From contig JAIOAT010000004.1 in assembly GCA_019873685.1 (NCBI GenBank), positions 62,001 to 126,000 of the forward strand: 64,000 nt of DNA. Reading direction: 5' to 3'. The stretch is from Chloroflexota bacterium. GTDB taxonomy: Bacteria; Chloroflexota; Anaerolineae; Aggregatilineales; Ch27. Each line of letters begins with the position of its first letter. Positions within the stretch are counted from its first letter, which is position 1. The position numbers were made by a program, and so were the translations under genes. Of this stretch, positions 1 through 64,000 are shown piece after piece. The notes beneath the pieces were generated by a model. The model ran no database searches. It was not told where the DNA came from and saw nothing but the letters and a program-made list of their open reading frames with translations.

Positions 1-2
1 TA

Positions 3-1505
3 CTGGTAGCCGGGCAGACAGGCGCGCGTTCCCGACTAGAGAGCGGGCTGGCGCTGGCCTTCGGCGCCCTGGCGGTGGGTATCCTGCAGGCGACTAACTT
101 CGCCGACTGGGTGACATACCTGGTGCTATCGCTGTTCATGTTGAGCGTTGCGCACTACCTGGCGCTGCGCGCCGCGCACAGCAACCCCGGCGGGGTGGAC
201 GCCATCCCGGAGCCGGGGAGTGGCTGGCGGGCGCTGGGGATGGTGGGCGGTGCGCCGTTGTACCTGGCCTGGCAGGCTGTGCGCCACTGGCCGCTGAGCT
301 GGGCGGATGTGGGCCGCTGGGCTGTACGGCTGGGGGCGTTTGTGGCGCTGGGCGCGCTGTTCCTGGCCCCCTACACGTACTGGTATGCCACCGCCGACGC
401 TGTGCCTGAACTGTGGCAGGGTCCGCGGACTCCGCTGTGGGCGTATCTTGACATGAACGGCCTGTTTCTGTTCCTGGTGGTTTCCCTGTTGATCTGGGAT
501 ACGGCGCGTTGGCTGCGCACGATTCATGTGCGGGACCTGGCCGGGCGGCCAGGGCTGATCCTGATCGTGCTTGCCGGGCTGGGCTGGGCCGGTTTGATCA
601 TCGTCGTTGCGGCGCTGCTGGGCTATACGATCGCGCTGATCGCATTGCCAGTGGCGCTCTGGGCGGCAATCCTTTTCTTCAGGCCGGGGCAGGCGACGGC
701 GATGCGAGTGGTCTGGGCGCTGGTCGTACTGGCAGTCGGGTTGACTTTTGTGGTGGATGTGGTCGTCTGGGCCGGCGACATCGGTCGGCAGAACACCGTT
801 TTTAAGTTTTACATGCAGGTGTGGCTGTTGCTGAGCGTGGTCGGCGGGGCAGCGCTGGCCTGGCTGTTGCGCTCCAGCGCGGGCTGGCCGGTAGGACGGC
901 AGGGCGTCTGGCGCGGGGTGGCGCTGGTGCTGCTGACCATCGCCATGATGTATCCCCTGCTGGCGACGCAGGCCAAGTTTATCGACCGGATGGCTCCAGA
1001 AGCGCCGCACACGCTGGATGGCATGGCCTTCATGCCCTATGCCACGCAGGGCGAGCATGGCGCGTGGTTCTCCCTGGCGGAGGATTACGACCTGATTCGC
1101 TGGATGCAGGCTAACATCAAGGGCACGCCGGTGGTGCTGGAGGGCCAGAGCGAGCGCGAATACCTGTGGGGCGGGCGGATCTCGGTCTATACCGGCCTGC
1201 CGACGATCATCGGGTACAATTTCCACCAGCGCCAGCAGCGCACGCTGGAGCCGTTGTCGCGGCTGGTCGGTCAGCGCATCCTGCAGGTCAATACGATCTA
1301 CGATACGACCGATACAGCTCTGGCCTGGCGATTGCTGCAGGTGTTCGATGTCTCTTACATCGTGGTTGGCCAGCTGGAGCGGGCGTACTACCTACCAGCG
1401 GGTCTGGACAAATTTGAGCAGATGGCGGAGGCCGGGCTGCTGGAACTGGTTTATCAGACAGGCGACACACGGCTGTATGCCGTGCGGCGGGATGCTGCGC
1501 TGTGA
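3..1505 (+). CDS. DUF2298 / Chlor_Arch_YYY family membrane protein, 3' part (partial at left edge)
   Basis: The reading frame is open to the first base of the window, so this is the C-terminal 500 residues of a longer protein. A GTG at 75 is an internal codon, not the start. The visible part is strongly hydrophobic with many membrane segments. It has a conserved NTVFKFYMQVW stretch and a soluble tail that match the next gene (NTVFKFYYQVW, then a GLDKF tail motif), so the two are paralogues. The family (TIGR03662, DUF2298) is a polytopic protein of unknown function in some Archaea and Chloroflexi, often near TIGR03663 proteins, as it is here. A glycosyltransferase-like (GT-C) role on lipid-linked sugars is plausible but unproven. 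It is followed after 34 bp by its paralogue in the same direction, so they are probably cotranscribed. The diagnostic YYY motif would lie off the window. Confidence 0.85.
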   Translation: MVAGQTGARSRLESGLALAFGALAVGILQATNFADWVTYLVLSLFMLSVAHYLALRAAHSNPGGVDAIPEPGSGWRALGMVGGAPLYLAWQAVRHWPLSWADVGRWAVRLGAFVALGALFLAPYTYWYATADAVPELWQGPRTPLWAYLDMNGLFLFLVVSLLIWDTARWLRTIHVRDLAGRPGLILIVLAGLGWAGLIIVVAALLGYTIALIALPVALWAAILFFRPGQATAMRVVWALVVLAVGLTFVVDVVVWAGDIGRQNTVFKFYMQVWLLLSVVGGAALAWLLRSSAGWPVGRQGVWRGVALVLLTIAMMYPLLATQAKFIDRMAPEAPHTLDGMAFMPYATQGEHGAWFSLAEDYDLIRWMQANIKGTPVVLEGQSEREYLWGGRISVYTGLPTIIGYNFHQRQQRTLEPLSRLVGQRILQVNTIYDTTDTALAWRLLQVFDVSYIVVGQLERAYYLPAGLDKFEQMAEAGLLELVYQTGDTRLYAVRRDAAL

Positions 1506-1539
1506 GCGGTATGGGCTTGCACCAGGGGCGTGAGGCGGC

Positions 1540-4035
1540 ATGATACAGGCAATTATCGACTGGCTGGGCCGTGAAGGAGGGCTGGTCTTTACCTGGTGGC
1601 TGCTGGTGACGCTAGCCGGGGCGGCAGCCTGGCCGCTGACCTTCCGGCTGCTGCGCGGCTTGCCCGATCGGGGGTACACGCTGGCTCGCTCAGCCGGGCT
1701 GGTAATCGTCGGGTATACCTTCTGGCTACTGGCGTCGCTGGGATTGTTGCGCAATAGCGCGGGGAGCATCGCCCTGGCTGCGCTGATTGTGCTGGCGGCT
1801 GGCCTGACAATCCTTGAGCGGGCGGCGATGGTGGAGTGGTTCCGCCGCAACTGGAAGTACGCGCTGGCGGTAGAAGTCCTGTTTGCCGGGCTGTTTTTTG
1901 GCTGGGTGGCGTTCCGGGCGCTGAACCCTGCGCTGACCGGCACCGAGAAGCCGATGGAAGTGGCCTTTACCAGCGCCATCCAGCGTAGTGCAACCTTCCC
2001 GCCCAACGATCCCTGGATGAGTGGCTATCCCATTAGCTACTACTATTTTGGCTATGTGCTGGCTGCGGCGCTGGGTAAGCTGAGCGGTGTTTCCGGCGCG
2101 GTGGCCTTCAACCTGATGGTGCCGCTGCTGTTTGCCCTGACCGGGATCGGCGCGTTCGGGCTGGTCTATAACCTGCTGCGGGCGCGTTTTCTGGGTCACC
2201 GGCGCAAGGGCGCGGTGCAGCCGACGCCGCGCTCCACGGCGATGCTCTTCGCCCTGCTGGGGCTGGTGTTTGTGGTTCTGCTCGGCAACCTGCATACTGT
2301 CTTCGTCGAAGTGCCGTACGAACAGGGCTGGGCTTCCCCGGAGTATCTGGCCTTCTGGGATCAGGAACAGCGCGATGTGCCGCGTGTGAGCGGTGCGGCG
2401 GGGATTGAGGGCTGGGAATTCTGGTGGTGGTTCCGGGCCAGCCGCGTGATCCGCGACTACGATCTCAACGGTCTGCCGAGCGCAGTGCAGCCGATTGACG
2501 AATTCCCGGCTTTCAGCTTCATTCTGGCGGATATGCATCCGCATGTGCTGGCGTTGCCCTTTGCTGTACTGGCGCTGGCGATCGCACTGGGGCGCGCCCT
2601 GAGCCATGACGCGCCGACGCGCTTTGAGTGGGCGCTCTACGGGCTGAGCCTGGGGGCGCTGATCTTCCTGAATACGTGGGATGGGCCGATCGCCATGGCT
2701 GTGCTGGTTGGCGCGGAGGGTTTGCGGCGCCTGGCCCACAATCGAAACGGGCGGCTGACCCGCGCCGATTGGCTGGCCCTGCTCAAGCTGGGTGCGATCG
2801 TAGCCGGGCTGGCTATCTTGCTCTACCTGCCGTTCCTGATCGGTTTTCGGTCTCAGCTCGGCGGTGTGCTGCCAAACGTTGTTCATCCCACGCGCCTGAA
2901 TCAGTTCTTCCTGATGTTCGGGCCATTCCTGCTGATCCTGCTGTTCTTCCTGGCGGTGGAGATCTGGCGCGGGCAGGAGGAGATGGCCTGGCGGCTGGCG
3001 GGATCGGTAATCGCGGCGGCGTTGCTGGGGCTGGTGCTGATCCTGGTGGCGCTGGGCGTGGTGGCCTGGCTGCGCCCGGAGATTCGCGGCGTGGTCTACT
3101 CGGTGGTGGAAGCAGCGGGCGGTCTGGGCGCGCTGCTGGGCGATGTTCTGGCCCGGCGGCTGGGCGGGCTGCCGCTGGCGGCGCTGCTGCTGGCAGTGAT
3201 CGCGGTAGTGGTGGCGCGGCTGTTCGGGCGGCCGTCGGTCGCCGAAGACGACATGCCTTACGCTGTGCCGACTGGCTTCGCCCTGTTGCTGGTGGGCGCA
3301 GGGGCGGTGCTGGCGCTGCTGCCGGATTTCCTGTATCTGCGCGACAATTTTGGCGTGCGGATCAATACCGTGTTCAAGTTCTACTACCAGGTCTGGCTGC
3401 TATGGGCAGTCGCCAGCGCCTATGCCGCCTACACGATCCTGGTTGATGTGGAGTGGCACATCCGGCCCGGTACGGCGGCGCGGGCGGTGTTCGGCGGGTT
3501 GCTGGCGGTTATTCTCGTTGCCGGGCTGCTGTACCCGGCGCTGGCTATCTACACGCGGACCGTTGTCGAAACCGGGCGGCTGAACAGCACCGTGCCGCTG
3601 ACGCTGGACGGCGGGCCGACGCTGGCGACGCCGGATGATTACGCCGCGCTGCGCTGCCTGGAGGCGCTGGTTGGGGATGAGCCGGTGACGCTGGTGGAAG
3701 CGGTTGGCTCCGCTTACCATCCGGAGCAGGGCGGGCGGGTCTCCGCGCTGACAGGCATTCCGACAGTATTGGCGTGGGAAGGCCATGAGCGGCAGTGGCG
3801 CGGGGCGACGTACGATCAGGTCGCCGGTACACGCGCCCAGGATGTCCAGCGGCTATACAACGATCCTACCTGGATGCCCGCCGAAGAAGTGATCTATCGT
3901 TACGGGATTGACTATGTCTTTGTCGGTTCGGCGGAACGCCGCGCTTTCGATTCGTTCGGGCTGGACAAATTCGCCGCGAACCTCACCCTGGTTTGCCAGA
4001 GCGGGGATAGCCTGGTCTATCAGACCGGGCGCTGA
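1540..4035 (+). CDS. DUF2298 / Chlor_Arch_YYY family integral membrane protein
   Basis: This is an 831-residue polytopic membrane protein within the usual size range for TIGR03662. The signature YYYFG lies at about residues 167-171, followed by a DMHPHVLALPF motif near 331. These are the most conserved parts of the family. Both lie next to membrane helices, which suggests a loop-borne active site like that of GT-C glycosyltransferases; that is inference. The C-terminal region is soluble and probably extracytoplasmic. A GAGG box 5 bases upstream of the ATG supports the start. The gene sits between a paralogue and a degenerate TIGR03663-like gene with gaps under 50 bp, indicating an operon. The function of the family is unknown. 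Family assignment is confident, biochemistry is not. Confidence 0.9.
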   Translation: MIQAIIDWLGREGGLVFTWWLLVTLAGAAAWPLTFRLLRGLPDRGYTLARSAGLVIVGYTFWLLASLGLLRNSAGSIALAALIVLAAGLTILERAAMVEWFRRNWKYALAVEVLFAGLFFGWVAFRALNPALTGTEKPMEVAFTSAIQRSATFPPNDPWMSGYPISYYYFGYVLAAALGKLSGVSGAVAFNLMVPLLFALTGIGAFGLVYNLLRARFLGHRRKGAVQPTPRSTAMLFALLGLVFVVLLGNLHTVFVEVPYEQGWASPEYLAFWDQEQRDVPRVSGAAGIEGWEFWWWFRASRVIRDYDLNGLPSAVQPIDEFPAFSFILADMHPHVLALPFAVLALAIALGRALSHDAPTRFEWALYGLSLGALIFLNTWDGPIAMAVLVGAEGLRRLAHNRNGRLTRADWLALLKLGAIVAGLAILLYLPFLIGFRSQLGGVLPNVVHPTRLNQFFLMFGPFLLILLFFLAVEIWRGQEEMAWRLAGSVIAAALLGLVLILVALGVVAWLRPEIRGVVYSVVEAAGGLGALLGDVLARRLGGLPLAALLLAVIAVVVARLFGRPSVAEDDMPYAVPTGFALLLVGAGAVLALLPDFLYLRDNFGVRINTVFKFYYQVWLLWAVASAYAAYTILVDVEWHIRPGTAARAVFGGLLAVILVAGLLYPALAIYTRTVVETGRLNSTVPLTLDGGPTLATPDDYAALRCLEALVGDEPVTLVEAVGSAYHPEQGGRVSALTGIPTVLAWEGHERQWRGATYDQVAGTRAQDVQRLYNDPTWMPAEEVIYRYGIDYVFVGSAERRAFDSFGLDKFAANLTLVCQSGDSLVYQTGR

Positions 4036-4079
4036 GGCCCGCAGGTTTGCGACGAACATGAAGGGCAGGTTGACTCACG

Positions 4080-5948
4080 ATGACCCATGTCGCTGAACGC
4101 ACTGATCCCGCCATTCCGTTGCTGGAACGCGCGCCGCTGCGGCTGGCCGTCACAACGGAAGCGATTCTGTACCTGGCGATCGGCGCTCTGGCGCTGGCGA
4201 CCCGCCTGGCCGGTCTGGGGGCGATTGCGCTGAGTCATGCCGAGGCGCGGGAAGCGCTGGCGGCCTGGCATGCCATGTTTCCGCAGGCAGGCGGCACGGC
4301 TCCACTGGCCAGCAGTCCGCTGGCGTTCCTGGCCAACAGCGCCGTGATGGGCCTGCTGGGTGGGTCAGAATTGACGGCGCGGCTGGCGACGGCGCTGGGC
4401 GGTGTGGCGCTGGTGCTGCTGCCGGCGCTCTTCAGGCCGGTGCTTGGGCGCATTGCCTCCTTGGCGACATCAGCTCTGCTGCTGATCTCGACGGCGGCGC
4501 TGGTGGGCGCACGGACGATGAGTCCAGCAGTATGGTCGCTGTTGCTGGTGGGGATCGCCCTGTGGATGGTGTGGCGCTTTGTGAAAGGTGGCCGCCCGGC
4601 GGAAGCGGTCCTGGCGGCGATGCTGGCTGGAGCCATCGCTCTGCTGGCTGATCCGGCGGGATTTGTGCTGCTGGCGATCCTGGCGGCTGCGTGGGCGATA
4701 GCGGTGCGGCTCAGCGCGGATGAGGCGCCCGCCGATCAGCCGGGGGCGCGGCTGCGGGAAGCGCTGGCCCGGTGGCCGTGGCGTGATTCCCTGCTGGCGA
4801 TCGGGGGGATGGTTGCCCTGATCGGGACGGCTTTCTTCCTGTATCCCGGCGGGTTGGCTCAGGTGGGCGAGTTGCTGGCGCGGGGGATCGGGGGGGTGTT
4901 CACCCGGCCCGCCGGTCAGCCGTTTGCCTTGCCGCTGCTGGTGACATTGCTGTACGAACCGGCGCTGTGGTTGCTGGGCGCCCTGGGCGTGGCCCGGACG
5001 CTGGCCGAAGGCGATCTCGCTGATCGCTTTCTGGTTGGCTGGCTGGCGGCCGGCCTGGCCGCTGCGCTGCTATATGCCGGCGCTGGCCCGGATTACGCGC
5101 TGTGGATCGTCGCACCGCTGGCGGCGCTGGGTGGGCGCTCGCTGGCCCGGACGCTGGCCCCGGCCCGTGAGTCCTACTGGCAGGCTCCCCGCTGGGCGCT
5201 GGCCGTGATGACCGGCGGTCTGCTGGCGCTGCTCTTTGTGACCTCAACGAATCTGGTCTTTGTAGCGCGGTCGCTGAGCGGGGTTGTGCCGGGGGCCAGC
5301 CCATCGATTCCGCCGTTGCGGCTGATGCTGGCCGGTATGTCCGCCCTGCTGCTGGTGATCCTGTACTTTCTGGGTGGGAGCCTGTGGGGGCCGCGAATCG
5401 CCCGGCGAGGGCTGGTGCTGGCGCTGACGGCGTTCCTGGCGGTGTATGGCCTGTCGTGTGCCTGGCGGGTGGCGGTCACCCATGCCGGTGATCCGCGCGA
5501 GTTGTGGCACGTGCAGCCGGTTGATCCAGAGCTGACCCTACTACGCCAGACGCTAATTGAGGTTTCTGAACGGCAGACGGGCCGCCCGGACGAAGTACCC
5601 ATCGTAGCTGCCGTGCCGTATGATGACGCGGTTGCCTGGCAGTTGCGCGATTTTCGCTTTGTGACTTACACCCCCGCGATCGATCGCTGGGAGACCCGCC
5701 CGGTGATCGTTGCTCCGGAAGCTTTCCGTCCGGAAACGCTGGGGGCGCGCTATGTGGGCCAGGATTTTGTGGTGACGCGGGTGTGGGATATGAGCCAGTT
5801 CCGCCCGGAAGACATCCTGGTCTGGCTGATGTATGGGGAAGCGCAGCCTCCCGCCCGGATCGATCAACGGGTGGTCGTCTGGGTGCGGGAAGATGTCTAC
5901 GGGTTGCCTCCGGCGCCTGTGACCAGCAGTGAGGAAGCGGCTGGCTGA
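4080..5948 (+). CDS. Degenerate TIGR03663-like (GT-C/PMT-related) membrane protein
   Basis: This is a 622-residue polytopic membrane protein. Its first 150 residues align by eye with the TIGR03663 protein encoded at 7202-11218: LSHAEAREAL corresponds to MSHDESLHTK, and the following SELTARLATALGGV corresponds to DFTARIYAAVVGV. The invariant TIGR03663 dipeptide DE is AE here (residues 54-55) and the tripeptide HGP is SSP (78-80). The acidic residue expected in the first external loop of GT-C enzymes is therefore partly lost. The C-terminal 150 residues are soluble. It may be a non-catalytic subunit or a family member with a different substrate. It lies between the YYY genes and the sigma factor, and its end is close to the sigma factor start. 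Homology to TIGR03663 is my alignment, not a profile search. Confidence 0.7.
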   Translation: MTHVAERTDPAIPLLERAPLRLAVTTEAILYLAIGALALATRLAGLGAIALSHAEAREALAAWHAMFPQAGGTAPLASSPLAFLANSAVMGLLGGSELTARLATALGGVALVLLPALFRPVLGRIASLATSALLLISTAALVGARTMSPAVWSLLLVGIALWMVWRFVKGGRPAEAVLAAMLAGAIALLADPAGFVLLAILAAAWAIAVRLSADEAPADQPGARLREALARWPWRDSLLAIGGMVALIGTAFFLYPGGLAQVGELLARGIGGVFTRPAGQPFALPLLVTLLYEPALWLLGALGVARTLAEGDLADRFLVGWLAAGLAAALLYAGAGPDYALWIVAPLAALGGRSLARTLAPARESYWQAPRWALAVMTGGLLALLFVTSTNLVFVARSLSGVVPGASPSIPPLRLMLAGMSALLLVILYFLGGSLWGPRIARRGLVLALTAFLAVYGLSCAWRVAVTHAGDPRELWHVQPVDPELTLLRQTLIEVSERQTGRPDEVPIVAAVPYDDAVAWQLRDFRFVTYTPAIDRWETRPVIVAPEAFRPETLGARYVGQDFVVTRVWDMSQFRPEDILVWLMYGEAQPPARIDQRVVVWVREDVYGLPPAPVTSSEEAAG

Positions 5949-5964
5949 GCCGTGTATAACGACT

Positions 5965-6573
5965 ATGGACGGAACGACAGCTAAGGTGGATCCTGCGCTG
6001 GACGAGTTGCTGGCAGCCTGTAAGGCGGGCGATCAGGCGGCTTACGCGGCGCTCTATGAACGTTATGCCGCCGGCTTGTACCGCCTGGCTTACAGCATCC
6101 TGCTTGACGTACAGGATGCTGAGGATGTGCTGCAGGAGGCATTTATCTACGCCTTCCGAAACCTGGATCACTTTGATCCAGCGCGGGGGGAGTTCCGCAC
6201 CTGGCTCTATACGATCACGGTCAGCCGCTGTCGAAACATGCGCCGCCGCAAGCTCCTGCCTACCGTTGATCTGAGCAACCTGCTGGCGCTGGGCCAGGAA
6301 CCGCCCGGCCCGCACCGCGAGACGCCGGAAGCGGCGCTGGCCCGTTCGCAGGTACGCGACGCGCTGGGCAGGGCGCTGGCGGCGCTCTCGCCGCGTCTGC
6401 GGGAAGCGGTGGCCCTGCGCTACGGCCAGGGGCTAACTTTTCGGGAAATGGCAGAGGTGCTCGATTGCCCGCCCAAGACGGCTGAGAGCCGGATTCGCCT
6501 GGCGCATGAGGCGCTCAGCCGGGCGCTGGGGCCTTCCGGCGCAGGGCTGCTGGAGGAATTGTGGAGCTTCTGA
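5965..6573 (+). CDS. ECF-family RNA polymerase sigma factor (sigma-70 region 2/4)
   Basis: This is a 202-residue protein with sigma region 2 at about residues 20-90 (DVQDAEDVLQEAFIYAF, then FRTWLYTI) and region 4 at about 135-190, with an ALRYGQGLTFREMAEVL helix-turn-helix and TAESRIRLAHEAL recognition helix. There is no region 1 or 3, as in ECF sigma factors. The frame also opens at a GTG at 5929 overlapping the upstream gene, but the conserved domain starts well after the ATG at 5965, which I prefer. Neither has a good ribosome-binding site. The next gene encodes a zinc-finger anti-sigma, the usual partner arrangement. The pair is embedded between membrane proteins of the YYY/TIGR03663 cluster, so those genes are candidate targets. 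Confidence 0.92.
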   Translation: MDGTTAKVDPALDELLAACKAGDQAAYAALYERYAAGLYRLAYSILLDVQDAEDVLQEAFIYAFRNLDHFDPARGEFRTWLYTITVSRCRNMRRRKLLPTVDLSNLLALGQEPPGPHRETPEAALARSQVRDALGRALAALSPRLREAVALRYGQGLTFREMAEVLDCPPKTAESRIRLAHEALSRALGPSGAGLLEELWSF

Positions 6574-6640
6574 AGGTAAGGCGCGTCCGCTGTCCTGATG
6601 GGCAAAAGACGCAGCCTGGGGAGGCAAGGAAGCGGGTACG

Positions 6641-7165
6641 ATGAACGGACACGTCACGCGATGGCTGACTGCTTACCTGCATGGTGAGTTGCCGCCCCAC
6701 CTGCGGGAGCGGGTGAGCCGCCACGTTCGCGAGTGTGATGAGTGCTATGCAGCGCTGCGCCGTGAGCGGGAGCTGGCCCGCGAACTGGGCGACAGCATGC
6801 CTGTCTTTGGCGCACCCAGGAATGAACAACTGGCCCGTGTTCTTTCCGGTATCCTGGCCGAAGCTGGCAACCATCAGGGCATGGCAGCTTTCCGGATGCC
6901 ACGGGCGGGGGTAGTGCTGTTGCTCAGCCTGTTGCTGGTGTTGTTGCCGGCGCTGGTGATGCCACGTGCGGCGGCAGTTTCCGCGCCGGATCAGCCCGCT
7001 CCGTACATGATTGCGGCGACGGCAACCCAGAGCAGCACCGACGCGCCGACGGGCTTCGTCGTGGCGTCGCCGACAGCGATCGCCGCCCGCCAGCCCCTGC
7101 CGACCGAGCCGCCGGCGGTCAATCCGTCTCCGGCGCCGGTTGTTGATGAGACTTTGCCCTATTGA
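6641..7165 (+). CDS. zf-HC2 anti-sigma factor, single-pass membrane
   Basis: This is a 174-residue protein with an N-terminal anti-sigma zinc finger: H28, C32 and C35 in the pattern H-x3-C-x2-C (HVRECDEC). One hydrophobic segment lies at about residues 88-107. The rest is a Thr/Ser/Pro/Ala-rich extracytoplasmic tail with no recognisable sensor domain. By family knowledge the cytoplasmic finger domain binds and inhibits the ECF sigma factor encoded just upstream, and a signal across the membrane releases it. The gene lies 67 bp after the sigma gene and 36 bp before the giant TIGR03663 gene, which suggests the membrane glycosyl-transfer-like machinery and the sigma switch are coregulated. The low-complexity tail could itself be a glycosylation substrate, but that is speculation. 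Confidence 0.85.
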   Translation: MNGHVTRWLTAYLHGELPPHLRERVSRHVRECDECYAALRRERELARELGDSMPVFGAPRNEQLARVLSGILAEAGNHQGMAAFRMPRAGVVLLLSLLLVLLPALVMPRAAAVSAPDQPAPYMIAATATQSSTDAPTGFVVASPTAIAARQPLPTEPPAVNPSPAPVVDETLPY

Positions 7166-7201
7166 CTGGCTTCTGCTCCCTGGTTGGAGATGCTGTGAGG
7201 A

Positions 7202-10200
7202 ATGGCACCCTTGGAAAACGTACCTGCTGATCGCAACACACACACGCTGGATCGTGTCCTGAAGTATGCCTATGTCGTGAACTGGGAAGTGATCGCCTAT
7301 GTGGTGCTATTTGTGCTGGCGGTCGCTACCCGCTTCATCAACCTTGGCGCGCGGGTGATGAGCCATGATGAGAGCCTGCACACCAAGTTCTCCTGGGACC
7401 TGTATCGCAATGGCTACTTCCAGCACACGCCGCTGATGCACGGGCCGTTGCTCTTCCACATGACGGCCTTCTTCTACCTGTTGTTTGGCGACAACGACTT
7501 CACGGCGCGTATCTATGCGGCTGTGGTTGGCGTGGCGGTAGTGATGATGCCGGTGCTCTTCCGGCGCTGGCTGGGACGCGTGGGGGCCTTGCTGACTTCG
7601 CTGCTGTTCCTGATCTCGCCGCTGCTGATGTACTACAGCCGCTACATTCGCGAAGATATGCCGGCTATTCTTTACACGTTGATCATGGTCTATGCAACCT
7701 TCCAGTATCTGGATGGGCCGGAGGAGACCCGGGGCAAGCCACGCTGGCTGATCCTGCTGGCCGCAGCCATGATTCTGACCCTGGCCTCCAAGGAAGTCGC
7801 CTTTATTTACATTGCGATATTTGGGAGTTTTCTGACGCTGTACTGGGTCGTTAGCCTGGCGCAGCAATACCTGAAGCAGGCGCGCAATGGCCGCACCCTG
7901 TTCGGTTTGATCGCGACAGGCATGATCATCGGCGTCATCGCGGCGCTGGCGATGATCGCTCTGGTGTCGATCATCCCGCCGGGCGATCTGGACGCTGACG
8001 GCGTGGCCAACGCCAGCGATAACTGCGCCAATGTCGCTAATCCGCTGCAACTGGATGATAACGGCGACGGCGTGGGGAATGACTGCCAGTTCAACCCCGG
8101 CCCGGTGCTGGCGGCGCGTCTGGCGGCCTGGACGCTATTGATCTTCGGCGGGCTGGGTGTGGCGCTGATCGGCACGGCGCAGTGGGTGATGCGCCGCAAC
8201 AGCCATCCCTTCCCCTGGCGGGAAGTCGTCCTGATCATGTTGATTGCGGTGGTCGCCTGTGGCTTCTTCCTGGCGGTGGAGGAGGCCACCCGCAAGGAGC
8301 CGGTGACGGCCACGCCGCTCGACCCCAACGCTCAGGAAAGCGCGGCTACCGGCAACATCAATCTGGCGCCGATTGTGCTGGCCTGGGTGATCGGTGTGGT
8401 CGTGGTGGCGCTATCCGTTGCCGGGCGACGCTTCGGGTTCTGGGAGGAGATGCGCCGCTTTCCGGTGTTTGATGTGCTGATCATCATGGGCACGCTGATC
8501 CTGCCCTGGCTGACGGCGTTCGTGATCTACCTGACCGGTGCGCATCCAACCGATTACTCTCCCCAGGGGATTGTGCGGGCGGCGCTGGCGCTGGTGCCGT
8601 TTGCTGCGGTGGCGGTGGCGGTTGGGCTGGCCTGGAACTGGCGCGTGTGGCTGGCGGCGACCGGCGTGTTCATGGCTATCTTCGTGTTCTTCTTCACCAC
8701 CATGTTCACCAACGGCCAGGGTCTGGCCAGCGGGATGGTGGGGAGCCTGGGATACTGGCTGGAACAGCAGGGTGTGCGGCGTGGCAACCAGCCACAGTAC
8801 TACTATACCCTGCTGATGATCCCGTTCTATGAGTTTCTGCCGTTGATCGGCGCGGTGGCGGCCGGTTTGCTCGGCCTGACCGAATGGTGGCGTTTCCGCC
8901 ATGCCCGGATGATCGAACAGTCCGCTGCGACCGACGATCTGGAGCAGGCGCTGATGGCAGCGGCTGAGGAGGCTGCCGCCCGCGATGGGCTGCTGGAAGG
9001 GGCGGGGCAGGGCCTCCCGGCGGTGAGCCAGGAGAACCCCGGTATTGCGGTGGTCGCCGGGAAGCGAGACACTCAGGCAGCGGCGGCTGTGCCAGCAGAT
9101 CAGATTCCGGCGCTGGAACGGCTAACGACGGTGCCCTTCCTGGCGTTCACCGGCTACTGGGCGGTGTTCAACATCTACGCCTACACCCTCTCCGGTGAAA
9201 AGATGCCCTGGCTGACTACCCATCTGACCGTGCCGCTGGCCATGCTTGCCGGCTGGTTCGGTGGGCGGGTGATCGCTCGCGTCTCCGGGGAGTCTTTCCG
9301 CGCTCTGGGCTGGCGGTTGTTGTTGCTTATCCCGCTGCTGACGGTAGCGCTGGCGCGGGTGTTCGGGGCGTTTCTGTTTGGCCGCTACCCGTTCCAGGGG
9401 GTGAGCAAGCTGGAACTGGATCGCACGCTGTCCTGGCTGGCCGCGGTGCTGGTCGCCGCTGGAGCAGCCTATGTCATCGCCCGCATCTGGCGGCGTATTG
9501 GCTGGGGGCAGGTGTGGCGGCTGAGCGTCCTGGCCGGGGGCATTTTGCTGGCGGTGCTTACCGCACGGTCGGCGTTCATGGCCTCGTTCATCAACTACGA
9601 TCTGGCGATCGAGTATCTGGTTTACGCCCATTCCGGGCCAGCCCATACCACGATCTTCAATACCCTGAAAGAAATCAGTCAGCGGGTCACCGGCAGTATG
9701 GACCTGCGAGTGGCCTACGACTACAAGATGTCATGGCCGGGAAGCTGGTACTTCCGCGAATTCCCGAACGCGGTCTACTTTGACCGCAATCCCAGCGTCC
9801 AGGTGCTGGACGAGGCGGTGGCGGTCGTGATCGGCTCGGAATCGCGGGCGCAGGTGGAGCCGTTGCTGGGCGACCGCTACTACCATCAGGAATTCGTGCG
9901 GATGTGGTGGCCGATGCAGGACTACTTCAACCTGACGGCGGCCCGGATCGACAATGTCTTTGACTTCAACCCGGCCAACAGCAACGCGGCGTTGCTGCGC
10001 CGAGGGCTATGGGACATCTGGTGGAACCGCGATTACACCACTTACGGCCAGGCAACCGGCGGCAACTTCTCGCTGGGGCAGTGGCCGGTTTCCGACCGCA
10101 TGCACTTCTACGTGCGCAAGGATGTAGCCGCCCAGATCTGGGACCTGGGCGTGGGGGCGGAGGTGGTCAGCGAGTTTGATACATCGCTGGCTGATCTGTG

Positions 10201-11218
10201 GACTACCCGCGCAGCCTCGATTGTCTGGGGGCAGGAAGGTTCCGCCGAGGGCCAGCTTAATCACCCCCGTGGTCTGGCAATCGGGGCGGACGGTACGGTT
10301 TATGTCGCCGATAGCCTGAACCACCGCATCCAGGCGTTCGACGCCGACGGTAATTACCTGTTCGGCTGGGGGACGTACGAGGTGGGCGAATATGGCACGG
10401 CAGCAGGCGGCAACTTCAACCAGCCGTGGGGCGTGGCCGTCGGCCCGGATGGCAACGTCTACGTGGCCGACACGTGGAATCATCGCGTGCAGGTCTTCAC
10501 GCCGGATGGGCAGTTCCTGCGGGCGTGGGGGCAACTCGGCCAGCTTGACGCTGCCCGCGACCCGGATGACTTCTGGGGGCCGCGCGCGATCGCCGTTGAC
10601 AAAGAGGGACTGGTCTACGTGGCGGATACGGGCAACAAGCGCATCCGCGTGTACACCGCCGAAGGGCAGTGGCTGCGCGATATCGGCAGCGGCGGCACGG
10701 CTGCCGGGCAGCTTAACGAGCCGGTCGGCCTGGCCATTCATCCCGATGGGCGCATCTTCATCGCCGATACTTGGAACCGGCGCATTCAGGTCTTCAACAC
10801 CATGGGCCAGTATCTGACCAGCTGGGTGATTCCGGCCTGGTATGGCGATCAGGGCAACCGGCCATACCTGGCGCTGGATGTGCAGCGTGGCCACCTGTAT
10901 GTGACCGACCCGGATGCCGCGCGCCTGATCGTCTACGATTTCAATGGCACGCTGCTGGGGAGCTTCGGTCAGCCGGGTTCCAAGGAAGCGCCGATGAACG
11001 CTGCCCAGATCAATGTGGTAGGTGGCGTCGCTATTGACGCCCAGGGGCGAGTTTTCGTAGCCGACGCCGGGGCCGGGCGCATCCTGCGCTTCCCGCCCTG
11101 GGACGAGATCGCCGTCGCGCCGTTGATCCCTCAGGAGGAGGCGCCCGCCGGTGATTCCGGGCAGGAATCCGGGCAGGACGTCCCGGCGCTGGAAGCAACG
11201 CTCACCCCGGCAGGATAG
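7202..11218 (+). CDS. TIGR03663-family membrane protein with thrombospondin-3-like insert and C-terminal NHL propeller
   Basis: A 1338-residue protein. The N-terminal half is polytopic and PMT/GT-C-like, with the TIGR03663 invariants DE (residues 56-57) and HGP (80-82) plus the two Arg of YSRYIRED. Between membrane helices at about 261-300 is an Asp-rich insert (DLDADG, then DDNGDG, with two Cys) that resembles thrombospondin type-3 calcium-binding repeats. A charged loop lies at about 570-630. Residues about 1010-1320 form six NHL repeats (YVADSLNHRIQ, YVADTWNHRVQ, YVADTGNKRIR, FIADTWNRRIQ and two weaker ones), predicting a six-blade external propeller. The GAGG immediately before ATG 7202 is very close, so TTG 7211 could be the start. 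It is the last gene of the cluster, followed by a terminator. Function is unknown; transfer of a lipid-linked sugar is the best guess. Confidence 0.88.
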   Translation: MAPLENVPADRNTHTLDRVLKYAYVVNWEVIAYVVLFVLAVATRFINLGARVMSHDESLHTKFSWDLYRNGYFQHTPLMHGPLLFHMTAFFYLLFGDNDFTARIYAAVVGVAVVMMPVLFRRWLGRVGALLTSLLFLISPLLMYYSRYIREDMPAILYTLIMVYATFQYLDGPEETRGKPRWLILLAAAMILTLASKEVAFIYIAIFGSFLTLYWVVSLAQQYLKQARNGRTLFGLIATGMIIGVIAALAMIALVSIIPPGDLDADGVANASDNCANVANPLQLDDNGDGVGNDCQFNPGPVLAARLAAWTLLIFGGLGVALIGTAQWVMRRNSHPFPWREVVLIMLIAVVACGFFLAVEEATRKEPVTATPLDPNAQESAATGNINLAPIVLAWVIGVVVVALSVAGRRFGFWEEMRRFPVFDVLIIMGTLILPWLTAFVIYLTGAHPTDYSPQGIVRAALALVPFAAVAVAVGLAWNWRVWLAATGVFMAIFVFFFTTMFTNGQGLASGMVGSLGYWLEQQGVRRGNQPQYYYTLLMIPFYEFLPLIGAVAAGLLGLTEWWRFRHARMIEQSAATDDLEQALMAAAEEAAARDGLLEGAGQGLPAVSQENPGIAVVAGKRDTQAAAAVPADQIPALERLTTVPFLAFTGYWAVFNIYAYTLSGEKMPWLTTHLTVPLAMLAGWFGGRVIARVSGESFRALGWRLLLLIPLLTVALARVFGAFLFGRYPFQGVSKLELDRTLSWLAAVLVAAGAAYVIARIWRRIGWGQVWRLSVLAGGILLAVLTARSAFMASFINYDLAIEYLVYAHSGPAHTTIFNTLKEISQRVTGSMDLRVAYDYKMSWPGSWYFREFPNAVYFDRNPSVQVLDEAVAVVIGSESRAQVEPLLGDRYYHQEFVRMWWPMQDYFNLTAARIDNVFDFNPANSNAALLRRGLWDIWWNRDYTTYGQATGGNFSLGQWPVSDRMHFYVRKDVAAQIWDLGVGAEVVSEFDTSLADLWTTRAASIVWGQEGSAEGQLNHPRGLAIGADGTVYVADSLNHRIQAFDADGNYLFGWGTYEVGEYGTAAGGNFNQPWGVAVGPDGNVYVADTWNHRVQVFTPDGQFLRAWGQLGQLDAARDPDDFWGPRAIAVDKEGLVYVADTGNKRIRVYTAEGQWLRDIGSGGTAAGQLNEPVGLAIHPDGRIFIADTWNRRIQVFNTMGQYLTSWVIPAWYGDQGNRPYLALDVQRGHLYVTDPDAARLIVYDFNGTLLGSFGQPGSKEAPMNAAQINVVGGVAIDAQGRVFVADAGAGRILRFPPWDEIAVAPLIPQEEAPAGDSGQESGQDVPALEATLTPAG

Positions 11219-11258
11219 AGCCGTCCGGCAGGCCGGGGTTCCGATAGTGGTAGTTCCT

Positions 11259-11287
11259 AAGGCCCGGTGTCCTGCCGGGCCTTCTTG
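11259..11287 (+). terminator. Hairpin terminator after the TIGR03663 gene
   Basis: Perfect 9-bp inverted repeat AAGGCCCGG (11259-11267) and CCGGGCCTT (11275-11283) with a 7-base loop, 40 bp after the stop codon. The following bases are CTTG, so the T-tract is weak. Confidence 0.6.
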
Positions 11288-11380
11288 CCGAAAATGCCCG
11301 TAAAGTGGGGCTGTTCACAGCGCGATAGTGTGCGATGATGGAAGTGGCATCATGGAGGGTGTACCGTAAGGGGGCAGGGT

Positions 11381-12055
11381 ATGACACCGGCGGTTTTCAG
11401 GCCATCATCCCGGCTGCAAACTAAGCTTTTCGTCCTCACGACTCTGGCGGGTATTCTGGGTGTGATCGGGCTGGCGCTGTTTGTGTGGCTGGTTGCCAGG
11501 GACGAGGGCGCGCCCGACCCGGCAGGACTGGCGTTGGTGGTTGCAGTTCTGGTGAATGCTGCGTGGGTGATTCCTGTGAGCGTGCTGATCCCGCCGTACT
11601 GCCGCAGCCTGGTCTATGAGGTGCGGGAAGACGAGGCGATTGTGCGTGTAGGCGTGATCAGCCGTTCGGTGAAGCATGTGCCATACCGGGCGGTGACCAA
11701 TCTTGAGGTCATCCGTGGGCCTTTTGACCGGCTGTTTGGGCTGGGCACGCTGAAGGTGCAGACAGCCGGGATGAGCAGCCAGCGGGGCGCCGAGGAAAGC
11801 CTGATCGGGCTGCCCAATGTGGACGAGGTCTATGACCGCGTGGCGGGGGCGCTACACCGCTTCCGTGGCGGCATGGGGCCGGATCAGGCCAGCACGGAAC
11901 CAGCTGCTGCGCCGCCGCCTGTGGCCTCCGCCAGCGCGATCCCACCGCTGCTGACGCCGCAGGATATCCGGGTGACGATCGACAACCGGGAAGTGCTGGC
12001 GGTCGTCGAGGAGATTCTCAAGGAAGTGCGGATCATCCGCCACAATGTGCAGTAG
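11381..12055 (+). CDS. Bacterial PH-domain (YdbS/DUF304-like) membrane protein
   Basis: This is a 224-residue protein with two hydrophobic segments near residues 15-38 and 46-70, followed by a bacterial PH-like (bPH2) domain at about 75-160. That domain includes the run RSVKHVPYRAVTNLEV and then GTLKVQTAG, typical of the YdbS/YdbT family. The C-terminal 60 residues are Pro/Ala-rich and then helical. Such proteins are membrane-anchored and poorly characterised. An AAGGGGG box 7-8 bases before ATG supports the start. It stands alone between a terminator upstream and a convergent radical SAM gene whose stop codon lies 7 bp away. No function can be assigned. Confidence 0.8.
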   Translation: MTPAVFRPSSRLQTKLFVLTTLAGILGVIGLALFVWLVARDEGAPDPAGLALVVAVLVNAAWVIPVSVLIPPYCRSLVYEVREDEAIVRVGVISRSVKHVPYRAVTNLEVIRGPFDRLFGLGTLKVQTAGMSSQRGAEESLIGLPNVDEVYDRVAGALHRFRGGMGPDQASTEPAAAPPPVASASAIPPLLTPQDIRVTIDNREVLAVVEEILKEVRIIRHNVQ

Positions 12056-12062
12056 ACCCGTC

Positions 12063-13265
12063 CTACAGCGCAAAGCCTTCAACGTAGTAGGGTGCAACGC
12101 GGGTATGGGGGAAGCGCTGGCGCAGGGCGGTCTGCAGGGTTCGTTGCTGCACTGCTTCTTCTTCCGGCGTCAGCGGGCGAATGCCAGCCTGTTCGGCCAG
12201 AGTCGGGTATTCAGTGCCGGGGGCCGGGCGGTAGACTGACAGATAGATGACATCCCGCCCATCCAGCGGCATCTCCCCGATTACGGCCAGTGTCTCCTGT
12301 ACATGCTGAGCGGCAAAGCGATCTCCGCCCAGGCCAACCATGGCGATCACGCCAACAGCCAGACCGGCAGCTTTGAGGTCGCGCACGGCAGCCAGCGCGT
12401 CGGAGGCACGGCCCGGCTTGCGGACAAAGCGCAATAGCTCGTCGGAGCCGGTTTCCAGGCCGATGTAGACTCGCGCCAGGCCGCCTTCCCGCAACGCCGT
12501 CCAGTCCTGGACGGTCTTGCGCTGGGCATCGAAAGCGCTGATGAAGGAGAAGACGGGAAGCGGCGGTTGGCCGGGTTGTCCGAATACCTCCTGCACAATT
12601 GCCATCAGAGTCAGCAGGCGCGGCTGTGGAACGGTCAGTGCGTTGGCGTCAGCCAGGAAGACGCCCCGCCGCAGGCTCAGCCCGGCCCCGAAGAAGTCAC
12701 GCACCGCCCGGCAGTGGGCGCGGAACTCGTCAGCGCCCCGGACACGGAAAGCCCGGTCGCGGTATAGCCCGCAGAACGTGCAGCGATTCCACGAACAGCC
12801 AATGGTCGCCTGTACCACCAGCGCCAGATACTGATCCGGCGGCAGGATGCTGACGGGCAGGAACAGGCGGCGGTAGGCCTCCGCGTCAGCTTCAAGGGCT
12901 TCCGGCGGCATGGCTAGCACGGTGTCCAGTGCGTCGGCCAACCGGGTCTGATCGGCGGGAGGAAGCGTCGATTCCGGTAGGATTGTGCGTAAATCGCGCA
13001 GGTTGGCAAACAGCCGACCCAGAAGGACATCCCGTTCATCGGGCGATAGCTCAAGGCGGCGAACCGCGCCCTCTTTGTTGCGGATGAGAAAGCGATGATC
13101 AAGTGTGCGCTGGATGCTGCGCCCGTCCATAAACAGGCTGAGCAGCCGCCCGGCGCGGTCAAAGCTGTAGCTCTCGGCGTAGCGGGGCGAGATCACGATG
13201 ACCTGCGGTTGCAGGTTGGCGGTGACGCGCTCACCGCTGTGAGGATGGGTGAACGTGATTGGCAT
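12063..13265 (-). CDS. Radical SAM enzyme of unknown substrate
   Basis: This is a 400-residue protein. The radical SAM cluster motif is GCSWNRCTFC, with cysteines at about 157, 162 and 165 (C-x4-C-x2-C spacing, seen in the GCSxNxCTFC subgroup of radical SAM proteins). A B12-binding domain is not evident. The core barrel follows to about residue 360 (IGLETGSDELLRFVRKPG, then VGLGGDRF). The frame extends 32 codons further upstream, but that stretch is low-complexity. ATG 13265 begins the recognisable N-terminus MPITFTHPHSGE and lies 6 bases after a CATAAT box, suggesting a leaderless message. The gene is divergent from the ProRS-like gene and convergent with the PH-domain gene. Substrate unknown. 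Confidence 0.85.
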   Translation of the reverse strand: MPITFTHPHSGERVTANLQPQVIVISPRYAESYSFDRAGRLLSLFMDGRSIQRTLDHRFLIRNKEGAVRRLELSPDERDVLLGRLFANLRDLRTILPESTLPPADQTRLADALDTVLAMPPEALEADAEAYRRLFLPVSILPPDQYLALVVQATIGCSWNRCTFCGLYRDRAFRVRGADEFRAHCRAVRDFFGAGLSLRRGVFLADANALTVPQPRLLTLMAIVQEVFGQPGQPPLPVFSFISAFDAQRKTVQDWTALREGGLARVYIGLETGSDELLRFVRKPGRASDALAAVRDLKAAGLAVGVIAMVGLGGDRFAAQHVQETLAVIGEMPLDGRDVIYLSVYRPAPGTEYPTLAEQAGIRPLTPEEEAVQQRTLQTALRQRFPHTRVAPYYVEGFAL

Positions 13266-13271
13266 GGCCTG

Positions 13272-13301
13272 ATTATGCCGCAGGCGGGGAGGCTTTGCCC
13301 A
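13272..13301 (-). promoter_or_regulatory. Putative promoter of the radical SAM gene (leaderless)
   Basis: On the minus strand a CATAAT -10 box occupies 13277-13272 and ends 6 bases before the ATG at 13265. A weak -35 (TGGGCA) lies 18 bases further upstream. The predicted start point falls on or next to the A of the ATG, and no ribosome-binding site is present. Confidence 0.4.
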
Positions 13302-13362
13302 TTGTTGGGGCTGCGGAATCCTGTTACCATCCCCTTGATGGCTGCTCGGAGAGGGGGGCAAA

Positions 13363-15075
13363 ATGCGCTTTCAGGAACTCTTCGGTCGTACCCTGCGGGA
13401 GGCGCCGGCTGACGCCGAATTGACCAGCCACCGGCTAGCCCTGCGCGCCGGGCTGATCAGGCCGCTGGGAGGTGGCGCTTACGCCTGGCTGCCCCTGGGC
13501 CTGCGGGTCCTGCGCCGGGTAGAGGCGATCGTGCGGGCCGAACTGGCTGGCCTGAACGGGCAGGAGATATTGCTGCCGGGGCTGCTGCCAGCAGAGTTGT
13601 TGCAGGAGAGCGGGCGCTGGCAGCCGGGCCTGAACGAGGCGCTGCTGAAGTGTCAGAACCGCGATGGGCGTCACTATGTGCTGGCGGCGGACTTTCAGGA
13701 GGCGCTGGCCGCTATGGCGGCGCACGAGATCGAGAGCTACCGCGATCTACCCCGGCTGGTCTACCAGATTCGCAGCCAGTATCAGGATGTTGCCCGTTCG
13801 CGTGGCGGGTTGATCGGCCTGCGTGAGTTCACGGTCGCGGAAGCGTACAGCCTGGAGCGGACGCCCGCCGAGCTTGATGCAGCGTACGATGATGTTCTTG
13901 CCGCCTGGCAGCGCGTGTTTGCCCGTGTGGGGCTGCACCCGCTGCTGGTGGAAGCGCCAGGCGGCCACGAATTTGCTGTGTTTCATCCGCAGGGGGAAGA
14001 AGCGGTCGTCCGCTGCGATCGGTGCGGTTATGCGGCGCGGCTGGAGATCGCCCAGGCCCGCCCATCCGCTGGCCCCTCCGGGACGCCTGAGGCGCTGGCG
14101 AAAGTCGCTACACCGGACTGTAAGACGATTGAGGATGTCGCCCGCTACCTGGGCGTGGAGACGCGCCAGACGCTGAAGGCCGTCTTTTTCGTCCGGGACG
14201 AGACTGAGCTGGTGTTTGTGGTGATCCGGGGTGATCTGGAAGTCAGTGAGACCAAGCTGATCCAGGCGCTGGGCGGAGGAACGTTGCGGGCAGCGTCCGA
14301 AGCGGAAATCCGCGCTGTGGGCGCGGAGCCGGGCTATGCCTCGCCGGTCGGGCTGTCTGTGCGGACGGTGGATCAGCCGGGCGGCGGTGTAACCGTGGTG
14401 GCGGATGAATCTGTACGAGCGGGCGTCAACTTTGTGGCCGGGGCCAACGATGCCGGTTTTCACCTGACTGGCGTCAACTACCCGCGGGACTTTGCTGCGA
14501 CAACGCTGGCGGATATCGCTGCTGTGGCGGACGGCGCAACCTGCGGGCGCTGCGGCGCAGGTGCGTTGCACGTTGAACAGGCCATTGTTGTGGGGTATTG
14601 CCGCAGGTCGGGCGGGCGGTTGAGCGAGAGGCTGGGGGCGCAGTTCCTGGATGAAGGGGGAAAGGCGCAGCCAGTGATGATGGGGTGTTATGGTCTGATG
14701 CTGGAGCGGTTGGTCGCGGCCATTATTGAGGCGCATCATGATGCGGCGGGCATTGTCTGGCCGCGCAGTGTAGCGCCTTTCGCCGTGGAGGTGGTCACGC
14801 TGGGCAAGGAGCCGCTTTACCATGAACAGGGGCGGGCGTTGTATGCTGAGTTGAAACGGGCCGGGCTGGAGGTCCTGCTGGATGACCGGGACGAGCGCCC
14901 CGGCGTCAAGTTCGCTGACGCCGATCTGGTTGGCGCTCCGCTGCGGGTGACGGTCAGCCAGCGCGCGCTTGAACGCAACGCTCTGGAGGGGAAATGGCGG
15001 CACAGCGAAGAACGATTTGATATCCCTCTGGCAGGCGCGGCGGCGGCCATTGTGCGCCTGGCCGGGGAGGAGTGA
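13363..15075 (+). CDS. proS: Prolyl-tRNA synthetase homologue with diverged catalytic motifs
   Basis: A 570-residue protein with the full bacterial-type ProRS layout: class II core, editing insertion (INS, about 225-385), core, and anticodon-binding domain (about 460-570, DDRDERPGVKFADADL). The signature residues are changed. The proline-binding PTxEE box reads ADFQE (109-113), the motif-2 FRDE Arg is Gln (YQDV, Q141), RPRxG reads RSRGG, MKDAYSF reads VAEAYSL, and motif 3 GIGxxR reads GLMLER (444-449). The INS domain keeps its conserved Lys context (LKAVFFV) and the GANDAGFH stretch. It may be a second, non-charging ProRS with tRNA-binding or trans-editing activity, or a divergent but active enzyme. 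A GAGAGGGGGG box precedes the ATG. Stated changes come from comparing remembered ProRS consensus motifs. Confidence 0.8.
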   Translation: MRFQELFGRTLREAPADAELTSHRLALRAGLIRPLGGGAYAWLPLGLRVLRRVEAIVRAELAGLNGQEILLPGLLPAELLQESGRWQPGLNEALLKCQNRDGRHYVLAADFQEALAAMAAHEIESYRDLPRLVYQIRSQYQDVARSRGGLIGLREFTVAEAYSLERTPAELDAAYDDVLAAWQRVFARVGLHPLLVEAPGGHEFAVFHPQGEEAVVRCDRCGYAARLEIAQARPSAGPSGTPEALAKVATPDCKTIEDVARYLGVETRQTLKAVFFVRDETELVFVVIRGDLEVSETKLIQALGGGTLRAASEAEIRAVGAEPGYASPVGLSVRTVDQPGGGVTVVADESVRAGVNFVAGANDAGFHLTGVNYPRDFAATTLADIAAVADGATCGRCGAGALHVEQAIVVGYCRRSGGRLSERLGAQFLDEGGKAQPVMMGCYGLMLERLVAAIIEAHHDAAGIVWPRSVAPFAVEVVTLGKEPLYHEQGRALYAELKRAGLEVLLDDRDERPGVKFADADLVGAPLRVTVSQRALERNALEGKWRHSEERFDIPLAGAAAAIVRLAGEE

Positions 15076-15341
15076 GTGGCTATGCGTCTCAAGAACCCCG
15101 GCGTTGTCGCCCAGGATCGGGGCGTTCTGGGGGCAGGGTAAGCATCGCCTGTGCTTCCAATGATTGATGCGGGCCAGCAGCGGCGTCCGGATGGCCGGGG
15201 CGGCATGATTGCCGGTTATCGCGCGCCTGCTTCACCGATGGAATCCTGGCCTCCTGGCCTCTGCCACTGCTCGCTGTCTGCCACGTTTTGCCGTCGGAGT
15301 TACCGTGAGGCATTGTCCGCGAACTCAGCTTTGTTTTGACC
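15076..15341. other. Non-coding stretch upstream of the nusA promoter
   Basis: About 270 bp between the ProRS homologue and the nusA promoter. I see no convincing gene: the short open frames lack conserved sequence and ribosome-binding sites. In particular rimP, the usual neighbour of nusA, is absent. Confidence 0.6.
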
Positions 15342-15371
15342 TTGCCAAGCGCAGGGAGCGCATGGTATACT
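15342..15371 (+). promoter_or_regulatory. Sigma-70-type promoter of the nusA operon
   Basis: TTGCCA (15342-15347), 18-base spacer, TATACT (15366-15371). The predicted start is near 15378, about 127 bases before the nusA ATG. Confidence 0.75.
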
Positions 15372-15392
15372 ATTGGCAGTAGATCCTCTTTG

Positions 15393-15419
15393 CAAAAAGT
15401 GGGAAGCCCCCACTTTTTG
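15393..15419 (+). promoter_or_regulatory. 5' leader hairpin of the nusA operon (attenuator or RNA-stabilising)
   Basis: Perfect 11-bp inverted repeat CAAAAAGTGGG (15393-15403) and CCCACTTTTTG (15409-15419) with a 5-base loop, starting about 15 bases into the predicted transcript. The 3' arm contains five T. It looks like an intrinsic terminator placed at the very start of the message, so attenuation or 5'-end stabilisation is likely. From memory, similar hairpins precede rimP-nusA operons in other phyla. Confidence 0.65.
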
Positions 15420-15504
15420 TGTTATATGCGGTTACAGATCACGACCGTCTAACCAGTAGAGCGCTTGGCCTCCCCATGCGGGGCAAGCCGGAGTAGAGAG
15501 CAGG

Positions 15505-17490
15505 ATGAAAAACGAGTTTGTCCTGGCAATTAACGAAATCGTTGATGAGCGGGCACTGCCGCGCGAGACCATCCTGGAAGCGCTGCGTTCCGCCCTGGTC
15601 ACGGCATACCGGAAGGATGTCAGTGTAGGTGGCCAGAATGTGGACGCCGAGATTGACATGACGAACGGCAGGGTCGTCATCCTGGTGGAAAAAGAGGTGG
15701 TGCAGTCAGTACAGGATCCGCGCACTGAGATCACCCTGGAAGCGGCCAGAGAGATCAACCCCAACGTCGCTATTGGGGATACGATCATGGTGCCGTTCGA
15801 GGATACTACCCGCAAGTTTGGCCGTATCGCTGCGCAGACCGCCAAACAGATCATCCTGCAGAAGATCCGCGAAGCGGAACGCAAGACGCTCTATGAGGAA
15901 TACATCGAACGGCAGGGCGATCTGATCTCCGGTACAGTGCAGAGCGTGACGCCGCAGGGCCTGACGGTCAGCCTGGGGCGTGCTGAGGCGCTGCTGCCAC
16001 GCGCGCACATGATCCCCAAAGAGACTTACAAGCCTCATGACAAGGTGCGTGCCATCCTGCTGGAGGTCAAGCCGGGTAATCGCGGGCCGCAGATCATCCT
16101 CAGCCGCAGTCATCGCAACATGTTGCGCCGCCTGCTGGAGTACGAAGTGCCGGAAATCTTCAACGGCCAGGTGGAGATCAAGAACATCGCCCGTGAGGCC
16201 GGGTATCGCTCCAAAGTGGCTGTTGCAGCGCTGCAGGAAGGTGTTGACCCGGTAGGCGCTTGCGTGGGCATGCGTGGCATCCGCATTCAGAACATCGTGC
16301 GGGAGCTGAGCGAAGAGAAGATCGACGTGATCGAATGGAGTCCCGATCCGGCGACGTTCATCACCAAGGCGCTCAGCCCGGCGCGGGTAGCGGGCGTCTT
16401 CCTGGATGAGTATGCGGATAGCGGCAGCCGCGGCGGGATGGGTACGGCTACGGTGATTGTGCCGGATGATCAGCTCTCGCTGGCAATCGGGCGCGAAGGC
16501 CAGAACGCTCGCCTGGCCGCCAAGCTGACCGGGTGGCGCATTGACATCAAGAGCGTGACCGAGTCCGTGACTTCGGCGCTCCAGAATACGGAGTCGCCAG
16601 CGCTGGCGGCGTTCAACCGCGAGCATGCCGATCTGCTGGCCGAAGTGCGGCGGATCATGGAGAAGCGGGAGGCTAACCGGCCGGTGATGCCGGAGGAATT
16701 CCAGACTCTGGCCCAGTATGCTCGCCAGGTTGAAGGTGTGCTGCTCAGCGAACGCCGGGCGGTGAACAAGCGCCATCAGGAGCACCTGCAGGCCGTGCGG
16801 GCTACGCTGCCGGAGGGCGCGTTCAACGTGCCGGTTACAGACCTGGATATTCCGGCCCCGCTGGTGCGGGCGCTGGCAACGCGGTTTGAGACGGCTGGCG
16901 AGGTGATGCTGTACCTGATCGTCGACGAGGATCGCGTTCGTAAGGCGCTGAAGCGTGCTCAGGAAGACGATGACGATGCGCTGGCAGTGGTCAAGCGCGC
17001 GCTGGACCGGCTGGTGATCCCTGAGCCGGTTGCTGAGCCTGAGGCGACCGCTGAAGTTGAGGAGGTTGTGACGGAGGCGGAGGCTGCCCCGGTTGAGCCA
17101 GCGGTAGAAGTCGAGGCTGCAGCTGAGCCAGTGATGGCTGAGGCCGCAGAAGAAGAGGAAGTATTGCCGGCTATCCTGGAGCCGGAGCTGGAAGAAGAGG
17201 CTCCGGTGGAGGCGCGCCCGGCAGTAGCGCCGAAGCCTGTGATCGATCTGGAGCCGGAGTTCGAGCCGGCTGCTCCGTACGTGCCGCGGCGGCCTGTCTT
17301 TGAGCCGGATGTCATGGACGATGAGGAGTTGCTGCGTCTTCGGTCGACCGGTAAGAAGGGTAAGAAGGGCAAGGGCGCCAAACGCGAGCTGATCTTCGAC
17401 GAAGAAACCGGCAAGATGGTGGCGCGGCGCAAGCGCAAGGGCAGCCGCCGGCGCTCGTCCTTCTTCGATGATTTTGAGGACGAAATCTAG
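15505..17490 (+). CDS. nusA: Transcription termination/antitermination protein NusA with long charged tail
   Basis: This is a 661-residue protein. The order is a NusA N-terminal domain (1-125), an S1 domain (about 130-200, GDLISGTVQSVTPQGL), and KH1/KH2 domains (about 200-350, including VGACVGMRGIRIQNI and LAIGREGQNARLAAKLTG). A helical region follows to about 500. Residues about 506-661 are an unusual tail: first Glu/Pro/Ala/Val-rich and very acidic, then Lys/Arg-rich (TGKKGKKGKG, RRKRKGSRRR), ending acidic. Typical NusA is about 350-500 residues. NusA binds RNA polymerase and nascent RNA to modulate pausing and termination. It is the first gene of the operon, followed by rnpM and infB; rimP is missing. 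An AGAGCAGG ribosome-binding region precedes the ATG. Confidence 0.97.
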   Translation: MKNEFVLAINEIVDERALPRETILEALRSALVTAYRKDVSVGGQNVDAEIDMTNGRVVILVEKEVVQSVQDPRTEITLEAAREINPNVAIGDTIMVPFEDTTRKFGRIAAQTAKQIILQKIREAERKTLYEEYIERQGDLISGTVQSVTPQGLTVSLGRAEALLPRAHMIPKETYKPHDKVRAILLEVKPGNRGPQIILSRSHRNMLRRLLEYEVPEIFNGQVEIKNIAREAGYRSKVAVAALQEGVDPVGACVGMRGIRIQNIVRELSEEKIDVIEWSPDPATFITKALSPARVAGVFLDEYADSGSRGGMGTATVIVPDDQLSLAIGREGQNARLAAKLTGWRIDIKSVTESVTSALQNTESPALAAFNREHADLLAEVRRIMEKREANRPVMPEEFQTLAQYARQVEGVLLSERRAVNKRHQEHLQAVRATLPEGAFNVPVTDLDIPAPLVRALATRFETAGEVMLYLIVDEDRVRKALKRAQEDDDDALAVVKRALDRLVIPEPVAEPEATAEVEEVVTEAEAAPVEPAVEVEAAAEPVMAEAAEEEEVLPAILEPELEEEAPVEARPAVAPKPVIDLEPEFEPAAPYVPRRPVFEPDVMDDEELLRLRSTGKKGKKGKGAKRELIFDEETGKMVARRKRKGSRRRSSFFDDFEDEI

Positions 17491-17505
17491 CAGCGGGGTA
17501 TCATC

Positions 17506-17829
17506 ATGGCGCGGCAGGAGCCAAACCGTAAGCAGCGGGGGCCTGGCCGCCCCCGCCACATTCCCCAGCGCACCTGTGTGGTGTGCCGGCGTACGCTGGA
17601 TAAACGCGCTCTGGTACGGATTGTCCGCACGCCCGAGGATGGGGTGATCGTGGACCCGACGGGCAAGCGGGCCGGACGGGGGGCTTACCTGTGCCATGAG
17701 GATCAGTGCTGGGAACAGGCATTCAAGACGCATGTGCTGGATCGCGCCCTGCGTGCCGAATTGACAGACGCTGATCGGGCGCGGTTGCGTGAACAGCGCC
17801 CGCGCCCGGTCGACAGCGCAAACACATGA
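17506..17829 (+). CDS. rnpM: YlxR/RnpM RNA-binding protein (DUF448)
   Basis: This is a 107-residue protein with the DUF448 core RTCVVCRRTLDKRALVRIVR at residues 22-41, then GKRAGRGAYLC. This is the classic small basic protein encoded between nusA and infB. In Bacillus subtilis the YlxR homologue modulates RNase P (RnpM), and whether that applies here is inference. Both Cys of CVVC and the later Cys of YLC are present. It begins 15 bp after the nusA stop. The first 20 residues are a basic disordered extension. Confidence 0.92.
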   Translation: MARQEPNRKQRGPGRPRHIPQRTCVVCRRTLDKRALVRIVRTPEDGVIVDPTGKRAGRGAYLCHEDQCWEQAFKTHVLDRALRAELTDADRARLREQRPRPVDSANT

Positions 17830-17856
17830 ATCCTGGGAATGGATGTTGGCGTGTCT

Positions 17857-17898
17857 ACAGCGAGGCACAAGAGAATGCCTATGTGAACAGATCGCTGT
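17857..17898 (+). promoter_or_regulatory. Structured leader upstream of infB
   Basis: In the 112-bp gap before infB, ACAGCGA (17857-17863) pairs with TCGCTGT (17892-17898), enclosing a nested GGCA/TGCC stem (17864-17867 and 17876-17879). A third short hairpin (TGCCT/AGGCA) lies just before the infB ribosome-binding site. Possible translational control element or RNase processing site; only the pairing is seen. Confidence 0.35.
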
Positions 17899-17941
17899 AA
17901 GCCAGCCATCTATTGCCTGAGCAGTAGGCATGGAGGTGCTT

Positions 17942-19723
17942 ATGGCTAAAGAGAAACAAATCTTCGAGATCCCCGAGTATCTGAGCGTGCGCGATCTGGC
18001 TGAACTGATCGGAGCCAGCCCGATCGATGTGATGAAACTGCTCATCAGCAACGGGATTATGGCCTCGATCAACCAGCAGATTGACTACGATACGGCGGCG
18101 ATTGTGGTCGAGGAAATGGGTTACGAGGCCCGTCCTGTTACCCCTGTCGTCAAGGAAGTTGAGCAGGCCGAACTGCCCAAGTGGCGGCACTTCTACGATA
18201 ACCAGTCCCCGGAAAGTCTGAAGCCTCGCCCGCCGGTCGTGACCATCCTGGGCCATGTGGACCATGGCAAGACATCGCTGCTGGATGTGATCCGCCAGTC
18301 GCATGTTCAGGAAAACGAAGCGGGCGGCATCACCCAGCATATTGGCGCGTATCAGGTCGAGCATAACGGGCGGAAGATCACCTTCCTGGATACCCCCGGC
18401 CATGAGGCTTTCACGGCCATGCGTGCTCGTGGCGCTCAGGGAGCGGATATTGCCGTCCTGGTAGTTGCCGCTGACGACGGCGTGATGCCCACGACGAAGG
18501 AAGCGCTGGCCCATGTACAGGCAGCCCATGTCCCGGTCGTGGTAGCGCTCAACAAGATCGACCGTCCCAACGCCAACCCTGAGCGGGTCAAGCGCCAGCT
18601 GGCGGACATTGGTCTGGTTCCTGACGAGTGGGGTGGCAACGTGCTGGTCGTGCCAGTTTCCGCCAAGGAGAAGATCGGTCTGGAGGACCTGCTGGAAGCT
18701 ATCCTGCTGGTAGCGGATGAAACGGAAATTGTCGCCGATCCGACTGCTCCGGCGGCGGGTACTGTGCTGGAAGGCAGGCTGGATCGCAGCCGTGGCCCGG
18801 TAGCGACCCTGCTGGTGCAGAATGGTACGCTCAAGCAGGGTGATATCGTTGTCGCCGGGACGAGCTATGGGCGCATCCGTGCCATGTTTGATGAATATGG
18901 TGAGCCGGTCAAGCAGGCTGAGCCTTCCAAGCCGGTCACGGTGACAGGTCTGAGCGAGGCGCCCGAACCGGGCGATACCTTCACCGTCGTGGCCAAGGAG
19001 AAGGAAGCCCGCGCGATTGTGGCGGAGCGCAAGCAGAAGGCCGAAGCTGCTGCGCGGCGCGGCCCGCAGACCCTCTCCCTGGATGAGATTTTCGCCCAGT
19101 TCCAGGCCGGGGATGTGAAGGAACTGAATCTGATCGTCAAGGTTGACGTAGCCGGTTCGCTGGAGCCGATTGTCAACTCACTGGAGGACCTGAACGTCAG
19201 CGACATCGGCGTGCGCATCCTGCATGCCGAGGTGGGCAACATCACCGAGAGCGACATCATGCTGGCGATTGCCTCCGGCGCGATTGTGCTGGGCTTCAAC
19301 GTGCGTGTTGATCCGGCGGCGCAGGCGCTGGCGGAAAGCAACGGCATTGACATTCGCACCTACGACGTGATCTACAAGATGATCGAGGATGTGGAACTGG
19401 CGCTGAAAGGCATGCTGGAGCCGGTGTACGAGGACGTGGTCATCGGCACGGCGGAGGTGCGCGCTGTCTTCAAAGTGCCGCGCAGCGGGAAGGTCGCTGG
19501 CTGCTACATCCGTGAGGGCGAGGCCCGGCGTAATGCTCAGGCTCGTGTCAAGCGCAAGGGCCAGGTCATTTACGAGAATGGCACGGTTAGCTCGCTGCGG
19601 CGCTTCGACGAAGATGTCCGGGAGGTGCGGGCTGGCTTTGAATGCGGCGTTGGCCTTTCTGGCTTTGATGCCTTCCAGGAAGGTGATGTGATCGAGTTCA
19701 CCGTTCGCCAGCGGGTGAACTGA
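17942..19723 (+). CDS. infB: Translation initiation factor IF-2
   Basis: This is a 593-residue short-form IF-2 that delivers initiator fMet-tRNA to the 30S subunit. An N-terminal IF2_N domain (VRDLAELIGASPIDVMKLLI) is followed by the GTPase: G1 GHVDHGKT at about 104, G3 DTPGHEAF, G4 NKID. Domains II to IV follow, the last ending VIEFTVRQRVN. The long basic N-terminal region of enterobacterial IF-2 is absent. ATG 17942 is preferred over ATG 17930, because GGAGG lies 6 bases before 17942 and overlaps the earlier candidate. It is third in the nusA operon and is followed by rbfA after 40 bp. Confidence 0.97.
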   Translation: MAKEKQIFEIPEYLSVRDLAELIGASPIDVMKLLISNGIMASINQQIDYDTAAIVVEEMGYEARPVTPVVKEVEQAELPKWRHFYDNQSPESLKPRPPVVTILGHVDHGKTSLLDVIRQSHVQENEAGGITQHIGAYQVEHNGRKITFLDTPGHEAFTAMRARGAQGADIAVLVVAADDGVMPTTKEALAHVQAAHVPVVVALNKIDRPNANPERVKRQLADIGLVPDEWGGNVLVVPVSAKEKIGLEDLLEAILLVADETEIVADPTAPAAGTVLEGRLDRSRGPVATLLVQNGTLKQGDIVVAGTSYGRIRAMFDEYGEPVKQAEPSKPVTVTGLSEAPEPGDTFTVVAKEKEARAIVAERKQKAEAAARRGPQTLSLDEIFAQFQAGDVKELNLIVKVDVAGSLEPIVNSLEDLNVSDIGVRILHAEVGNITESDIMLAIASGAIVLGFNVRVDPAAQALAESNGIDIRTYDVIYKMIEDVELALKGMLEPVYEDVVIGTAEVRAVFKVPRSGKVAGCYIREGEARRNAQARVKRKGQVIYENGTVSSLRRFDEDVREVRAGFECGVGLSGFDAFQEGDVIEFTVRQRVN

Positions 19724-19763
19724 GGGATAAGGCAGGAGTCAAGAGGCAACAGGCGAGTGGCCT

Positions 19764-20174
19764 ATGTCAGTCAAGCAGAAGCGCATGGAGGATCGCATCC
19801 GTGACATCCTAAGCGGATTGCTGCAGCTTGAAGTCCGCGACGCCCGGCTGCGGAACGTCACGGTTACGCGGGTCATGCTGGATCGCGAGCTGCAGATGGC
19901 CGATGTTTATGTCAACGCCATGGGCGAAGAATCTCGCCGCCAGGAAGTGATGGCCGGTCTTGACCGGGCCAAGGGCTTCCTGCGGCGGGAGCTGGCTGCC
20001 CGTGTCCGTCTGCGGACCGCGCCCGACCTGCAGTTTCACTGGGATATGAACCTGGAGCACGGGGAGCGGATCAACCGTCTGCTGGATGGCCTGGAAATTC
20101 CGCCGGGAGATCTCCCTGTTGCTGATGATGACCTCGACCTAGAGGATCTCCTGGATGATGATGGACTGGGATAA
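19764..20174 (+). CDS. rbfA: Ribosome-binding factor A
   Basis: This is a 136-residue protein matching RbfA, a KH-fold 30S maturation factor: the N-terminal helix KRMEDRIRDILSGLLQ is followed by VRDARLRNVTVTRVMLDRELQMADVYVN, then RRELAARVRLRTAPDLQFHWD. Residues after about 117 form a very acidic tail. The last 20 bases overlap the start of the next gene, which suggests translational coupling. It is in its canonical position between infB and nrnA/truB. Confidence 0.95.
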   Translation: MSVKQKRMEDRIRDILSGLLQLEVRDARLRNVTVTRVMLDRELQMADVYVNAMGEESRRQEVMAGLDRAKGFLRRELAARVRLRTAPDLQFHWDMNLEHGERINRLLDGLEIPPGDLPVADDDLDLEDLLDDDGLG

Positions 20175-21138
20175 AGCGGCAGCGCTGCTGAACCAGGCGC
20201 AGCATGTCGTGATCGTCACCCATGTTGGGCCGGATGGTGACGCGATCGGATCGCTGCTGGGGTTGATGTGGGCGTTGCGTCAGCTGGGCAAACAGGTTAT
20301 CCCGGCGGTTGACGAGGGCGTCCCGCCGGAATTCGCTTTTCTGCCGGGGGCGGAGGAGGTGCGCGCCGCCCTCGATGGTGTGCAGCCCGATCTGGTCATT
20401 GCGGTCGACTGCGGCGATCCCGGCCGGATGGGAAAGGTCGGTGAGGCGGCGCGAGCGGCGGGCGCGCCGTTGATCAATCTCGATCACCACATTACCAACA
20501 CCTACTTTGGGGACGCGAACCTGGTTGATCCGGCTACAGTGGCTTCCGCTGAAGGCGTGCTGGACTGGCTGGATCGGCTGGGGGTAGCCCCGGACCGAAA
20601 GATTGCCACCTGTTTGCTGACCGGGATTGTGACCGATACCCTGTGCTTCCGCACGGATAACGTCACGGCGGCGGTGTTTGGCAAGGCCCAGCGATTGATC
20701 GAAGCGGGCGCCCCCTACAGCGAGATCACCCAGCGCACCGTGATGCGCATGTCGTTTGAGGCGCTTGGCCTGTGGGCGGCGGTGTTGCCCCGTATGCGCC
20801 TTGAAGAGGAAGGCATCCTGTGGGTGGCGATCGACCGGCCAACCCGCCAGGCGCTGAACTACAATGATGCCCGGGATGGCGGGCTGGTCAGCCTGCTGAT
20901 CTCGGCGGATCGGGCCAGGATCGCTGCTGTCTTCCGCGAGAAGGATGACGGCAGGGTTGAGATCGGGTTCCGCGCCGTGCCGGGCTATGATGTCGCTACG
21001 GTCGCCGCCCGGCTGGGCGGCGGCGGGCACGCCCTGGCTGCCGGTTGCACGATTGACGGGCCGCTGGAGGAAGCGGTGGCGCGGACGCTGGCGCTATTGC
21101 GGGAGGCCGCCCGTGAAGGAGCGCCGGTTGTCCCCTGA
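20155..21138 (+). CDS. nrnA: DHH/DHHA1 phosphoesterase, NrnA-like (nanoRNase / pAp phosphatase)
   Basis: This is a 327-residue protein with DHH motifs: DGDAIGS (motif I), AVDCGDP (II), LDHHITN (III), and GIVTDTLCFRT (IV). A C-terminal DHHA1 domain ends with GGGGHALAAG. NrnA-type enzymes degrade short oligoribonucleotides and, in some bacteria, dephosphorylate 3'-phosphoadenosine-5'-phosphate. Three consecutive ATG codons (20155, 20158, 20161) lie inside rbfA, and any may be used. Its 3' end overlaps truB by 26 bp. The rbfA-nrnA-truB-ribF order is a common bacterial arrangement. Confidence 0.93.
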   Translation: MMMDWDKAAALLNQAQHVVIVTHVGPDGDAIGSLLGLMWALRQLGKQVIPAVDEGVPPEFAFLPGAEEVRAALDGVQPDLVIAVDCGDPGRMGKVGEAARAAGAPLINLDHHITNTYFGDANLVDPATVASAEGVLDWLDRLGVAPDRKIATCLLTGIVTDTLCFRTDNVTAAVFGKAQRLIEAGAPYSEITQRTVMRMSFEALGLWAAVLPRMRLEEEGILWVAIDRPTRQALNYNDARDGGLVSLLISADRARIAAVFREKDDGRVEIGFRAVPGYDVATVAARLGGGGHALAAGCTIDGPLEEAVARTLALLREAAREGAPVVP

Positions 21139-22021
21139 GCGTGCTTCGGGTCTGCTGAATATCTATAAGCCGGTTGGCCCGACAAGTCATGATGTCGTCG
21201 CACGCATTCGCCGCCTGACCCGTGTCAGGCAGGTAGGGCACGCCGGTACCCTCGATCCGCTGGCTGAAGGCGTGCTGATCATCTGCCTGGGGCAGGCCAC
21301 GCGCCTCAGCGAGTATGCTATGCGCTCGCCCAAGCAGTACCTTGCCCGCGTGTGGCTGGGGATCAGCACCGATACCTACGACCGCGAAGGGCGGATCGTC
21401 GAGGAGCGCCCTCTGGGCGATCTGACAGCGGATCGCATCAGCGCGGCGCTGGAGCAGTTCCAGGGCGAAATCTACCAGGTGCCGCCGATGTATAGCGCCA
21501 TCCAGCAGGAAGGGCAGCGGTTGTACGATCTCGCCCGGCAGGGTCGGGAAGTCCCGCGCCAGCCACGTCGAGTGACGATCAGCGCCATCCGGCTGGTGGC
21601 GTGGACGCCGCCGGAAGCGACGGTCGAGGTCACCTGTTCGCCGGGCACGTATATCCGCAGCCTGGCCCATGATCTTGGCGCTACGCTGGGGGTCGGGGGG
21701 CATCTGAGCGGGCTTGTCCGGATGGCCAGCGGCAGTTTCCACCTTGCGGACGCAATCCCGTTGGCAGCGTTCGAGGAAGCTGCTGCTGCCGGAAACTGGC
21801 GGCAATATCTGTTGCCGCCGGAGCGGGCGCTGGCCGGTCTGCCAATCGTGCAAGTGACGGCGGAAGAAGCCCGGCGGATTCAGCATGGCGGCGCGATTCC
21901 TGCCCCGCCGGAGGCGGCGGGTGAGGCTGGTGCTCGCGGGCCGGCGGGGGAACTGTTGGCAGTTCTGGTGGCGAAGGAAGGTCGCTGGCAACCGGTGAAA
22001 GTCTTCCCGCCTGAGGGTTGA
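21113..22021 (+). CDS. truB: tRNA pseudouridine(55) synthase TruB
   Basis: This is a 302-residue TruB. It contains GLLNIYKPVGPTSHDVV, the catalytic loop GHAGTLDPLAEGVL (the Asp is the nucleophile), the YLARVWLGI strand, and a C-terminal PUA-like region. It isomerises U55 in the tRNA T-loop. The frame is open upstream inside nrnA. GTG 21113 is the best start because the conserved N-terminus begins about 14 residues later and longer versions would translate nrnA out of frame. Overlap with nrnA implies coupling. Confidence 0.95.
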   Translation: MKERRLSPERASGLLNIYKPVGPTSHDVVARIRRLTRVRQVGHAGTLDPLAEGVLIICLGQATRLSEYAMRSPKQYLARVWLGISTDTYDREGRIVEERPLGDLTADRISAALEQFQGEIYQVPPMYSAIQQEGQRLYDLARQGREVPRQPRRVTISAIRLVAWTPPEATVEVTCSPGTYIRSLAHDLGATLGVGGHLSGLVRMASGSFHLADAIPLAAFEEAAAAGNWRQYLLPPERALAGLPIVQVTAEEARRIQHGGAIPAPPEAAGEAGARGPAGELLAVLVAKEGRWQPVKVFPPEG

Positions 22022-22095
22022 CCGGGTCATGATGTCGTGCCCCGAATGATGATGGGTTCGAGGGCTTTGCTTGCGGTGTGTGGAGGAACGGGCGC

Positions 22096-23043
22096 GTGAG
22101 CAGGCACATCTACTCGCTGAAGGATATTGACCTGGCGACGCCATCGATTGTCTCAATTGGCGTGTTTGATGGTGTGCATCTGGGCCATCAGCGGCTGGTC
22201 AGACGGCTGGTGCAGGAGGCACGGGAGAGCAACCGAACGAGTGTCGTGCTGACCTTTTTCCCCCATCCGGATGTGGTGCTCAGGGGAGTGACCGGCCGCT
22301 ACTACCTGACCAGCCCGGAAGTCAGGGCCAGGCTGCTGCTGGATATGGGGGTTGACCTGGTCATCACCCATACCTTCAATCGGGAGATCAGCCAGATTCG
22401 CGCCGCCGATTTTGTGGAGCAGTTGTGCACGCATCTCAAGATGGCCGCACTATGGGTGGGGCCTGACTTTGCCCTGGGATACCGGCGCGAGGGTGATGTA
22501 CCGTTCCTGAGGGCGCAGGGGGCTGCACGCGGCTTCACGGTCGAGACAGTGGAATTGCGCCTGACCACCGGCGGGAGCGTGATCAGCAGTTCCAGTATCC
22601 GCGAGGCGCTGGCCGCCGGGGATGTCGAGCAGGCGGCGGCCTGGCTGGGCCGCCCCTACCGCATCGCTGGTGAAGTAGTCGTCGGCGATCGCCGCGGGCG
22701 TGCCATCGGCTTTCCTACTGCTAATCTGCGGGTGTGGGAGGAGCAGTTGCTGCCCGCTAACGGCGTCTATGCTGGCTGGGCCTTCTGGCGCGGCGAACGG
22801 CTGATGGCGGTGACCAACCTCGGCATCCAACCTACCTTTGATGGGGCGCAAATGAAGGTCGAAGCCCACCTGCTGGACTTTGATCGGGATATTTACGGCG
22901 AAACGCTGGAACTGGCGTTTGTCCGGCGGCTCCGCGCTGAGCAGCGCTTCAACAGCGTGGCTGAGCTGGTTGAGCAGATTCGGCGCGACACCGCCAGCGG
23001 GCGGGCGATCCTGGAGCCGCTGATGGCGCAGGAACCGCGCTGA
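22096..23043 (+). CDS. ribF: Bifunctional riboflavin kinase / FAD synthetase
   Basis: This is a 315-residue RibF. The N-terminal FAD synthetase domain has GVFDGVHLGHQRLV and later TSSIRE-like SSSSIREAL. The C-terminal riboflavin kinase domain has GDRRGRAIGFPTANL. It makes FMN then FAD from riboflavin. GTG 22096 is chosen because a GGAGGA box lies 8-9 bases upstream; GTG 22078 would start before that box. It is the last gene of the nusA operon, and the next gene runs convergently. No terminator hairpin is obvious in the 68-bp gap. Confidence 0.95.
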   Translation: MSRHIYSLKDIDLATPSIVSIGVFDGVHLGHQRLVRRLVQEARESNRTSVVLTFFPHPDVVLRGVTGRYYLTSPEVRARLLLDMGVDLVITHTFNREISQIRAADFVEQLCTHLKMAALWVGPDFALGYRREGDVPFLRAQGAARGFTVETVELRLTTGGSVISSSSIREALAAGDVEQAAAWLGRPYRIAGEVVVGDRRGRAIGFPTANLRVWEEQLLPANGVYAGWAFWRGERLMAVTNLGIQPTFDGAQMKVEAHLLDFDRDIYGETLELAFVRRLRAEQRFNSVAELVEQIRRDTASGRAILEPLMAQEPR

Positions 23044-23111
23044 CAGGCAGCAGGTGACAGCGTCCGATCAGGGCCAAGCTCTGTCCAGACGCTGCGAAGT
23101 GAGATACTCCC

Positions 23112-24317
23112 TCAGGAGACGCCGGTCAGGCGATGGAGCGTCTGCCGCAATTCGGCGCGGGCGGCCAGCGCTTCCTCGACCGGGGTCTTGAGCCGATCAT
23201 GGAACGCGGTCTCCAGCGCAGTAGTATGATCGACCATAGCCTGAGCCGGGGCGATCAAATTTGCGCTGATCGGGTTAACAACTTCGGCAACCAGACCCTT
23301 GTCGCTATCGGCGCTGATCCACTGCCGCAGCGGGGTGATCAGCATCGTGTTGATGCTCCCCACCAGTTCCGGGATGTGCGTCAGGATCAGACCGATTGCT
23401 TCCAGACCGGCGCGAATATTTTGCCCCACGCCAAAAGGCAGGATGTCCAGCACCTGACCGATGAAGTCCCCGATTTGCTGGGCAATGGGCTTGACCGGCT
23501 CCACCAGCCCGCTCAATGTATCTTCAAACGCCTGCAGAGTGGCCGCCAACTGGTTGATCTGCGTTTCCAGCCATAGCAGACCTTCAGCGATGACCGGCGC
23601 CTGCAGCTCGATTCCGGCTAACAGCCCTGCCGCCTGATTCACCCCCGCCTGCAACAAACCACGTGCAGTCTGGATGGCCAGCAGCGCCAGGTTGAGGGGC
23701 GTGAGGCCGGCCATCACCCGGTCGTCCAGCCCTGCCGCTTCCATCTGCTGGTACAGGGTGATGACCTGCTGCAAATAGGCGATGTCGTTGGTGCGCGCCT
23801 GCAGATCGGCAGCAAGCGAGGCATTGTTAGCACGTGCGGTTTCCAGATCAGCAAGGGCCGTTTGCAGTTCTGCGCGGTTGGACTCCAGATCGGCGCGGAG
23901 CGTTTCAAGCTGCGCGCGCAACCCGATTCGTTCTGAGCGCAGGGCGGCCAGTTCCGTCTGCAGGGTGGTGAGAGCTGTGTCGGCCTGGGGTGGAGCGAGC
24001 GTTCCGGTGATGGCGTCGCCATGTAGCACAGCGGTCGGAATCGCTGGCTTAGCCGCTGCCGACTGTTCTGCAGTGAGGTGCAGGGCTGCACCGCCCCCGG
24101 CGGTGATCACCCCGCCTGCCAGAAACCACAGCAGAAACGCTCGTCTGCTCGGTCTTCTTGGTGAGATTGTCGCTTCATCAACAAATTCGAACCCGCCGCC
24201 GGAGGCAACCAGAGCATCAAGCTCGGCCAGAGATTGATCATCGAGATGCTGCAGTTGCCGGTACAGACGGTCGAGTATGGCGGCCCGTGTGCGTGAGGAA
24301 GGGGAAATGGTGGTCAT
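23112..24317 (-). CDS. Unknown protein with one membrane segment and a coiled coil
   Basis: This is a 401-residue protein I do not recognise. A soluble N-terminal helix-rich region (1-40) is followed by SRRAFLLWFLAGG, a twin-arginine-like motif at the start of a hydrophobic segment (about residues 43-65). A long heptad-like coiled coil follows (about 100-170, TELAALRSERIGLRAQLETL and similar). The rest is helical with a VGQNIRAGLEAIGLILTHIP stretch. If exported, most of the protein would be outside the membrane. The first 5 codons of a longer frame (ATG 24332) precede ATG 24317. It lies downstream of era but 150 bp away. A weak minus-strand TATAGT (24395-24390) may be its own promoter. Confidence 0.65.
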   Translation of the reverse strand: MTTISPSSRTRAAILDRLYRQLQHLDDQSLAELDALVASGGGFEFVDEATISPRRPSRRAFLLWFLAGGVITAGGGAALHLTAEQSAAAKPAIPTAVLHGDAITGTLAPPQADTALTTLQTELAALRSERIGLRAQLETLRADLESNRAELQTALADLETARANNASLAADLQARTNDIAYLQQVITLYQQMEAAGLDDRVMAGLTPLNLALLAIQTARGLLQAGVNQAAGLLAGIELQAPVIAEGLLWLETQINQLAATLQAFEDTLSGLVEPVKPIAQQIGDFIGQVLDILPFGVGQNIRAGLEAIGLILTHIPELVGSINTMLITPLRQWISADSDKGLVAEVVNPISANLIAPAQAMVDHTTALETAFHDRLKTPVEEALAARAELRQTLHRLTGVS

Positions 24318-24466
24318 GGCGGTGTTATGCACTACCTCGCCAGAATGGTGGTATCGGACGTTTGGGTGCGGGGATGGAAACGGCAGTGCACTATATCTAT
24401 ACGCACAGATGTTCGAGATGTTGCGTTACTGAGCCTTCCGCATGTACCTGAAGTAGCCAGACGCTT

Positions 24467-25453
24467 CTAGCGGATGCGGTAGCCCAGCCGTTTGAGCAGC
24501 GCTTCGCCCTGCCGCCAGTTGGGCAGGACCTTCACCCACAATTCCAGGAACACCTTGCTTTCCGTCAGCCCTTCAATCTCGCGGCGAGCGGCGGCGCCGA
24601 TGCGCTTGAGCATCTGGCCGCCCTTGCCGATGATGATGGACTTTTGCGAGTCGCGCTCGACATAAATGGTCGCCGCAACGTAGATCACGTTGTTCTCGCG
24701 TTCCTTGAACTCGTTGATCTCCACGGCGACGGCGTGCGGAACCTCGTCATGCGTGTTCAGGAGCACCTGCTCGCGGATCATCTCGGCGGCGATGTTGCGG
24801 GTGTAGGTCTCGGTGACCTGATCCGGGGGGTAGTAGCGCGGCCCTTCCGGCAGGAGAGCGATCAGGCGCTTGCGCAGATCGTCCACGCCAGCACCGTGCA
24901 GGGCGCTGATGGCCACCCAGTCCACAGGAGAGACCAGCGCCAGGTAAGCGTCCACATGAGCCTGCAACTTATCCGGCGGGGTCAGGTCGATCTTGTTGAT
25001 GGCCAGGACAATGGGAGCCTCTGATGCAGCGTCACGGAGTTGTCGGGCGATCATGATGTCGCCGGGGCCGGGGGGCAGGTGCGCCTCCACAATCAGCAGG
25101 ATTACATCGGCGTCCACCAGCGCCTGCTGGGCGGTCTCCACCATGAAGCGCCCCAGTTCGTGGCGCGGCTTGTGCAGGCCGGGAGTGTCCACAAACACGA
25201 TCTGGGCTTCATCGGTGGTCAGGATGCCCAGCTGGCGGACGCGGGTCGTCTGTGGGCGTGGCGAGACGATGGCGATCTTCTGGCCCAGAATCTGGTTGAT
25301 CAGGGTGGACTTGCCCACGTTCGGGCGACCAATAACCGCGACGAAACCGGACCGATGGCCGGGCGGCACATCGTCCAGCGCACTTTCGGCAGGGTGTGCT
25401 ATTTCGACATCGTCTTCAGTGGGCAGTGGGCGATCGATTTCAGAGTCGGTCAT
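24467..25453 (-). CDS. era: GTPase Era
   Basis: This is a 328-residue Era, which binds the 3' end of 16S rRNA during 30S assembly. An N-terminal extension of about 40 acidic residues precedes G1 GRPNVGKS. Then follow G3 DTPGLHKP, G4 NKID, and a C-terminal KH domain (IIIGKGGQMLKRIGAAAR). ATG 25453 overlaps the stop of ttuA in an ATGA arrangement, which fixes the start and indicates translational coupling to the thiolation gene. A longer frame to 25504 lies inside ttuA and is unlikely. Confidence 0.96.
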   Translation of the reverse strand: MTDSEIDRPLPTEDDVEIAHPAESALDDVPPGHRSGFVAVIGRPNVGKSTLINQILGQKIAIVSPRPQTTRVRQLGILTTDEAQIVFVDTPGLHKPRHELGRFMVETAQQALVDADVILLIVEAHLPPGPGDIMIARQLRDAASEAPIVLAINKIDLTPPDKLQAHVDAYLALVSPVDWVAISALHGAGVDDLRKRLIALLPEGPRYYPPDQVTETYTRNIAAEMIREQVLLNTHDEVPHAVAVEINEFKERENNVIYVAATIYVERDSQKSIIIGKGGQMLKRIGAAARREIEGLTESKVFLELWVKVLPNWRQGEALLKRLGYRIR

Positions 25454-26406
25454 GCCGGGGTTGTTGCAACCTCCTGAGCTTTGAACCTGCGGACGCGATC
25501 CCACATCCGGCAGAACGTGCAGTCGCCGTCGTTAGTGGTGGCCTGGCCGCAGGTCGGGCAGGCGTGCAGCGTCAGACCTGCTTCGTCCGGCAGGAAATCC
25601 GGGTGCTGCTCCCGCGCCCGCAGGAAGTTCAGGTAAAAGCGGAGCTTGGAGCCAGGGCTATCCTGTTCCAGGGCGTTAAGCAGCTCTTTGTAGCGCAGGC
25701 TGGTCGCGTCCGCCGCGAATGGGCATTCGTCATAGATGTAGTCAATGCCGCGCAGCAGGGCATACGCAGCCGTCTCCCGTTCGTAGAAACGGCATAGCGG
25801 CTTGACCTTACGCACCAATCCGGCTTCACCGGGAGGGAGCACCGGCCCCTGACGACGCAGGTATTCCACCGACCAGGAGAGCGTATTGCCCAGCAGTGTG
25901 GCGGCTTCGTCGTCCAGGTTATGGCCGGTGGCCAGCACGGAATAGCCTTTGTCGCCAGCGACGCGATTCATGATGTGCCGTTTGGCAAGGCCGCAGGTTG
26001 AGCATGGTTTGCCCTGGTGGAAAACCTGCGCGGCCTCCGGGATCGATGCCCCGTATACGGCGGCGACATCGACCGTGTGCAGGACGGCTTCGGGATGGCG
26101 CGCGGCAAAGGCGCGGACACACGCATACGACGTTTCGGAATAGGCAGTCCCCTCATCGATGCCAAGGTCGATGTACAGGCCATCAGCGCGGTAGCCCAGC
26201 GTCAGAAGGATGTCCCACAGCGCCAGGCTGTCTTTGCCGCCGGAGACGGCGACCAGCACCCGTTCATCACGGGCGAACATCCGGTAGTGGTGAATGAATC
26301 GCTCCGTCTGCTCCTGCATCCAGGCGATGAAGTGAGTCTTGCACAGGGCCAGTTTGTGTTGCCGCATGTTGATGACGGCGCGGGCGCTGCATTTGCGGCA
26401 CTTCAT
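25450..26406 (-). CDS. ttuA: TtuA/Ncs6-type tRNA 2-thiolation enzyme
   Basis: This is a 318-residue TtcA/TtuA-family ATP-PPi enzyme. An N-terminal zinc finger (C3, C6, C22, H25; MKCRKC and then LCKTH) is followed by the PP-loop SGGKDS. Then come the [4Fe-4S] ligands PCSTCG and a later ECPFA, and a C-terminal zinc finger (CPTCG, then CTFC). TtuA adenylates and thiolates tRNA (T54 in Thermus; U34 for the Ncs6 branch) using sulfur from a ubiquitin-like carrier, and such a carrier (TtuB-like) is encoded just upstream. ATG 26406 is preferred over 26442 because the zinc finger starts there and GGAG precedes it. Confidence 0.92.
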   Translation of the reverse strand: MKCRKCSARAVINMRQHKLALCKTHFIAWMQEQTERFIHHYRMFARDERVLVAVSGGKDSLALWDILLTLGYRADGLYIDLGIDEGTAYSETSYACVRAFAARHPEAVLHTVDVAAVYGASIPEAAQVFHQGKPCSTCGLAKRHIMNRVAGDKGYSVLATGHNLDDEAATLLGNTLSWSVEYLRRQGPVLPPGEAGLVRKVKPLCRFYERETAAYALLRGIDYIYDECPFAADATSLRYKELLNALEQDSPGSKLRFYLNFLRAREQHPDFLPDEAGLTLHACPTCGQATTNDGDCTFCRMWDRVRRFKAQEVATTPA

Positions 26407-26455
26407 GGCAGGGTCGTCTCCTGTGTTGTGGTCGTCCGGCATGTTTGCGGTGCGG

Positions 26456-26668
26456 TCAACCGCCGGAAATCACCGCGACGAGCCTGATCCGGTCGCCGGG
26501 CTGAAGTTGCACATCATCAGTCAGCAGTTCGCCCTCCCGGACGATCAATACGGTCTCCGGGTTCAGGTGGCACCTGACAATTGCGTCGCGGGCGCTCATG
26601 CCAGCGGGCACCTCAAAGGTCTGGTGGCGGAAGTGCAGGATAGCAGTGGCAGAGTCTGATGCGGCCAT
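26456..26668 (-). CDS. ttuB: TtuB/MoaD/ThiS-like ubiquitin-fold sulfur carrier
   Basis: This is a 70-residue beta-grasp protein ending in the di-glycine VISGG, the hallmark of sulfur carriers that are adenylated and thiocarboxylated at the C-terminus. LLTDDVQLQPGDRIRLVAVISGG-type ending is typical of MoaD/ThiS (given here only as description of the GDRIRLV core). It directly precedes ttuA with a 50-bp gap, so it is the likely sulfur donor for that enzyme. Thiamin or molybdopterin synthesis is less likely because no thi or moa gene is nearby. The E1-like activator (TtuC/MoeB) is not in this window. Confidence 0.85.
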   Translation of the reverse strand: MAASDSATAILHFRHQTFEVPAGMSARDAIVRCHLNPETVLIVREGELLTDDVQLQPGDRIRLVAVISGG

Positions 26669-26704
26669 GGTGGCTGATTCTCCCGGTTCGGTCGGTGGAG
26701 CGTG

Positions 26705-26733
26705 ATTGTAGCGCAGGGCTGCCCCTGTGTCGA
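26705..26733 (-). promoter_or_regulatory. Promoter of ttuB-ttuA-era
   Basis: On the minus strand TCGACA (26733-26728), a 17-base spacer and TACAAT (26710-26705) lie 37 bases before the ttuB ATG. This is a 5/6 match at both hexamers. Confidence 0.6.
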
Positions 26734-26783
26734 CCGCACCGGGTTTGTCGCGGAATGGCGGCGATCTACAGGGCAGGCGGAAT

Positions 26784-27287
26784 CTATCGCTTGTGGCCCG
26801 GGGGAACCGACCAGCGCGGCAGGTATGCAGCGAGCAATTCGGGCAGCGGTGGAGCCTCCGAGCTGACCCAGCACGCGGTCAGTCGGGCCAGCGGCAGGCG
26901 ATCTGCCGCCGACGCATAGGCCCAGACTTCGACACCGCGCCCGAAGTCCAGCTCGCGGAGCATCACCTGGGCGGGCTGGCCGTCGACGCCTATGCCCACC
27001 AGATCAGCGCGAGGATGCAGATTGCAGTGCGCCAGGGCGTAGTCCCAGGCTTCCCGACCCACCAGCATCGCTCCATATTCCGAAGCGAACAAACCGGGCA
27101 CAATGGAGGCTTCGCGGTGCAGGTAGGGCAGGGCGTAGCGGACAGTCAGCGGCCCGCCAGGGCGCAGCAGAACCAGTTCCGGCCAGCCGGGCGCTTCCCC
27201 CACGACCAGGAGTGTAGCCTCCGCCATGCAGTACAGGCTGGCGGAAAGTGTATCGCCGATCAGTTCTGGTGCAGGAATGCGTGACAT
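26784..27287 (-). CDS. Hypothetical protein (167 aa)
   Basis: I do not recognise this 167-residue protein. It is mixed alpha/beta, without a signal peptide or membrane segment, and has no evident catalytic motif. The region LVLLRPGGPLTVRYALPYLHRE resembles nothing I can name; YGAMLVGREAWDYALAHCNLHP follows. Frame quality, codon use and position on the same strand as the ttuB operon support a real gene. The frame is open to 27383, but ATG 27287 begins the coherent sequence. A separate ttuB promoter lies between it and ttuB, so it may be transcribed alone. Confidence 0.55.
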   Translation of the reverse strand: MSRIPAPELIGDTLSASLYCMAEATLLVVGEAPGWPELVLLRPGGPLTVRYALPYLHREASIVPGLFASEYGAMLVGREAWDYALAHCNLHPRADLVGIGVDGQPAQVMLRELDFGRGVEVWAYASAADRLPLARLTACWVSSEAPPLPELLAAYLPRWSVPPGHKR

Positions 27288-27392
27288 AACTACCAGGACA
27301 CCCCTTCGTACTACAGACGGGATGGCGGGGTACTGACGAGGAGAAGGCAGGATCACCGCGCTGTTTGCCGCCAAGGATAGCACATTCCGGGC

Positions 27393-27398
27393 TATAAT
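27393..27398 (+). promoter_or_regulatory. Probable -10 box for the histidine phosphatase gene
   Basis: A consensus TATAAT lies 48 bases before the chosen start codon. A TTGCCG at 27365-27370 is too far (22 bases) for an ideal -35. Confidence 0.4.
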
Positions 27399-27445
27399 GG
27401 GCGCGTTTTGCAGGGTGTATCTGTCGATTCCAAGGAGTGCAAGTG

Positions 27446-28117
27446 GTGAGCAGTAGCGCGGACACCATCTTAACCCTGGTGCGTCACGGGCATACTGAAT
27501 GGAATGGGCTGGGGCGTTACCAGGGTATGGCGCCGGTGCCGTTGAGCGAGCGGGGGCGGCTTCAGGCAGAACATCTGGCGCGGGCGTTAGCGTCGGGTGG
27601 CGACCTGGTGGACAGGCCGATTCAGGCTATCTACAGCAGCGATCTGCTGCGCTGCCGGCAGACAGCGGCCCCGATTGCAGCAGCGCTGGGTCTGGCCGTC
27701 CTGTTCGATCCCCGTCTGCGCGAGGCTGATTACGGGCACTGGCAGGGTCTGACACGGGAGGAAGCGGCACGCTGGGACCCCGAAGCGTATGCGGCCTACC
27801 GGGCCGATCCGGACAACGTGGCGATCCCCGGCGGCGAAAGCCACCGCATGCTGGCGAGCCGTGTCCTGGCGGTGCTGGCGGATGCACTGGGCCGCCACAG
27901 GGGGGAGCATGTCCTGCTGGTCACCCATGGCGGCCCGCTGCGGGCCATCCTGGAGCATTATGGTCTGTGGCAGGGCGGGCATCCGCCTGGCAATGCCTCG
28001 CGGACGGTGATCGCCGTATCGCCTGCTGGCGGGGCAAAGGCGCTTATGATGGGCGATGTAGCTCACCTGCCGGCGGCGCTGCAGCCGGACCAGTCCGGGA
28101 CAACTTTCATCGCGTGA
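27446..28117 (+). CDS. Histidine phosphatase family protein (phosphoglycerate mutase-like)
   Basis: This is a 223-residue protein with the RHG motif LVRHGHTEWN near the N-terminus, SDLLRCRQTA, READYGHWQG and the second catalytic His in VTHGGPLRAIL. Members of this branch remove phosphate from sugar phosphates, alpha-ribazole phosphate or other small molecules, and the substrate cannot be told here. Three GTG codons (27437, 27443, 27446) are possible. AAGGAG at 27432-27437 favours 27446 or 27443. It is a single gene with its own probable promoter. Confidence 0.88.
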   Translation: MSSSADTILTLVRHGHTEWNGLGRYQGMAPVPLSERGRLQAEHLARALASGGDLVDRPIQAIYSSDLLRCRQTAAPIAAALGLAVLFDPRLREADYGHWQGLTREEAARWDPEAYAAYRADPDNVAIPGGESHRMLASRVLAVLADALGRHRGEHVLLVTHGGPLRAILEHYGLWQGGHPPGNASRTVIAVSPAGGAKALMMGDVAHLPAALQPDQSGTTFIA

Positions 28118-28234
28118 TGGTGGTCAGAGTCGCTACGGTGGCTAACCCAGGATTGGAGTGAGATGGTATACTTTATCTATAAACGCCATCACAGGTGACC
28201 CGGGCGCATGATTGTGCATCTAAGGAGTCAGACT

Positions 28235-28288
28235 GTGATGCCTTCACAGGGCGCTTACCTGTTCAGCAGAAGGAGATTTCGGTTGTGA
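28235..28288 (+). other. Possible 17-codon leader ORF before mdh
   Basis: A short frame starting GTG-ATG, 7 bases after an AAGGAG box (28222-28227), ends in a TGA that overlaps the mdh GTG start (GTGA). mdh also has its own AAGGAG. It could be a leader peptide that couples translation, or chance. Confidence 0.25.
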
Positions 28289-29271
28289 AGAACCCGATTC
28301 GTGTAGCCGTCACCGGTGGCGCTGGCCAGATCGCCTATAGCCTGTTGTTCCGGATCGCTTCCGGGGAGACCTTTGGCCCCGACCAGCCGGTTATCCTGCA
28401 GATCATCGAAATCCCGGAAGCGATGGGAGCGCTCAAAGGCGTCCGGATGGAACTGGACGATTGTGCTTTCCCCCTGTTACAGGATGTCATTGTGACTGAC
28501 GATCCGAAAGTTGGCTTTAAAGATGCGAACTGGGCGCTGCTCACCGGCGGCAAGCCGCGCACAGCGGGAATGAACCGCGCTGACCTGATCTCAGCGAACG
28601 GCCGGATTTTTGTGGAACAGGGCCGCGCCATCAATGACTACGCGGCGCGCGACATCCGTGTGCTGGTGGTGGCTAACCCGTGCAACACCAACGCGCTGGT
28701 GGCTCACCGCAATGCGCCGGATATCCCTGCTGACCGCTGGTTTGCCATGACCCGCCTGGATGAGAACCGCGCCAAAGCTCAGATTGCTGCCAGAGCGGGT
28801 GTTTCCGTTGGCGCGGTGACCAACATGGCGGTGTGGGGCAACCACAGCGATACCCAGTTCCCCAATTTCGAAATGGCGCGTGTAAACGGACGTCCGCTGC
28901 TGGAAGTCCTCCCTGACCGGCAGTGGCTGGAAAATGATTTTCTGAAGATAAACCAGCAGCGCGGTAAGGCGATCATTGACGCGCGGGGCAAGAGCAGTGC
29001 CGCCAGCGCTGCTAACGCCGCGATCGACACCGTCCATAGCCTGCTGCGTCCCACGCCGGCGGGCGACTGGTTCAGCGCAGCGGTTGTCTCCGATGGCAGC
29101 TATGGCGTCCCGGCGGGGCTGGTATTCTCGTACCCGTTGCGTTCCCGGGGCGGCGGTGAGTACGAGATCGTCCAGGGGCTGGAACTGAGTGACTATGCCC
29201 GGCAGAAGCTACAGCTCTCTTGGCAGGAACTGCTTGAGGAAAAGGCGGCGGTGGCCGACCTGATCGGCTAG
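28285..29271 (+). CDS. mdh: Malate dehydrogenase (cytosolic-type)
   Basis: This is a 328-residue NAD-dependent malate dehydrogenase of the Lys/Arg-rich cytosolic subgroup (TIGR01759-like). It has the nucleotide-binding [60 protein letters not shown] and the catalytic His in [10 protein letters not shown]. It interconverts malate and oxaloacetate in the TCA cycle. GTG 28285 is chosen because AAGGAG lies 9 bases upstream and the conserved N-terminus begins at once. A TATACT box at 28167-28172 may be the -10 of its promoter, but no good -35 is seen. It is followed by a strong terminator. Confidence 0.95.
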
Positions 29272-29328
29272 CGGAGGCTGCCCTGGGGAGGATTCACTCC
29301 CCGGCGAGCAGGCGGATTGTGCTATCAT

Positions 29329-29364
29329 AGGGAGCGTTCGCGGTTGCGCGACGCTCCCTGTTTT
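29329..29364 (+). terminator. Intrinsic terminator after mdh
   Basis: AGGGAGCGT (29329-29337) pairs with ACGCTCCCT (29351-29359), extended inside by CGCG/CGCG with a single bulge, followed by GTTTTT. It begins 58 bp after the mdh stop. It lies close to the next gene and just after an extended -10-like TGCTATCAT (29320-29328), so it could also act as an attenuator. Confidence 0.75.
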
Positions 29365-29397
29365 TGCCAGGAATCTCTTGAAGAAGGAGTGCGCCTG

Positions 29398-30402
29398 TTG
29401 ACCCGGCGTGTCATTGATCTGACTGGCGGCGTGGCGATGGTCGTGACCGACCTGCACGGCAACGGTGAAGCGTATGAAGCGTATCGAGATCGGTTTCTGG
29501 CCCTCCGGGCTGCCGGTCAGGTAGAACAGCTAATTCTGTGCGGCGATCTGATCCATAACAACGTCTCGGCGCGCCCTGATCGCAGCCTGGAGATGCTTCT
29601 GGACGTGATGCGCCTGCAGGAGGCTTATGGGGCTGAGAAAGTGATCCTGTTGCTGGGCAACCATGAGTTGCCCCACCTGTACAGCCTGACGCTCAGCCGG
29701 GGAGAGGTAGACTACACGCCGGGGTTTGAGGCGGCGCTGAGCGCGGCAGGGGCTGCCGTTCGCGAGCAGGTGATGGCGTTTCTGGATCGGTTGCCGTTTG
29801 TAGTGCGTACGGCGGCAGGAGTCCTGATCAATCACTGCGGGGCGTCTCCGCTGGCGGCCATGCCCGGCAACCGCGACCGGCTGATCGCATTCGATCACCG
29901 GGCCTTGCTGGATCGCGTGGACCGGGTACTGGCGACGCAGGATCTGGCTGCGTTGCGGGACTACTATGAGGAGACTACCGGCAAATCGTACGACGAAGCG
30001 GCCCGCTACTACCTGGCGGTCAGCGGCCCTGACGATCCCCGCTACAATCATCTGTTACGCAGCCTGGTACTTAACCGCTCCGATTCCAGCTTTGATCTGC
30101 TGTGGGACACCTTCTTCACCCGCAATGAGCGCGAGCATGGTGACGAGGCCTACGGCTACATGCTGACGCAATACCTGCGGGTGTGGTCAGATGGCGCGCC
30201 CGCGCCGCAGCGGTTCCTGGTCAGCGGCCATATTCCGGTGGCTGGAGGATACACCATCGTGTGCGGGCAGCAACTGCGGCTGGCCAGTCACGCCCACGCT
30301 AACCCGCCCGGGGCGGGCCTGTACCTGCGTCTGGATTGCGCCAGGCCGATCGATAGCATGGACGCACTGGTGGCCGGGCTGCAAAGTGCGTTTGCCCTAT
30401 GA
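29398..30402 (+). CDS. Metallophosphoesterase (calcineurin-like)
   Basis: This is a 334-residue protein with the metallophosphoesterase motifs in order: VTDLHGN, LILCGDLI, LLLGNHELP, and VSGHIPV near the C-terminus. A dinuclear metal centre is therefore expected. The substrate is unknown; similarity to PPP-type phosphatases is suggested by the GNHE spacing. TTG 29398 lies 8 bases after AAGGAG and is the preferred start. GTG 29389 would overlap that box. The stop overlaps the start of larA by 4 bp (ATGA), so the two are translationally coupled. Confidence 0.85.
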   Translation: MTRRVIDLTGGVAMVVTDLHGNGEAYEAYRDRFLALRAAGQVEQLILCGDLIHNNVSARPDRSLEMLLDVMRLQEAYGAEKVILLLGNHELPHLYSLTLSRGEVDYTPGFEAALSAAGAAVREQVMAFLDRLPFVVRTAAGVLINHCGASPLAAMPGNRDRLIAFDHRALLDRVDRVLATQDLAALRDYYEETTGKSYDEAARYYLAVSGPDDPRYNHLLRSLVLNRSDSSFDLLWDTFFTRNEREHGDEAYGYMLTQYLRVWSDGAPAPQRFLVSGHIPVAGGYTIVCGQQLRLASHAHANPPGAGLYLRLDCARPIDSMDALVAGLQSAFAL

Positions 30403-31670
30403 TCTCACCCCGTTTGGAGGTCCCTTTTGGCCGTGGCTCGCTGTCCATCCAGCCGCCGGAGGGGTGGGCGGTGGAGGTGGCGGATGGGGCGGGCCGTCAG
30501 GCCGGAGCACCGCCGCAGCCCGTGGCGCCGCCCGCAATGTTCGACGCGCTGGTCCGCCGGGCGCGGCAGGTGATCATCGTCTTCACTGACGCTACGCGGC
30601 CAGGTCCTGACCGGGTACTGGCAGAACACGCGCTGGCCGATCTACAGGCAGCGGGCTTTCCGCTGGAGCGGGTATCTTTTCTCTGCGCGACGGGGATGCA
30701 CCGGGCCAGCACACTGGCGGAAAAGCGTGACAAACTGGGTGAGGCGATCCTCGCCAGGCATGAGGTGGTCGATCATCACCCTGCTGATGCTGTAAGCATC
30801 GGGCAAATCGAGGATATTCCGGTGCAGGTCAACCACCGCTTGACCGCGCCGGGGACGCTGACGATTGCGCTGGGTGTGGTGGAGCCGCACCAGTTCGCTG
30901 GCTATTCCGGTGGGGCCAAGACGGTGGTGATCGGCTGTGGCGGGGTGGAAACCATCGCCGCGACGCATGGGCCGCGCTTTCTGGGGCGGGATGGGGTGTG
31001 CCTGGGGCAGGTGGCTGGCAACCCGTTTCAGGCTTTCGTCCGGCAGGCCGGACGTCTGACCGGGCCGCAGTGGGTCTACAACGTCGTTCTGGATCAGAAC
31101 TACCGGGTGGTGAGCCAGTTGAGTGGGCCGCCTGACGCCGTGCACGATGCGCTGGTCGAGCAGGCGCGGCGGCTGTACGAAATGCCGGTGCAGGCGCCAT
31201 ACGATGTGGTACTGGCCGGTGTGGGCGCTCCCAAGGACGCCAACCTCTATCAGGCGTCGCGGGCGGCGACTTACCTGGGTCTGAGCGCCCGGCCAGTCAT
31301 CCGACCCGGTGGGGTGATCATCCTGCCTGCGCCCATCCCGGAGGGGGCAGGCCAGGGTCCAGGCGAGCAGAATTTCATCGCGGCGCTGCGGGGATATCCC
31401 AATCTGGGCGATATGGCAGCCCGCATGGAGACCTATGGCTGCCAGCCGGGCGAGCAGCGGGCCTACCTGATCGCCCGGCTCCTGCGGCGATACCGCGTGA
31501 TTGTGGTGGGCGCGGAGCATCCCGATGTGGTCAGGGATGCACATCTGGCACCGGTGCCGACAATGGACGAGGCTTTTGCCCTGGCGCGGGTGTGGTGCGG
31601 TGTGCGTCAGGCTGCACCCCGGCTGTTGATCGTTCCGCAAGCCTTGCAGACGATCCCGGTTCCTGCTTAA
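30399..31670 (+). CDS. larA: LarA-family nickel-dependent (lactate) racemase/epimerase
   Basis: This is a 423-residue LarA homologue. It has TDATRPGP, the catalytic-His region ATGMHR, and VEPHQFAGYSGGAK with the second His and the Lys that binds the nickel-pincer cofactor. LarA enzymes racemise or epimerise alpha-hydroxy acids, and most members act on substrates other than lactate. The cofactor genes larB, larC and larE are not in this window and must be elsewhere if the protein is active. The C-terminal 30 residues replace the usual ending with a short Pro-containing tail. The ATGA overlap with the phosphoesterase suggests a shared pathway. The 3' end overlaps fmt (opposite strand) by 4 bp. 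Confidence 0.85.
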   Translation: MISPRLEVPFGRGSLSIQPPEGWAVEVADGAGRQAGAPPQPVAPPAMFDALVRRARQVIIVFTDATRPGPDRVLAEHALADLQAAGFPLERVSFLCATGMHRASTLAEKRDKLGEAILARHEVVDHHPADAVSIGQIEDIPVQVNHRLTAPGTLTIALGVVEPHQFAGYSGGAKTVVIGCGGVETIAATHGPRFLGRDGVCLGQVAGNPFQAFVRQAGRLTGPQWVYNVVLDQNYRVVSQLSGPPDAVHDALVEQARRLYEMPVQAPYDVVLAGVGAPKDANLYQASRAATYLGLSARPVIRPGGVIILPAPIPEGAGQGPGEQNFIAALRGYPNLGDMAARMETYGCQPGEQRAYLIARLLRRYRVIVVGAEHPDVVRDAHLAPVPTMDEAFALARVWCGVRQAAPRLLIVPQALQTIPVPA

Positions 31671-32599
31671 CCCAGACGCGCGCCGAGGATGGCGCTGTTG
31701 CCGCGCAGGAAATCTGCTGCGCTGACCGCTTTCCTCCCCGCTAGCTGGACTGTTTCCGGTATGTACAGTCCGTCGCCTGTGCCGATAGCGAATCCTTCCC
31801 CGCGGGGGATGACGCGCCCCGGCTCGGCATGGCCCGCTGCCGGGTGGCCGGCGACGATCTTGAGCAGCTGGTCGTTCCAGTGAGTGAAAGTTCCTGGCCA
31901 GGGGGTGAAAGCGCGCACCAGCCGATCGATGGCTACCGCGCTCTGCTGCCAGTCGATCGCGCCGTCGTCTTTGCGGATTTGCCCGGCATAGGTGATCAGC
32001 GCCGGATCATCTGGTTGCGGCCTGGGTTTGAGCGTCCCGGCCAGGTAAGGGGGCAGGGTTTCCAGCAGCAGTTCCCCGCCAAGCGCGGCCAGCCGGTCAT
32101 GCAGGCTCTGGCCGGTTTCCCGCGGGCCGATCGGGATGGCTCGCTGGGCCAGAATCGGGCCGGTATCCAGCCCGGCGTCCATGCGCATAATGGTGATGCC
32201 GGTTTCCGTGTCTCCAGCGCGGATAGCGGCCTGGATCGGCGCTGCGCCCCGCCAGCGGGGCAGTAGCGAGGCATGGACGTTGATGCAGCCATAGGGAGGA
32301 AGATCGAGCACATTCTGGCGCAGGATTTGCCCGAAAGCCGCCACGACAATCAGATCAGGCTGCCAGGCTGCCAGGTGAGCGAAAGCTTCAGGGGTGCGCA
32401 GGGTGGAGGGCTGAAAGACCGGCAGTCCCGCCGCCTGCGCTACCAGTTTGACCGGGGAAGGGCGCAGGTCCTGACCGCGACCGGCGGGGCGATCGGGCTG
32501 GGTGACCACGCCCACTACCTCGAAGTCTGGCGCCTGGATCAGGGTGCGGAGCGCAGGCACGGCAAAGTCCGGCGTACCCATAAAGACGACACGGGTCAT
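31667..32599 (-). CDS. fmt: Methionyl-tRNA formyltransferase
   Basis: This is a 310-residue Fmt. The N-terminal formyltransferase domain has VVFMGTPDFAVPAL, CINVHASLLPRWRGAAPI (catalytic Asn and His) and a TGITIMRMDAGLDTG loop. The C-terminal OB-like domain runs from about 205. It formylates Met-tRNAi using 10-formyl-THF. ATG 32599 is preceded by GGAGG. It is alone on this strand, divergent from recJ and convergent with larA. Confidence 0.95.
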   Translation of the reverse strand: MTRVVFMGTPDFAVPALRTLIQAPDFEVVGVVTQPDRPAGRGQDLRPSPVKLVAQAAGLPVFQPSTLRTPEAFAHLAAWQPDLIVVAAFGQILRQNVLDLPPYGCINVHASLLPRWRGAAPIQAAIRAGDTETGITIMRMDAGLDTGPILAQRAIPIGPRETGQSLHDRLAALGGELLLETLPPYLAGTLKPRPQPDDPALITYAGQIRKDDGAIDWQQSAVAIDRLVRAFTPWPGTFTHWNDQLLKIVAGHPAAGHAEPGRVIPRGEGFAIGTGDGLYIPETVQLAGRKAVSAADFLRGNSAILGARLG

Positions 32600-32667
32600 C
32601 GGCGTTCCTCCACGAGCAGCGGTCGGTGCGCCTGTATCGTAGCGTAGCAGGGGATAGGCGGCAAGGT

Positions 32668-32696
32668 TTGTACGACAGTGGCGGACGTGTTACTCT
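32668..32696 (+). promoter_or_regulatory. Putative recJ promoter
   Basis: TTGTAC (32668-32673), 17-base spacer, TACTCT (32691-32696), about 30 bp before the recJ start. Confidence 0.4.
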
Positions 32697-32726
32697 AATC
32701 TCCGTGTTCTCATGACTGGAGCAGGC

Positions 32727-34454
32727 ATGATCGGTTCTGTGATGAACCAGACCCAGGCCAAACGCTGGCGAATCTCGCCGGTGATCCCTCCTTCGGTGCA
32801 ACGCCAGCTGACCGAGTTCCATCCGGTGGTGGCGCAGGTGCTCTACAACCGGGGGATCAACACGGCGGCGGAGGCGCGGCTATTCTTGGAGGATGGGACG
32901 CTGGACGCCAACCCATTTGATCTGGCCGACATGAACAAGGCGGTGGCCCGCATCCGGCAGGCCATCCGTAATCAGGAGCCGATCGCTGTTTACGGTGATT
33001 TTGACACCGATGGCGTGACGGCGACGGCGTTGCTGGTGCAGACTCTGCGCGCCCTGGGGGCGATCGTTGAGCCGTACATCCCGCATCGCGTGGAGGAAGG
33101 CTACGGGCTGAACACGACGGCTCTGAGCATGCTGGCGCAGGATGGCTTCCGCCTGGTGATTACCGTCGACTGCGGCATCCGCGATCTGGATGCGGTGGCG
33201 GATAGCGTCTCCCTGGGGCTGGACATGATCGTGACCGATCATCATTCGGTTGGGCCGATCCTGCCTGCTGCGCTGGCGGTTATCGATCCCAAGCGGGAAG
33301 ACTGCCGGTTTCCGGAGAAGATGCTGGCCGGGGTGGGGGTGGCGTATTTTCTGGCGGATGCGTTGCTGCGGGTCGCCCACCGGCTGAACGAGCCAGTTGC
33401 TCTGGACTCCGAAGACCTGCTGGACCTGGTAGCGATTGGCACGGTGGCCGACCTGGTGCCGCTGGATCGCCCGCTGAACCGGGCGCTGGTGCGGCGCGGG
33501 TTGAAGGTGCTCAACACCGCCCGGCGCCCCGGTCTGTACGCGCTGATTGAGGCGGCGGGTTTGCGTCCCGGTCAGGTGAACTCTACCAGCATCGGCTTTG
33601 CGCTGGGGCCGCGCCTGAACGCTGCTGGCCGGCTGGAAAGCGCCAGCCAGGCCTGCGAACTGCTGATCACGCATGATCTGAGCGAGGCGGTAACGCTGGC
33701 GGCGGAGTTGAACGCGCTGAACATACGCCGCCAGGATGAGACTCGCCTGGCTCAGATCAAGGTCCGTGAACTGGCGTTGACAGAACTGGAAGGCGACCTG
33801 CCGCTGATTTTTGCCGCGGATCGGTCGTTTCCGTCAGGACTGGTCGGGCTGGTGGCGGGGCGGCTGGCCGAGGAGTTCTACCGTCCGGCGGTGGTCATTG
33901 AGGTGGGCGAAGAGGAATGCCGGGGTTCGTGCCGCAGCATTCCGGAGTTTGACATTGTGCGGGCGCTGGATGAGTGCGCGGATCTGCTGATCCGGCATGG
34001 CGGCCATTCCCAGGCAGCGGGCTTTTCTGTCCGCCGGGAGAATCTGTTTGACCTCAAGGATCGGTTGTTTCACCTGGCGGAACAGCAGTTGCGCGGGCAG
34101 GAATTGCGCCCGGCCCTGATGATCGACGCTGAGGTGCCGCTGGAGCAGATCACGCTGGAGCTAGCCCAGGCGCTCAGCGATCTGGAGCCGTTCGGGCACC
34201 GCAATCCCCAGCCGCTGCTGATGACGAGCAACCTGCAGGTGCTAGATGCACGCCGGGTGGGCAAAGATGGCGCACATCTCAAACTGACGCTCGGCGAGCT
34301 GGGCTTCCGGATTGACGCAATTGCCTTTCGTAGCGGCGAGCAGATGGACAACCTGCCCCGGCGGGTCGATGTGGCTTACCATCTTGAGGTGAATGAATGG
34401 AACGGGCGTCTGAAACCGCAGTTGAATGTGCGGGATATTCGACCGGCGAATTAA
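32727..34454 (+). CDS. recJ: Single-stranded-DNA-specific exonuclease RecJ
   Basis: This is a 575-residue RecJ. It has the DHH-family motifs YGDFDTDGVTATAL (I), TVDCGI (II), VTDHHSVG (III) and the DHHA1 motif RHGGHSQAAG, followed by an OB-like C-terminal region (HRNPQPLLMT). It degrades ssDNA 5' to 3' in recombination and mismatch repair; mutS lies 2 kb away. ATG 32727 has GGAG 5 bases upstream. ATG 32712 is an alternative adding 5 residues. Confidence 0.94.
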   Translation: MIGSVMNQTQAKRWRISPVIPPSVQRQLTEFHPVVAQVLYNRGINTAAEARLFLEDGTLDANPFDLADMNKAVARIRQAIRNQEPIAVYGDFDTDGVTATALLVQTLRALGAIVEPYIPHRVEEGYGLNTTALSMLAQDGFRLVITVDCGIRDLDAVADSVSLGLDMIVTDHHSVGPILPAALAVIDPKREDCRFPEKMLAGVGVAYFLADALLRVAHRLNEPVALDSEDLLDLVAIGTVADLVPLDRPLNRALVRRGLKVLNTARRPGLYALIEAAGLRPGQVNSTSIGFALGPRLNAAGRLESASQACELLITHDLSEAVTLAAELNALNIRRQDETRLAQIKVRELALTELEGDLPLIFAADRSFPSGLVGLVAGRLAEEFYRPAVVIEVGEEECRGSCRSIPEFDIVRALDECADLLIRHGGHSQAAGFSVRRENLFDLKDRLFHLAEQQLRGQELRPALMIDAEVPLEQITLELAQALSDLEPFGHRNPQPLLMTSNLQVLDARRVGKDGAHLKLTLGELGFRIDAIAFRSGEQMDNLPRRVDVAYHLEVNEWNGRLKPQLNVRDIRPAN

Positions 34455-34496
34455 TGGGTTCGGCGCGGAATGTGACGAGTGAGAGTGTAGAAGACG

Positions 34497-35555
34497 ATGA
34501 AGAAGCTTGCATGGCAGCAGACTTTCAGGCGAATCATGGTGACCAGCGCAGCGACGCTTGCCAGCGGAGTGGCGGCAGAAAGTGAACCGTCCCCCAGCGC
34601 CGCCAGGGAGAAGAAGCCGCTCAAGTTCTCTTATGGCGGGCAGGCGGTGATGGAAGGGGTGATGATGCGCGGAGCGCATAGCGTTGCTGTGGCCGTCCGC
34701 AATCCTAAAGGCGAGATCGTTGTTCATGAGCAGCCGGTCAACGCGGCGCTGTATCGTGGGCCGATCAGCCGTATTCCGTTTCTACGGGGCATGACGCTGC
34801 TGTGGGATGCGTTGGGGCTGGGGACACGAGCGCTGATGTGGTCGGCGGATGTTGCTCTGGGCGAAGAGGAAAACGTGAGCTTCAGCGGCCCGCTTGGCAT
34901 CGGGACGGTGCTCTTTGCCCTTGTCTTCGGGATCGGGCTGTTTTTCCTGTTGCCGGCGGCAGCGGCGGGCGGCGTGGAAAAGGTGCTTGGTCTGGAACAC
35001 AACGAACTGCTGACCAATGTTGTGGAGGGAGTGATCCGTCTGCTCCTGATCATTGGCTACATCTGGGCCATTGGCCGGATGCCCGATGTCGCCCGCATCT
35101 TTCAATATCATGGCGCCGAACACAAGACGATTAACGCCTACGAAGCGGGTGCGCCGCTGACGCCGGAGAGTGTGGCCCGCTTCCCGCTGGAGCATCCGCG
35201 TTGCGGGACGGGGTTCCTGCTGGTGGTAGCAGTGATCAGTGTGCTGGTCTTTTCTCTACTGGGGCGCCCGCCGCTGGTCTGGCTGCTGCTCTCCCGCGTG
35301 TTGCTGATTCCGGTAATCGCGGGCATCGCCTATGAGTACATCAAGTTCACCGCCGCGCGGATGAACCGGCCCTGGATCCGGGCGCTGGTCGCGCCCAGCC
35401 TGGCGCTGCAAAAGCTGACGACCAACGAACCGACGCCGGATATGCTGGAAGTCAGTATCCTGGCGTTGCAGCGCGTGCTGGCGGCGGAGCAGGCGCATCA
35501 ACCCGGCGCGGCGGTCGAGCCTGAGGCGGAGGAAGTTGCGGCTGTAGCGCGGTAG
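34497..35555 (+). CDS. DUF1385 (YqhQ-like) membrane protein
   Basis: This is a 352-residue DUF1385 protein. The signature YGGQAVMEGVMMRG lies near residue 45 and FQYHGAEHKTI near 205, with four or so membrane helices between and after them. The family is widespread and often near prmC/prfA in Firmicutes. YqhQ is a membrane protein of poorly known function. The first 40 residues are a Ser/Ala-rich extension, and a start at a later codon is possible. It is 42 bp after recJ on the same strand and ends at a strong hairpin. Confidence 0.9.
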   Translation: MKKLAWQQTFRRIMVTSAATLASGVAAESEPSPSAAREKKPLKFSYGGQAVMEGVMMRGAHSVAVAVRNPKGEIVVHEQPVNAALYRGPISRIPFLRGMTLLWDALGLGTRALMWSADVALGEEENVSFSGPLGIGTVLFALVFGIGLFFLLPAAAAGGVEKVLGLEHNELLTNVVEGVIRLLLIIGYIWAIGRMPDVARIFQYHGAEHKTINAYEAGAPLTPESVARFPLEHPRCGTGFLLVVAVISVLVFSLLGRPPLVWLLLSRVLLIPVIAGIAYEYIKFTAARMNRPWIRALVAPSLALQKLTTNEPTPDMLEVSILALQRVLAAEQAHQPGAAVEPEAEEVAAVAR

Positions 35556-35574
35556 ATAGCTATAGCCGACTGGG

Positions 35575-35611
35575 GCAACGGGAGCGAGACGCTGCTGCTC
35601 GCTCCCGTTGC
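35575..35611. terminator. Bidirectional hairpin between convergent genes
   Basis: Perfect 14-bp stem: 35575-35588 pairs with 35598-35611 (outer GCAACG, inner GCGAG) around a 9-base loop, placed between the DUF1385 and DUF3795 genes, which point at each other. The T-tract is weak on both strands. Confidence 0.7.
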
Positions 35612-35625
35612 GTTCTCAGCCAGTG

Positions 35626-36078
35626 TCAGTCGTAGCGGATGTCGCAGTAGGCGAAGCCTGTGGCTGCGCGCGCTTCCTGATAGGCGATCCAGGCGTGCAG
35701 GCCAAGGTCTTTCAGCTGCAAGCCGTCAGCGATCAGGGTCGGGTAGCGGGCGGCCAGGGTGTGGATAGGCTCGCAGGGGTAATCCTCGCACAGCGGGCAG
35801 ATGGTGATCCCGCGCTCGACGGCACAGCGGCGGATCGCGCAATCAGGGTCGCCGCAGGCACCGCTACGACAGCCCTGGCACTGCCGATCTTCATCAGCCA
35901 GGTCGGTCAGAAACTGCCAGAAGACCTCAAAGTCAGGGATCGCTTTGCCCCAGAACGGATACCCTTCCCGATCCATGGACTCGCGCAGGCGCTGTGCCTG
36001 GCGGGGGATGCGTCCGCACTGGGCGCATAGCCGGCAGTACAGCCCGCAATACGTGACAAGCTTCAGGTCATCATCCAT
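35626..36078 (-). CDS. DUF3795 cysteine-rich protein
   Basis: This is a 150-residue protein with the DUF3795 cysteine pattern: YCGLYCRLCAQC at the N-terminus, QCQGCRSGAC, then CAIRRCAVERG and CPLCEDYPC. About 14 Cys suggest zinc or Fe-S binding. The family is of unknown function. It follows mutS and fmdB on the same strand, 51 bp after fmdB, and is probably in their operon. Confidence 0.85.
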   Translation of the reverse strand: MDDDLKLVTYCGLYCRLCAQCGRIPRQAQRLRESMDREGYPFWGKAIPDFEVFWQFLTDLADEDRQCQGCRSGACGDPDCAIRRCAVERGITICPLCEDYPCEPIHTLAARYPTLIADGLQLKDLGLHAWIAYQEARAATGFAYCDIRYD

Positions 36079-36129
36079 CGCCGGTCCCCTGTTCGCGTCC
36101 GCAGATGCTGCCGGGAAGCCGCGCGTGCA

Positions 36130-36363
36130 TCAGTGAGCGCACGTGCTGCAACTGCCGCCAGCGCAGCCGCTACAGCCGCCGCTGCTGTGACTGTGGCCGT
36201 TGCCGCCTGATTCGGTGATGAAGTTGATCCGGCTCAATCCGCGCTCACAATCAGCGCTGCCGCAATCCGGACAGACGGGGCGCGCGGTGTCCACCTCGGC
36301 GTAGGAAAGGCGGACCTCAAAGCGATTGGCGCAGGTATGGCAAATGTAGTTGTACTTTGGCAT
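36130..36363 (-). CDS. FmdB-family zinc-ribbon protein
   Basis: This is a 77-residue protein. YICHTCANRFE and CPDCGSADCERG form the FmdB/CxxC_CxxC zinc ribbon. The C-terminal 25 residues are a Gly/Ser/His/Cys tail (CSGCAGGSC), common in FmdB proteins. It is described as a possible regulatory protein, with no defined role. It begins 5 bp after the mutS stop, so it is cotranscribed. Confidence 0.88.
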   Translation of the reverse strand: MPKYNYICHTCANRFEVRLSYAEVDTARPVCPDCGSADCERGLSRINFITESGGNGHSHSSGGCSGCAGGSCSTCAH

Positions 36364-36368
36364 ACCGT

Positions 36369-38975
36369 TCAGCTCTCCTCTGTGGCCAGACGCTTCAGTT
36401 CATAGAGTTTGGTGATCGCGTCCAGCGGCGTTAGCTCATCGATCTTCAATTCGCGCAGGATGCGGATGACCTCCGGCGGTTCCATGGAAAACAGGCTGAG
36501 CTGGGTGGGCGCGCCGGGTTGCCGGGACTTGATGGTGAAGTCGCTGCCCGCTTCCTCCAGTTCGGCCAGGATTTCGTTGGCGCGGTTGATCACGCCCTTG
36601 GGGATGCCGGCCAGTTTGGCGACATGGATGCCATAGGAGCGGTTGGCTCCGCCGGGCAACACTTTGTGCAGGAAGACGACATTATCGCCTTCTTCAGCCA
36701 CCGCCACGTTGTAATTGCGGACGCGGGGCAGGATGTTAGCCAGTTCGGTCAGCTCGTGGTAGTGGGTGGCGAAGAGCGTCTTGCAGCCCAGGTGCGGGCT
36801 GTTATGCAGGTATTCGACCACGGCGCGGGCGATGGCCATGCCGTCGTAGGTGCTGGTGCCGCGCCCGACTTCGTCGAGGATGACCAGGCTGCGCCGTGTC
36901 CCGCCGGAAAGGATGCGCGCCGTTTCCACCATCTCCACCATGAAAGTGCTCTGCCCGGCGTGGATTTCGTCCTGGGCGCCGATGCGGGTGAAAATGCGGT
37001 CGACCAGGCCGATTGTGGCGCTTTCCGCCGGGACGAAGCTGCCGATCTGGGCCATCAGCGTGATCAGGGCGACCTGACGAATGAAGGTGCTCTTGCCGGA
37101 CATATTCGGCCCCGTGATGATCAGCAGGCGCTGGTCGGCGTCAAAGGTCACGTCGTTGGGGACGTAACGCTCTTCCCGCAGGAGCTTTTCCACCACCGGG
37201 TGGCGGCCCTGGCGGATGATCAGCACGTCATCTTCGGTGAGGGTGGGGCGCGTGTAGCCTTCGCGGGCGGCGACCTCCGCCAGTGCAGCGAAGACATCCA
37301 GGTGGGCCAGGGCGTTGGCGGTGCGCAGCAGCCGATCGCTGTGGCTGGCCACGACCTGCAGCACCTCCCGGAACAGGCGGGATTCAACCTCCAGGATGCG
37401 CTCCTCGGCATTGAGGATCAGCGACTCGTATTCCTTGAGTTCCGGCGTGATGTAGCGTTCGCTGTTGACCAGGGTTTGCTTGCGGATGTACTCCGGCGGG
37501 GCGTTCTTGCTCTGCGCCTTGCTGATCTCAATGTAATAGCCGAAGACTTTGTTGAAGCCGACCTTGAGCGTCTTGATGCCGGTGCGTTCGCGTTCGACCG
37601 ATTCAAGGCTGGCAACCCAGGCTTTGGCGTCCCGGCTGGAGGCATGGATGCCGTCCAGTTCGGGCGAATAGCCGGGGCGGATTACGCCGATGGCGTTGAG
37701 CGTGGCCGGAGGATCGTCGGCGATGGCCCGCCCGATCAGGTCGACGACCTCGTCGGACGGGTCCAGAGCGTCATACAGGGAGGCCATCGCGGGCAGGGAG
37801 ACGATCAGGGCGCGCAGGGCAGGGATCACTTCCAGGCTTTGCCGCAGAGCCAGCAGGTCGCGCGGACCGGCGTTGCCGCTGACGACGCGATTGGTCAGAC
37901 GCTCCAGATCGGCCACGCCTTTGAGTGTTGCCAGGACTTCGCTGCGGATGCTGACGTGCTGAAAGAGCGCTTCGATGGCGTCCTGCCGGGCTACCAGCCG
38001 CTTGAGATCGAGCAGCGGCTGGCCGAGCCAGCGCCGCAGCAGCCGCCCACCCATCGGGGTTACAGTGCGGTCCAGTACGCCCAGCAGGCTGCCCTGGGTT
38101 TCGCCCGTGCGGATAGTCTCAGTCAGTTCCAGGTTGCGGCGCGTGGCCCGGTCGAGCAGCATGAACGACTCGGTGGAATAGGCGCGCAGGGTGGTCAGTT
38201 GCCTGAGGGCGTTGCGCTGTGTATCGGCCAGGTATTGCAGAATAGCGCCGGCAGCGTTGACGGCCAGCGGGCGGCCTTCCAGGTCAAAGCCGTGCAGATC
38301 GCGGACGCCAAAATGACTCAGCACTGCCTGCCGGGCGTTGCCGGTCTCAAAGTGCCAGTCAGAGAATGGCGTCAGGTGGGAGCCGGGTGGCAGGGTGATG
38401 CCGCGCTCGGCCCAGCTCTGCGGAAAGATCACCTCCCGCGGCGCCAGGCGAGCCAGTTCCTCCATCACGCTGACGGGCGTTTGATCGCCGTCAAGCTGGG
38501 TGGCGGCGAATTCGCCGGTCGTGATGTCCACATAGGCCAGCCCTGCCCGTGTCCAGTTGTCGTGCTTGTCCCGTTCCGGGTAGACGGCCAGCAGGTAATT
38601 GTTGCGGCGCTCAGCCAGCAGTCCCGGTTCGATGACCGTTCCGGGCGTGATCACGCGGGTGACTTCCCGCGGGACAAGGCCGTTGATCGGCGTGGTGCCC
38701 ATCTGTTCGCAGATGGCCACGTGATAGCCCTTTTCGATCAGCCGTGCCACGTAGTTTTCCACGGCATGGTAGGGGATGCCCGCCATGGGGACGCGCTGAT
38801 GCTTGGAGACCGGGCGGCTCGTTAGCACCAGGTCAAGCTCACGGGCGGCAATTTCAGCGTCCTGATCGAAAGTTTCGTAGAAGTCGCCCAGCCGGAAGAA
38901 GACAATCGTATCCGGATACTGGCTCTTGATATCCAGGTACTGGCGGCGCACCGGGGTGATGGTTGACTTGGACAT
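36369..38975 (-). CDS. mutS: DNA mismatch repair protein MutS
   Basis: This is an 868-residue MutS1. It has the mismatch-reading Phe-x-Glu in FRLGDFYETF (N-terminal domain I), connector and lever domains, and the C-terminal ATPase. The ATPase carries Walker A GPNMSGKST, DEVGRGTSTYDG and TLFATHYHEL. Length is normal (E. coli 853). It recognises base mismatches and recruits MutL, which is not in this window. No strong ribosome-binding site precedes the ATG. A 768-codon open frame on the opposite strand is a shadow. fmdB and DUF3795 follow. Confidence 0.97.
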   Translation of the reverse strand: MSKSTITPVRRQYLDIKSQYPDTIVFFRLGDFYETFDQDAEIAARELDLVLTSRPVSKHQRVPMAGIPYHAVENYVARLIEKGYHVAICEQMGTTPINGLVPREVTRVITPGTVIEPGLLAERRNNYLLAVYPERDKHDNWTRAGLAYVDITTGEFAATQLDGDQTPVSVMEELARLAPREVIFPQSWAERGITLPPGSHLTPFSDWHFETGNARQAVLSHFGVRDLHGFDLEGRPLAVNAAGAILQYLADTQRNALRQLTTLRAYSTESFMLLDRATRRNLELTETIRTGETQGSLLGVLDRTVTPMGGRLLRRWLGQPLLDLKRLVARQDAIEALFQHVSIRSEVLATLKGVADLERLTNRVVSGNAGPRDLLALRQSLEVIPALRALIVSLPAMASLYDALDPSDEVVDLIGRAIADDPPATLNAIGVIRPGYSPELDGIHASSRDAKAWVASLESVERERTGIKTLKVGFNKVFGYYIEISKAQSKNAPPEYIRKQTLVNSERYITPELKEYESLILNAEERILEVESRLFREVLQVVASHSDRLLRTANALAHLDVFAALAEVAAREGYTRPTLTEDDVLIIRQGRHPVVEKLLREERYVPNDVTFDADQRLLIITGPNMSGKSTFIRQVALITLMAQIGSFVPAESATIGLVDRIFTRIGAQDEIHAGQSTFMVEMVETARILSGGTRRSLVILDEVGRGTSTYDGMAIARAVVEYLHNSPHLGCKTLFATHYHELTELANILPRVRNYNVAVAEEGDNVVFLHKVLPGGANRSYGIHVAKLAGIPKGVINRANEILAELEEAGSDFTIKSRQPGAPTQLSLFSMEPPEVIRILRELKIDELTPLDAITKLYELKRLATEES

Positions 38976-39218
38976 GCGTTTTTAACTCTAGCCACAACTG
39001 CCGGAGACGGGTTACAATCCCGGACAGCAATTCTAACATGCTATCGACGGCATACAACTGCTGGATGTGAGCGGGGCTGCTCCGGGCGGCAAAACGCGGC
39101 TGCCAGTGGACAGCAGGCACAGCGCCAGGGATCAGGCAACTGGCGGCAGGAGTCTGCGCCCTGGGCATGGCCGTTTGAGCGACCCGGGGCTGGCCGTTAA
39201 GAACAGGTACTGGAACCT

Positions 39219-40175
39219 ATGCGGATTGTCGGTGTGGACCTGGGAGGGACGCGCATCCGCGTTGCCCTCCTTGATGAGAACTATACGCTGCTGAAGCGGG
39301 TTGAGGAGCCGACTCGTTCCTGGGAAGGGCCGGCGGTGACCATCCCGCGCATTCTGAATCTGATCGCCGGGATCATCGATGCAAGCGATGAGCCGGTGCA
39401 GGCAATCGGCATCTCTTCGCCGGGGCCAATCGACCCGGTCACCGGGCGGATTGTCTCCCCGCCGAACCTGCAGGGCTGGGTGGATATCCCGCTGGGCCGG
39501 ATCGCTCAGGAACGCTTTCCGGGCATCCCGACCTATATCGGCAATGACGCCAATGTTGCCGCCCTGGCGGAGGTGTACAACGGTGCGGCGCGCGGGCACA
39601 CGCACGCTATCTATATCACCGTCAGTACTGGCATTGGCGGCGGCATTGTGATCGACGGCAAGCTGTTCACCGGCGCTCACGGATTGGCTGGCGAGCTGGG
39701 CCATACCGTGATTCTGGTGGATGGCGAGCGCGTTTCTACGCTGGAGATTGAAGCGTCCGGCCCGGGGCTGGCCCGCTATGTGGCCCGGCGCATCCGCGAA
39801 GGTGCGCAGTCGCTGGTGACAGAGATGGTCAACGGCGATCTGGACGCCATCACCGGCAAGACGGTCGGCCAGGCAGCGCAGGCTGGCGACCCGCTGGCGC
39901 TGGAGGCGGTGACGCGCTCCGGACGCCTGATCGGTTACAGCATTGCCAGCCTGATGCACCTGTTCAACCCGACTATCTTTGTGGTAGGCGGCGGGGTGAG
40001 TAACCTCGGCGAGTTGTTGTTTGAGCCAATGCGTCAGGCGGCCCGCGCGCATGTGATCGACCCTGCCTATTATGAGCAAGCCGCCATCGTCCCGGCGGCT
40101 CTCGGGGAAGATGTGGCCATCATTGGCGCTGCGGCGTTGGCTATCCAGGAGTTGGAGGCTGCCGGACGAAACTGA
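39219..40175 (+). CDS. ROK-family sugar kinase (glucokinase-like) lacking the zinc motif
   Basis: This is a 318-residue ROK protein. It has the phosphate-binding GVDLGGTRIRVALL, GNDANVAALAE, STGIGGGIV and GELGHTV motifs. The ROK zinc motif CxCGxxGCxE that normally follows GH is replaced by GERVSTLEIEASG, so no Cys remains; only the Glu aligned to the E of that motif is kept. There is no N-terminal DNA-binding domain, so it is a kinase and not a repressor. The substrate is a hexose or amino sugar. It is followed by an aminotransferase gene after 35 bp, probably as an operon. Confidence 0.88.
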   Translation: MRIVGVDLGGTRIRVALLDENYTLLKRVEEPTRSWEGPAVTIPRILNLIAGIIDASDEPVQAIGISSPGPIDPVTGRIVSPPNLQGWVDIPLGRIAQERFPGIPTYIGNDANVAALAEVYNGAARGHTHAIYITVSTGIGGGIVIDGKLFTGAHGLAGELGHTVILVDGERVSTLEIEASGPGLARYVARRIREGAQSLVTEMVNGDLDAITGKTVGQAAQAGDPLALEAVTRSGRLIGYSIASLMHLFNPTIFVVGGGVSNLGELLFEPMRQAARAHVIDPAYYEQAAIVPAALGEDVAIIGAAALAIQELEAAGRN

Positions 40176-40210
40176 GAGAGGTTTCTGGTTCACAAACATG
40201 GAGGAAGCAT

Positions 40211-41539
40211 ATGAGTAACATCGTGCTTACGCCAGGGCCTAGAGCCAAGGCGATCATTGAGCGTGATCAGAAGGTGATCACGCCGTCGTACATGCGGGAT
40301 TACCCGTTCGTCATTGACCATGGCAAAGGCTGCGAAGTCTGGGATGTGGACGGCAACCGGTATATTGATTTCACCAGCGGCATTGCCGTGCTGTCGACCG
40401 GTCACGCCCATCCCCGTGTGGTCAAAGCTATCCAGGAGCAGGCTGCCCGTTACCTGCATATGTCCGGCACAGACTTCTACGAGCCGATGGGCGTCAAGCT
40501 GGCTGAAAAGCTGGACGAGATCGCGCCCTTTCAGGAACAGGCGCGGGTCTATTTCTGCAATTCCGGTACAGAAGCTGTCGAGGCCGCCCTCAAGCTGGCC
40601 CGCTATTACACCGGGCGCGCGCAGTTCATTGGTTTTATTGGCGGGTTCCATGGCCGCACGATGGGCGCGCTGGCCTTCACCAGTAGCAAGTTCAAACAGC
40701 GCGCCGATTATTTCCCGATGATGCCGGGGGTCACGCACGTCCCTTATCCTGACCCTTACCGCCCCCTGCTCAACCTTGACGGCCAGAAGGATTACGGCGA
40801 GCGCGTGCTCGAGTATATTGAAGGGACGATCTTCCGCACGATTGTCCCGGCTGAGGAAGTGGCGGGCATCCTGGTAGAACCGATTCAGGGCGAAGGCGGC
40901 TATATTGTGCCTCCGGATAGTTTCCTGCCCGGTCTCCGTGCATTGTGTGACCGACACGGCATCCTGTTGATTGTGGATGAAGTGCAGAGCGGGATGGGCC
41001 GGACGGGCAAATGGTGGGCCGTGGAGCACTGGGGCGTGGAGCCGGATATTGTTTGCAGCGCGAAGGGCATCGCCAGCGGGATGCCGCTGGGCGCTGTGAT
41101 CGCCCGTGAAAGCGTGATGACCTGGGGGCGCGGGGCGCAGGGCAGCACCTTCGGCGGTAACCCGGTGGCCTGTGCTGCCGCCCTGGCGACGATCGAGTTG
41201 CTGGAAGAAGGCTATATCGCCAATGCGGCGGAAATGGGCGAGTTCCTGATGGATGGCCTGGAGGAGATGATCCCCCGCCATCCCAGCATCGGCCAGGTGC
41301 GCGGCAAAGGCTTGATGGTCGGGATTGAGCTGGTGAAGTCCCGGAAGACCAAGGAGCCAGCGCCCGATCTGATGCATGAGGCCATCCTGCACAGCTTTGA
41401 TGAAGGGCTGCTGTTGCTGAGCTGTGGTGTCAGCGCGCTGCGCTTTATGCCGCCGCTTAACCTGACCCGGGAGATTGCTGCCGAGGCGTTGCAGATGTTT
41501 GACCGGGCGCTCAGCAAAGCGGAAGCTGCGCTGCTCTGA
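40211..41539 (+). CDS. Class III PLP-dependent aminotransferase
   Basis: This is a 442-residue protein of the ornithine/acetylornithine/4-aminobutyrate aminotransferase family. It contains GIAVLSTGHAHPRVV, NSGTEAVEAALKLAR, GFHGRTMGA, VEPIQGEGGY, LIVDEVQSGMGRTG and the PLP-Lys in CSAKGIASGMPLGA. The exact amino donor (GABA, ornithine, diaminobutyrate) cannot be fixed. A GGAGG box precedes the ATG. It follows the ROK kinase closely and ends at a strong terminator. Confidence 0.92.
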   Translation: MSNIVLTPGPRAKAIIERDQKVITPSYMRDYPFVIDHGKGCEVWDVDGNRYIDFTSGIAVLSTGHAHPRVVKAIQEQAARYLHMSGTDFYEPMGVKLAEKLDEIAPFQEQARVYFCNSGTEAVEAALKLARYYTGRAQFIGFIGGFHGRTMGALAFTSSKFKQRADYFPMMPGVTHVPYPDPYRPLLNLDGQKDYGERVLEYIEGTIFRTIVPAEEVAGILVEPIQGEGGYIVPPDSFLPGLRALCDRHGILLIVDEVQSGMGRTGKWWAVEHWGVEPDIVCSAKGIASGMPLGAVIARESVMTWGRGAQGSTFGGNPVACAAALATIELLEEGYIANAAEMGEFLMDGLEEMIPRHPSIGQVRGKGLMVGIELVKSRKTKEPAPDLMHEAILHSFDEGLLLLSCGVSALRFMPPLNLTREIAAEALQMFDRALSKAEAALL

Positions 41540-41562
41540 GTCTGCACCTACGCCAGTACGGG

Positions 41563-41594
41563 GAGGCACAGCCCGGCGCTGTGCCTCTTATTAT
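41563..41594 (+). terminator. Intrinsic terminator after the aminotransferase gene
   Basis: Perfect 10-bp stem GAGGCACAGC (41563-41572) / GCTGTGCCTC (41578-41587), 5-base loop, then TTATTAT. Confidence 0.8.
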
Positions 41595-41642
41595 GTCTAC
41601 GGGGGCGCGTATTAGAAGTGCGCAAGAAAACGGCGGGGCGGC

Positions 41643-41671
41643 TTACCTGGCTCAGGCGGCCATGCTAGAAT
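41643..41671 (+). promoter_or_regulatory. Promoter of the histidine kinase gene (leaderless)
   Basis: TTACCT (41643-41648), 17-base spacer, TAGAAT (41666-41671). Only 6 bases separate the -10 box from the ATG at 41678, so the message probably starts at the start codon. No ribosome-binding site is present. Confidence 0.6.
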
Positions 41672-41677
41672 AGCGTT

Positions 41678-43288
41678 ATGTTCCTGTTACCTGACTATCG
41701 CGTCCGACAGCGCGACTTCCTTCTTGAAATCACGCGGGCGATGACCTCCCAGCTTGATCTGGGCGAGGTCTTGCGCCTGATTCTGCGTGCATCCGTTTCT
41801 ATGCTGGCCGGGGAAGTCGGGCTGATGGCCCTGCGCGAGGGCGAGGATGGGGCGCTACGGGTGCGCGCGCTGATTGGCGCCGCCCCGGAGGATGTGGCGG
41901 TTTTCACCCCCTTGCTGACGGGCGTCACCGACAGCGGCGAAGGAATCGTCATTGCCGACTTTGAGGCCAAGCTGCGCCGCGTGGCGGAGAGGCTGCAGCT
42001 TCCACTGCGCCAGATGATCGCCCTGCCGATGATGCTCGGCCAGGAATTTGTCGGCGTGATCTATGTCTTTCGCTCGTTCACCGCAGCCACGACGCTCAAC
42101 GACCGGCGGGTCCTGCAGAGCTTCGCTGACCAGGCGGCCATCGCCGTGCACAACGCCCGGCTGTATCAGGCTGTCAACCAGGAGCGCCAGCGACTGGCCC
42201 GCATCCTGGAAAACAGCGCTGATGGGGTGATGATCCTGGACGGCGGACGGACGATCCAGACCTTTAACAAGGCGATTGCCCGCATGACCGGCTGGACGCC
42301 GGATCATGTGGTTGGCAAGCCCTATGACGCGGTGATCCGCTGGGCGGGCCGTCCACAGGGCAAGGACCTGGTAGAAGCCATGCAGGCCGGCTGGCCCTGG
42401 CCCAGCGCCAACCGGGCCTCTGAGACGCTGTATGTCGAAGGTGACCTGCTCCGCGCAGATGGGACGGCGCTCGGCGTCGGGATGACCTACGCGCCGCTGA
42501 TCGATAGCGAAGGGCGACTGATCAACATCATCATCAATGTGCGGGACATCTCGCACTTCCGCGAAGCCCAGAAGATGAAGTCCACCTTCATCTCCGTGAT
42601 CTCGCACGAACTGAAGACGCCCGTGGCCCTGATCAAGGGCTACGCGGAAACCTTGCTGCGCGAAGACGCCAAATGGGATGAACAGGTAGTTCGCAACGGC
42701 CTGCAGGTCATCGGCGAGGAAGCTGACCGGCTGACGGAACTGATCGAGAACCTGCTGGCGGCTTCAAAGTTGCAGGCGGAAGGCATGGCCCTCAAGTACG
42801 AGGAGGTCATGCTTGACGAGCTGGCGCACGCGGTGGTGGAACGCTTCAGGACGCAGACGGATAAGCACCAGTTTGTGGTGGAGTTTCCCCGCGACTTCCC
42901 CTCGGTGCCGGGCGATGCCAGCCGCCTGCGGCAGGTGATTGACAACCTGGTCAGCAACGCGGTCAAGTATTCACCGCGGGGAGGGGAGGTGCGCATCAGC
43001 GGCACGTATACTCCCGGCGAGGTGCGGATCGCCGTGCAGGATCAGGGAGTGGGCATCCCACAGGAGGAATGGGAGCGCATCTTCGACCGGTTCTACCGTG
43101 TGGATGATGCGCTGACCCGTAAGACACAGGGAACCGGCCTGGGGCTGTATCTGGCGCGGGCTGTCGTGGAAGCGCATGGCGGCAAGATCGGCGTGCACAG
43201 TGTGCCGGGGCAGGGTTCGACATTCTATTTCACCATACCGCGCCGCCAGGTATACCAGCATCAAGAAAAAGATCGGAGCGCAACATGA
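41678..43288 (+). CDS. Sensor histidine kinase (GAF-PAS-HisKA-HATPase)
   Basis: This is a 536-residue kinase: GAF domain (about 20-165), PAS domain (about 175-290, ILENSADGVMILDGG), HisKA with the phospho-acceptor His in VISHELKTPVALIKGYAE, and HATPase_c (DNLVSNAVKYSP, DQGVGIP, GTGLGLYLARAVVEAHGG). There is no membrane segment, so it is cytoplasmic. No response regulator is adjacent, so it is an orphan kinase. Its stop overlaps the next gene by 4 bp (ATGA), coupling it to a CpXC protein. The start is supported by the promoter 6 bases away. Confidence 0.94.
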   Translation: MFLLPDYRVRQRDFLLEITRAMTSQLDLGEVLRLILRASVSMLAGEVGLMALREGEDGALRVRALIGAAPEDVAVFTPLLTGVTDSGEGIVIADFEAKLRRVAERLQLPLRQMIALPMMLGQEFVGVIYVFRSFTAATTLNDRRVLQSFADQAAIAVHNARLYQAVNQERQRLARILENSADGVMILDGGRTIQTFNKAIARMTGWTPDHVVGKPYDAVIRWAGRPQGKDLVEAMQAGWPWPSANRASETLYVEGDLLRADGTALGVGMTYAPLIDSEGRLINIIINVRDISHFREAQKMKSTFISVISHELKTPVALIKGYAETLLREDAKWDEQVVRNGLQVIGEEADRLTELIENLLAASKLQAEGMALKYEEVMLDELAHAVVERFRTQTDKHQFVVEFPRDFPSVPGDASRLRQVIDNLVSNAVKYSPRGGEVRISGTYTPGEVRIAVQDQGVGIPQEEWERIFDRFYRVDDALTRKTQGTGLGLYLARAVVEAHGGKIGVHSVPGQGSTFYFTIPRRQVYQHQEKDRSAT

Positions 43289-44649
43289 CCCTGAATCAGA
43301 TGGGCAGGGGCAACGTGGTCACCTGTCCCAATTGCCGCCAGCCTTACCCGGCCCAGGTCGAACAGATAATCGACGTTGGTCGCGATCCTTCGGCCAAGGC
43401 GCGTTTTCTCTCCGGCCAGAGCGGTACAGCAACATGCCCACACTGCGGCTACCGGGTCGGCCTTCTCGCGCCGCTGCTGTACCACGATCCGGCCAAGGAA
43501 CTGTTCCTGGTCTATGTACCGATGGAACTCGGGCTGCAGCGGCAGGAACAGGAGCGTGTGATCGGCCAGCTGGTCAAGGCAGTGATGAATGGCACACCGC
43601 CGGAACAGCGGCGCGGGTACATGTTCCAGCCGCGTACAATGCTGAGCCTGCAGGGGCTGATCGAGGCGGTTCTGGCGGCGGATGGCATTACGCCGGAGAT
43701 GCTGGAAGCGCAGCGGGCCAGGTTGCGGCTGGTGGAGACGCTCCTGCAGGCGGATGAGGAGCAGCTTCCCGCGCTGGTGCAGCAGTATGATAGCCAGATC
43801 GACCGGGAGTTCCTTGAAATCCTGACGGTGGCCGCGGAGAATGCGCAGTTAAGTGGACGGCAGGACCTGGCCGCCCACGCCATGATGGTGCGTGATCAGG
43901 TCGTTACCCTTTCCAGCGCGGGCAAGGAACTATTGCAGCAGGCAGAAGCGCAGGATCGGGCGATTGAGGCGGCTGTTCAGGACCTGCAGGCGCTCGGCGA
44001 ACGGCCCACCCTCGAGGCGTTTCTCGACCTGGTGATTCGCAGCGGCGATGATGACGACCGGTTGCAGGCGCTGGTCGGCCTGCAGTACCCGGCCTTTGAT
44101 TATCACTTCTTCCAGGCGCTGACGGAACGCATTGACGCTGCGCCAGAGCCGGAGAAGCCACAGCTGGAGGCGCTGCGCAGCCGCCTGACCGAACTGACGG
44201 AAACCATCCGGAAGCAGCAGGAGGCGCGTGCCGAGACAGCGGCGGCCATCCTCAGCCAGATTGTGCATAGTGAGAACATGGAAGAAGCCCTGCTGCGCAA
44301 CCTGGCCTATGTGGATGAGGTGTTTATGGCCCTGCTGGATGCTAACCAGCGGGCTGCTGAAGAGCGCGGTGATCGGGCGCTGGCGGAGAAACTCAAGCAG
44401 GTCGGGGAGACGATCGCCAGGCTGGCGCAGGAGAGCATGCCGGCAGAACTGCGCTTCATCCGGGAGTTGCTGCGGCAGGAGTCGTTGGAAGCGGCGCGGG
44501 CCAAGATCGATGCCGAAGCGGCTCAGTACGGCCAGAAGCTGCTGCCAATCATGGACTCCTTGCTGGAGCAATTGCGCGGGCAGGGGGATGCAGCGCTGAC
44601 TGAATACGTCCAGGCGCTGCGGGCTTACACAGCTGCCGCGATTGGCTGA
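43285..44649 (+). CDS. CpXC-domain protein with long helical region
   Basis: This is a 454-residue protein. The N-terminal CpXC domain has two zinc knuckles (TCPNCRQPY near residue 14 and TCPHCGYRVG near 50) and LFLVYVPMEL. The remaining 330 residues are almost entirely helical and rich in Glu, Gln, Ala and Leu, with coiled-coil-like stretches. CpXC proteins have no known function. The ATGA overlap with the histidine kinase makes joint function likely; it could act as the partner or output of that kinase. A terminator lies at the end, shared with pbpA. Confidence 0.8.
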   Translation: MTLNQMGRGNVVTCPNCRQPYPAQVEQIIDVGRDPSAKARFLSGQSGTATCPHCGYRVGLLAPLLYHDPAKELFLVYVPMELGLQRQEQERVIGQLVKAVMNGTPPEQRRGYMFQPRTMLSLQGLIEAVLAADGITPEMLEAQRARLRLVETLLQADEEQLPALVQQYDSQIDREFLEILTVAAENAQLSGRQDLAAHAMMVRDQVVTLSSAGKELLQQAEAQDRAIEAAVQDLQALGERPTLEAFLDLVIRSGDDDDRLQALVGLQYPAFDYHFFQALTERIDAAPEPEKPQLEALRSRLTELTETIRKQQEARAETAAAILSQIVHSENMEEALLRNLAYVDEVFMALLDANQRAAEERGDRALAEKLKQVGETIARLAQESMPAELRFIRELLRQESLEAARAKIDAEAAQYGQKLLPIMDSLLEQLRGQGDAALTEYVQALRAYTAAAIG

Positions 44650-44674
44650 CGCCGTCTGGTGGTAGCCGATGGGA

Positions 44675-44710
44675 CGCCTCGCCGGTTGTTCAGACTGGCG
44701 GGGCGTTTTA
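44675..44710. terminator. Bidirectional terminator between CpXC gene and pbpA
   Basis: CGCCTCGCC (44675-44683) pairs with GGCGGGGCG (44697-44705), with one G-U pair, followed by TTTTA. The T-run overlaps the pbpA stop codon on the other strand. Confidence 0.65.
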
Positions 44711-46147
44711 GCGTCTGGCAGGCGAGGATGGTCCGTAGATGCGGGCTGCTGTGTCCAGAAGCAGACCGCCAGCGCGTGCTGCGTCATCGACGGCAGGCGT
44801 GTCTTCCAGGACAACAACTGCGACTACTGCCGCGCCATTCGGGAAGACGATCATGCCGGTGAACCACTGCAACGGCCTGGCTTCTGGCCCGGCATAGGCA
44901 GTGGCAGCATGGCCGAGGATCGGATAGCTGCTGGCACCCTGCGCTGCTGCGGCGACGCCATCGGCCACCGCGGCGGCCATATAGCTCTGCATCAGGCGAG
45001 CGTTCTCGCGGGTGAGCAGGGCACGGGAGAGGCCGCTCGACGGGACGGACTGCCAGGCGTCTTCGCCAGGCAGGCGAATGGCATCGACCAGGCGGAAGAG
45101 CGGGGCGTTGCCATTATTGGCGATGGCGGCGACCAGCTCAAGAACCTGCAACGGGGTTACCGCCAGTGGCCCCTGGCCGACCAGGCTGGCGATGACAGCT
45201 TCCCGTGATTCCTGCAGCGAGAGGGGCATCGGCGAATCGGCGGTGGCCGTGCCCAGGCCCAGCAGTTCCGTGGGGGTAAGCAGACCATAGCGCCACAGGG
45301 CGCCATCGATCCGGTTCGCTTCCAGCAGGGTGGTTAGCCGGGCGAAGGCGCCTGGGCATCCGTACTGGTAGGCTTCCGGCAGGGTGAGTCCCTCGCGGGG
45401 GGCGGCGATACCGCAGGAAAGCTCCAGACCGTTGACGCTGACTGTCTCGGTGGCAGTCGGCAGGATGCGATCGGTCGGGCCACGCTCCGCCAGTAGCGCC
45501 GCCAGCAGGACGGTCTGTAGCACACCTCCCGGCTGATACAGGCCCTGCGTCACCCGGTTGAGCAGCGGCGCATCCGGCGACTGGATCAGTACTGACCAAT
45601 CTTCATCCAGGAAGTTGGGGTCATAGCTGGGTGTGCTGGCCAGCGCCCGAACGCCGCCATCCGGCACAGTGATCACGACTGCCGCCCCGTTGCGGTTCCC
45701 CAGGGCTTGCACGGCTGTCTGCTGCACCTGCAGGTTCAGGGTCAGCCGGACATCACCCCCGACGGCTGGTTGATGTAGCAGGCGACGCAGGGCTGTGTCC
45801 AGCGGCCCGGGGCCGATTTCCCCGCGTAGCAGCGCGTCATAGGAGGTTTCGATGCCGGCAGTACCATAGCGGAGGCTGTAGTAGCCAACTGCTGAGGCGG
45901 CTTCCGGGTGTGGGTACAGACGGCGCAGACCGCGCCCGTTGTAGTCGGTGGTTGTCTCGGCCAGCAGCATCCCGTGCTCATCGTAGATGCGCCCGCGCTG
46001 AAGAACCCGTTCGGCCTCGACCAGGCGGGGGTTGTCCACCCTGCGCAGCAAATCGTCGCCGCGGATGACGCCCCAGTAGGTGGCCGCCAGCGCCATGACC
46101 AGAAAGGCCAGCAACACACCCGCCGTGACCCGGCGCAGCTCGGTCAT
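44708..46147 (-). CDS. pbpA: PbpA/FtsI-like penicillin-binding protein lacking transpeptidase motifs
   Basis: This is a 479-residue class B PBP homologue. It has an N-terminal membrane anchor (about 8-28), a PBP dimerisation/pedestal domain (RGRIYDEHGMLLAET, then YYSLRYGTAGIE) and a transpeptidase fold (VRLTLNLQVQQTAVQAL). All three catalytic motifs are lost. SxxK (normally PGSTFK) is PGGVLQ, with Gly208 and Gln211 in place of Ser and Lys. SxN (normally SCN) is GCP at 263-265. KTG (normally GKTGTA) is GHAATA at 412-417. The fold-defining VGQGPLAVTPLQ is kept. It cannot acylate substrate, so a structural role, for example as an activator of RodA, is likely. ATG 46147 overlaps the rodA stop (ATGA), fixing the start. 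Confidence 0.92.
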   Translation of the reverse strand: MTELRRVTAGVLLAFLVMALAATYWGVIRGDDLLRRVDNPRLVEAERVLQRGRIYDEHGMLLAETTTDYNGRGLRRLYPHPEAASAVGYYSLRYGTAGIETSYDALLRGEIGPGPLDTALRRLLHQPAVGGDVRLTLNLQVQQTAVQALGNRNGAAVVITVPDGGVRALASTPSYDPNFLDEDWSVLIQSPDAPLLNRVTQGLYQPGGVLQTVLLAALLAERGPTDRILPTATETVSVNGLELSCGIAAPREGLTLPEAYQYGCPGAFARLTTLLEANRIDGALWRYGLLTPTELLGLGTATADSPMPLSLQESREAVIASLVGQGPLAVTPLQVLELVAAIANNGNAPLFRLVDAIRLPGEDAWQSVPSSGLSRALLTRENARLMQSYMAAAVADGVAAAAQGASSYPILGHAATAYAGPEARPLQWFTGMIVFPNGAAVVAVVVLEDTPAVDDAARAGGLLLDTAARIYGPSSPARR

Positions 46148-47436
46148 AGTGCCCTGTCCTCCTGCTGCCAGCGCGGTGGGGCGGAGAGCATCAGCAGTAG
46201 CCCGATCAGACTGAAGTTCATCAGCAGGGAACTGCCGCCATAGCTCATGAAGGGCAGGGTAACGCCGGTCAGCGGGATCACCTTGAGCACGCCGCCGATG
46301 ATCAACAGGCTCTGGGTGGCTAACTGGACGCTGAGACCGGCGGCCAGCAGGGTACGGAAATGCGACTCCGGCCACAGGGCGGCCAGATGCATACCCCGGA
46401 CCACCAGCACGGCCAGGCAGGCGATGACGGCCAGCGTGCCCACCAGCCCCCATTCCTCGGCGATGGCCGCGAAGATGAAATCGGAGTGCACGACAGGCAC
46501 ATAGACGGGCAAGCCCTGGCCGATTCCCTGGCCGAGCACGCCGCCGGACGCCACCGCCAGCAGACTCTGCACAATCTGGAATGCGCGGTTGCTGGCTTCC
46601 GGCCAGGGATTCAACCAGACTTCAATGCGCAGTTCCACTACGCTGAACAGACGATAAGCCGCCACCACGGCCAGCAGGAGCAACAGCAGCCCGAAGATCA
46701 CATAGGTGATCTGGCCGGTGGCGATGTAAAGCAGCGTCAGAAACACCACGAAGAGCATGGTCGCCGCGCCCAGGTCCTGCTGCCATACGGTGACAACGAT
46801 GCAGATGCCCCACATCAGGAGCAGCGGGCCGAATGGGCGGAGGGAAGGCAGCCTTCTGGCAAAGCCATTGGTGTTGCGCAGATCGTCGCGGTAGTCGGCC
46901 ATGTAGCTGGCCAGGAAGATGACCAGAGCCAGCTTGAGCAGCTCGGAAGGCTGAAAGTACAGTCCCCATGCTCCCAGCCACAGGCGCGGTCCGGCGCCGG
47001 AAGGATTGACGCCCAGGAGGATGCTGACCAGCAGTAACGCCAGGCCGCCCAGCAGCCACGTGTAGCGGTAGCGGCGCAGCCAGCGCATATGGATCGGCAG
47101 AGTGCTGATGGCCAGCATCGCCAGGATGCTCAGTAGCAACCAGATCGCCTGCCGCCAGGCGAAGTTTGGCGCCAGACGCTGGATCGTCAGCAACCCCCAG
47201 CCGCTCAGCAGCATCGCAATGGCGAAGATCAGCGGATCACGCTGAGGCAGCAGACGATCCAGTGTCTGGTGCCCGAAGATGGCAGCGGCCAGCCACACGC
47301 CAAAGAGCACCAGCGCCCACCCATTGTCTGCCGCCACGCTGAGTGTCACGGCGGCAATCAGCAGGAACAACCCGCCCAGGATGAGCAGGTTGCGCTCACG
47401 CAGGTGGGCGTTGTAGGTGACCCTGGCGAAGGTCAT
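46144..47436 (-). CDS. rodA: RodA/FtsW-family (SEDS) peptidoglycan glycosyltransferase
   Basis: This is a 430-residue SEDS protein with about ten to twelve membrane helices. Conserved residues appear intact: FQPSELLKLALV (the functional Lys), WQQDLGAATM (the catalytic Asp), VHSDFIFAAIAEEWGLVG and LTGVTLPFMSYGGSSL. SEDS proteins polymerise lipid II and are activated by a cognate class B PBP. Here the PBP is encoded immediately downstream with a 4-bp overlap but has no catalytic residues. The SEDS gene thus keeps an active-looking site beside a dead partner. Confidence 0.94.
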   Translation of the reverse strand: MTFARVTYNAHLRERNLLILGGLFLLIAAVTLSVAADNGWALVLFGVWLAAAIFGHQTLDRLLPQRDPLIFAIAMLLSGWGLLTIQRLAPNFAWRQAIWLLLSILAMLAISTLPIHMRWLRRYRYTWLLGGLALLLVSILLGVNPSGAGPRLWLGAWGLYFQPSELLKLALVIFLASYMADYRDDLRNTNGFARRLPSLRPFGPLLLMWGICIVVTVWQQDLGAATMLFVVFLTLLYIATGQITYVIFGLLLLLLAVVAAYRLFSVVELRIEVWLNPWPEASNRAFQIVQSLLAVASGGVLGQGIGQGLPVYVPVVHSDFIFAAIAEEWGLVGTLAVIACLAVLVVRGMHLAALWPESHFRTLLAAGLSVQLATQSLLIIGGVLKVIPLTGVTLPFMSYGGSSLLMNFSLIGLLLMLSAPPRWQQEDRAL

Positions 47437-47451
47437 GGCTGCCGCTTTCGA

Positions 47452-48327
47452 TCAACTGAAGTACTTGCCAATGATCGGGCGCAGGCGCTCCACCACCTCG
47501 GCAGGGACAACCTCGCGGTCGGTGATGAAGGCTGCCTTCAGGGCGTTGGCGATCTCGTCTTCAGTGTAGGCGTCAGGGTTAGCGCCCAGCTGGGCGACGG
47601 CGTGAGCGACAGCTTGCTGGGCGACCGCAACGCTCCGCTGCATGGTGGCAATGACCATCTCCACCGTCACCGGCTCCTCGCTTTCGTGCCAGGAGTCGTA
47701 ATCGGTGACATGCCCGATAACGGCGTAGTGCATTTCTGCTTCGCGGGCCAGGTAGGCTTCCGGGCTGGTGGTCATGCCGATGAGGCCCATCCCCCACTGG
47801 CGGAAGACGAAACTCTCGCCTCTGGTACTGAAGCGCGGCCCTTCTACCGTGAGGAAGGTACCGCCACGGTGAGCGATCCCGCCAACGGCGCGCACGGAAT
47901 CGTATAGCAGCTGGCTGAGACGCATGGCGAAGGGTTCGGCAACCGAGACATGGGCGACCAGACCATCGCCGAAGAAGGTGCGCGGACGGCCATAGGTCAG
48001 GTCAACAAGTTGATCGGGGATGACCATGTGGCCGGGCGCATAGGCTGCCTGTAGCGAGCCACAGGCGCTGACGCCAATGATGTGGGTGACGCCCATGAGC
48101 TTGAGGGCGAAGATATTGGCCTGGTAGGGAACCTCTGAAGGCATGTAGCGGTGGCCGATCCCATGACGGGGGATGAAGGCAACGCGGTGACCGCGCAGTG
48201 TGCCAACCACGATCGGCGCACTTGGCTTGCCGAAAGGCGTTTCCAGGTCATAGGTTCTCAGATCGGTTAGTTCCTGCATCTTGTAGAGGCCCGATCCGCC
48301 AATCACACCGATCCGTACTGATTCCAT
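47452..48327 (-). CDS. mtnP: S-methyl-5'-thioadenosine phosphorylase
   Basis: This is a 291-residue MTAP/PNP-family enzyme: GVIGGSGLYKM, FIPRHGIGHRYMPSEVPYQANIFAL, VSACGSLQ, VEGPRFSTRGES, and GMTTSPEAYLAREAEMHYA. It phosphorolyses methylthioadenosine from polyamine synthesis. The motif choice (STRGES, and MTTSPE) points to MTA, not guanosine, though some homologues are broad. AAGGAG precedes the ATG. It lies between the SDR and rodA genes in the same direction, an unusual metabolic insertion in a cell-wall operon. Confidence 0.92.
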   Translation of the reverse strand: MESVRIGVIGGSGLYKMQELTDLRTYDLETPFGKPSAPIVVGTLRGHRVAFIPRHGIGHRYMPSEVPYQANIFALKLMGVTHIIGVSACGSLQAAYAPGHMVIPDQLVDLTYGRPRTFFGDGLVAHVSVAEPFAMRLSQLLYDSVRAVGGIAHRGGTFLTVEGPRFSTRGESFVFRQWGMGLIGMTTSPEAYLAREAEMHYAVIGHVTDYDSWHESEEPVTVEMVIATMQRSVAVAQQAVAHAVAQLGANPDAYTEDEIANALKAAFITDREVVPAEVVERLRPIIGKYFS

Positions 48328-48395
48328 ACGTACTTCTCCTTGACAACAGTTGTTGCCGTCCGTAACGAGCGGACGTGCCGCAAGCGAGATGGCGG

Positions 48396-49187
48396 CTAAA
48401 GCGCCGCCAGAATTGCACCGCCATCAACCGGGATCATCGCTCCGTGAATGTAGGATGCCGCAGGTGAGCACAAGAAGGCCGCCACGCGGGCGAACTCCTC
48501 CGGGTCAGCCATGCGCCGCAGCGGGATGGCCGCCACCTGCGCGGCGATCTCCGTCTCGATGTCAGTGCCTTTTTGCCGGGCGCGGGCTTCCATCAGTTCG
48601 GTCACACGCTCAGTGCGTGTCCAACCTGGCATAATGCTGTTCACCCGGATGCCTTCCGGGCCAAGCTCGCCGGCCAGCGTCTTCGTGAGGCCGATGACAG
48701 CCGCACGCAGGCTATTGGAAAGCACCAGGTTGGGGATGGGTTGCTTGGCCGAGTAGGAGGTCAGGGTCAGGATGGCCGGATGCCGGGAGGCACGCAGATA
48801 GGGCAGCGCGGCCTGGATCAGGCGCACCGCGCTCAGCAGCGTCGTCTGCACGGCGGCTTCCCAGGCTTCAACGCCCAGCGCCGCAAAAGGGCCGGATGGT
48901 GGGCCGCCGGCGTTGGTGATCAGGATGTCCAGACCGCCCAGTACATCGACTGTTTCGGCCACCAGCCGCGTTGCCGCCTGCGGATCGCTGACGTCAGCGG
49001 TCAACGGGATCACCCGCTGACCGCTTTCGGCGCTGATGCGGGCTGCGGTGGCCGCGATGCGCTCCGCGTCGCGGCTGCAGATGGCTACCTGCGCGCCTTC
49101 CAGGCTGAGCTGCCGGGCGGTGGCGGCGCCCAGGCCACGGCTGGCGGCTGTGACCAGCGCTCGCAGACCCTGAAGACTCAACTCCAT
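48396..49187 (-). CDS. Atypical short-chain dehydrogenase/reductase
   Basis: This is a 263-residue SDR. The nucleotide-binding motif is TAASRGLGAATA (first Gly of TGxxxGxG is Ala). NAG (ITNAGG) is present. The catalytic YxxxK is replaced: the aligned stretch is SNSLR, with Ser and Arg in place of Tyr and Lys, followed by GLTKTLAGELGPEGIRVN. This matches the cd05344 BKR-like subgroup (3-oxoacyl-ACP reductase-like), which lacks the usual tetrad. Substrate unknown. It lies 63 bp after fhaB and 69 bp before mtnP. Confidence 0.88.
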   Translation of the reverse strand: MELSLQGLRALVTAASRGLGAATARQLSLEGAQVAICSRDAERIAATAARISAESGQRVIPLTADVSDPQAATRLVAETVDVLGGLDILITNAGGPPSGPFAALGVEAWEAAVQTTLLSAVRLIQAALPYLRASRHPAILTLTSYSAKQPIPNLVLSNSLRAAVIGLTKTLAGELGPEGIRVNSIMPGWTRTERVTELMEARARQKGTDIETEIAAQVAAIPLRRMADPEEFARVAAFLCSPAASYIHGAMIPVDGGAILAAL

Positions 49188-49249
49188 CGACTGCTTCCTC
49201 CTGTGTTCGTGCCGTTTCCCTGATCGGCTTTGCAGAAAGCGCGGCCAGT

Positions 49250-49687
49250 TTACTCCAGTTGCAGGCGCAAGGTTACGCGCCCGATGCCGATCAGGTCACC
49301 GCTGCTCAGGATGACCGGCTCCCGGACGCGCGAGCCATTCAGAAACGTCCCGTTACTGCTATCCCGATCCTCCAGCCACCAGTTGCCTTCACGATAGGTG
49401 ATCAGGGCGTGTTCGTTGCTGGCAAACGTATCGGCCAGGTGGACAGTGTTGGTGGGGGCGCGTCCCAGGCTGGTGAGCGGGAGCAGCGGGAATTCCGTGT
49501 CCAGCGGTACATCGTCACAGTCCGAAGCCAGGACGATCAACCGTCCGCGCGGGATGCGCCGCTGTTCGATTTCCCGCGTGGTGACCTGATAATCCCGCCA
49601 GAGCAGCAGAAGCAGGGCGGCGACAAACAGGAGGAGAAACCCGGCTGCGCTCAGCCGCAGGATGAGGAGCAATATCGCTTCGTTCAC
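49250..49687 (-). CDS. FhaB-like FHA-domain membrane protein
   Basis: This is a 145-residue protein. One membrane helix near residues 5-30 is followed by an FHA domain (about 65-145): SLGRAPTNTVHL, SNEHALI, and SSNGTFLNGSRV. FHA domains bind phosphothreonine. In Actinobacteria FhaB (FipA partner) lies with rodA, pbpA and PknB. No kinase or phosphatase gene is in this window. The start overlaps fhaA by 4 bp (ATGA). Confidence 0.9.
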   Translation of the reverse strand: MNEAILLLILRLSAAGFLLLFVAALLLLLWRDYQVTTREIEQRRIPRGRLIVLASDCDDVPLDTEFPLLPLTSLGRAPTNTVHLADTFASNEHALITYREGNWWLEDRDSSNGTFLNGSRVREPVILSSGDLIGIGRVTLRLQLE

Positions 49688-50481
49688 GGGGTCGATCCTT
49701 CAGGCGGCTGGGGCGGATGCAGATCAATCTGGGTGTCGGCCATCGTGCGATCCGGTTGCTCGTCATCCAGGTAGAGCAGGGAAACTCCCCCGACACGGAT
49801 GACGTCACCTGAAGAGAGGATGTGCTCGCTGGCACGCTGCCCGTTGACGTAGGTACCGCTCCGGCTATGGCGGTCGTAGAGCACATAACGTCCCTGGCGC
49901 AGCCGGATCTGAAGGTGGTGGCGGGAAACGCGCAGGTCTTCCAGAATCAGGTCGTTGTCCGGGTGCCGGCCAACGTTGAAGATCTCCAGGTTGAGAGCGA
50001 CGATCCGCTTGCCATCCACGATCAGCTGCGCTCCTGAGGGGGGCGGCGCCATGAGCGGCAGGCCGGGCTGGATTGGCTCCAGGATCTGCGTGGTGTCATG
50101 CTTGCGGGCGCGGTGCTGGGCTGTGATCTGCACCTGCTGGCGCGGGATGTCTGCATCAGCCAGCAGGCTGACCTCCGGCGTACTGAGCAGGACAAGGCGG
50201 GCCTCCTGACAATACGTCACCACCTGGCGGGCCAGCTGCTCCCCCAGATCGGGCATCTCTGCCAGCAGGAGGCGGTGATCGTGCGGGTTGAGCCGGATCT
50301 GGTACTGGGTCGGGGCTAACTCGCGCTCTTCCGGGCCAGCCAGAAGGTTGTCCTCAATGGCGTGGGCCAGTTGCACAGCTACTTCCCGCGGGTGCACTGA
50401 CGCGCGGAAGAGGCGGGAAAACCCGCCTTCAATCAGCCGCTCCAGCCGCTCTTCAAGCTGGTTGATTCGTCGCCTGGTCAT
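49684..50481 (-). CDS. FhaA-like protein (DUF3662 + FHA)
   Basis: This is a 265-residue protein. A DUF3662 domain lies at about residues 1-120 (RINQLEERLERLIEGGFSRLF, HPREVAVQLAHAIEDN). An FHA domain at about 165-245 contains NVGRHPDNDLIL, SRHHLQI and RSGTYVNG. This is the layout of actinobacterial FhaA, which binds the phosphorylated MviN/MurJ pseudokinase and regulates wall synthesis. It is the first gene of a six-gene minus-strand run (fhaA, fhaB, SDR, mtnP, rodA, pbpA). Its ATG lies 7 bases after a consensus -10 box, so the message is probably leaderless. Confidence 0.92.
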   Translation of the reverse strand: MTRRRINQLEERLERLIEGGFSRLFRASVHPREVAVQLAHAIEDNLLAGPEERELAPTQYQIRLNPHDHRLLLAEMPDLGEQLARQVVTYCQEARLVLLSTPEVSLLADADIPRQQVQITAQHRARKHDTTQILEPIQPGLPLMAPPPSGAQLIVDGKRIVALNLEIFNVGRHPDNDLILEDLRVSRHHLQIRLRQGRYVLYDRHSRSGTYVNGQRASEHILSSGDVIRVGGVSLLYLDDEQPDRTMADTQIDLHPPQPPEGSTP

Positions 50482-50488
50482 GCGGTGG

Positions 50489-50516
50489 ATTATAGCCTGC
50501 CTGAGGGGCGCGGCAA
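50489..50516 (-). promoter_or_regulatory. Promoter of the fhaA-pbpA operon (leaderless)
   Basis: Minus strand: TTGCCG (50516-50511), 16-base spacer, consensus TATAAT (50494-50489), then 7 bases to the ATG at 50481. No ribosome-binding site. Confidence 0.7.
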
Positions 50517-50652
50517 AGCCCCGTCAGAAACGCTGGCGGCAATCCGCCTGGGCGTGAGCGAAGACAGGGACGGGAAGACGAGTGCCAGGAGATCAGAAGG
50601 TCGGCAGTGTGCGGCAGGTGTGGCGCAATGCGCCTGTCTACTCGCTGTCACT

Positions 50653-50680
50653 TTGCAGATCGGGCGGGGCAGGTTAGAGT
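50653..50680 (+). promoter_or_regulatory. Weak putative selD promoter
   Basis: TTGCAG (50653-50658), 16-base spacer, TAGAGT (50675-50680), about 95 bp before selD. The rest of the 50482-50770 gap shows no gene, and I looked for a selC-like tRNA without finding one. Confidence 0.3.
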
Positions 50681-50773
50681 CGTGGGCGAGCGCAAAGGCA
50701 GAGCATGTATCAGTTCGCCGATCCAATCTGCCACGATGGTGTGAAGGCGCCTGGCAAACCCGGGAGAAGCATG

Positions 50774-51838
50774 ATGGCCAATCTGAACCGCCATGAGATC
50801 AGACTGACGGCGCTGGCCAGCTGCGCGGGCTGAGCGTCCAAGCTCGGCCCGGACGAGCTGGCGCACGTGTTGCGCCCGTTACAGCAGCTATTCCTGCCGC
50901 AGGACTACCCCGATCTGATCATCGGCCTGAGCCAGCCTGATGATGCGGCGGTGTACCGCCTGGATGATCAGCGCGCGCTGGTGGTGACGACGGACTTCTT
51001 CCCGCCGGTGGTCGATGATCCATATGATTACGGCGCGATTGCCGCCGCGAACGCCATGAGCGATGTGTTCGCCATGGGTGGGCGGGTGCTGTTTGCGCTG
51101 AATATTGCCGCTTTTCCTGCCAATTTGCCCGCGGAAATCCTGAGCGAGATTATGCGCGGCGGGGCGGAGAAGGTGCGCGAGGCTGGCGCCGCCATCGCCG
51201 GTGGGCACACGATCAAGGATGACGAACCCAAATATGGGCTGGTGGTCATCGGGCTGGTTGATGCTGGCCGTGTACGGAGCAAGGCAGGCGCTCAGCCGGG
51301 CGATGCGCTGGTGCTCAGTAAGGCGCTCGGCACGGGGGTGATCACTACCGCGCTCAAGCAGGGCAAAGCTGCACCGAATCATGTCGCCGCGGCGGTGGCC
51401 AGCATGGCCCGGCTGAACCGCGCCGCGGCGGAGGCGGCCAACCGCGCCGAAGCACACGCTGTCACGGATATCACCGGCTACGGGTTGCTGGGCCACTGCC
51501 ATGAACTGGCGGAGTTGAGCGGGGTTGATCTGGAGATTGATCTGGATGCAATTCGCTGGCTGCCCGGCGCGGAAGACTACGCGGCGGCCTGGATTTTCCC
51601 CGGTGGCATGGCTGACAATCGTCTGTACTACAGCCAATGGGTGGACTTTGACCTGGGCATAACGGAGGACAGGCGCGCCCTGCTCTTTGACCCGGAAACC
51701 TCCGGTGGATTGCTGATCGCCGTCGCACCGGAGCGCGTCGATGCGCTGCTCCGCGATCTGAAAGCAGCCGGAGATGTGCCGCAGTGGATTGGTCGGGCGG
51801 TGGCAGGAACGGGGCGCTTGCGTATTCGCACCGACTGA
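50774..51838 (+). CDS. selD: Selenide, water dikinase SelD containing selenocysteine
   Basis: A 354-residue SelD, which makes selenophosphate from ATP and selenide. The frame contains one in-frame TGA (50831-50833) at residue 20. It falls in the catalytic site: ASCAG, then Sec, then ASK (Cys18-x2... in the pattern C-x-G-U/C-x-x-K). The Sec matches the catalytic Cys17 of E. coli SelD and the Lys follows it. Downstream are TTDFFPPVVDDP, GGHTIKD and a GGLLIAVAP ending. A start after the TGA (GTG 50867) would drop the catalytic site. A GGGAGAAG box lies about 7 bases before ATG 50774; ATG 50771 is an alternative. A SECIS-like hairpin follows the TGA. selA, selB and selC are not in the window. Confidence 0.93.
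50841..50859 (+). promoter_or_regulatory. Candidate bacterial SECIS hairpin in selD
   Basis: AGCTCG (50841-50846) pairs perfectly with CGAGCT (50854-50859) around a 7-base loop GCCCGGA. It starts 7 bases after the in-frame TGA, and its first loop base is G, as in the bacterial SECIS description. This is the expected position for SelB recruitment. Confidence 0.6.
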
Positions 51839-51850
51839 TCGGCTGTCCTT

Positions 51851-51878
51851 TTGCGCCGGATGGATTTGCTCGTACAAT
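51851..51878 (+). promoter_or_regulatory. Putative promoter of the first M23 gene
   Basis: TTGCGC (51851-51856), 16-base spacer, TACAAT (51873-51878), about 110 bp before the start codon. Confidence 0.4.
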
Positions 51879-51988
51879 GGCGGATAGCTTGATCGCTCGC
51901 GCCGGTCATGGTTTACTCCGCCTGTGTGGGGGGACTGGCTGGCAGGTTGCGGCAGCGCGTGACAGGTAGGTCAGGGAGGTAGCAGTTC

Positions 51989-53884
51989 GTGCTGCAGGGC
52001 AAGGGCATCTTCATCTGGCAGGTGCAGAAGTGTGACCAGGGCGATTCTCAACGTCTGGTCGCGCTGGCCCGCGCCGCGCAGATCAGCCATGTCATCTTCA
52101 AGCTGTCAGAAGGGGCATACGACTTCCCGCCGCCGGCGCAGGACCCCGGGGGGCGGTATGAACTGCTGACCGATGCTGCCATCCGCGCCCTGCGCGGGGC
52201 CGGGATCGCTGTGTGGGCGCTGGCGCATATCCAGGGCCAGGATCCGGTCATGGAGGCGCACCGCGCTGCGGCGCGCGTGCTCAAGTGGCGGCTGGATGGA
52301 CTGGTTATTGGCCCGCAGGGCCAGTATGTCGGCCAGCATGAACGCGCCCGCGAATTCATGGCGACGATCCGGCGCGACCTGGGCAGCGAGCGCCCGCTGG
52401 CCTTCAGCCTGTTCCTGAACCCCGATACCCAGGACCCACCGGGCTGGCCGCTTTCGCGCCGTTTTCCAATTGACGAATTCGTGGCCGGGTGCGATCTGAT
52501 CATGCCTCAGGTGTACTGGATCGCGCGGGATGGCGGCGATCCGGCGGCAACCTTGCGCGAGAATTACGATCAATATACCCGCCGGTATCCCGGCAAGCCC
52601 TATGTTCCGACCGGGGCTGCCTTTGGAGAGCAGTACGGCACGATGCAGTGGACGGCCACCCCGGCGCAGATCGGGATGTTCCTGAACCAGGCGCGGGCGC
52701 TGGGCTTGCCCGCGGCCAACTTCTGGAGCTGGCAACACGCCCGCAATGACGCTGGCAATCCCCGTTATACGGCCACCCAGCTGTGGGACGCGATCGCCGC
52801 TTATCCCTGGCCGCTGGAAGGCCCGGAACTTCCTCCGGAACCCCCGGTCGAGGAAGATCCGTTCGCTGATCGCGTGGAGATCATCCCGCCGGGCGACCGG
52901 CGCTATCTGGATGGCATCTATGATCGCACCGGCGCGACGCGCTTCACCGTGATGAGCAGTGCGCACGGGCCGGTCAAGTACAGCGCTACTCAGCCGGCGC
53001 GTAGCACCCTGTGGGCGCAATGGGTGCCCGGCATCCGGCAGTCTGGACGCTACGAGATCGCCGTCTGGGTCCCCGGTACGCACGCGACCACCCGTCGCGC
53101 CCGCTATCACATTCGCGGGGTGGCCGGTCATGACAGCACGGTGATCGTGGAACTGGATCAGAATCGCTATTACGACCGTTTTGTGCCGCTGGGGGTGTTT
53201 GACCTGGACGCTTCCCGGCCTGACGCAGGGGCGGTGAATCTGACGAATCTGACTGGCGAGACCGGGCGCGAGGTGGCGTTCTCACCGCTGCGCTGGAAGC
53301 TGATCGGTAATACCCCGGATGCGCCGCTGGCCGATGGCTATGACGCGCCGGTGGGCACGGCTGAGGAACGGCGTGCTGACCGCCTGTGGCCGGGGCGATG
53401 GGTGGACGCGGTGGGGTTTGCCCGGCGGTACCGCGACGGCGCCCGCACCACAGCCTACCACACAGGTGCTGACCTGAATCTCAATGTGCCGCGCTGGGAT
53501 AGTGACCGCGGGGCAACCATCTATGCCATTGGCAGCGGTACGGTGGTCTTCGCCGGGCGGCTGGACATCTGGGGGCAGGTGCTGGTGATTCGCCACGATC
53601 CACGCGATCCGGACGGCAACCCCGTCTGGGCGCGTTACGCGCACGTGGACCGCGTTCAGGTACGGGCCGGCGATCGGGTTCGGCGCGGGCAACCCATTGC
53701 GGTGATCGGTAAGCCGGAGCCTGAAGGTGCGCCGTACCACCTGCACTTCGACATCTGTACGACCGGCATTCTGGAAGATGCGCCGGGGCACTGGCCGCGC
53801 CTGAATTACACCGAACTGATCACCCACTATGTGGATCCGCTGGCTTTCCTGCAGGCGAACAGGCCGCCTGAGTACTTACGTTGA
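51989..53884 (+). CDS. Barrel-golvesin-M23 peptidase protein 1
   Basis: This is a 631-residue protein in three parts. Residues about 1-275 look like a TIM-barrel glycoside-hydrolase-type domain (KGIFIWQVQKCDQGD, then DLIMPQVYW and FWSWQHA). About 300-430 resembles the golvesin/xly beta-sandwich (SGRYEIAVWVPGTHATT, then GVFDLDA). About 440-625 is an M23/LytM metallopeptidase with H491-x3-D495 (YHTGADLN) and H584-L-H586 (YHLHFD). M23 enzymes usually cut peptidoglycan cross-bridges. There is no signal peptide or membrane segment, so export, if any, is not classical. The GTG start has GGGAGGT 8 bases upstream. It is followed by a paralogue with the same layout. Confidence 0.85.
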   Translation: MLQGKGIFIWQVQKCDQGDSQRLVALARAAQISHVIFKLSEGAYDFPPPAQDPGGRYELLTDAAIRALRGAGIAVWALAHIQGQDPVMEAHRAAARVLKWRLDGLVIGPQGQYVGQHERAREFMATIRRDLGSERPLAFSLFLNPDTQDPPGWPLSRRFPIDEFVAGCDLIMPQVYWIARDGGDPAATLRENYDQYTRRYPGKPYVPTGAAFGEQYGTMQWTATPAQIGMFLNQARALGLPAANFWSWQHARNDAGNPRYTATQLWDAIAAYPWPLEGPELPPEPPVEEDPFADRVEIIPPGDRRYLDGIYDRTGATRFTVMSSAHGPVKYSATQPARSTLWAQWVPGIRQSGRYEIAVWVPGTHATTRRARYHIRGVAGHDSTVIVELDQNRYYDRFVPLGVFDLDASRPDAGAVNLTNLTGETGREVAFSPLRWKLIGNTPDAPLADGYDAPVGTAEERRADRLWPGRWVDAVGFARRYRDGARTTAYHTGADLNLNVPRWDSDRGATIYAIGSGTVVFAGRLDIWGQVLVIRHDPRDPDGNPVWARYAHVDRVQVRAGDRVRRGQPIAVIGKPEPEGAPYHLHFDICTTGILEDAPGHWPRLNYTELITHYVDPLAFLQANRPPEYLR

Positions 53885-53980
53885 CCGAGGACGCGCCGGA
53901 AGCCTGCCAGCCTATCCGGCGCCCGTAACGCGCACGATACCGGAGTAGCCTGTGGCTCATGAGGGATGGAGTGGGTTCCG

Positions 53981-55798
53981 ATGACAACGCCTTATGACGG
54001 GAAGATCGGCGTCTGGCACTGGAAGGGCAATTCGATCACCGAAACGTCTATCCAGGAAGTCGCCAACACATTCAAGGCTTACGCGCCGCACGTGACCCAG
54101 ATCTGGGTGAAGACCACCGATGGCTCGCAGTGGCAGGGCGTCTATGATACTGACCGCATGCTGGCGATTGATGGGCCGGCCAGCGTCAAGCGCTGGGCGC
54201 AGACGCTGGAAGCTAATGGCCTGGAGTTCCATGCCTGGTGTGTGCCCAAGGGGCGCGACATCAATGCGGAAGCGGACCTGATCATTCAGACGTGCACTCA
54301 GCCGGGCGTGCGTTCGCTCATCCTGGATATTGAGCCGTATGCCGGATACTGGGAAGGCGGGCGGACGCTAATCCGGCCGTTTATGGCCCGCATCCGCAAG
54401 GCGCTGCCGGCCGATTTTCATATCGGCATGGCGGTTGACCCGCGTCCGCAGTACTTCAACAGCATCTTCCCGGATGAGTGGTTCCCGTTTATCGACAGTG
54501 TCCACCTGATGGCGTACTGGGCTTCATTCCAGCGGCCGGTAGACGAAGTGATCGACCAGGCGTTTGCCACCTGGCGCAATTACGGGCGGCCCATCTTTCC
54601 CATCCTGCAGGCAAACGCCGAAGTCGCCGATATGGAACGCGCTCGCAAGCGGGCCATCGAAGCGCACGGCGCCAAGGGCGTCAGCTGGTGGCGGTTGGGG
54701 CTGATCGACAGCGCTGACTGGGCGGTGATCAATGTGCCGATCAGCGCCCACAAGCCGGGTGGTGAGGTTGGGCGTTACGGCAAGAGCATCATCGTCACGA
54801 CCGAATCGCCGCAATTTGCCTTCGGGACGCACACCGGCCAGCCGCCGGAGCAGGTTTTCACCGAGTTCCGCAATGCCAGAGGGTGGAAGAGCTACTACAA
54901 GGCGACCGAGGCGCGGCGCAGCCAGGTCTGGGCGCGCTGGGACCCGCGCCTGACCGAGAGTGGCTGGTATGAACTGGCGGCGTTTGTCCCGGCCAAACAT
55001 GCCACCACGCTCCGCGCGCGTTACAAGATCCACGGTGTTCGCGGGCGCAGCGGCGAAACCCTGGCGGTTGTGCCGCAGGATGTGCTGTTTAACCTGTGGA
55101 CTCCGCTGGGCGTTTACTATTTCGACGTTACTACGCCGACAGCCGGGGTGGTCTTCCTCAACGATCTGACCGGAGAGACTGGCCGCGAGATCGCTTTTGA
55201 TGCCATCCGCTGGCGCAAGGTGGAAGGCATCACACCTGCATCAACTTTCCTGGCGGATGGCTTCGACCCGCCGATTGGCGTTCCGGGGGAGCGGTTGGGA
55301 GCGGCTGTCTGGCCGGGCGACTGGTTTGATGCAACCGGGTTCGCGGCCCGTTACCGCGTAGGCACGCCGTATGAGGCATACCACACCGGCGCTGACCTTA
55401 ACCTGAACAAGCCGCAGTGGGATGCTGACGCGCACAGCCCGGTTTACGCGGCGGCGCATGGGGTCGTCACCCACGCCGCCCGCATCCCCGGCTGGGGCAA
55501 TGTGATCATCATCCGCCACGACCCGCTGATCAAGGATGGGCGGGTGATGTATGCGCGGTATGCCCATGTGGAGAACGTGCGCGTTCAGGTCGGGCAGCGG
55601 GTGGCGCGGGGTGAGCAGATCGCCAGCGTGGGCAATGCGGAGGGCGCGTACCCCTATCATCTCCACTACGATCTCAGCCCGACCGGTATCCTGCAGACGC
55701 AGCCCTGGCACTGGCCCAAGCTTGACCTGCAGAACCTGTTGCTCAACTACGTGGATCCGCGCCAGTTCACGCTTGACAACCGCCCGCCAGAGCCGTAA
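53981..55798 (+). CDS. Barrel-golvesin-M23 peptidase protein 2 (tandem paralogue)
   Basis: This is a 605-residue paralogue of the preceding protein with the same domain order. The barrel (GKIGVWHWKGNSITE, then SLILDIEPYAGYWEGG and HLMAYWASF) shows a DIEPY motif suggesting a glycoside hydrolase-like acid. A golvesin-like sandwich (SGWYELAAFVPAKHATT) and an M23 peptidase follow, with H468-x3-D472 (YHTGADLN) and H560-L-H562 (YHLHYD). No signal peptide is evident. ATG 53981 begins the barrel, and the frame also opens 15 bases earlier. It is separated from its paralogue by 96 bp. A strong terminator follows. Confidence 0.85.
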   Translation: MTTPYDGKIGVWHWKGNSITETSIQEVANTFKAYAPHVTQIWVKTTDGSQWQGVYDTDRMLAIDGPASVKRWAQTLEANGLEFHAWCVPKGRDINAEADLIIQTCTQPGVRSLILDIEPYAGYWEGGRTLIRPFMARIRKALPADFHIGMAVDPRPQYFNSIFPDEWFPFIDSVHLMAYWASFQRPVDEVIDQAFATWRNYGRPIFPILQANAEVADMERARKRAIEAHGAKGVSWWRLGLIDSADWAVINVPISAHKPGGEVGRYGKSIIVTTESPQFAFGTHTGQPPEQVFTEFRNARGWKSYYKATEARRSQVWARWDPRLTESGWYELAAFVPAKHATTLRARYKIHGVRGRSGETLAVVPQDVLFNLWTPLGVYYFDVTTPTAGVVFLNDLTGETGREIAFDAIRWRKVEGITPASTFLADGFDPPIGVPGERLGAAVWPGDWFDATGFAARYRVGTPYEAYHTGADLNLNKPQWDADAHSPVYAAAHGVVTHAARIPGWGNVIIIRHDPLIKDGRVMYARYAHVENVRVQVGQRVARGEQIASVGNAEGAYPYHLHYDLSPTGILQTQPWHWPKLDLQNLLLNYVDPRQFTLDNRPPEP

Positions 55799-55831
55799 GG
55801 CGTTCGGCGCATGGTAGTCCGGACAACAAGA

Positions 55832-55868
55832 CAGGGGCGTCACCCAATCGGGGATGCCCCTGTGATTT
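55832..55868. terminator. Bidirectional terminator between M23 protein 2 and sufT
   Basis: CAGGGGCGTC (55832-55841) pairs with GATGCCCCTG (55853-55862), with one G-T wobble, followed by TGATTT. It lies between convergent genes. Confidence 0.75.
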
Positions 55869-55892
55869 ATCCACCGGCTGGCGGGAAGGGTG

Positions 55893-56213
55893 CTAGAACA
55901 GGCCCCAGTTCGCGATCGCGCCATCTTCCATAAAGCTGGGGTCCCACATTTCGCGGCCCATCTCGATGGTGGTGCGCACACCAAGGACCTTCTGAACCGT
56001 GTAGCGGACCTGTTCCAGCAACTGGGGGGCGTAGGGGCAGAAGGGCGTGGTGAGAATCATCACCACATGGGCGCTGTCCGGCTGAATGTCCAGGCGGCGA
56101 ATCAGGCCCAGTTCAATGACATTCATGCCGATCTCCGGATCGACGACAGCGCGCAGGGCCTCGCGGACCTGTTCCTCTTTGCTCTCGGGTGTGGTGGACG
56201 GCTGGCTCATCAC
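55893..56213 (-). CDS. sufT: SufT/PaaD-type (MIP18, DUF59) Fe-S maturation factor
   Basis: This is a 106-residue DUF59 protein: VDPEIGMNVIELGLI and TTPFCPYAPQLLEQV with the conserved Cys. Such proteins (SufT) aid maturation of Fe-S proteins. The start overlaps the sufR stop (ATGA, with a second ATG 3 bases later), so they are coupled. Its placement beside suf genes strengthens the Fe-S assignment. Confidence 0.88.
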   Translation of the reverse strand: MMSQPSTTPESKEEQVREALRAVVDPEIGMNVIELGLIRRLDIQPDSAHVVMILTTPFCPYAPQLLEQVRYTVQKVLGVRTTIEMGREMWDPSFMEDGAIANWGLF

Positions 56214-56863
56214 TCAACTCCCTTTTCCAGCGCTTCGCCGCGCATGGGCCTGGCATTCAGTTTGATGCTGAAGTTACACGATTGGTTGTTCTCCGGCAAG
56301 CCAACAGCACGCTGCAACGGCAGCTTGAGCGCTTCCCCGATGACCTGCTCGTCCGCGCGGCACAGTTCCGGGTGCTGCTGGCTGATGTCGCTGAACGGGC
56401 AGCGGATGTGCAGGCAAGCTTCCTCCCCCTGTGCTTCGAAGGTGATATCGATGGGGATGCCCTGACGGCGCAGGTGTTCCTCCAGTCGCAGGAGCCGCAG
56501 ATGCGGCGGCAGGGTGTCGACCTCCGGCGGGACGGCCAGCGTCTGGCGGATCAGTCCTTCCAGCAGGCGTTGCAGGTCGGCCTCGGACTTCATGTGCTTG
56601 AGCACGCTGAGCAGATGGGCGGTCAGGGTATGGTAGCGGTTGGGAAAGCGACGTTCGCCCGCTTCGGTCAGCGAATACCCGTGTTCCGGGCGGCCAACGC
56701 CATGCCGCAGGGGGACACGGGCGATCAGGCCGTCGCCCAGCAAGGCGTACAGATGGTGGCGGACGGTCACCGGGGAAAGGCCCAGTTCCTCTGCCAGCTG
56801 TTGGATGGTAACGCTGCCCCGCCGCCGGATGATTTCCAGAATGGCCTGTCGTGTTTCGCGCAT
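56210..56863 (-). CDS. sufR: SufR-like Fe-S-sensing repressor
   Basis: This is a 217-residue winged-helix regulator. The DNA-binding domain (about 1-65) has ILEIIRRRGSVTIQQLAEEL and a recognition helix VTVRHHLYALLGDGL. The C-terminal region has the SufR-type Cys spacing: CLHIRC, HPELC, and a final SCNF. In cyanobacteria and mycobacteria SufR binds an Fe-S cluster through these Cys and represses the suf operon. It is divergent from sufC across a shared operator-like inverted repeat and coupled to sufT. Confidence 0.88.
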   Translation of the reverse strand: MRETRQAILEIIRRRGSVTIQQLAEELGLSPVTVRHHLYALLGDGLIARVPLRHGVGRPEHGYSLTEAGERRFPNRYHTLTAHLLSVLKHMKSEADLQRLLEGLIRQTLAVPPEVDTLPPHLRLLRLEEHLRRQGIPIDITFEAQGEEACLHIRCPFSDISQQHPELCRADEQVIGEALKLPLQRAVGLPENNQSCNFSIKLNARPMRGEALEKGVE

Positions 56864-56901
56864 GGTTGTTGGTGGCCTGTTGCCGATCGAACGCGTCTAA
56901 A

Positions 56902-56930
56902 GAATACCGCGAGCGAGGCGTAAAGTCAAT
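56902..56930 (-). promoter_or_regulatory. sufR-sufT promoter
   Basis: Minus strand: TTGACT (56930-56925), 17-base spacer, TATTCT (56907-56902). The start codon of sufR is at 56863. Confidence 0.65.
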
Positions 56931-56959
56931 AAAATTCACTTTTATCTGGTTTATTGACA
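56926..56959. promoter_or_regulatory. Inverted-repeat operator shared by sufR and sufC promoters
   Basis: Perfect 9-bp inverted repeat GTCAATAAA (56926-56934) and TTTATTGAC (56951-56959) with a 16-base centre. Each arm overlaps the -35 box of one of the two divergent promoters. It is the best candidate site for SufR. Confidence 0.65.
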
Positions 56960-56983
56960 TGACTGACCCGGCATGGTACACTA
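56955..56983 (+). promoter_or_regulatory. sufCBD promoter
   Basis: Consensus -35 TTGACA (56955-56960), 17-base spacer, TACACT (56978-56983), 42 bases before the sufC start. Confidence 0.8.
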
Positions 56984-57025
56984 CTGCCAAGTTTTCGGTT
57001 GGGGTGTTGAGGAGGCATGGCCTGC

Positions 57026-57808
57026 ATGGTTGCTGCACTGGAAATCCGGAACCTTCACGCGAGTGTGGAAGGTACGCCGATTCTGAAGGGCGTAAATCTG
57101 ACGATCAAGCAGGGCGAAACCCATGCCCTGATGGGGCCAAATGGCTCTGGCAAGAGCACGCTGGCGAACGTGCTGATGGGCAACCCGGCTTATACGGTTG
57201 ACAGCGGGCAGGTGATCTTTGACGGGGTGGACTTGCTGGAACTTGAGCCGGATGCTCGCAGCCGGCTGGGACTGTTTATGGCGTTTCAGTACCCGGTCGC
57301 CATCCCTGGCGTGACGCTGGCCAACTTCCTGCGCTCGGCGATCAACGCCCGGCGACGCGATGTTGACCCGGCGGACAAGGGTATCAGCATCCCCGAATTC
57401 CGGCGGTTGTTGATGGACAAGATGAACTACCTGGAGATCAGCCCGGATTTTGCCAGCCGCTACCTGAATGATGGTTTCAGCGGCGGGGAGAAGAAGCGGG
57501 CGGAAATCCTGCAAATGGCGGTGTTGCAGCCCAAGATTGCCATCCTGGATGAGACCGACTCCGGGCTGGACATCGACGCGCTGCGCATCGTCGCCGGCGG
57601 CGTGAACCGGCTGGTGGGGCCGGACCTGGGCGTCCTGGTGATCACCCACTACAAGCGTATCCTCGACTACATCCGTCCGCAGTACATCCATATCATGATG
57701 GATGGCCGGATTGTGGAAAGCGGCGGTCCGGAACTGGCTGACCAGCTTGAGGCGGAAGGCTACAAACCCATCTTCGAAAAATACGGCATCGTTCCCACGG
57801 AGGAGTAA
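57026..57808 (+). CDS. sufC: Fe-S assembly ATPase SufC
   Basis: This is a 260-residue ABC-type ATPase: Walker A GPNGSGKST, signature FSGGEKKRAEI, Walker B IAILDETDSGLD and the switch His in VITHYKRIL. SufC drives the SufBCD scaffold. ATG 57026 is preferred over 57017 because the GAGGAGG box is immediately next to the earlier ATG and 9-10 bases from the later one. It is first in the sufC-sufB-sufD run. Confidence 0.96.
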   Translation: MVAALEIRNLHASVEGTPILKGVNLTIKQGETHALMGPNGSGKSTLANVLMGNPAYTVDSGQVIFDGVDLLELEPDARSRLGLFMAFQYPVAIPGVTLANFLRSAINARRRDVDPADKGISIPEFRRLLMDKMNYLEISPDFASRYLNDGFSGGEKKRAEILQMAVLQPKIAILDETDSGLDIDALRIVAGGVNRLVGPDLGVLVITHYKRILDYIRPQYIHIMMDGRIVESGGPELADQLEAEGYKPIFEKYGIVPTEE

Positions 57809-57811
57809 CCG

Positions 57812-59242
57812 ATGGTCACGGATCGCCTTTCGCAGGAAGAGCGCGAGCTGAAGCGCCTGAACGCCGAATATACTGAGAAGTACGGATTCAGCGATCCGGA
57901 GCAGTATGCGTTCAAGAGCGGCAAGGGCCTTAACGCCGATGTCGTCCGGGAGATTTCCCGCATCAAAGGCGAGCCGGAATGGATGCTGGAGTACCGCCTG
58001 AAGGCGCTGGAAGTTTACCTGGCCAAGCCGGTTCCCACCTGGGGCGCTGACCTTTCCGGGATCAACTACGACGAGATCCACTACTACATCAGGCCTCACG
58101 AGCGCGAGGAACGTACCTGGGATGACGTCCCGGAAAACATCAAGCGGACGTTTGACCGGCTGGGCGTGCCGGAAGCAGAGCGTAAGTTTCTGGCTGGCCT
58201 GGGCGCCCAGTACGAATCCGAGATGGTCTACCACAGCATCCGGGAAGACCTGGAAAAGCAGGGCGTGATCTTCCTTTCAATCGATGACGGTCTGAAAAAG
58301 CACCCGGAACTGTTCCGCGAATATTTCGGCACCGTGGTGCCGATGACCGATAACAAGTACGCGGCGCTCAATTCGGCGGTGTGGTCGGGCGGGTCGTTTG
58401 TGTACGTCCCCAAGGGGGTGCACGTGCAGATGCCGCTCCAGGCGTATTTCCGCATCAATGCGGAGAGCATGGGCCAGTTTGAGCGCACGCTGATCATCGT
58501 CGATGAGGGCGCCTTCATGCACTATGTGGAGGGCTGTACCGCACCGACTTACAGCCGCGACAGTCTGCACACAGGCGTGATTGAGATCATTGTCAAGCGT
58601 GGCGCGCGTTGCCGTTACACGACGATCCAGAACTGGTCAACCAACGTCTACAATCTGGTCACCCAGCGCGCCCTGGTCTACGGCGATGCCACGATGGAGT
58701 GGGTCGACGCCAATCTGGGCAGCAAGGTAACGATGAAGTATCCCTCGACATACCTGCTGGAGCCGGGGGCGCACGGCGAGGTGCTGTCCATCGCCTTCGC
58801 GGGCGCCGGGCAGCATCAGGATGCCGGAGGGAAGGTCATCCACGCTGCGCCGAACACGTCCAGCCAGATCATCAGCAAGAGCATCTGCAAGGACGGTGGG
58901 CGTAGCAGCTACCGAGGGCTGCTCAAGATCCATGAGGGGGCGGAGCGTTCCCGCAGCAATGTCGTCTGTGACGCGCTGCTGCTGGATGGCCATAGTCAGT
59001 CCGATACCTATCCCTATATCGAGATCGAAGAGCAGAACGTTCATGTCGGTCATGAGGCGTCGGTCACCAAGGTTAGCGAGGATCAGCTCTTCTATCTGAT
59101 GAGCCGCGGCTTGAGTGAAGATGAAGCCAATGCGATGGTGGTGGCCGGTTTCATCGAGCCGTTCGTGAAGGAACTGCCGATGGAGTATGCGGTTGAGATG
59201 AATCGCCTGATCCGGCTGCAGATGGAAGGCTCGGTCGGGTAG
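57812..59242 (+). CDS. sufB: Fe-S cluster scaffold SufB
   Basis: This is a 476-residue SufB of the beta-helix family: [43 protein letters not shown] (with the conserved Cys), [11 protein letters not shown] and [16 protein letters not shown] at the C-terminus. It assembles nascent Fe-S clusters with SufC and SufD. An AGGAG box within the sufC stop region sits 6 bases before the ATG, and the two genes are 3 bp apart. Confidence 0.97.
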
Positions 59243-59346
59243 TCTGGTGGGGAAATTGCCCGGTGGTACCAGGATCCAGGAATGGGAATGAAGGGGCCGC
59301 CGTTGGCCCCTTCGTCAAACAGCGCAACGACGAGGAGTTAGCATCT

Positions 59347-60696
59347 GTGACGGTACGAAGCCTGACCCGGACGCCTGCCGCTCCCAGCCTGACTGTGGCG
59401 GATGTGGAGGCGCTTAGCAAGCACAACAATGAGCCGCAGTGGCTGCGTGAGCGGCGGCTGGCGGCCTGGGAGCTTTACGAGGCGCTGCCTATGCCCTCAA
59501 CGAACGATGAGGCGTGGCGGCGGACTGACTATCGCCGGATCAAGTGGCGCGAAGCCGGGCGGCTGATCATGCCTGTCGGTCGCGCCCCGCTGGGGGTGAT
59601 CCCGGCCCATCACTACGCGCCGTTGCTGGGCGACCGCCAGGGTGGGCTGGTGGCCCATGTCGATGCCAGCGTAGCGACGGCTGAACTGGACCCGGCGCTG
59701 GCGGCGCAGGGGGTGATCTTCACCGACCTGAACACGGCTGTGCAACAGCACCCGGAACTCGTTGAGCAGTACCTGATGACTACGGCCGTCCGGCCTGAGG
59801 ATGGCAAGTTCGCGGCGCTGCATGGGGCGCTGTGGACACACGGCGTCTTTCTCTATGTCCCGCCCGGCGTGGCGGTAGAATTGCCGCTGCACAGTGTGTT
59901 CTATGCCGCTTCCAGCGGGTTGACGCTTGGGCACATCCTGATCGTGCTCGATCGCGGCGCGCAGGTGACGTATATGCATGAGTATGGTTCACCGACGCTG
60001 GAAGAGCAGTCCGCTTTCGTTGGCGCGACCGAGTTGATCGTGGGTGAGGATGCACGCCTGCAGTACGTTGCCCTGCAACACTGGGGCCGGAACATGTACG
60101 AGTTCAGCCACCAGCGGACGCGCGTCCAGCGCAATGGCACCATCGATTGGGTGATTGGCTCGATGGGCGGCAAGCTGTTCAAGGTGTTCATGGAAGTCGA
60201 CCTGGATGGCGAGGGTAGCACCGGACGCATGAGCGGCCTGTACTTTGCCGACAAAGACCAGATGATGGATCACGACACCCAGCAGAATCACAACGCGCCG
60301 CATACGACTTCTGATCTGCTGTTCAAGGGCGCGCTGATGGACAACGCCCGCAGTGTGTGGCAGGGCATGATCTACGTCGATCCGGTGGCGCAGAAGACGG
60401 ATGGCTTCCAGGCCAACCGCAACCTGATGCTCAGCCGGACGTGCCGCGCCGACAGCATCCCCGGTCTGGAGATCAAGGCCGATGACGTGCGCTGCACACA
60501 CGCCGCTACGCTCAGCCAGCTGGACGAAGAGCCGATTTTCTACCTGATGAGCCGGGGCATCCCCCGCCGCGAGGCGGAAAAGCTGGCCGTGGATGGGTTC
60601 TTTGGCCCAATCATGGAGCGCATCCCGTTTGCAGGCGTGCGGGAACGGCTGCAGGAGTCGATTGACGCCAAGCTGCTTGGCCAGGCGGATCAGTAG
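59347..60696 (+). CDS. sufD: Fe-S assembly protein SufD
   Basis: This is a 449-residue SufD-like protein, homologous to SufB: LHGALWTHGVFLYVPPGVAV, LIVLDRGAQVTYMHEY, NHNAPHTTSDLLFKG and RGIPRREAEKLAVDGFFGPI. It partners SufB in the SufBC2D scaffold. GTG 59347 is chosen because a GAGGAG box lies about 9-10 bases upstream and the conserved region follows; ATG 59263 would add 28 residues that look non-conserved. The next 334 bp hold no gene but contain a large hairpin and the sufS promoter. Confidence 0.93.
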   Translation: MTVRSLTRTPAAPSLTVADVEALSKHNNEPQWLRERRLAAWELYEALPMPSTNDEAWRRTDYRRIKWREAGRLIMPVGRAPLGVIPAHHYAPLLGDRQGGLVAHVDASVATAELDPALAAQGVIFTDLNTAVQQHPELVEQYLMTTAVRPEDGKFAALHGALWTHGVFLYVPPGVAVELPLHSVFYAASSGLTLGHILIVLDRGAQVTYMHEYGSPTLEEQSAFVGATELIVGEDARLQYVALQHWGRNMYEFSHQRTRVQRNGTIDWVIGSMGGKLFKVFMEVDLDGEGSTGRMSGLYFADKDQMMDHDTQQNHNAPHTTSDLLFKGALMDNARSVWQGMIYVDPVAQKTDGFQANRNLMLSRTCRADSIPGLEIKADDVRCTHAATLSQLDEEPIFYLMSRGIPRREAEKLAVDGFFGPIMERIPFAGVRERLQESIDAKLLGQADQ

Positions 60697-60787
60697 GGTA
60701 GGGCGTTGGCTGGCGTTGGTCGCCTGATGGTTCCACTGAAAAGGTAGTGCGACCCGTGCAACGCACAGGCAACATCTGGCAGACACC

Positions 60788-60851
60788 ATGGGTCAGGTCT
60801 GGTGTAGCGCCGTTGCTCTTCTACACGGCGGCTACGCTGGGCCTGACCCAT
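60788..60851 (+). other. Large hairpin between sufD and sufS
   Basis: Outer arms ATGGGTCAGG (60788-60797) and CCTGACCCAT (60842-60851) are perfect. Inside, GTAGCGCCG (60804-60812) pairs with CGGCGGCTAC (60826-60835) with one bulge. No T-tract follows, so it is not a standard terminator. It may be a processing or stability element that separates sufCBD from sufSU expression. Confidence 0.45.
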
Positions 60852-60960
60852 CGTTGATCTGAGGCGTGACCCGGTTGCCCACTGGTCAGCACGCGATGCA
60901 TATGCCGTTGCGTAACACGGTTTGCTGGCTGTGCAGAATCTCCCGGCGCGAGCGATGGCC

Positions 60961-60969
60961 TGTTATACT
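60961..60969 (+). promoter_or_regulatory. Extended -10 promoter of sufS
   Basis: TGTTATACT gives a TGn extension plus TATACT (60964-60969), 61 bases before the sufS start. No clear -35 is present, as is normal for extended -10 promoters. Confidence 0.5.
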
Positions 60970-61030
60970 TGCAGGACTGGCTTCCGCAGCCTTCAATGGA
61001 CCAGCGGTGATGAACGACGGAGCTACGGCT

Positions 61031-62275
61031 ATGAACGCAACACCTGCGCTGGATGTCCACCGGATTCGACAGGATTTCCCGATTCTGCAGCGGGAAGTTC
61101 GCCCCGGCGTCCCGCTGGTGTACCTGGATAGCACGGCCACCAGCCAGAAGCCGCGCCAGGTGATCGAGGCGATGAGCCGCTATTATGAGACCACCAATGC
61201 CAATGTGCATCGCGGCATCTATGCTCTGAGCGAGCAGGCAACTGAGGCGTATGAGGACGCCCGCAAGAAGGTCAAAGCGTTCATCAATGCAGCTTCCTGG
61301 CGGGAGATTGTGTTTACCCGGAATACCACGGAAAGCATCAACCTGGTGGCCCAGAGCTGGGGGCGGTCGCGGCTTGGCCCCGATGATGCGGTGGTGATCA
61401 CGGAGATGGAACACCACTCGAATATCGTCCCCTGGCAACTCCTGCGGGAGCAGACCGGGGTCCGGCTGCTGGTCGTGCCGGTGCTGGATGACGGCACGCT
61501 GGATATGGACGTCTACGACCGCCTGCTGCGCACTGAGCCGGTGCGCCTGGTGGCGGTGACGCATATGTCGAACGTGTTGGGCACGATCAACCCGCTGGGG
61601 GAGATGGTGAGCAAGGCTCATGCCGCTGGCGCGCTGGTACTGGCGGACGCGGCCCAGAGCATGCCCCACCTGCCGGTCGACGTTCAGGCCCTGGATGTGG
61701 ATTTCCTCGCTTTCAGCGGGCACAAAATGCTGGGGCCGACAGGTATTGGTGTGCTGTACGCCAGACGATCGCTGCTGGAAGCGATGCCACCGTACCAGGG
61801 CGGGGGAGACATGATCCGGCGCGTTCGCCTGAGCGGGAGCGAATGGAACGAGTTGCCCTACAAGTTTGAGGCCGGGACGCCGGCCATCGCGGAGGGCATC
61901 GGGCTGGGGGCGGCAGTTGACTATCTGACGATAGTCGGAATGGACGCCATCCATGCCTACGAGCAGCAGATCACGGCTTACGCGCTGGAGCGGCTGGCTG
62001 AGGTGCCGGGGTTGAGGGTCTACGGCCCGGACGCAGCGCGTAAGGGCGGCGTGGCTGCCTTTACGCTGGACCGCCTGCATCCCCATGACGTCGCCCAGAT
62101 GCTGGATGTGGAAGGGGTGGCGGTGCGGGCCGGCCATCACTGCGCCATGCCCCTGCATGAACGCTTCGGTATCCCGGCGACCACCCGCGCCAGCTTTTAC
62201 CTGTATAATACCTTCGATGAAGTCGATGCCCTGATCAGAGCGCTTTACCGGGTGATGCAGGTCTTCACCGTGTGA
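61031..62275 (+). CDS. sufS: Cysteine desulfurase SufS
   Basis: This is a 414-residue class-V aminotransferase-fold cysteine desulfurase: YLDSTATSQKP, NVHRGIYALSEQAT, EMEHHSNIVPWQ, the PLP Lys in FSGHKMLGPTGIGVLY and the persulfide Cys in RAGHHCAMPLH. It supplies sulfur for cluster assembly, normally via SufU. ATG 61031 has GGAG 8 bases upstream. ATG 61010 is an alternative adding 7 residues. The open frame continues to 60866 but that part is not conserved. Confidence 0.95.
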   Translation: MNATPALDVHRIRQDFPILQREVRPGVPLVYLDSTATSQKPRQVIEAMSRYYETTNANVHRGIYALSEQATEAYEDARKKVKAFINAASWREIVFTRNTTESINLVAQSWGRSRLGPDDAVVITEMEHHSNIVPWQLLREQTGVRLLVVPVLDDGTLDMDVYDRLLRTEPVRLVAVTHMSNVLGTINPLGEMVSKAHAAGALVLADAAQSMPHLPVDVQALDVDFLAFSGHKMLGPTGIGVLYARRSLLEAMPPYQGGGDMIRRVRLSGSEWNELPYKFEAGTPAIAEGIGLGAAVDYLTIVGMDAIHAYEQQITAYALERLAEVPGLRVYGPDAARKGGVAAFTLDRLHPHDVAQMLDVEGVAVRAGHHCAMPLHERFGIPATTRASFYLYNTFDEVDALIRALYRVMQVFTV

Positions 62276-62293
62276 GACAGGTAGGCAGGACGT

Positions 62294-62689
62294 ATGGATG
62301 ATTTCTACCGGGAGATGATCATCGATCACGGGCAGAACATGCGTAACCGGGGCGTGTTGCAGCCTGCGGATATCGACTACGAGGATGATAATCCGCTGTG
62401 CGGCGACCGGCTGCGCCTGACCGTGCAACTGGACGAGCAGGGACGGGTTAAGGCGGTTGGCTGGGATGGGCAGGGCTGTGTGATCAGCCAGGCATCGGCG
62501 TCCATGCTCGGGGAGGCGATGATCGGCAAGACCCTGGAGGAGTTGCGTCACTTCAGCAAGCAGGACATCCTGGATATGCTGGGTATCCCATTAACGCCTG
62601 TTCGACTGAAGTGCGCCCTGCTTTCCCTGAAAGTTCTCAAAGCTGGCGCGTATGGCCTGACTCACTGGACGGGTGAAGACGAGGACTGA
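62294..62689 (+). CDS. sufU: Sulfurtransferase/scaffold SufU
   Basis: This is a 131-residue SufU/IscU-like protein with three conserved Cys: NPLCGDRL, DGQGCVISQAS and RLKCALL. The insertion between the Cys is the SufU type, which in Bacillus is a Zn-dependent sulfurtransferase partner of SufS, not an IscU scaffold. It lies 18 bp after sufS. Confidence 0.94.
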   Translation: MDDFYREMIIDHGQNMRNRGVLQPADIDYEDDNPLCGDRLRLTVQLDEQGRVKAVGWDGQGCVISQASASMLGEAMIGKTLEELRHFSKQDILDMLGIPLTPVRLKCALLSLKVLKAGAYGLTHWTGEDED

Positions 62690-62703
62690 TCGGCGAGGTG
62701 CGC

Positions 62704-63018
62704 ATGGCGGAGTGGGTATCAGCAGGCCGGGCCGAGGCGATTGGCCCCGGCGACCGCGAGGTGGTTGAGATCGACGGTGTGTATATCGCCATCTTTAATG
62801 TGGATGGCAGCTATTACGCGGTCGAAGATCTCTGTACGCATGATGACGGCCCGCTGGCTGAAGGTACGCTCGATGGCTATGAGATCGAATGTCCCCGGCA
62901 CGGCGCGCGGTTCGATATCCGCAGTGGCAAAGTCCTGCGCCTGCCAGCGGTCACGCCGATCCATCACTTTGATGTGCGTGTTCAGGATGGCGACCTGCAG
63001 ATTTATTTTGACCTGTAA
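62704..63018 (+). CDS. Rieske-type [2Fe-2S] ferredoxin
   Basis: This is a 104-residue small Rieske ferredoxin. The ligands are C-x-H in DLCTHDDGP and C-x2-H in ECPRHGARFD, followed by SGKVLRLPAV. It is a soluble electron carrier, often linked to dioxygenases or Fe-S maturation. In suf operons, such a ferredoxin may provide electrons. ATG 62704 lies 6 bases after GAGG; GTG 62698 is an alternative. It is 14 bp after sufU. Confidence 0.9.
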   Translation: MAEWVSAGRAEAIGPGDREVVEIDGVYIAIFNVDGSYYAVEDLCTHDDGPLAEGTLDGYEIECPRHGARFDIRSGKVLRLPAVTPIHHFDVRVQDGDLQIYFDL

Positions 63019-63063
63019 CCGGGTGGCTGTGTAAGTTGCCCCGGCATGTGGGAGGCGTAAGCG

Positions 63064-63843
63064 TTGTCCGGCAGTTTACCCCTTCAGGCGATGTACATGG
63101 ATCGCGTGCTCAACTTCGGGCATCGTGGAGCCAGCCACGATGCGCCACAGAACACGCTCGCGGCTTTTGAACTGGCGGTGCAGTATGGCGCTGACGGCAT
63201 CGAGCTGGATGTGCATCTGACCCGCGATCGGGTGCCGGTGGTGATCCACGACGAGCACGTTGATGCCACCACCGATGGCACAGGATTGGTGCGGGAGAAG
63301 ACCCTGGCGGAGGTCAAAGAGCTTGACGCCGGGAGCACCTTTGACCCGCGCTTCCGGGGGGAGCGCATCCCCACCCTGGCGGAAGTCTTCGAAGCGATGG
63401 GCAAGCGGGTGCTGATCAACGTTGAGCTGAAAGGGATGGGCTGGCAGGCTGATGGCCTGGAGGCGATAGTGGCCGACCTGATCGCCCGGCATGGCCTGAG
63501 CGAGCGGGTGATCATTTCGTCGTTCAACCCGATTCGTTTACGGCGGATGCGCCACATTGCGCCGCAGCTGCCGCTGGGTTTTTTGCACGACTGGGAAACA
63601 CTGCCTGCTCAACGCTGGCTGGCGGCGGCGCTCATGGTAGGGTTTCCGGTTGAGGCGGATCACCCCCATCATGTGCGGGTGACGCCATCCTACATTGCCC
63701 GGGCGCGGCGGCGTGGCCAGCGCGTCAACGTCTGGGTGGTCAACGAACCGGAACGAATGCGCGAATTGCGTGACATGGGCGTTGATCTGATCATGAGCGA
63801 CCGCCCGGACGTACTGCGAGCAGTATTGCACGGCGAACGCTAG
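63064..63843 (+). CDS. Glycerophosphodiester phosphodiesterase
   Basis: This is a 259-residue GDPD. It has FGHRGASHDAPQNTLAAF (catalytic His-Arg), GIELDVHLTRDRVPVVIHDE (metal Glu/Asp and second His), VELKGMG and a VNVWVVN ending. It hydrolyses glycerophosphodiesters to glycerol-3-phosphate. TTG 63064 has GGAGG 8 bases upstream; ATG 63091 and 63097 are later options. No signal peptide, so cytoplasmic. It lies 45 bp after the Rieske gene. Confidence 0.92.
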   Translation: MSGSLPLQAMYMDRVLNFGHRGASHDAPQNTLAAFELAVQYGADGIELDVHLTRDRVPVVIHDEHVDATTDGTGLVREKTLAEVKELDAGSTFDPRFRGERIPTLAEVFEAMGKRVLINVELKGMGWQADGLEAIVADLIARHGLSERVIISSFNPIRLRRMRHIAPQLPLGFLHDWETLPAQRWLAAALMVGFPVEADHPHHVRVTPSYIARARRRGQRVNVWVVNEPERMRELRDMGVDLIMSDRPDVLRAVLHGER

Positions 63844-63885
63844 CGGGCGCAATTCCTGCCTGGCGGACGGGAAAGAAGGGCAGCC

Positions 63886-64000
63886 ATGCCACAATTAATC
63901 GTTAACGCCGATGATCTGGGGCGCTCGACGGGGATCAACCGGGGAATTCTGGAAGCGCACCAGAAAGGCATTGTCACGTCAACCTCGGCCATGGTCAACT
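63886..64000 (+). CDS. ChbG/YdjC-like carbohydrate deacetylase (partial, right edge)
   Basis: Only the first 38 codons are in the window. [22 protein letters not shown] with the Asp-Asp-Leu-Gly motif and TSTSAMVN match the YdjC/ChbG/HpnK deacetylase family, which removes acetyl groups from N-acetyl sugars. AAGAAGGG lies about 8 bases before the ATG. The rest runs off the window. Confidence 0.85.

Follow-up and report, generated by a model that had tools for sequence, protein, structure and literature searches.

A conserved, probable pseudo-transpeptidase of the PbpA type encoded beside a SEDS polymerase gene in the Anaerolineae

Pairs of SEDS proteins and class B penicillin-binding proteins (PBPs) are thought to couple polymerisation to cross-linking in cell wall synthesis and are major drug targets. 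The RodA-PBP2 complexes of E. coli (8tj3) and Thermus (6pl5) each consist of a SEDS protein with a catalytic Asp and a single-pass class B PBP, the helix and pedestal of which act on RodA (PMC10449877, PMC6207328). The transmembrane helix of E. coli PBP2 alone stimulates RodA (PMC10449877), changes in the pedestal activate RodA (PMC6207328), and opening of PBP2 has been tied to the activity of the Rod complex (PMC10257715). In B. subtilis, a dead PBP2B supports division provided that PBP3 cross-links (PMC5656894), and in C. difficile division is still supported with a dead class B PBP, with PBP3 giving the cross-links (PMC12713402). The engineered variants concerned, PBP2B S309A and SpoVD S311A, still support the SEDS partner while another PBP takes care of cross-linking (PMC5656894, PMC12713402). 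Natural fusions of a SEDS protein and a PBP in a single open reading frame have been stated to exist (PMC10449877, its reference 18 being the genome of Rhodococcus RHA1). PBPs inactivated in the laboratory and SEDS-PBP fusions in nature were thus already known, whereas the literature searched, which was mostly open-access and excluded bioRxiv, gave no natural case of a class B PBP that is dead throughout a lineage and has an intact SEDS partner; this is weak evidence for novelty. The mostly open-access literature searched also gave no report on an anchor-only form of a PBP or on the PBPs of Anaerolineae. Normally it takes mutation to separate activation by a PBP from its catalysis; evolution appears to have done so across much of the Anaerolineae.

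The locus described here lies in a window of 64,000 nucleotides, by which we mean the whole stretch of DNA that was analysed. It comprises a rodA and a pbpA gene that overlap, as noted in the original prediction, with 4 nt in common, in a cluster with the order fhaA-fhaB-SDR-phosphorylase-rodA-pbpA:

49684-50481, minus strand: fhaA, FHA-domain protein (FhaA_N, 81 bits)
49250-49687, minus strand: fhaB, FHA-domain protein; fhaA-fhaB form the head of the cluster
48396-49187, minus strand: short-chain dehydrogenase (SDR) gene (Pfam), in the same direction as rodA-pbpA
47452-48327, minus strand: phosphorylase-superfamily, MTAP-like gene (Pfam), directly upstream of rodA
46144-47436, minus strand: rodA, 430 aa (PF01098, 248 bits), one of three SEDS genes in the genome
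44708-46147, minus strand: pbpA, ATG at 46147, 479 aa, PbpA-type class B PBP without an active site

The region of fhaA and fhaB (49250-50481) gives FHA matches of 69 and 73 bits with Pfam. The cluster order is largely retained in relatives, and fhaA-fhaB recur in this order in many of them. We take the arrangement to resemble the actinobacterial fha-rodA-pbpA-pkn cluster, and in M. tuberculosis pbpA presumably adjoins rodA with FHA genes nearby, as in the window. In comparison with the M. tuberculosis locus, the window has the SDR and phosphorylase genes located between fhaB and rodA. The fhaA-fhaB neighbours suggest that the pair may be controlled by Ser/Thr phosphorylation. The phosphorylase gene adjoins rodA in most relatives and is a conserved neighbour of a cell-wall pair. 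Close to the cluster, positions 51989-53884 encode a likely wall enzyme of 631 aa in which a golvesin C-terminal domain is combined with an M23 peptidase domain.

The window RodA is a SEDS glycosyltransferase both by its profile match to PF01098 and by the presence of the catalytic Asp with its neighbouring Pro, His, Trp and Gln. It stays below the RodA/FtsW equivalog cut-offs (TIGR02210, 198 vs 336.7; TIGR02614, 253 vs 337.5), and for this reason it is regarded as a third SEDS type that is called RodA for its PbpA partner. The protein was aligned to the structures of Thermus RodA and Pseudomonas FtsW, and residue equivalences to E. coli RodA were set by alignment. The catalytic Asp lies in an H-x-D-F motif, which in the window reads VPVVHSDF:

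46480-46482, minus strand: codon for the catalytic RodA Asp319, matching Asp262 in E. coli and Asp255 in Thermus (structure-sequence alignment)

Next to Asp319, RodA keeps Pro314 and His317 as well as the loop-2 equivalents Trp153, Gln162 and Lys168, the last of which we take to correspond to Lys117 in E. coli numbering. The earlier claim that the polymerase retains its catalytic Asp and conserved Lys therefore holds. A possible loss of the catalytic Asp, read from an NPWxDP motif that has become NPWPEA, was considered and ruled out: Pro257, His260, Thr261 and Asp262 are the residues given for RodA in the study on E. coli RodA-PBP2 (PMC10449877), and the sequence of the Thermus mutant 6pl6, compared to 6pl5, is changed exactly there (HTAF in place of HTDF), so that both place the catalytic Asp in HxDF. 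The residue is present in 153/153 degenerate and 64/64 intact pairs.

The partner of this polymerase has the composition of a PbpA-type class B PBP, with a single membrane anchor, a PbpA dimerisation domain and a transpeptidase (TP) fold. With residues numbered from the ATG at 46147 as Met-1, its parts are the following:

46012-46147, minus strand: membrane anchor (helix 2-28) and juxtamembrane R-x-D-N-P-R segment (residues 36-41), from the AlphaFold2 model
45701-46011, minus strand: pedestal, PbpA dimerisation domain (PF21922, 36 bits)
44795-45688, minus strand: dead transpeptidase domain (PF00905, 60 bits)
45515-45526, minus strand: former SxxK site, GVLQ (208-211), within YQPGGVLQ; Gly208 and Gln211
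45353-45361, minus strand: former SxN site, GCP (263-265), Cys-Pro in place of SxN
44903-44911, minus strand: former KTG site, HAA (413-415), KTG Lys absent

The predicted structure (AlphaFold2, pLDDT 91.9) is closest to M. tuberculosis PbpA (3lo7, 3un7), with which it shares the PbpA-type pedestal (Z 44.9, 2.3 A over 394 residues, 28% identity). According to this model and the two Pfam matches, the anchor, pedestal and transpeptidase fold are retained while the motifs are gone, and the replacements at all three sites were correctly recognised at the outset, coordinates included. M. tuberculosis PbpA is catalytic and forms acyl-enzymes with beta-lactams (3upn, 3upo, 3upp), and the PBP2 proteins of E. 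coli and Thermus are active transpeptidases; the window PbpA differs from all of these by the loss of the three motifs. It points to a branch of polymerases with a partner that beta-lactams should not be able to acylate.

The loss is not confined to one genome. The order, most likely Aggregatilineales (class Anaerolineae, phylum Chloroflexota), was searched in 154 genomes from 8 families and 61 genera, about 130 of which contain a near-full-length PbpA orthologue. The SxxK Lys, SxN and KTG are all missing in 89/89 orthologues of the order that were read, the window's included, so none of these proteins has the motif set of a catalytic class B PBP. Cys-Pro occupies the SxN site in all 89; in a residue count for the order, Cys-Pro is present in 84/84 and the KTG Lys is missing in 84/84. 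Elsewhere in the class, L107 and L119 are intact and the other families examined are degenerate, whereas outside the class 42 of 43 PbpAs carry all motifs, the exception being L130. The number of motif elements kept is bimodal over 217 proteins: none in 126, only the SxxK Ser in 27, four in 63 and three in a single case. A single clade (SH-aLRT 99) unites the degenerate pairs in the RodA tree, with the intact L119 as its sister (97) and L130 placed separately, which gives two losses, while in a PbpA tree calculated without the motif columns one loss suffices; both trees are quick searches. L130 (G164:C456), from a genome outside the class, would thus be an independent second loss if the RodA tree is followed, but not if the PbpA tree is. 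The motif loss is ancient and, according to these trees, occurred once or twice, and no reversal was seen among the sequences compared.

Most of the compared genomes are metagenome assemblies. One might suspect that the window PbpA is a gene in decay or reflects a mistake in sequencing or assembly, as the window's genome consists of 109 contigs and, in the relative L273 (G055:C92), the PbpA reading frame is split over two frames by a frameshift or assembly error. This explanation is hardly credible and is refuted by the comparative data: the loss recurs in 89/89 orthologues, which come from many assemblies and exclude chance or sequencing error, the frames are open, and the isolate Thermanaerothrix daxensis is in the same state. 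Intact orthologues occur only outside the lineage, no sign of sequence error was seen, and the loss is conserved across orthologues; a comparison of Chloroflexota orthologues had been proposed as a check together with the prediction. Comparison with the nearest species gives dN/dS values of 0.106 for PbpA and 0.041 for RodA. Since its dN/dS is this low, PbpA is no pseudogene; its long retention without an active site, across 8 families of the order, is that of a pseudoenzyme under purifying selection.

What has been conserved in these proteins also shifted. When pairs of equal RodA divergence are compared (RodA identity 0.5-0.6), the TP domain of intact pairs is better conserved than the pedestal (0.49 and 0.43), and in degenerate pairs this is reversed (TP 0.35, pedestal 0.42), while pedestal conservation relative to RodA stays near that of intact pairs. 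In the juxtamembrane R-x-D-N-P-R segment, the R, D, N and R are present in 95-100% of degenerate pairs and less often in intact pairs. Furthermore, well-covered genomes of the order that have no PbpA, those of genus g36 (below) apart, are missing a RodA of this type too; the two proteins are inherited or lost together.

From these observations we consider it likely that PbpA is a conserved pseudo-transpeptidase that belongs to the third SEDS polymerase, the PbpA-associated one, as a subunit with no catalysis of its own and that positions or activates RodA. The anchor, together with the pedestal where it is kept, would bind RodA and hold or switch it into the active state, as in E. coli PBP2; it is by this analogy that we infer activation of RodA by the dead PBP. 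Co-inheritance, together with the fused and anchor-only forms described below, speaks for an activator indirectly. The proposal of a dedicated RodA activator, made in the original prediction, thus stands in part. It agrees with the conserved loss, the intact catalytic site of RodA, the better preservation of anchor and pedestal as compared to the TP domain and the co-inheritance of both proteins, but a brake, a scaffold or a substrate-sensing protein would leave much the same traces in the sequence.

The glycan made by such a RodA would have to be cross-linked by other enzymes, as was also anticipated. Two further SEDS genes are present in the genome, each clustered with an intact class B PBP: one in an mreB-mreC-mreD-mrdA-(minC, minD)-rodA cluster (PBP motifs PGSVWK, SCD, KTG) and one in an ftsL-ftsI-mraY-murD-ftsW-murG cluster (PGSVFK, SLN, KTG). 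The organism thus carries its own intact mre-cluster PBP2-RodA in addition to the dead pair. It also encodes four L,D-transpeptidase-like (YkuD-type) proteins and further proteins with a transpeptidase domain. Cross-linking can thus be supplied from other parts of the genome, the candidates being the mre-cluster PBP2, FtsI, the other transpeptidase-domain proteins or the L,D-transpeptidases. The situation may be compared to that of PBP2B S309A and SpoVD S311A, with the difference that these are laboratory point mutants, whereas in the Anaerolineae all motifs were lost in nature and throughout a lineage.

The dead TP domain may do more than fill space, since it is not free to drift: Cys-Pro, Trp428 and Gly431 are invariant in the order. 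The domain has a conserved signature of its own (YQPGG.LQT, CP..F, and a W and a G near the C-terminus), which, together with retention of the full PbpA fold, could mean that it became a binding or sensing module for stem peptides, nascent glycan or another protein, reporting to RodA or recruiting cross-linking enzymes. This is unlikely, even though it is the strongest of the rival explanations, as the matching region is deleted in many fused relatives, the whole ectodomain is absent in one genus, and much of the conserved set is structural in intact PbpA too. A further point against it is that, beside the SxN site, Cys245 and Cys264 are both present in 135 degenerate proteins and both absent in 17, a covariation pattern as for a disulfide. 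The same pattern bears on the idea that a new chemistry evolved, such as catalysis by a Cys at the site where Cys-Pro replaced SxN. Invariance of the Cys throughout the order (84/84) would fit such an enzyme, but the SxN-site Cys is also frequent in intact PbpAs (SCN in 32/64), a conserved base or general acid was not seen in the degenerate proteins, and many relatives have lost the site by deletion. Covariation with Cys245 makes Cys264 improbable as a nucleophile, and a Cys-based activity is the least likely of the functional alternatives, with only a very small chance of being correct.

The degenerate state extends, as far as sequences can tell, far beyond the single pair from which the analysis started. 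A full-length dead PbpA beside rodA is found in the window and in most of its order. In four further families of Anaerolineae, RodA and a dead PBP are joined in one frame at 20/21 loci, as judged from uninterrupted frames, and on the tree the fusion state requires about nine changes. A stretch of about 110 profile positions that follows SxxK, comprising the catalytic core with SxN, is missing from many of these fusions. Further fusions include that of T. daxensis (L206:4615-7242, 876 codons), which has FHA genes and the phosphorylase gene in its cluster. Its predicted structure (pLDDT 87.5, pTM 0.78) was matched in separate halves, the SEDS half to FtsW (Z 37.8) and the PBP half to PbpA (Z 38.3), and the isolate provides a cultivable subject for experiments on such fusions.

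The fused proteins are of importance for a further possibility, namely that the dead PBP acts as a competitor or brake, which occupies RodA or the binding site of active PBPs and limits the polymerase until a signal arrives, perhaps by way of the FHA proteins. The sign of an effect is not readable from a sequence, fhaA-fhaB are next to the pair, and an unrestrained polymerase without its own cross-linking enzyme could be toxic, considering the futile cycle that occurs when PBP2 is inactive (PMC6207328). Nevertheless, that the partner was covalently fused to RodA repeatedly is more in line with an obligate subunit than with a brake that can be taken off, and the class B PBP partners known so far have a stimulating effect on their SEDS enzymes (PMC10449877). 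A brake is therefore improbable, ranking below a sensing or binding module and above Cys-based chemistry.

The most reduced form occurs in genus g36, in which three genomes have an ORF of 56-59 aa after rodA, with a 4-nt overlap. These anchor-only ORFs comprise nothing beyond the transmembrane helix and an (E/G)R(E/D)DNPR segment:

L265:3944-4123: anchor-only ORF, genus g36
L266:3928-4107: anchor-only ORF, genus g36
L267:3765-3935: anchor-only ORF, genus g36

Their dN/dS is 0.2-0.4, based on few sites. The accompanying RodA keeps HSDF but not the Trp and Gln of loop 2, for which reason the pair as a whole may be decaying in that genus. Taken over all forms, the anchor is kept longest, followed by the pedestal and the TP shell, and never the active site, which matches what is predicted for a non-catalytic SEDS subunit. 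Going beyond the subunit role favoured above, it can tentatively be envisaged that the Anaerolineae possess a SEDS class with a purely non-enzymatic activator, in which catalysis was lost once, fusion occurred repeatedly, the core was deleted in several lineages, a single-helix activator of 56-59 aa remained in one genus, and cross-linking was fully outsourced. The natural forms, from full-length dead domain to bare anchor, offer a direct test of which part of the partner is needed by a SEDS protein.

In other classes of the phylum, five SEDS genes of this type (L275, L276, L277, L279 and L280) have no detectable PBP within about 1.5 kb. In-frame RodA-PbpA fusions that keep their motifs were encountered in three Chloroflexota-type assemblies and one Lachnospiraceae assembly (L199, L200, L204, L207), whereas the fusions of Anaerolineae contain a dead and often core-deleted domain; fusion is thus separable from the loss of catalysis.

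Follow-up and report, generated by a model that had tools for sequence, protein, structure and literature searches.

A selD gene with an in-frame TGA at the catalytic position, and its likely SECIS hairpin, in a member of the Aggregatilineales (Chloroflexota)

The 64-kb stretch of Chloroflexota DNA analyzed here (the window) almost certainly carries a gene for selenide, water dikinase (selenophosphate synthetase), selD, whose product has selenocysteine (Sec) at its catalytic position. The Sec codon is an in-frame TGA that a standard open reading frame (ORF) listing treats as a stop. UGA is very probably read as Sec in this organism, and the SECIS of the gene is likely the second of two hairpins downstream of that codon.

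50774-51838, + strand: selD coding sequence, 354 residues plus stop, Sec at residue 20 (family match and alignment)
50831-50833, + strand: in-frame TGA, predicted catalytic Sec codon (alignment and conservation)
50867-51838, + strand: truncated table-11 ORF of selD, GTG start, 323 aa

The selD gene and conservation of its in-frame TGA

The TGA at 50831-50833 shares its frame with the ATG at 50774 and the terminal TGA at 51836-51838 and is the only internal TGA of that frame. Readthrough gives a 354-residue SelD in which the UGA is residue 20, in the context SCAG-U-ASK. In a profile search, this product matched TIGR00476 (selD) with 377.8 bits (cutoff, 125), and AIRS and AIRS_C domains were found. 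Its best solved relatives were the SelD proteins of Escherichia coli (3u0o) and Aquifex (2yye); residue 20 lay opposite the Cys of GAGCGCK in the former and the Cys of SSGCAAK in the latter. In the E. coli protein, the residues opposite U20 and K23 were C17 and K20, both of which we take to be essential. The protein would therefore carry Sec at residue 20, as the alignment suggests, and would presumably make selenophosphate. The initial annotation had placed the TGA at the catalytic Cys/Sec position in a C-x-G-x-x-x-K context, and the alignment agrees with it, the Lys following three residues after the UGA. It had also held that standard calling would truncate the gene, and the table-11 ORF listing indeed breaks selD, leaving the 323-aa piece from the GTG at 50867, from which the active-site segment is missing.

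TGA was found at the identical selD codon in a second genome of the same genus (G001). Codon 20 was TGA in 20, TGC in 6, and TGT in 4 of the 30 loci fetched from the order (the window's own included). Among 68 loci of named genomes, the counts were 51 TGA, 11 TGC, 5 TGT, and 1 AGC, that is, 16 Cys and 1 Ser codons besides TGA. Judged by its conservation in G001, in the order loci, and in the named-genome loci, the presence of TGA at residue 20 is far beyond chance. The nearest named selD loci belonged to two metagenome-assembled genomes of the Aggregatilineales, an order of Chloroflexota, with 73 and 75% identity over SelD. In a plasmid search, all matches were under 60% identity.

The occurrence of SelB followed that of the TGA. 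SelD matches over the cutoff were obtained in 47 of 61 genomes, 35 with one TGA and 12 with none. One of these 12 matches (G054) was without the N-terminal part and was excluded from the comparison. SelB exceeded the cutoff in 35 of 35 genomes with a TGA-containing SelD versus 3 of 11 without (Fisher test, 6e-7, ignoring kinship among the genomes); the position of the TGA within SelD was read in all but 15 of the 35. In the profile search, a SelA match was not found in two TGA-SelD genomes (G019 and G031), where the gene may be missing as in draft genomes.

A Sec-containing SelD is a published and common arrangement, of which this locus is a tidy example. In the available portions of PMC4561486, Sec is reported in 19% of the SelD genes of a reference set, always at this position. 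The corresponding portions of PMC1794560 give FdhA and SelD as the most widespread selenoproteins in the surveyed bacteria, with 3 selenoproteins listed for Chloroflexi in its Table 2. As far as these portions describe Sec-containing bacterial SelD (SPS-Sec), the window gene shares with it the family, the single Sec position, the in-frame UGA, and the SelA/SelB/selC set. The host alone differs: it belongs to an order of Chloroflexota where SelD is commonly of the Sec type.

Two neighboring long ORFs of similar build, of 631 and 610 aa, lie downstream of selD at 51989-53884 and 53966-55798. Their C-terminal stretches were alike by eye (e.g., YHTGADLNLN), and they are apparently a tandem duplicate.

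Sec-decoding machinery of the host genome

An Rfam scan of the 64-kb window at gathering thresholds gave no match, and a tRNA search of the window found none; the Sec machinery was therefore sought elsewhere in the genome. The assembly from which the window derives (G000) comprises 4.12 Mb in 109 contigs and is 96.75% complete. It contains selC (G000:C36:7199-7293; 75.7 bits; anticodon TCA), selB (G000:C10:52719-54575; 354.6 bits), and selA (G000:C86:1659-2981; 550 bits). The SelB protein has GTPase and beta-barrel domains and two winged-helix domains (SelB-wing_2 and SelB-wing_3). SelD is not the sole selenoprotein gene, since the gene for FdhA, the alpha subunit of formate dehydrogenase (G000:C9:57743-59752; 864.3 bits), contains a single in-frame TGA (context, CARL-U-HSS), a feature shared by the FdhA genes of G001 and G007. 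The initial annotation had concluded that the organism decodes UGA as Sec and had named a genome without selB or selC as evidence to the contrary. The genome carries selC, selB, and selA together with a second selenoprotein gene, which supports that conclusion. The sel genes are spread over four contigs (C4, C36, C10, and C86) of a 109-contig draft, and a mixed bin is conceivable; each has a counterpart in G001.

Other origins of the TGA were also weighed. An error of sequencing or assembly, a decaying pseudogene, or a genuine 323-aa protein starting at the GTG at 50867 would fit a draft assembly in which such an ORF does exist under table 11. However, the independent assembly of G001 and the majority of order and named-genome loci have TGA at the same codon, and the 19 codons preceding it differ between the window and G001 by 5 synonymous and 0 nonsynonymous changes. 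The short protein, moreover, would be without the segment that holds the active-site Sec/Cys and Lys. We consider these explanations very improbable. A genome-wide reassignment of UGA to an ordinary amino acid (codes 4 or 25), which an internal TGA followed by further open sequence could also indicate, appears more improbable still: the terminal stop of selD is itself a TGA, and TGA closes 33 of the 68 open stretches of at least 250 codons in the window (stop to stop, six frames, independent of gene calls). Furthermore, the one TCA-anticodon tRNA seen, by searches other than a whole-genome tRNA scan, is tRNASec, and in the two genes examined the Cys/Sec codon alone is affected. Sequencing error, pseudogene, and reassigned code are thus excluded in practice, and Sec insertion at residue 20 of SelD is the reading adopted below.

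Uses of selenophosphate and loss of Sec decoding in relatives

The selenophosphate made by SelD probably serves two uses in this organism, Sec synthesis (FdhA also being a Sec protein) and a YqeB-dependent selenium-molybdenum hydroxylase trait. YqeB, which we take to be a marker of selenium-dependent molybdenum hydroxylases, was detected in G000 with 348.9 bits. Of 14 genomes searched for the selenouridine synthase MnmH, G000 among them, none gave a match over the cutoff, which makes selenouridine an unlikely use of SelD in this organism. In the available portions of PMC4561486, the hydroxylase trait is mentioned for Enterococcus.

Several relatives differ in their combination of these genes. 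YqeB was present in seven of the eight tested Cys-SelD genomes without SelA/SelB over the cutoff (G010, G011, G017, G021, G026, G027, and G041, but not G036); in these genomes, SelD seems to be kept for the selenium-molybdenum trait after the loss of Sec. One of them, G017, still has selC and, of selB, the final ~310 bases; it then jumps to sequence that in G022 and G037 is ~8.9 kb distant (L154 6174-7346 compared with L155 4943-15063 and L156 6260-16384). In the latter two, the missing interval holds selA in full and the greater part of selB. It seems that G017 lost Sec decoding through a single deletion that left selC as an orphan. In G022, G037, and G052, the Sec machinery occurs beside a Cys-type SelD (selC over the cutoff in G022 and G037 only), so a member of the order can decode Sec without its SelD being a selenoprotein.

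No SelD match was found in 5 of 43 SelB-positive genomes (G020, G024, G025, G032, and G047), in which SelA was also present. These five and G046 were searched again with the SelD protein, as was the genus of G032. The SelD-less genomes seemed unusual, but the loss of single genes through incomplete assembly would account for 3.95 of 43 versus the 5 observed, and the count fits missing pieces of draft assemblies. However, G020 has a completeness rating of 100%, and one genus is represented by G032 and G047 alone.

Two hairpins downstream of the UGA

The following two hairpins were considered as the SECIS of selD.

50841-50859, + strand: hairpin of the initial annotation, AGCTCG/CGAGCT with a 7-nt loop, 13 nt from UGA to loop
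50860-50876, + strand: likely bacterial SECIS, stem GGCGCA/TGCGCC (50860-50865 with 50871-50876), loop CGTGT (50866-50870)

The initial annotation had pointed to a 6-bp hairpin beginning 7 bases past the TGA. The hairpin exists as described, but it is likely not the SECIS. On comparative sequence grounds (the spacing rule, sharing among relatives, covariation, and loss in Cys-SelDs), that element is likely the second hairpin, at 50860-50876, rather than the one at 50841-50859. In the available portions of PMC13188914, the consensus model of the bacterial SECIS (bSECIS) sets the UGA-to-loop distance at 16 to 37 nt. With a distance of 32 nt, a stem of 6 bp (extending to 7 positions in relatives), and -9.1 kcal/mol, the second hairpin satisfies the published limits. 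It also resembles that model in its 5-nt loop with G at position 2 followed by U, and it differs from it in that the loop lies near the far end of the permitted range, with another hairpin in the spacer. The FdhA gene of G000 likewise has a hairpin after its UGA, with the loop CGTGC compared with CGTGT in selD; the FdhA loop starts 24 nt after the UGA and the selD loop starts 33 nt after it. Such near-identical loops are expected if one SelB reads both.

Comparison with relatives favored the second hairpin. The sequence sets comprised 69 TGA sequences (from 71 loci) and 24 others (from 27), duplicates and sequences that were too short having been dropped or merged. Across 65 distinct TGA rows, the seven pairs of the second hairpin were formed in 89.2% of cells. 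Double changes occurred in five of the seven pairs (36 double-change cells versus a shuffled mean of 8.2), and covariation was above that of every slid version. At the pair +27/+43, G-C was replaced by C-G through a silent Leu CTG/CTC change matched by one at the first base of a later codon. At +33/+37, G-C was replaced by A-U, and both codon changes involved (Gln CAG/CAA and Leu CTG/TTG) are silent. The 69 TGA sequences formed 6.3 of the seven pairs versus 4.5 in synonymous recodings, and the corresponding values for the 24 non-TGA sequences were 3.2 and 3.0. In the window alone, the excess (6 of 7 pairs versus 4.8 expected from synonymous recodings) was nonsignificant (P = 0.23). Synonymous recoding of positions +1 to +42 gave a mean z score of -1.30 for 65 TGA sequences versus -0.37 for 23 others, a comparison that mixes the two hairpins; when this region was split by hairpin, the effect lay mainly in the second. 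The difference in fold z score between TGA and non-TGA sequences was strong in the region of the second hairpin (P = 7e-8) and weak in that of the first (P = 0.055). The residues encoded over the second hairpin were A-[QH]-V-L-R in most Sec-SelDs and were more variable in Cys-SelDs, which suggests that the RNA constrains the protein.

We consider it unlikely that Sec is inserted through the first hairpin, at 50841-50859, with its extension of GCG/CGC and CC/GG pairs. This is the most stable free fold, with a mean pair probability of 0.98 in the window and 1.0 in G001. The region from +1 to +26 had a z score of -2.8 versus synonymous recodings in the window, and the hairpin is conserved in the four nearest sequences. 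Over the 45 nt after the TGA, stability was like that of dinucleotide shuffles (z = -0.24), and the longest stem was marginal versus synonymous recodings (P of about 0.07). Against a SECIS at this position, its 13-nt spacing is under the published lower limit, its six pairs were formed in 55.6% of cells in the 65 distinct TGA rows, and its covariation score (0.103) was lower than those of two slid versions. Moreover, the full 6-bp stem occurs among Sec-SelDs only in close relatives and is present also in two Cys-SelDs (L089 and L114). A second register of this hairpin was paired in some relatives but not generally. The first hairpin is possibly a spacer or a competing element, and the second is retained here as the likely SECIS.

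The two hairpins compete in the window, where the GCG/CGC part of the first hairpin's extension, just after the UGA, overlaps the second hairpin. In the free fold of the full stretch, the second hairpin had a mean pair probability of 0.02; when folding began only past the 11 bases that follow the UGA, about the length that a ribosome positioned there might occupy, the values became 0.00 for the first hairpin and 0.96 for the second. The same-genus locus L061 behaved like the window. In the next two relatives, L066 and L067, the full stretch accommodates the two hairpins together, and L067 reverses the trend when the first bases are omitted (0.83 to 0.20). Across the 69 TGA sequences, the mean probability of the second hairpin was 0.67 when folding started from +1 and 0.75 from +12, versus 0.00 for the 24 others. 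It is conceivable, as a long shot suggested by these fold models, that the hairpins are mutually exclusive in the selD mRNA of this genus, that the free RNA folds into the first, and that only a ribosome reaching the UGA would melt it, allowing the true SECIS at 50860-50876 to form.

By analogy with known systems, Ser-tRNASec made from selC would be converted to Sec-tRNASec by SelA, using the selenophosphate made by SelD. SelB, presumably bound to the hairpin at 50860-50876, would bring it to a ribosome paused at the UGA at 50831-50833. SelD would in this way help make its own active-site residue. The hairpin at 50860-50876 is accordingly the place for a silent-mutation test of the SECIS. If the hairpin switch were true, recruitment of SelB would be confined to ribosomes that have already reached the Sec codon. 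Since UGA is very probably a Sec codon in this organism, annotation of its other genes with an internal UGA should label them neither truncated nor pseudogenes.
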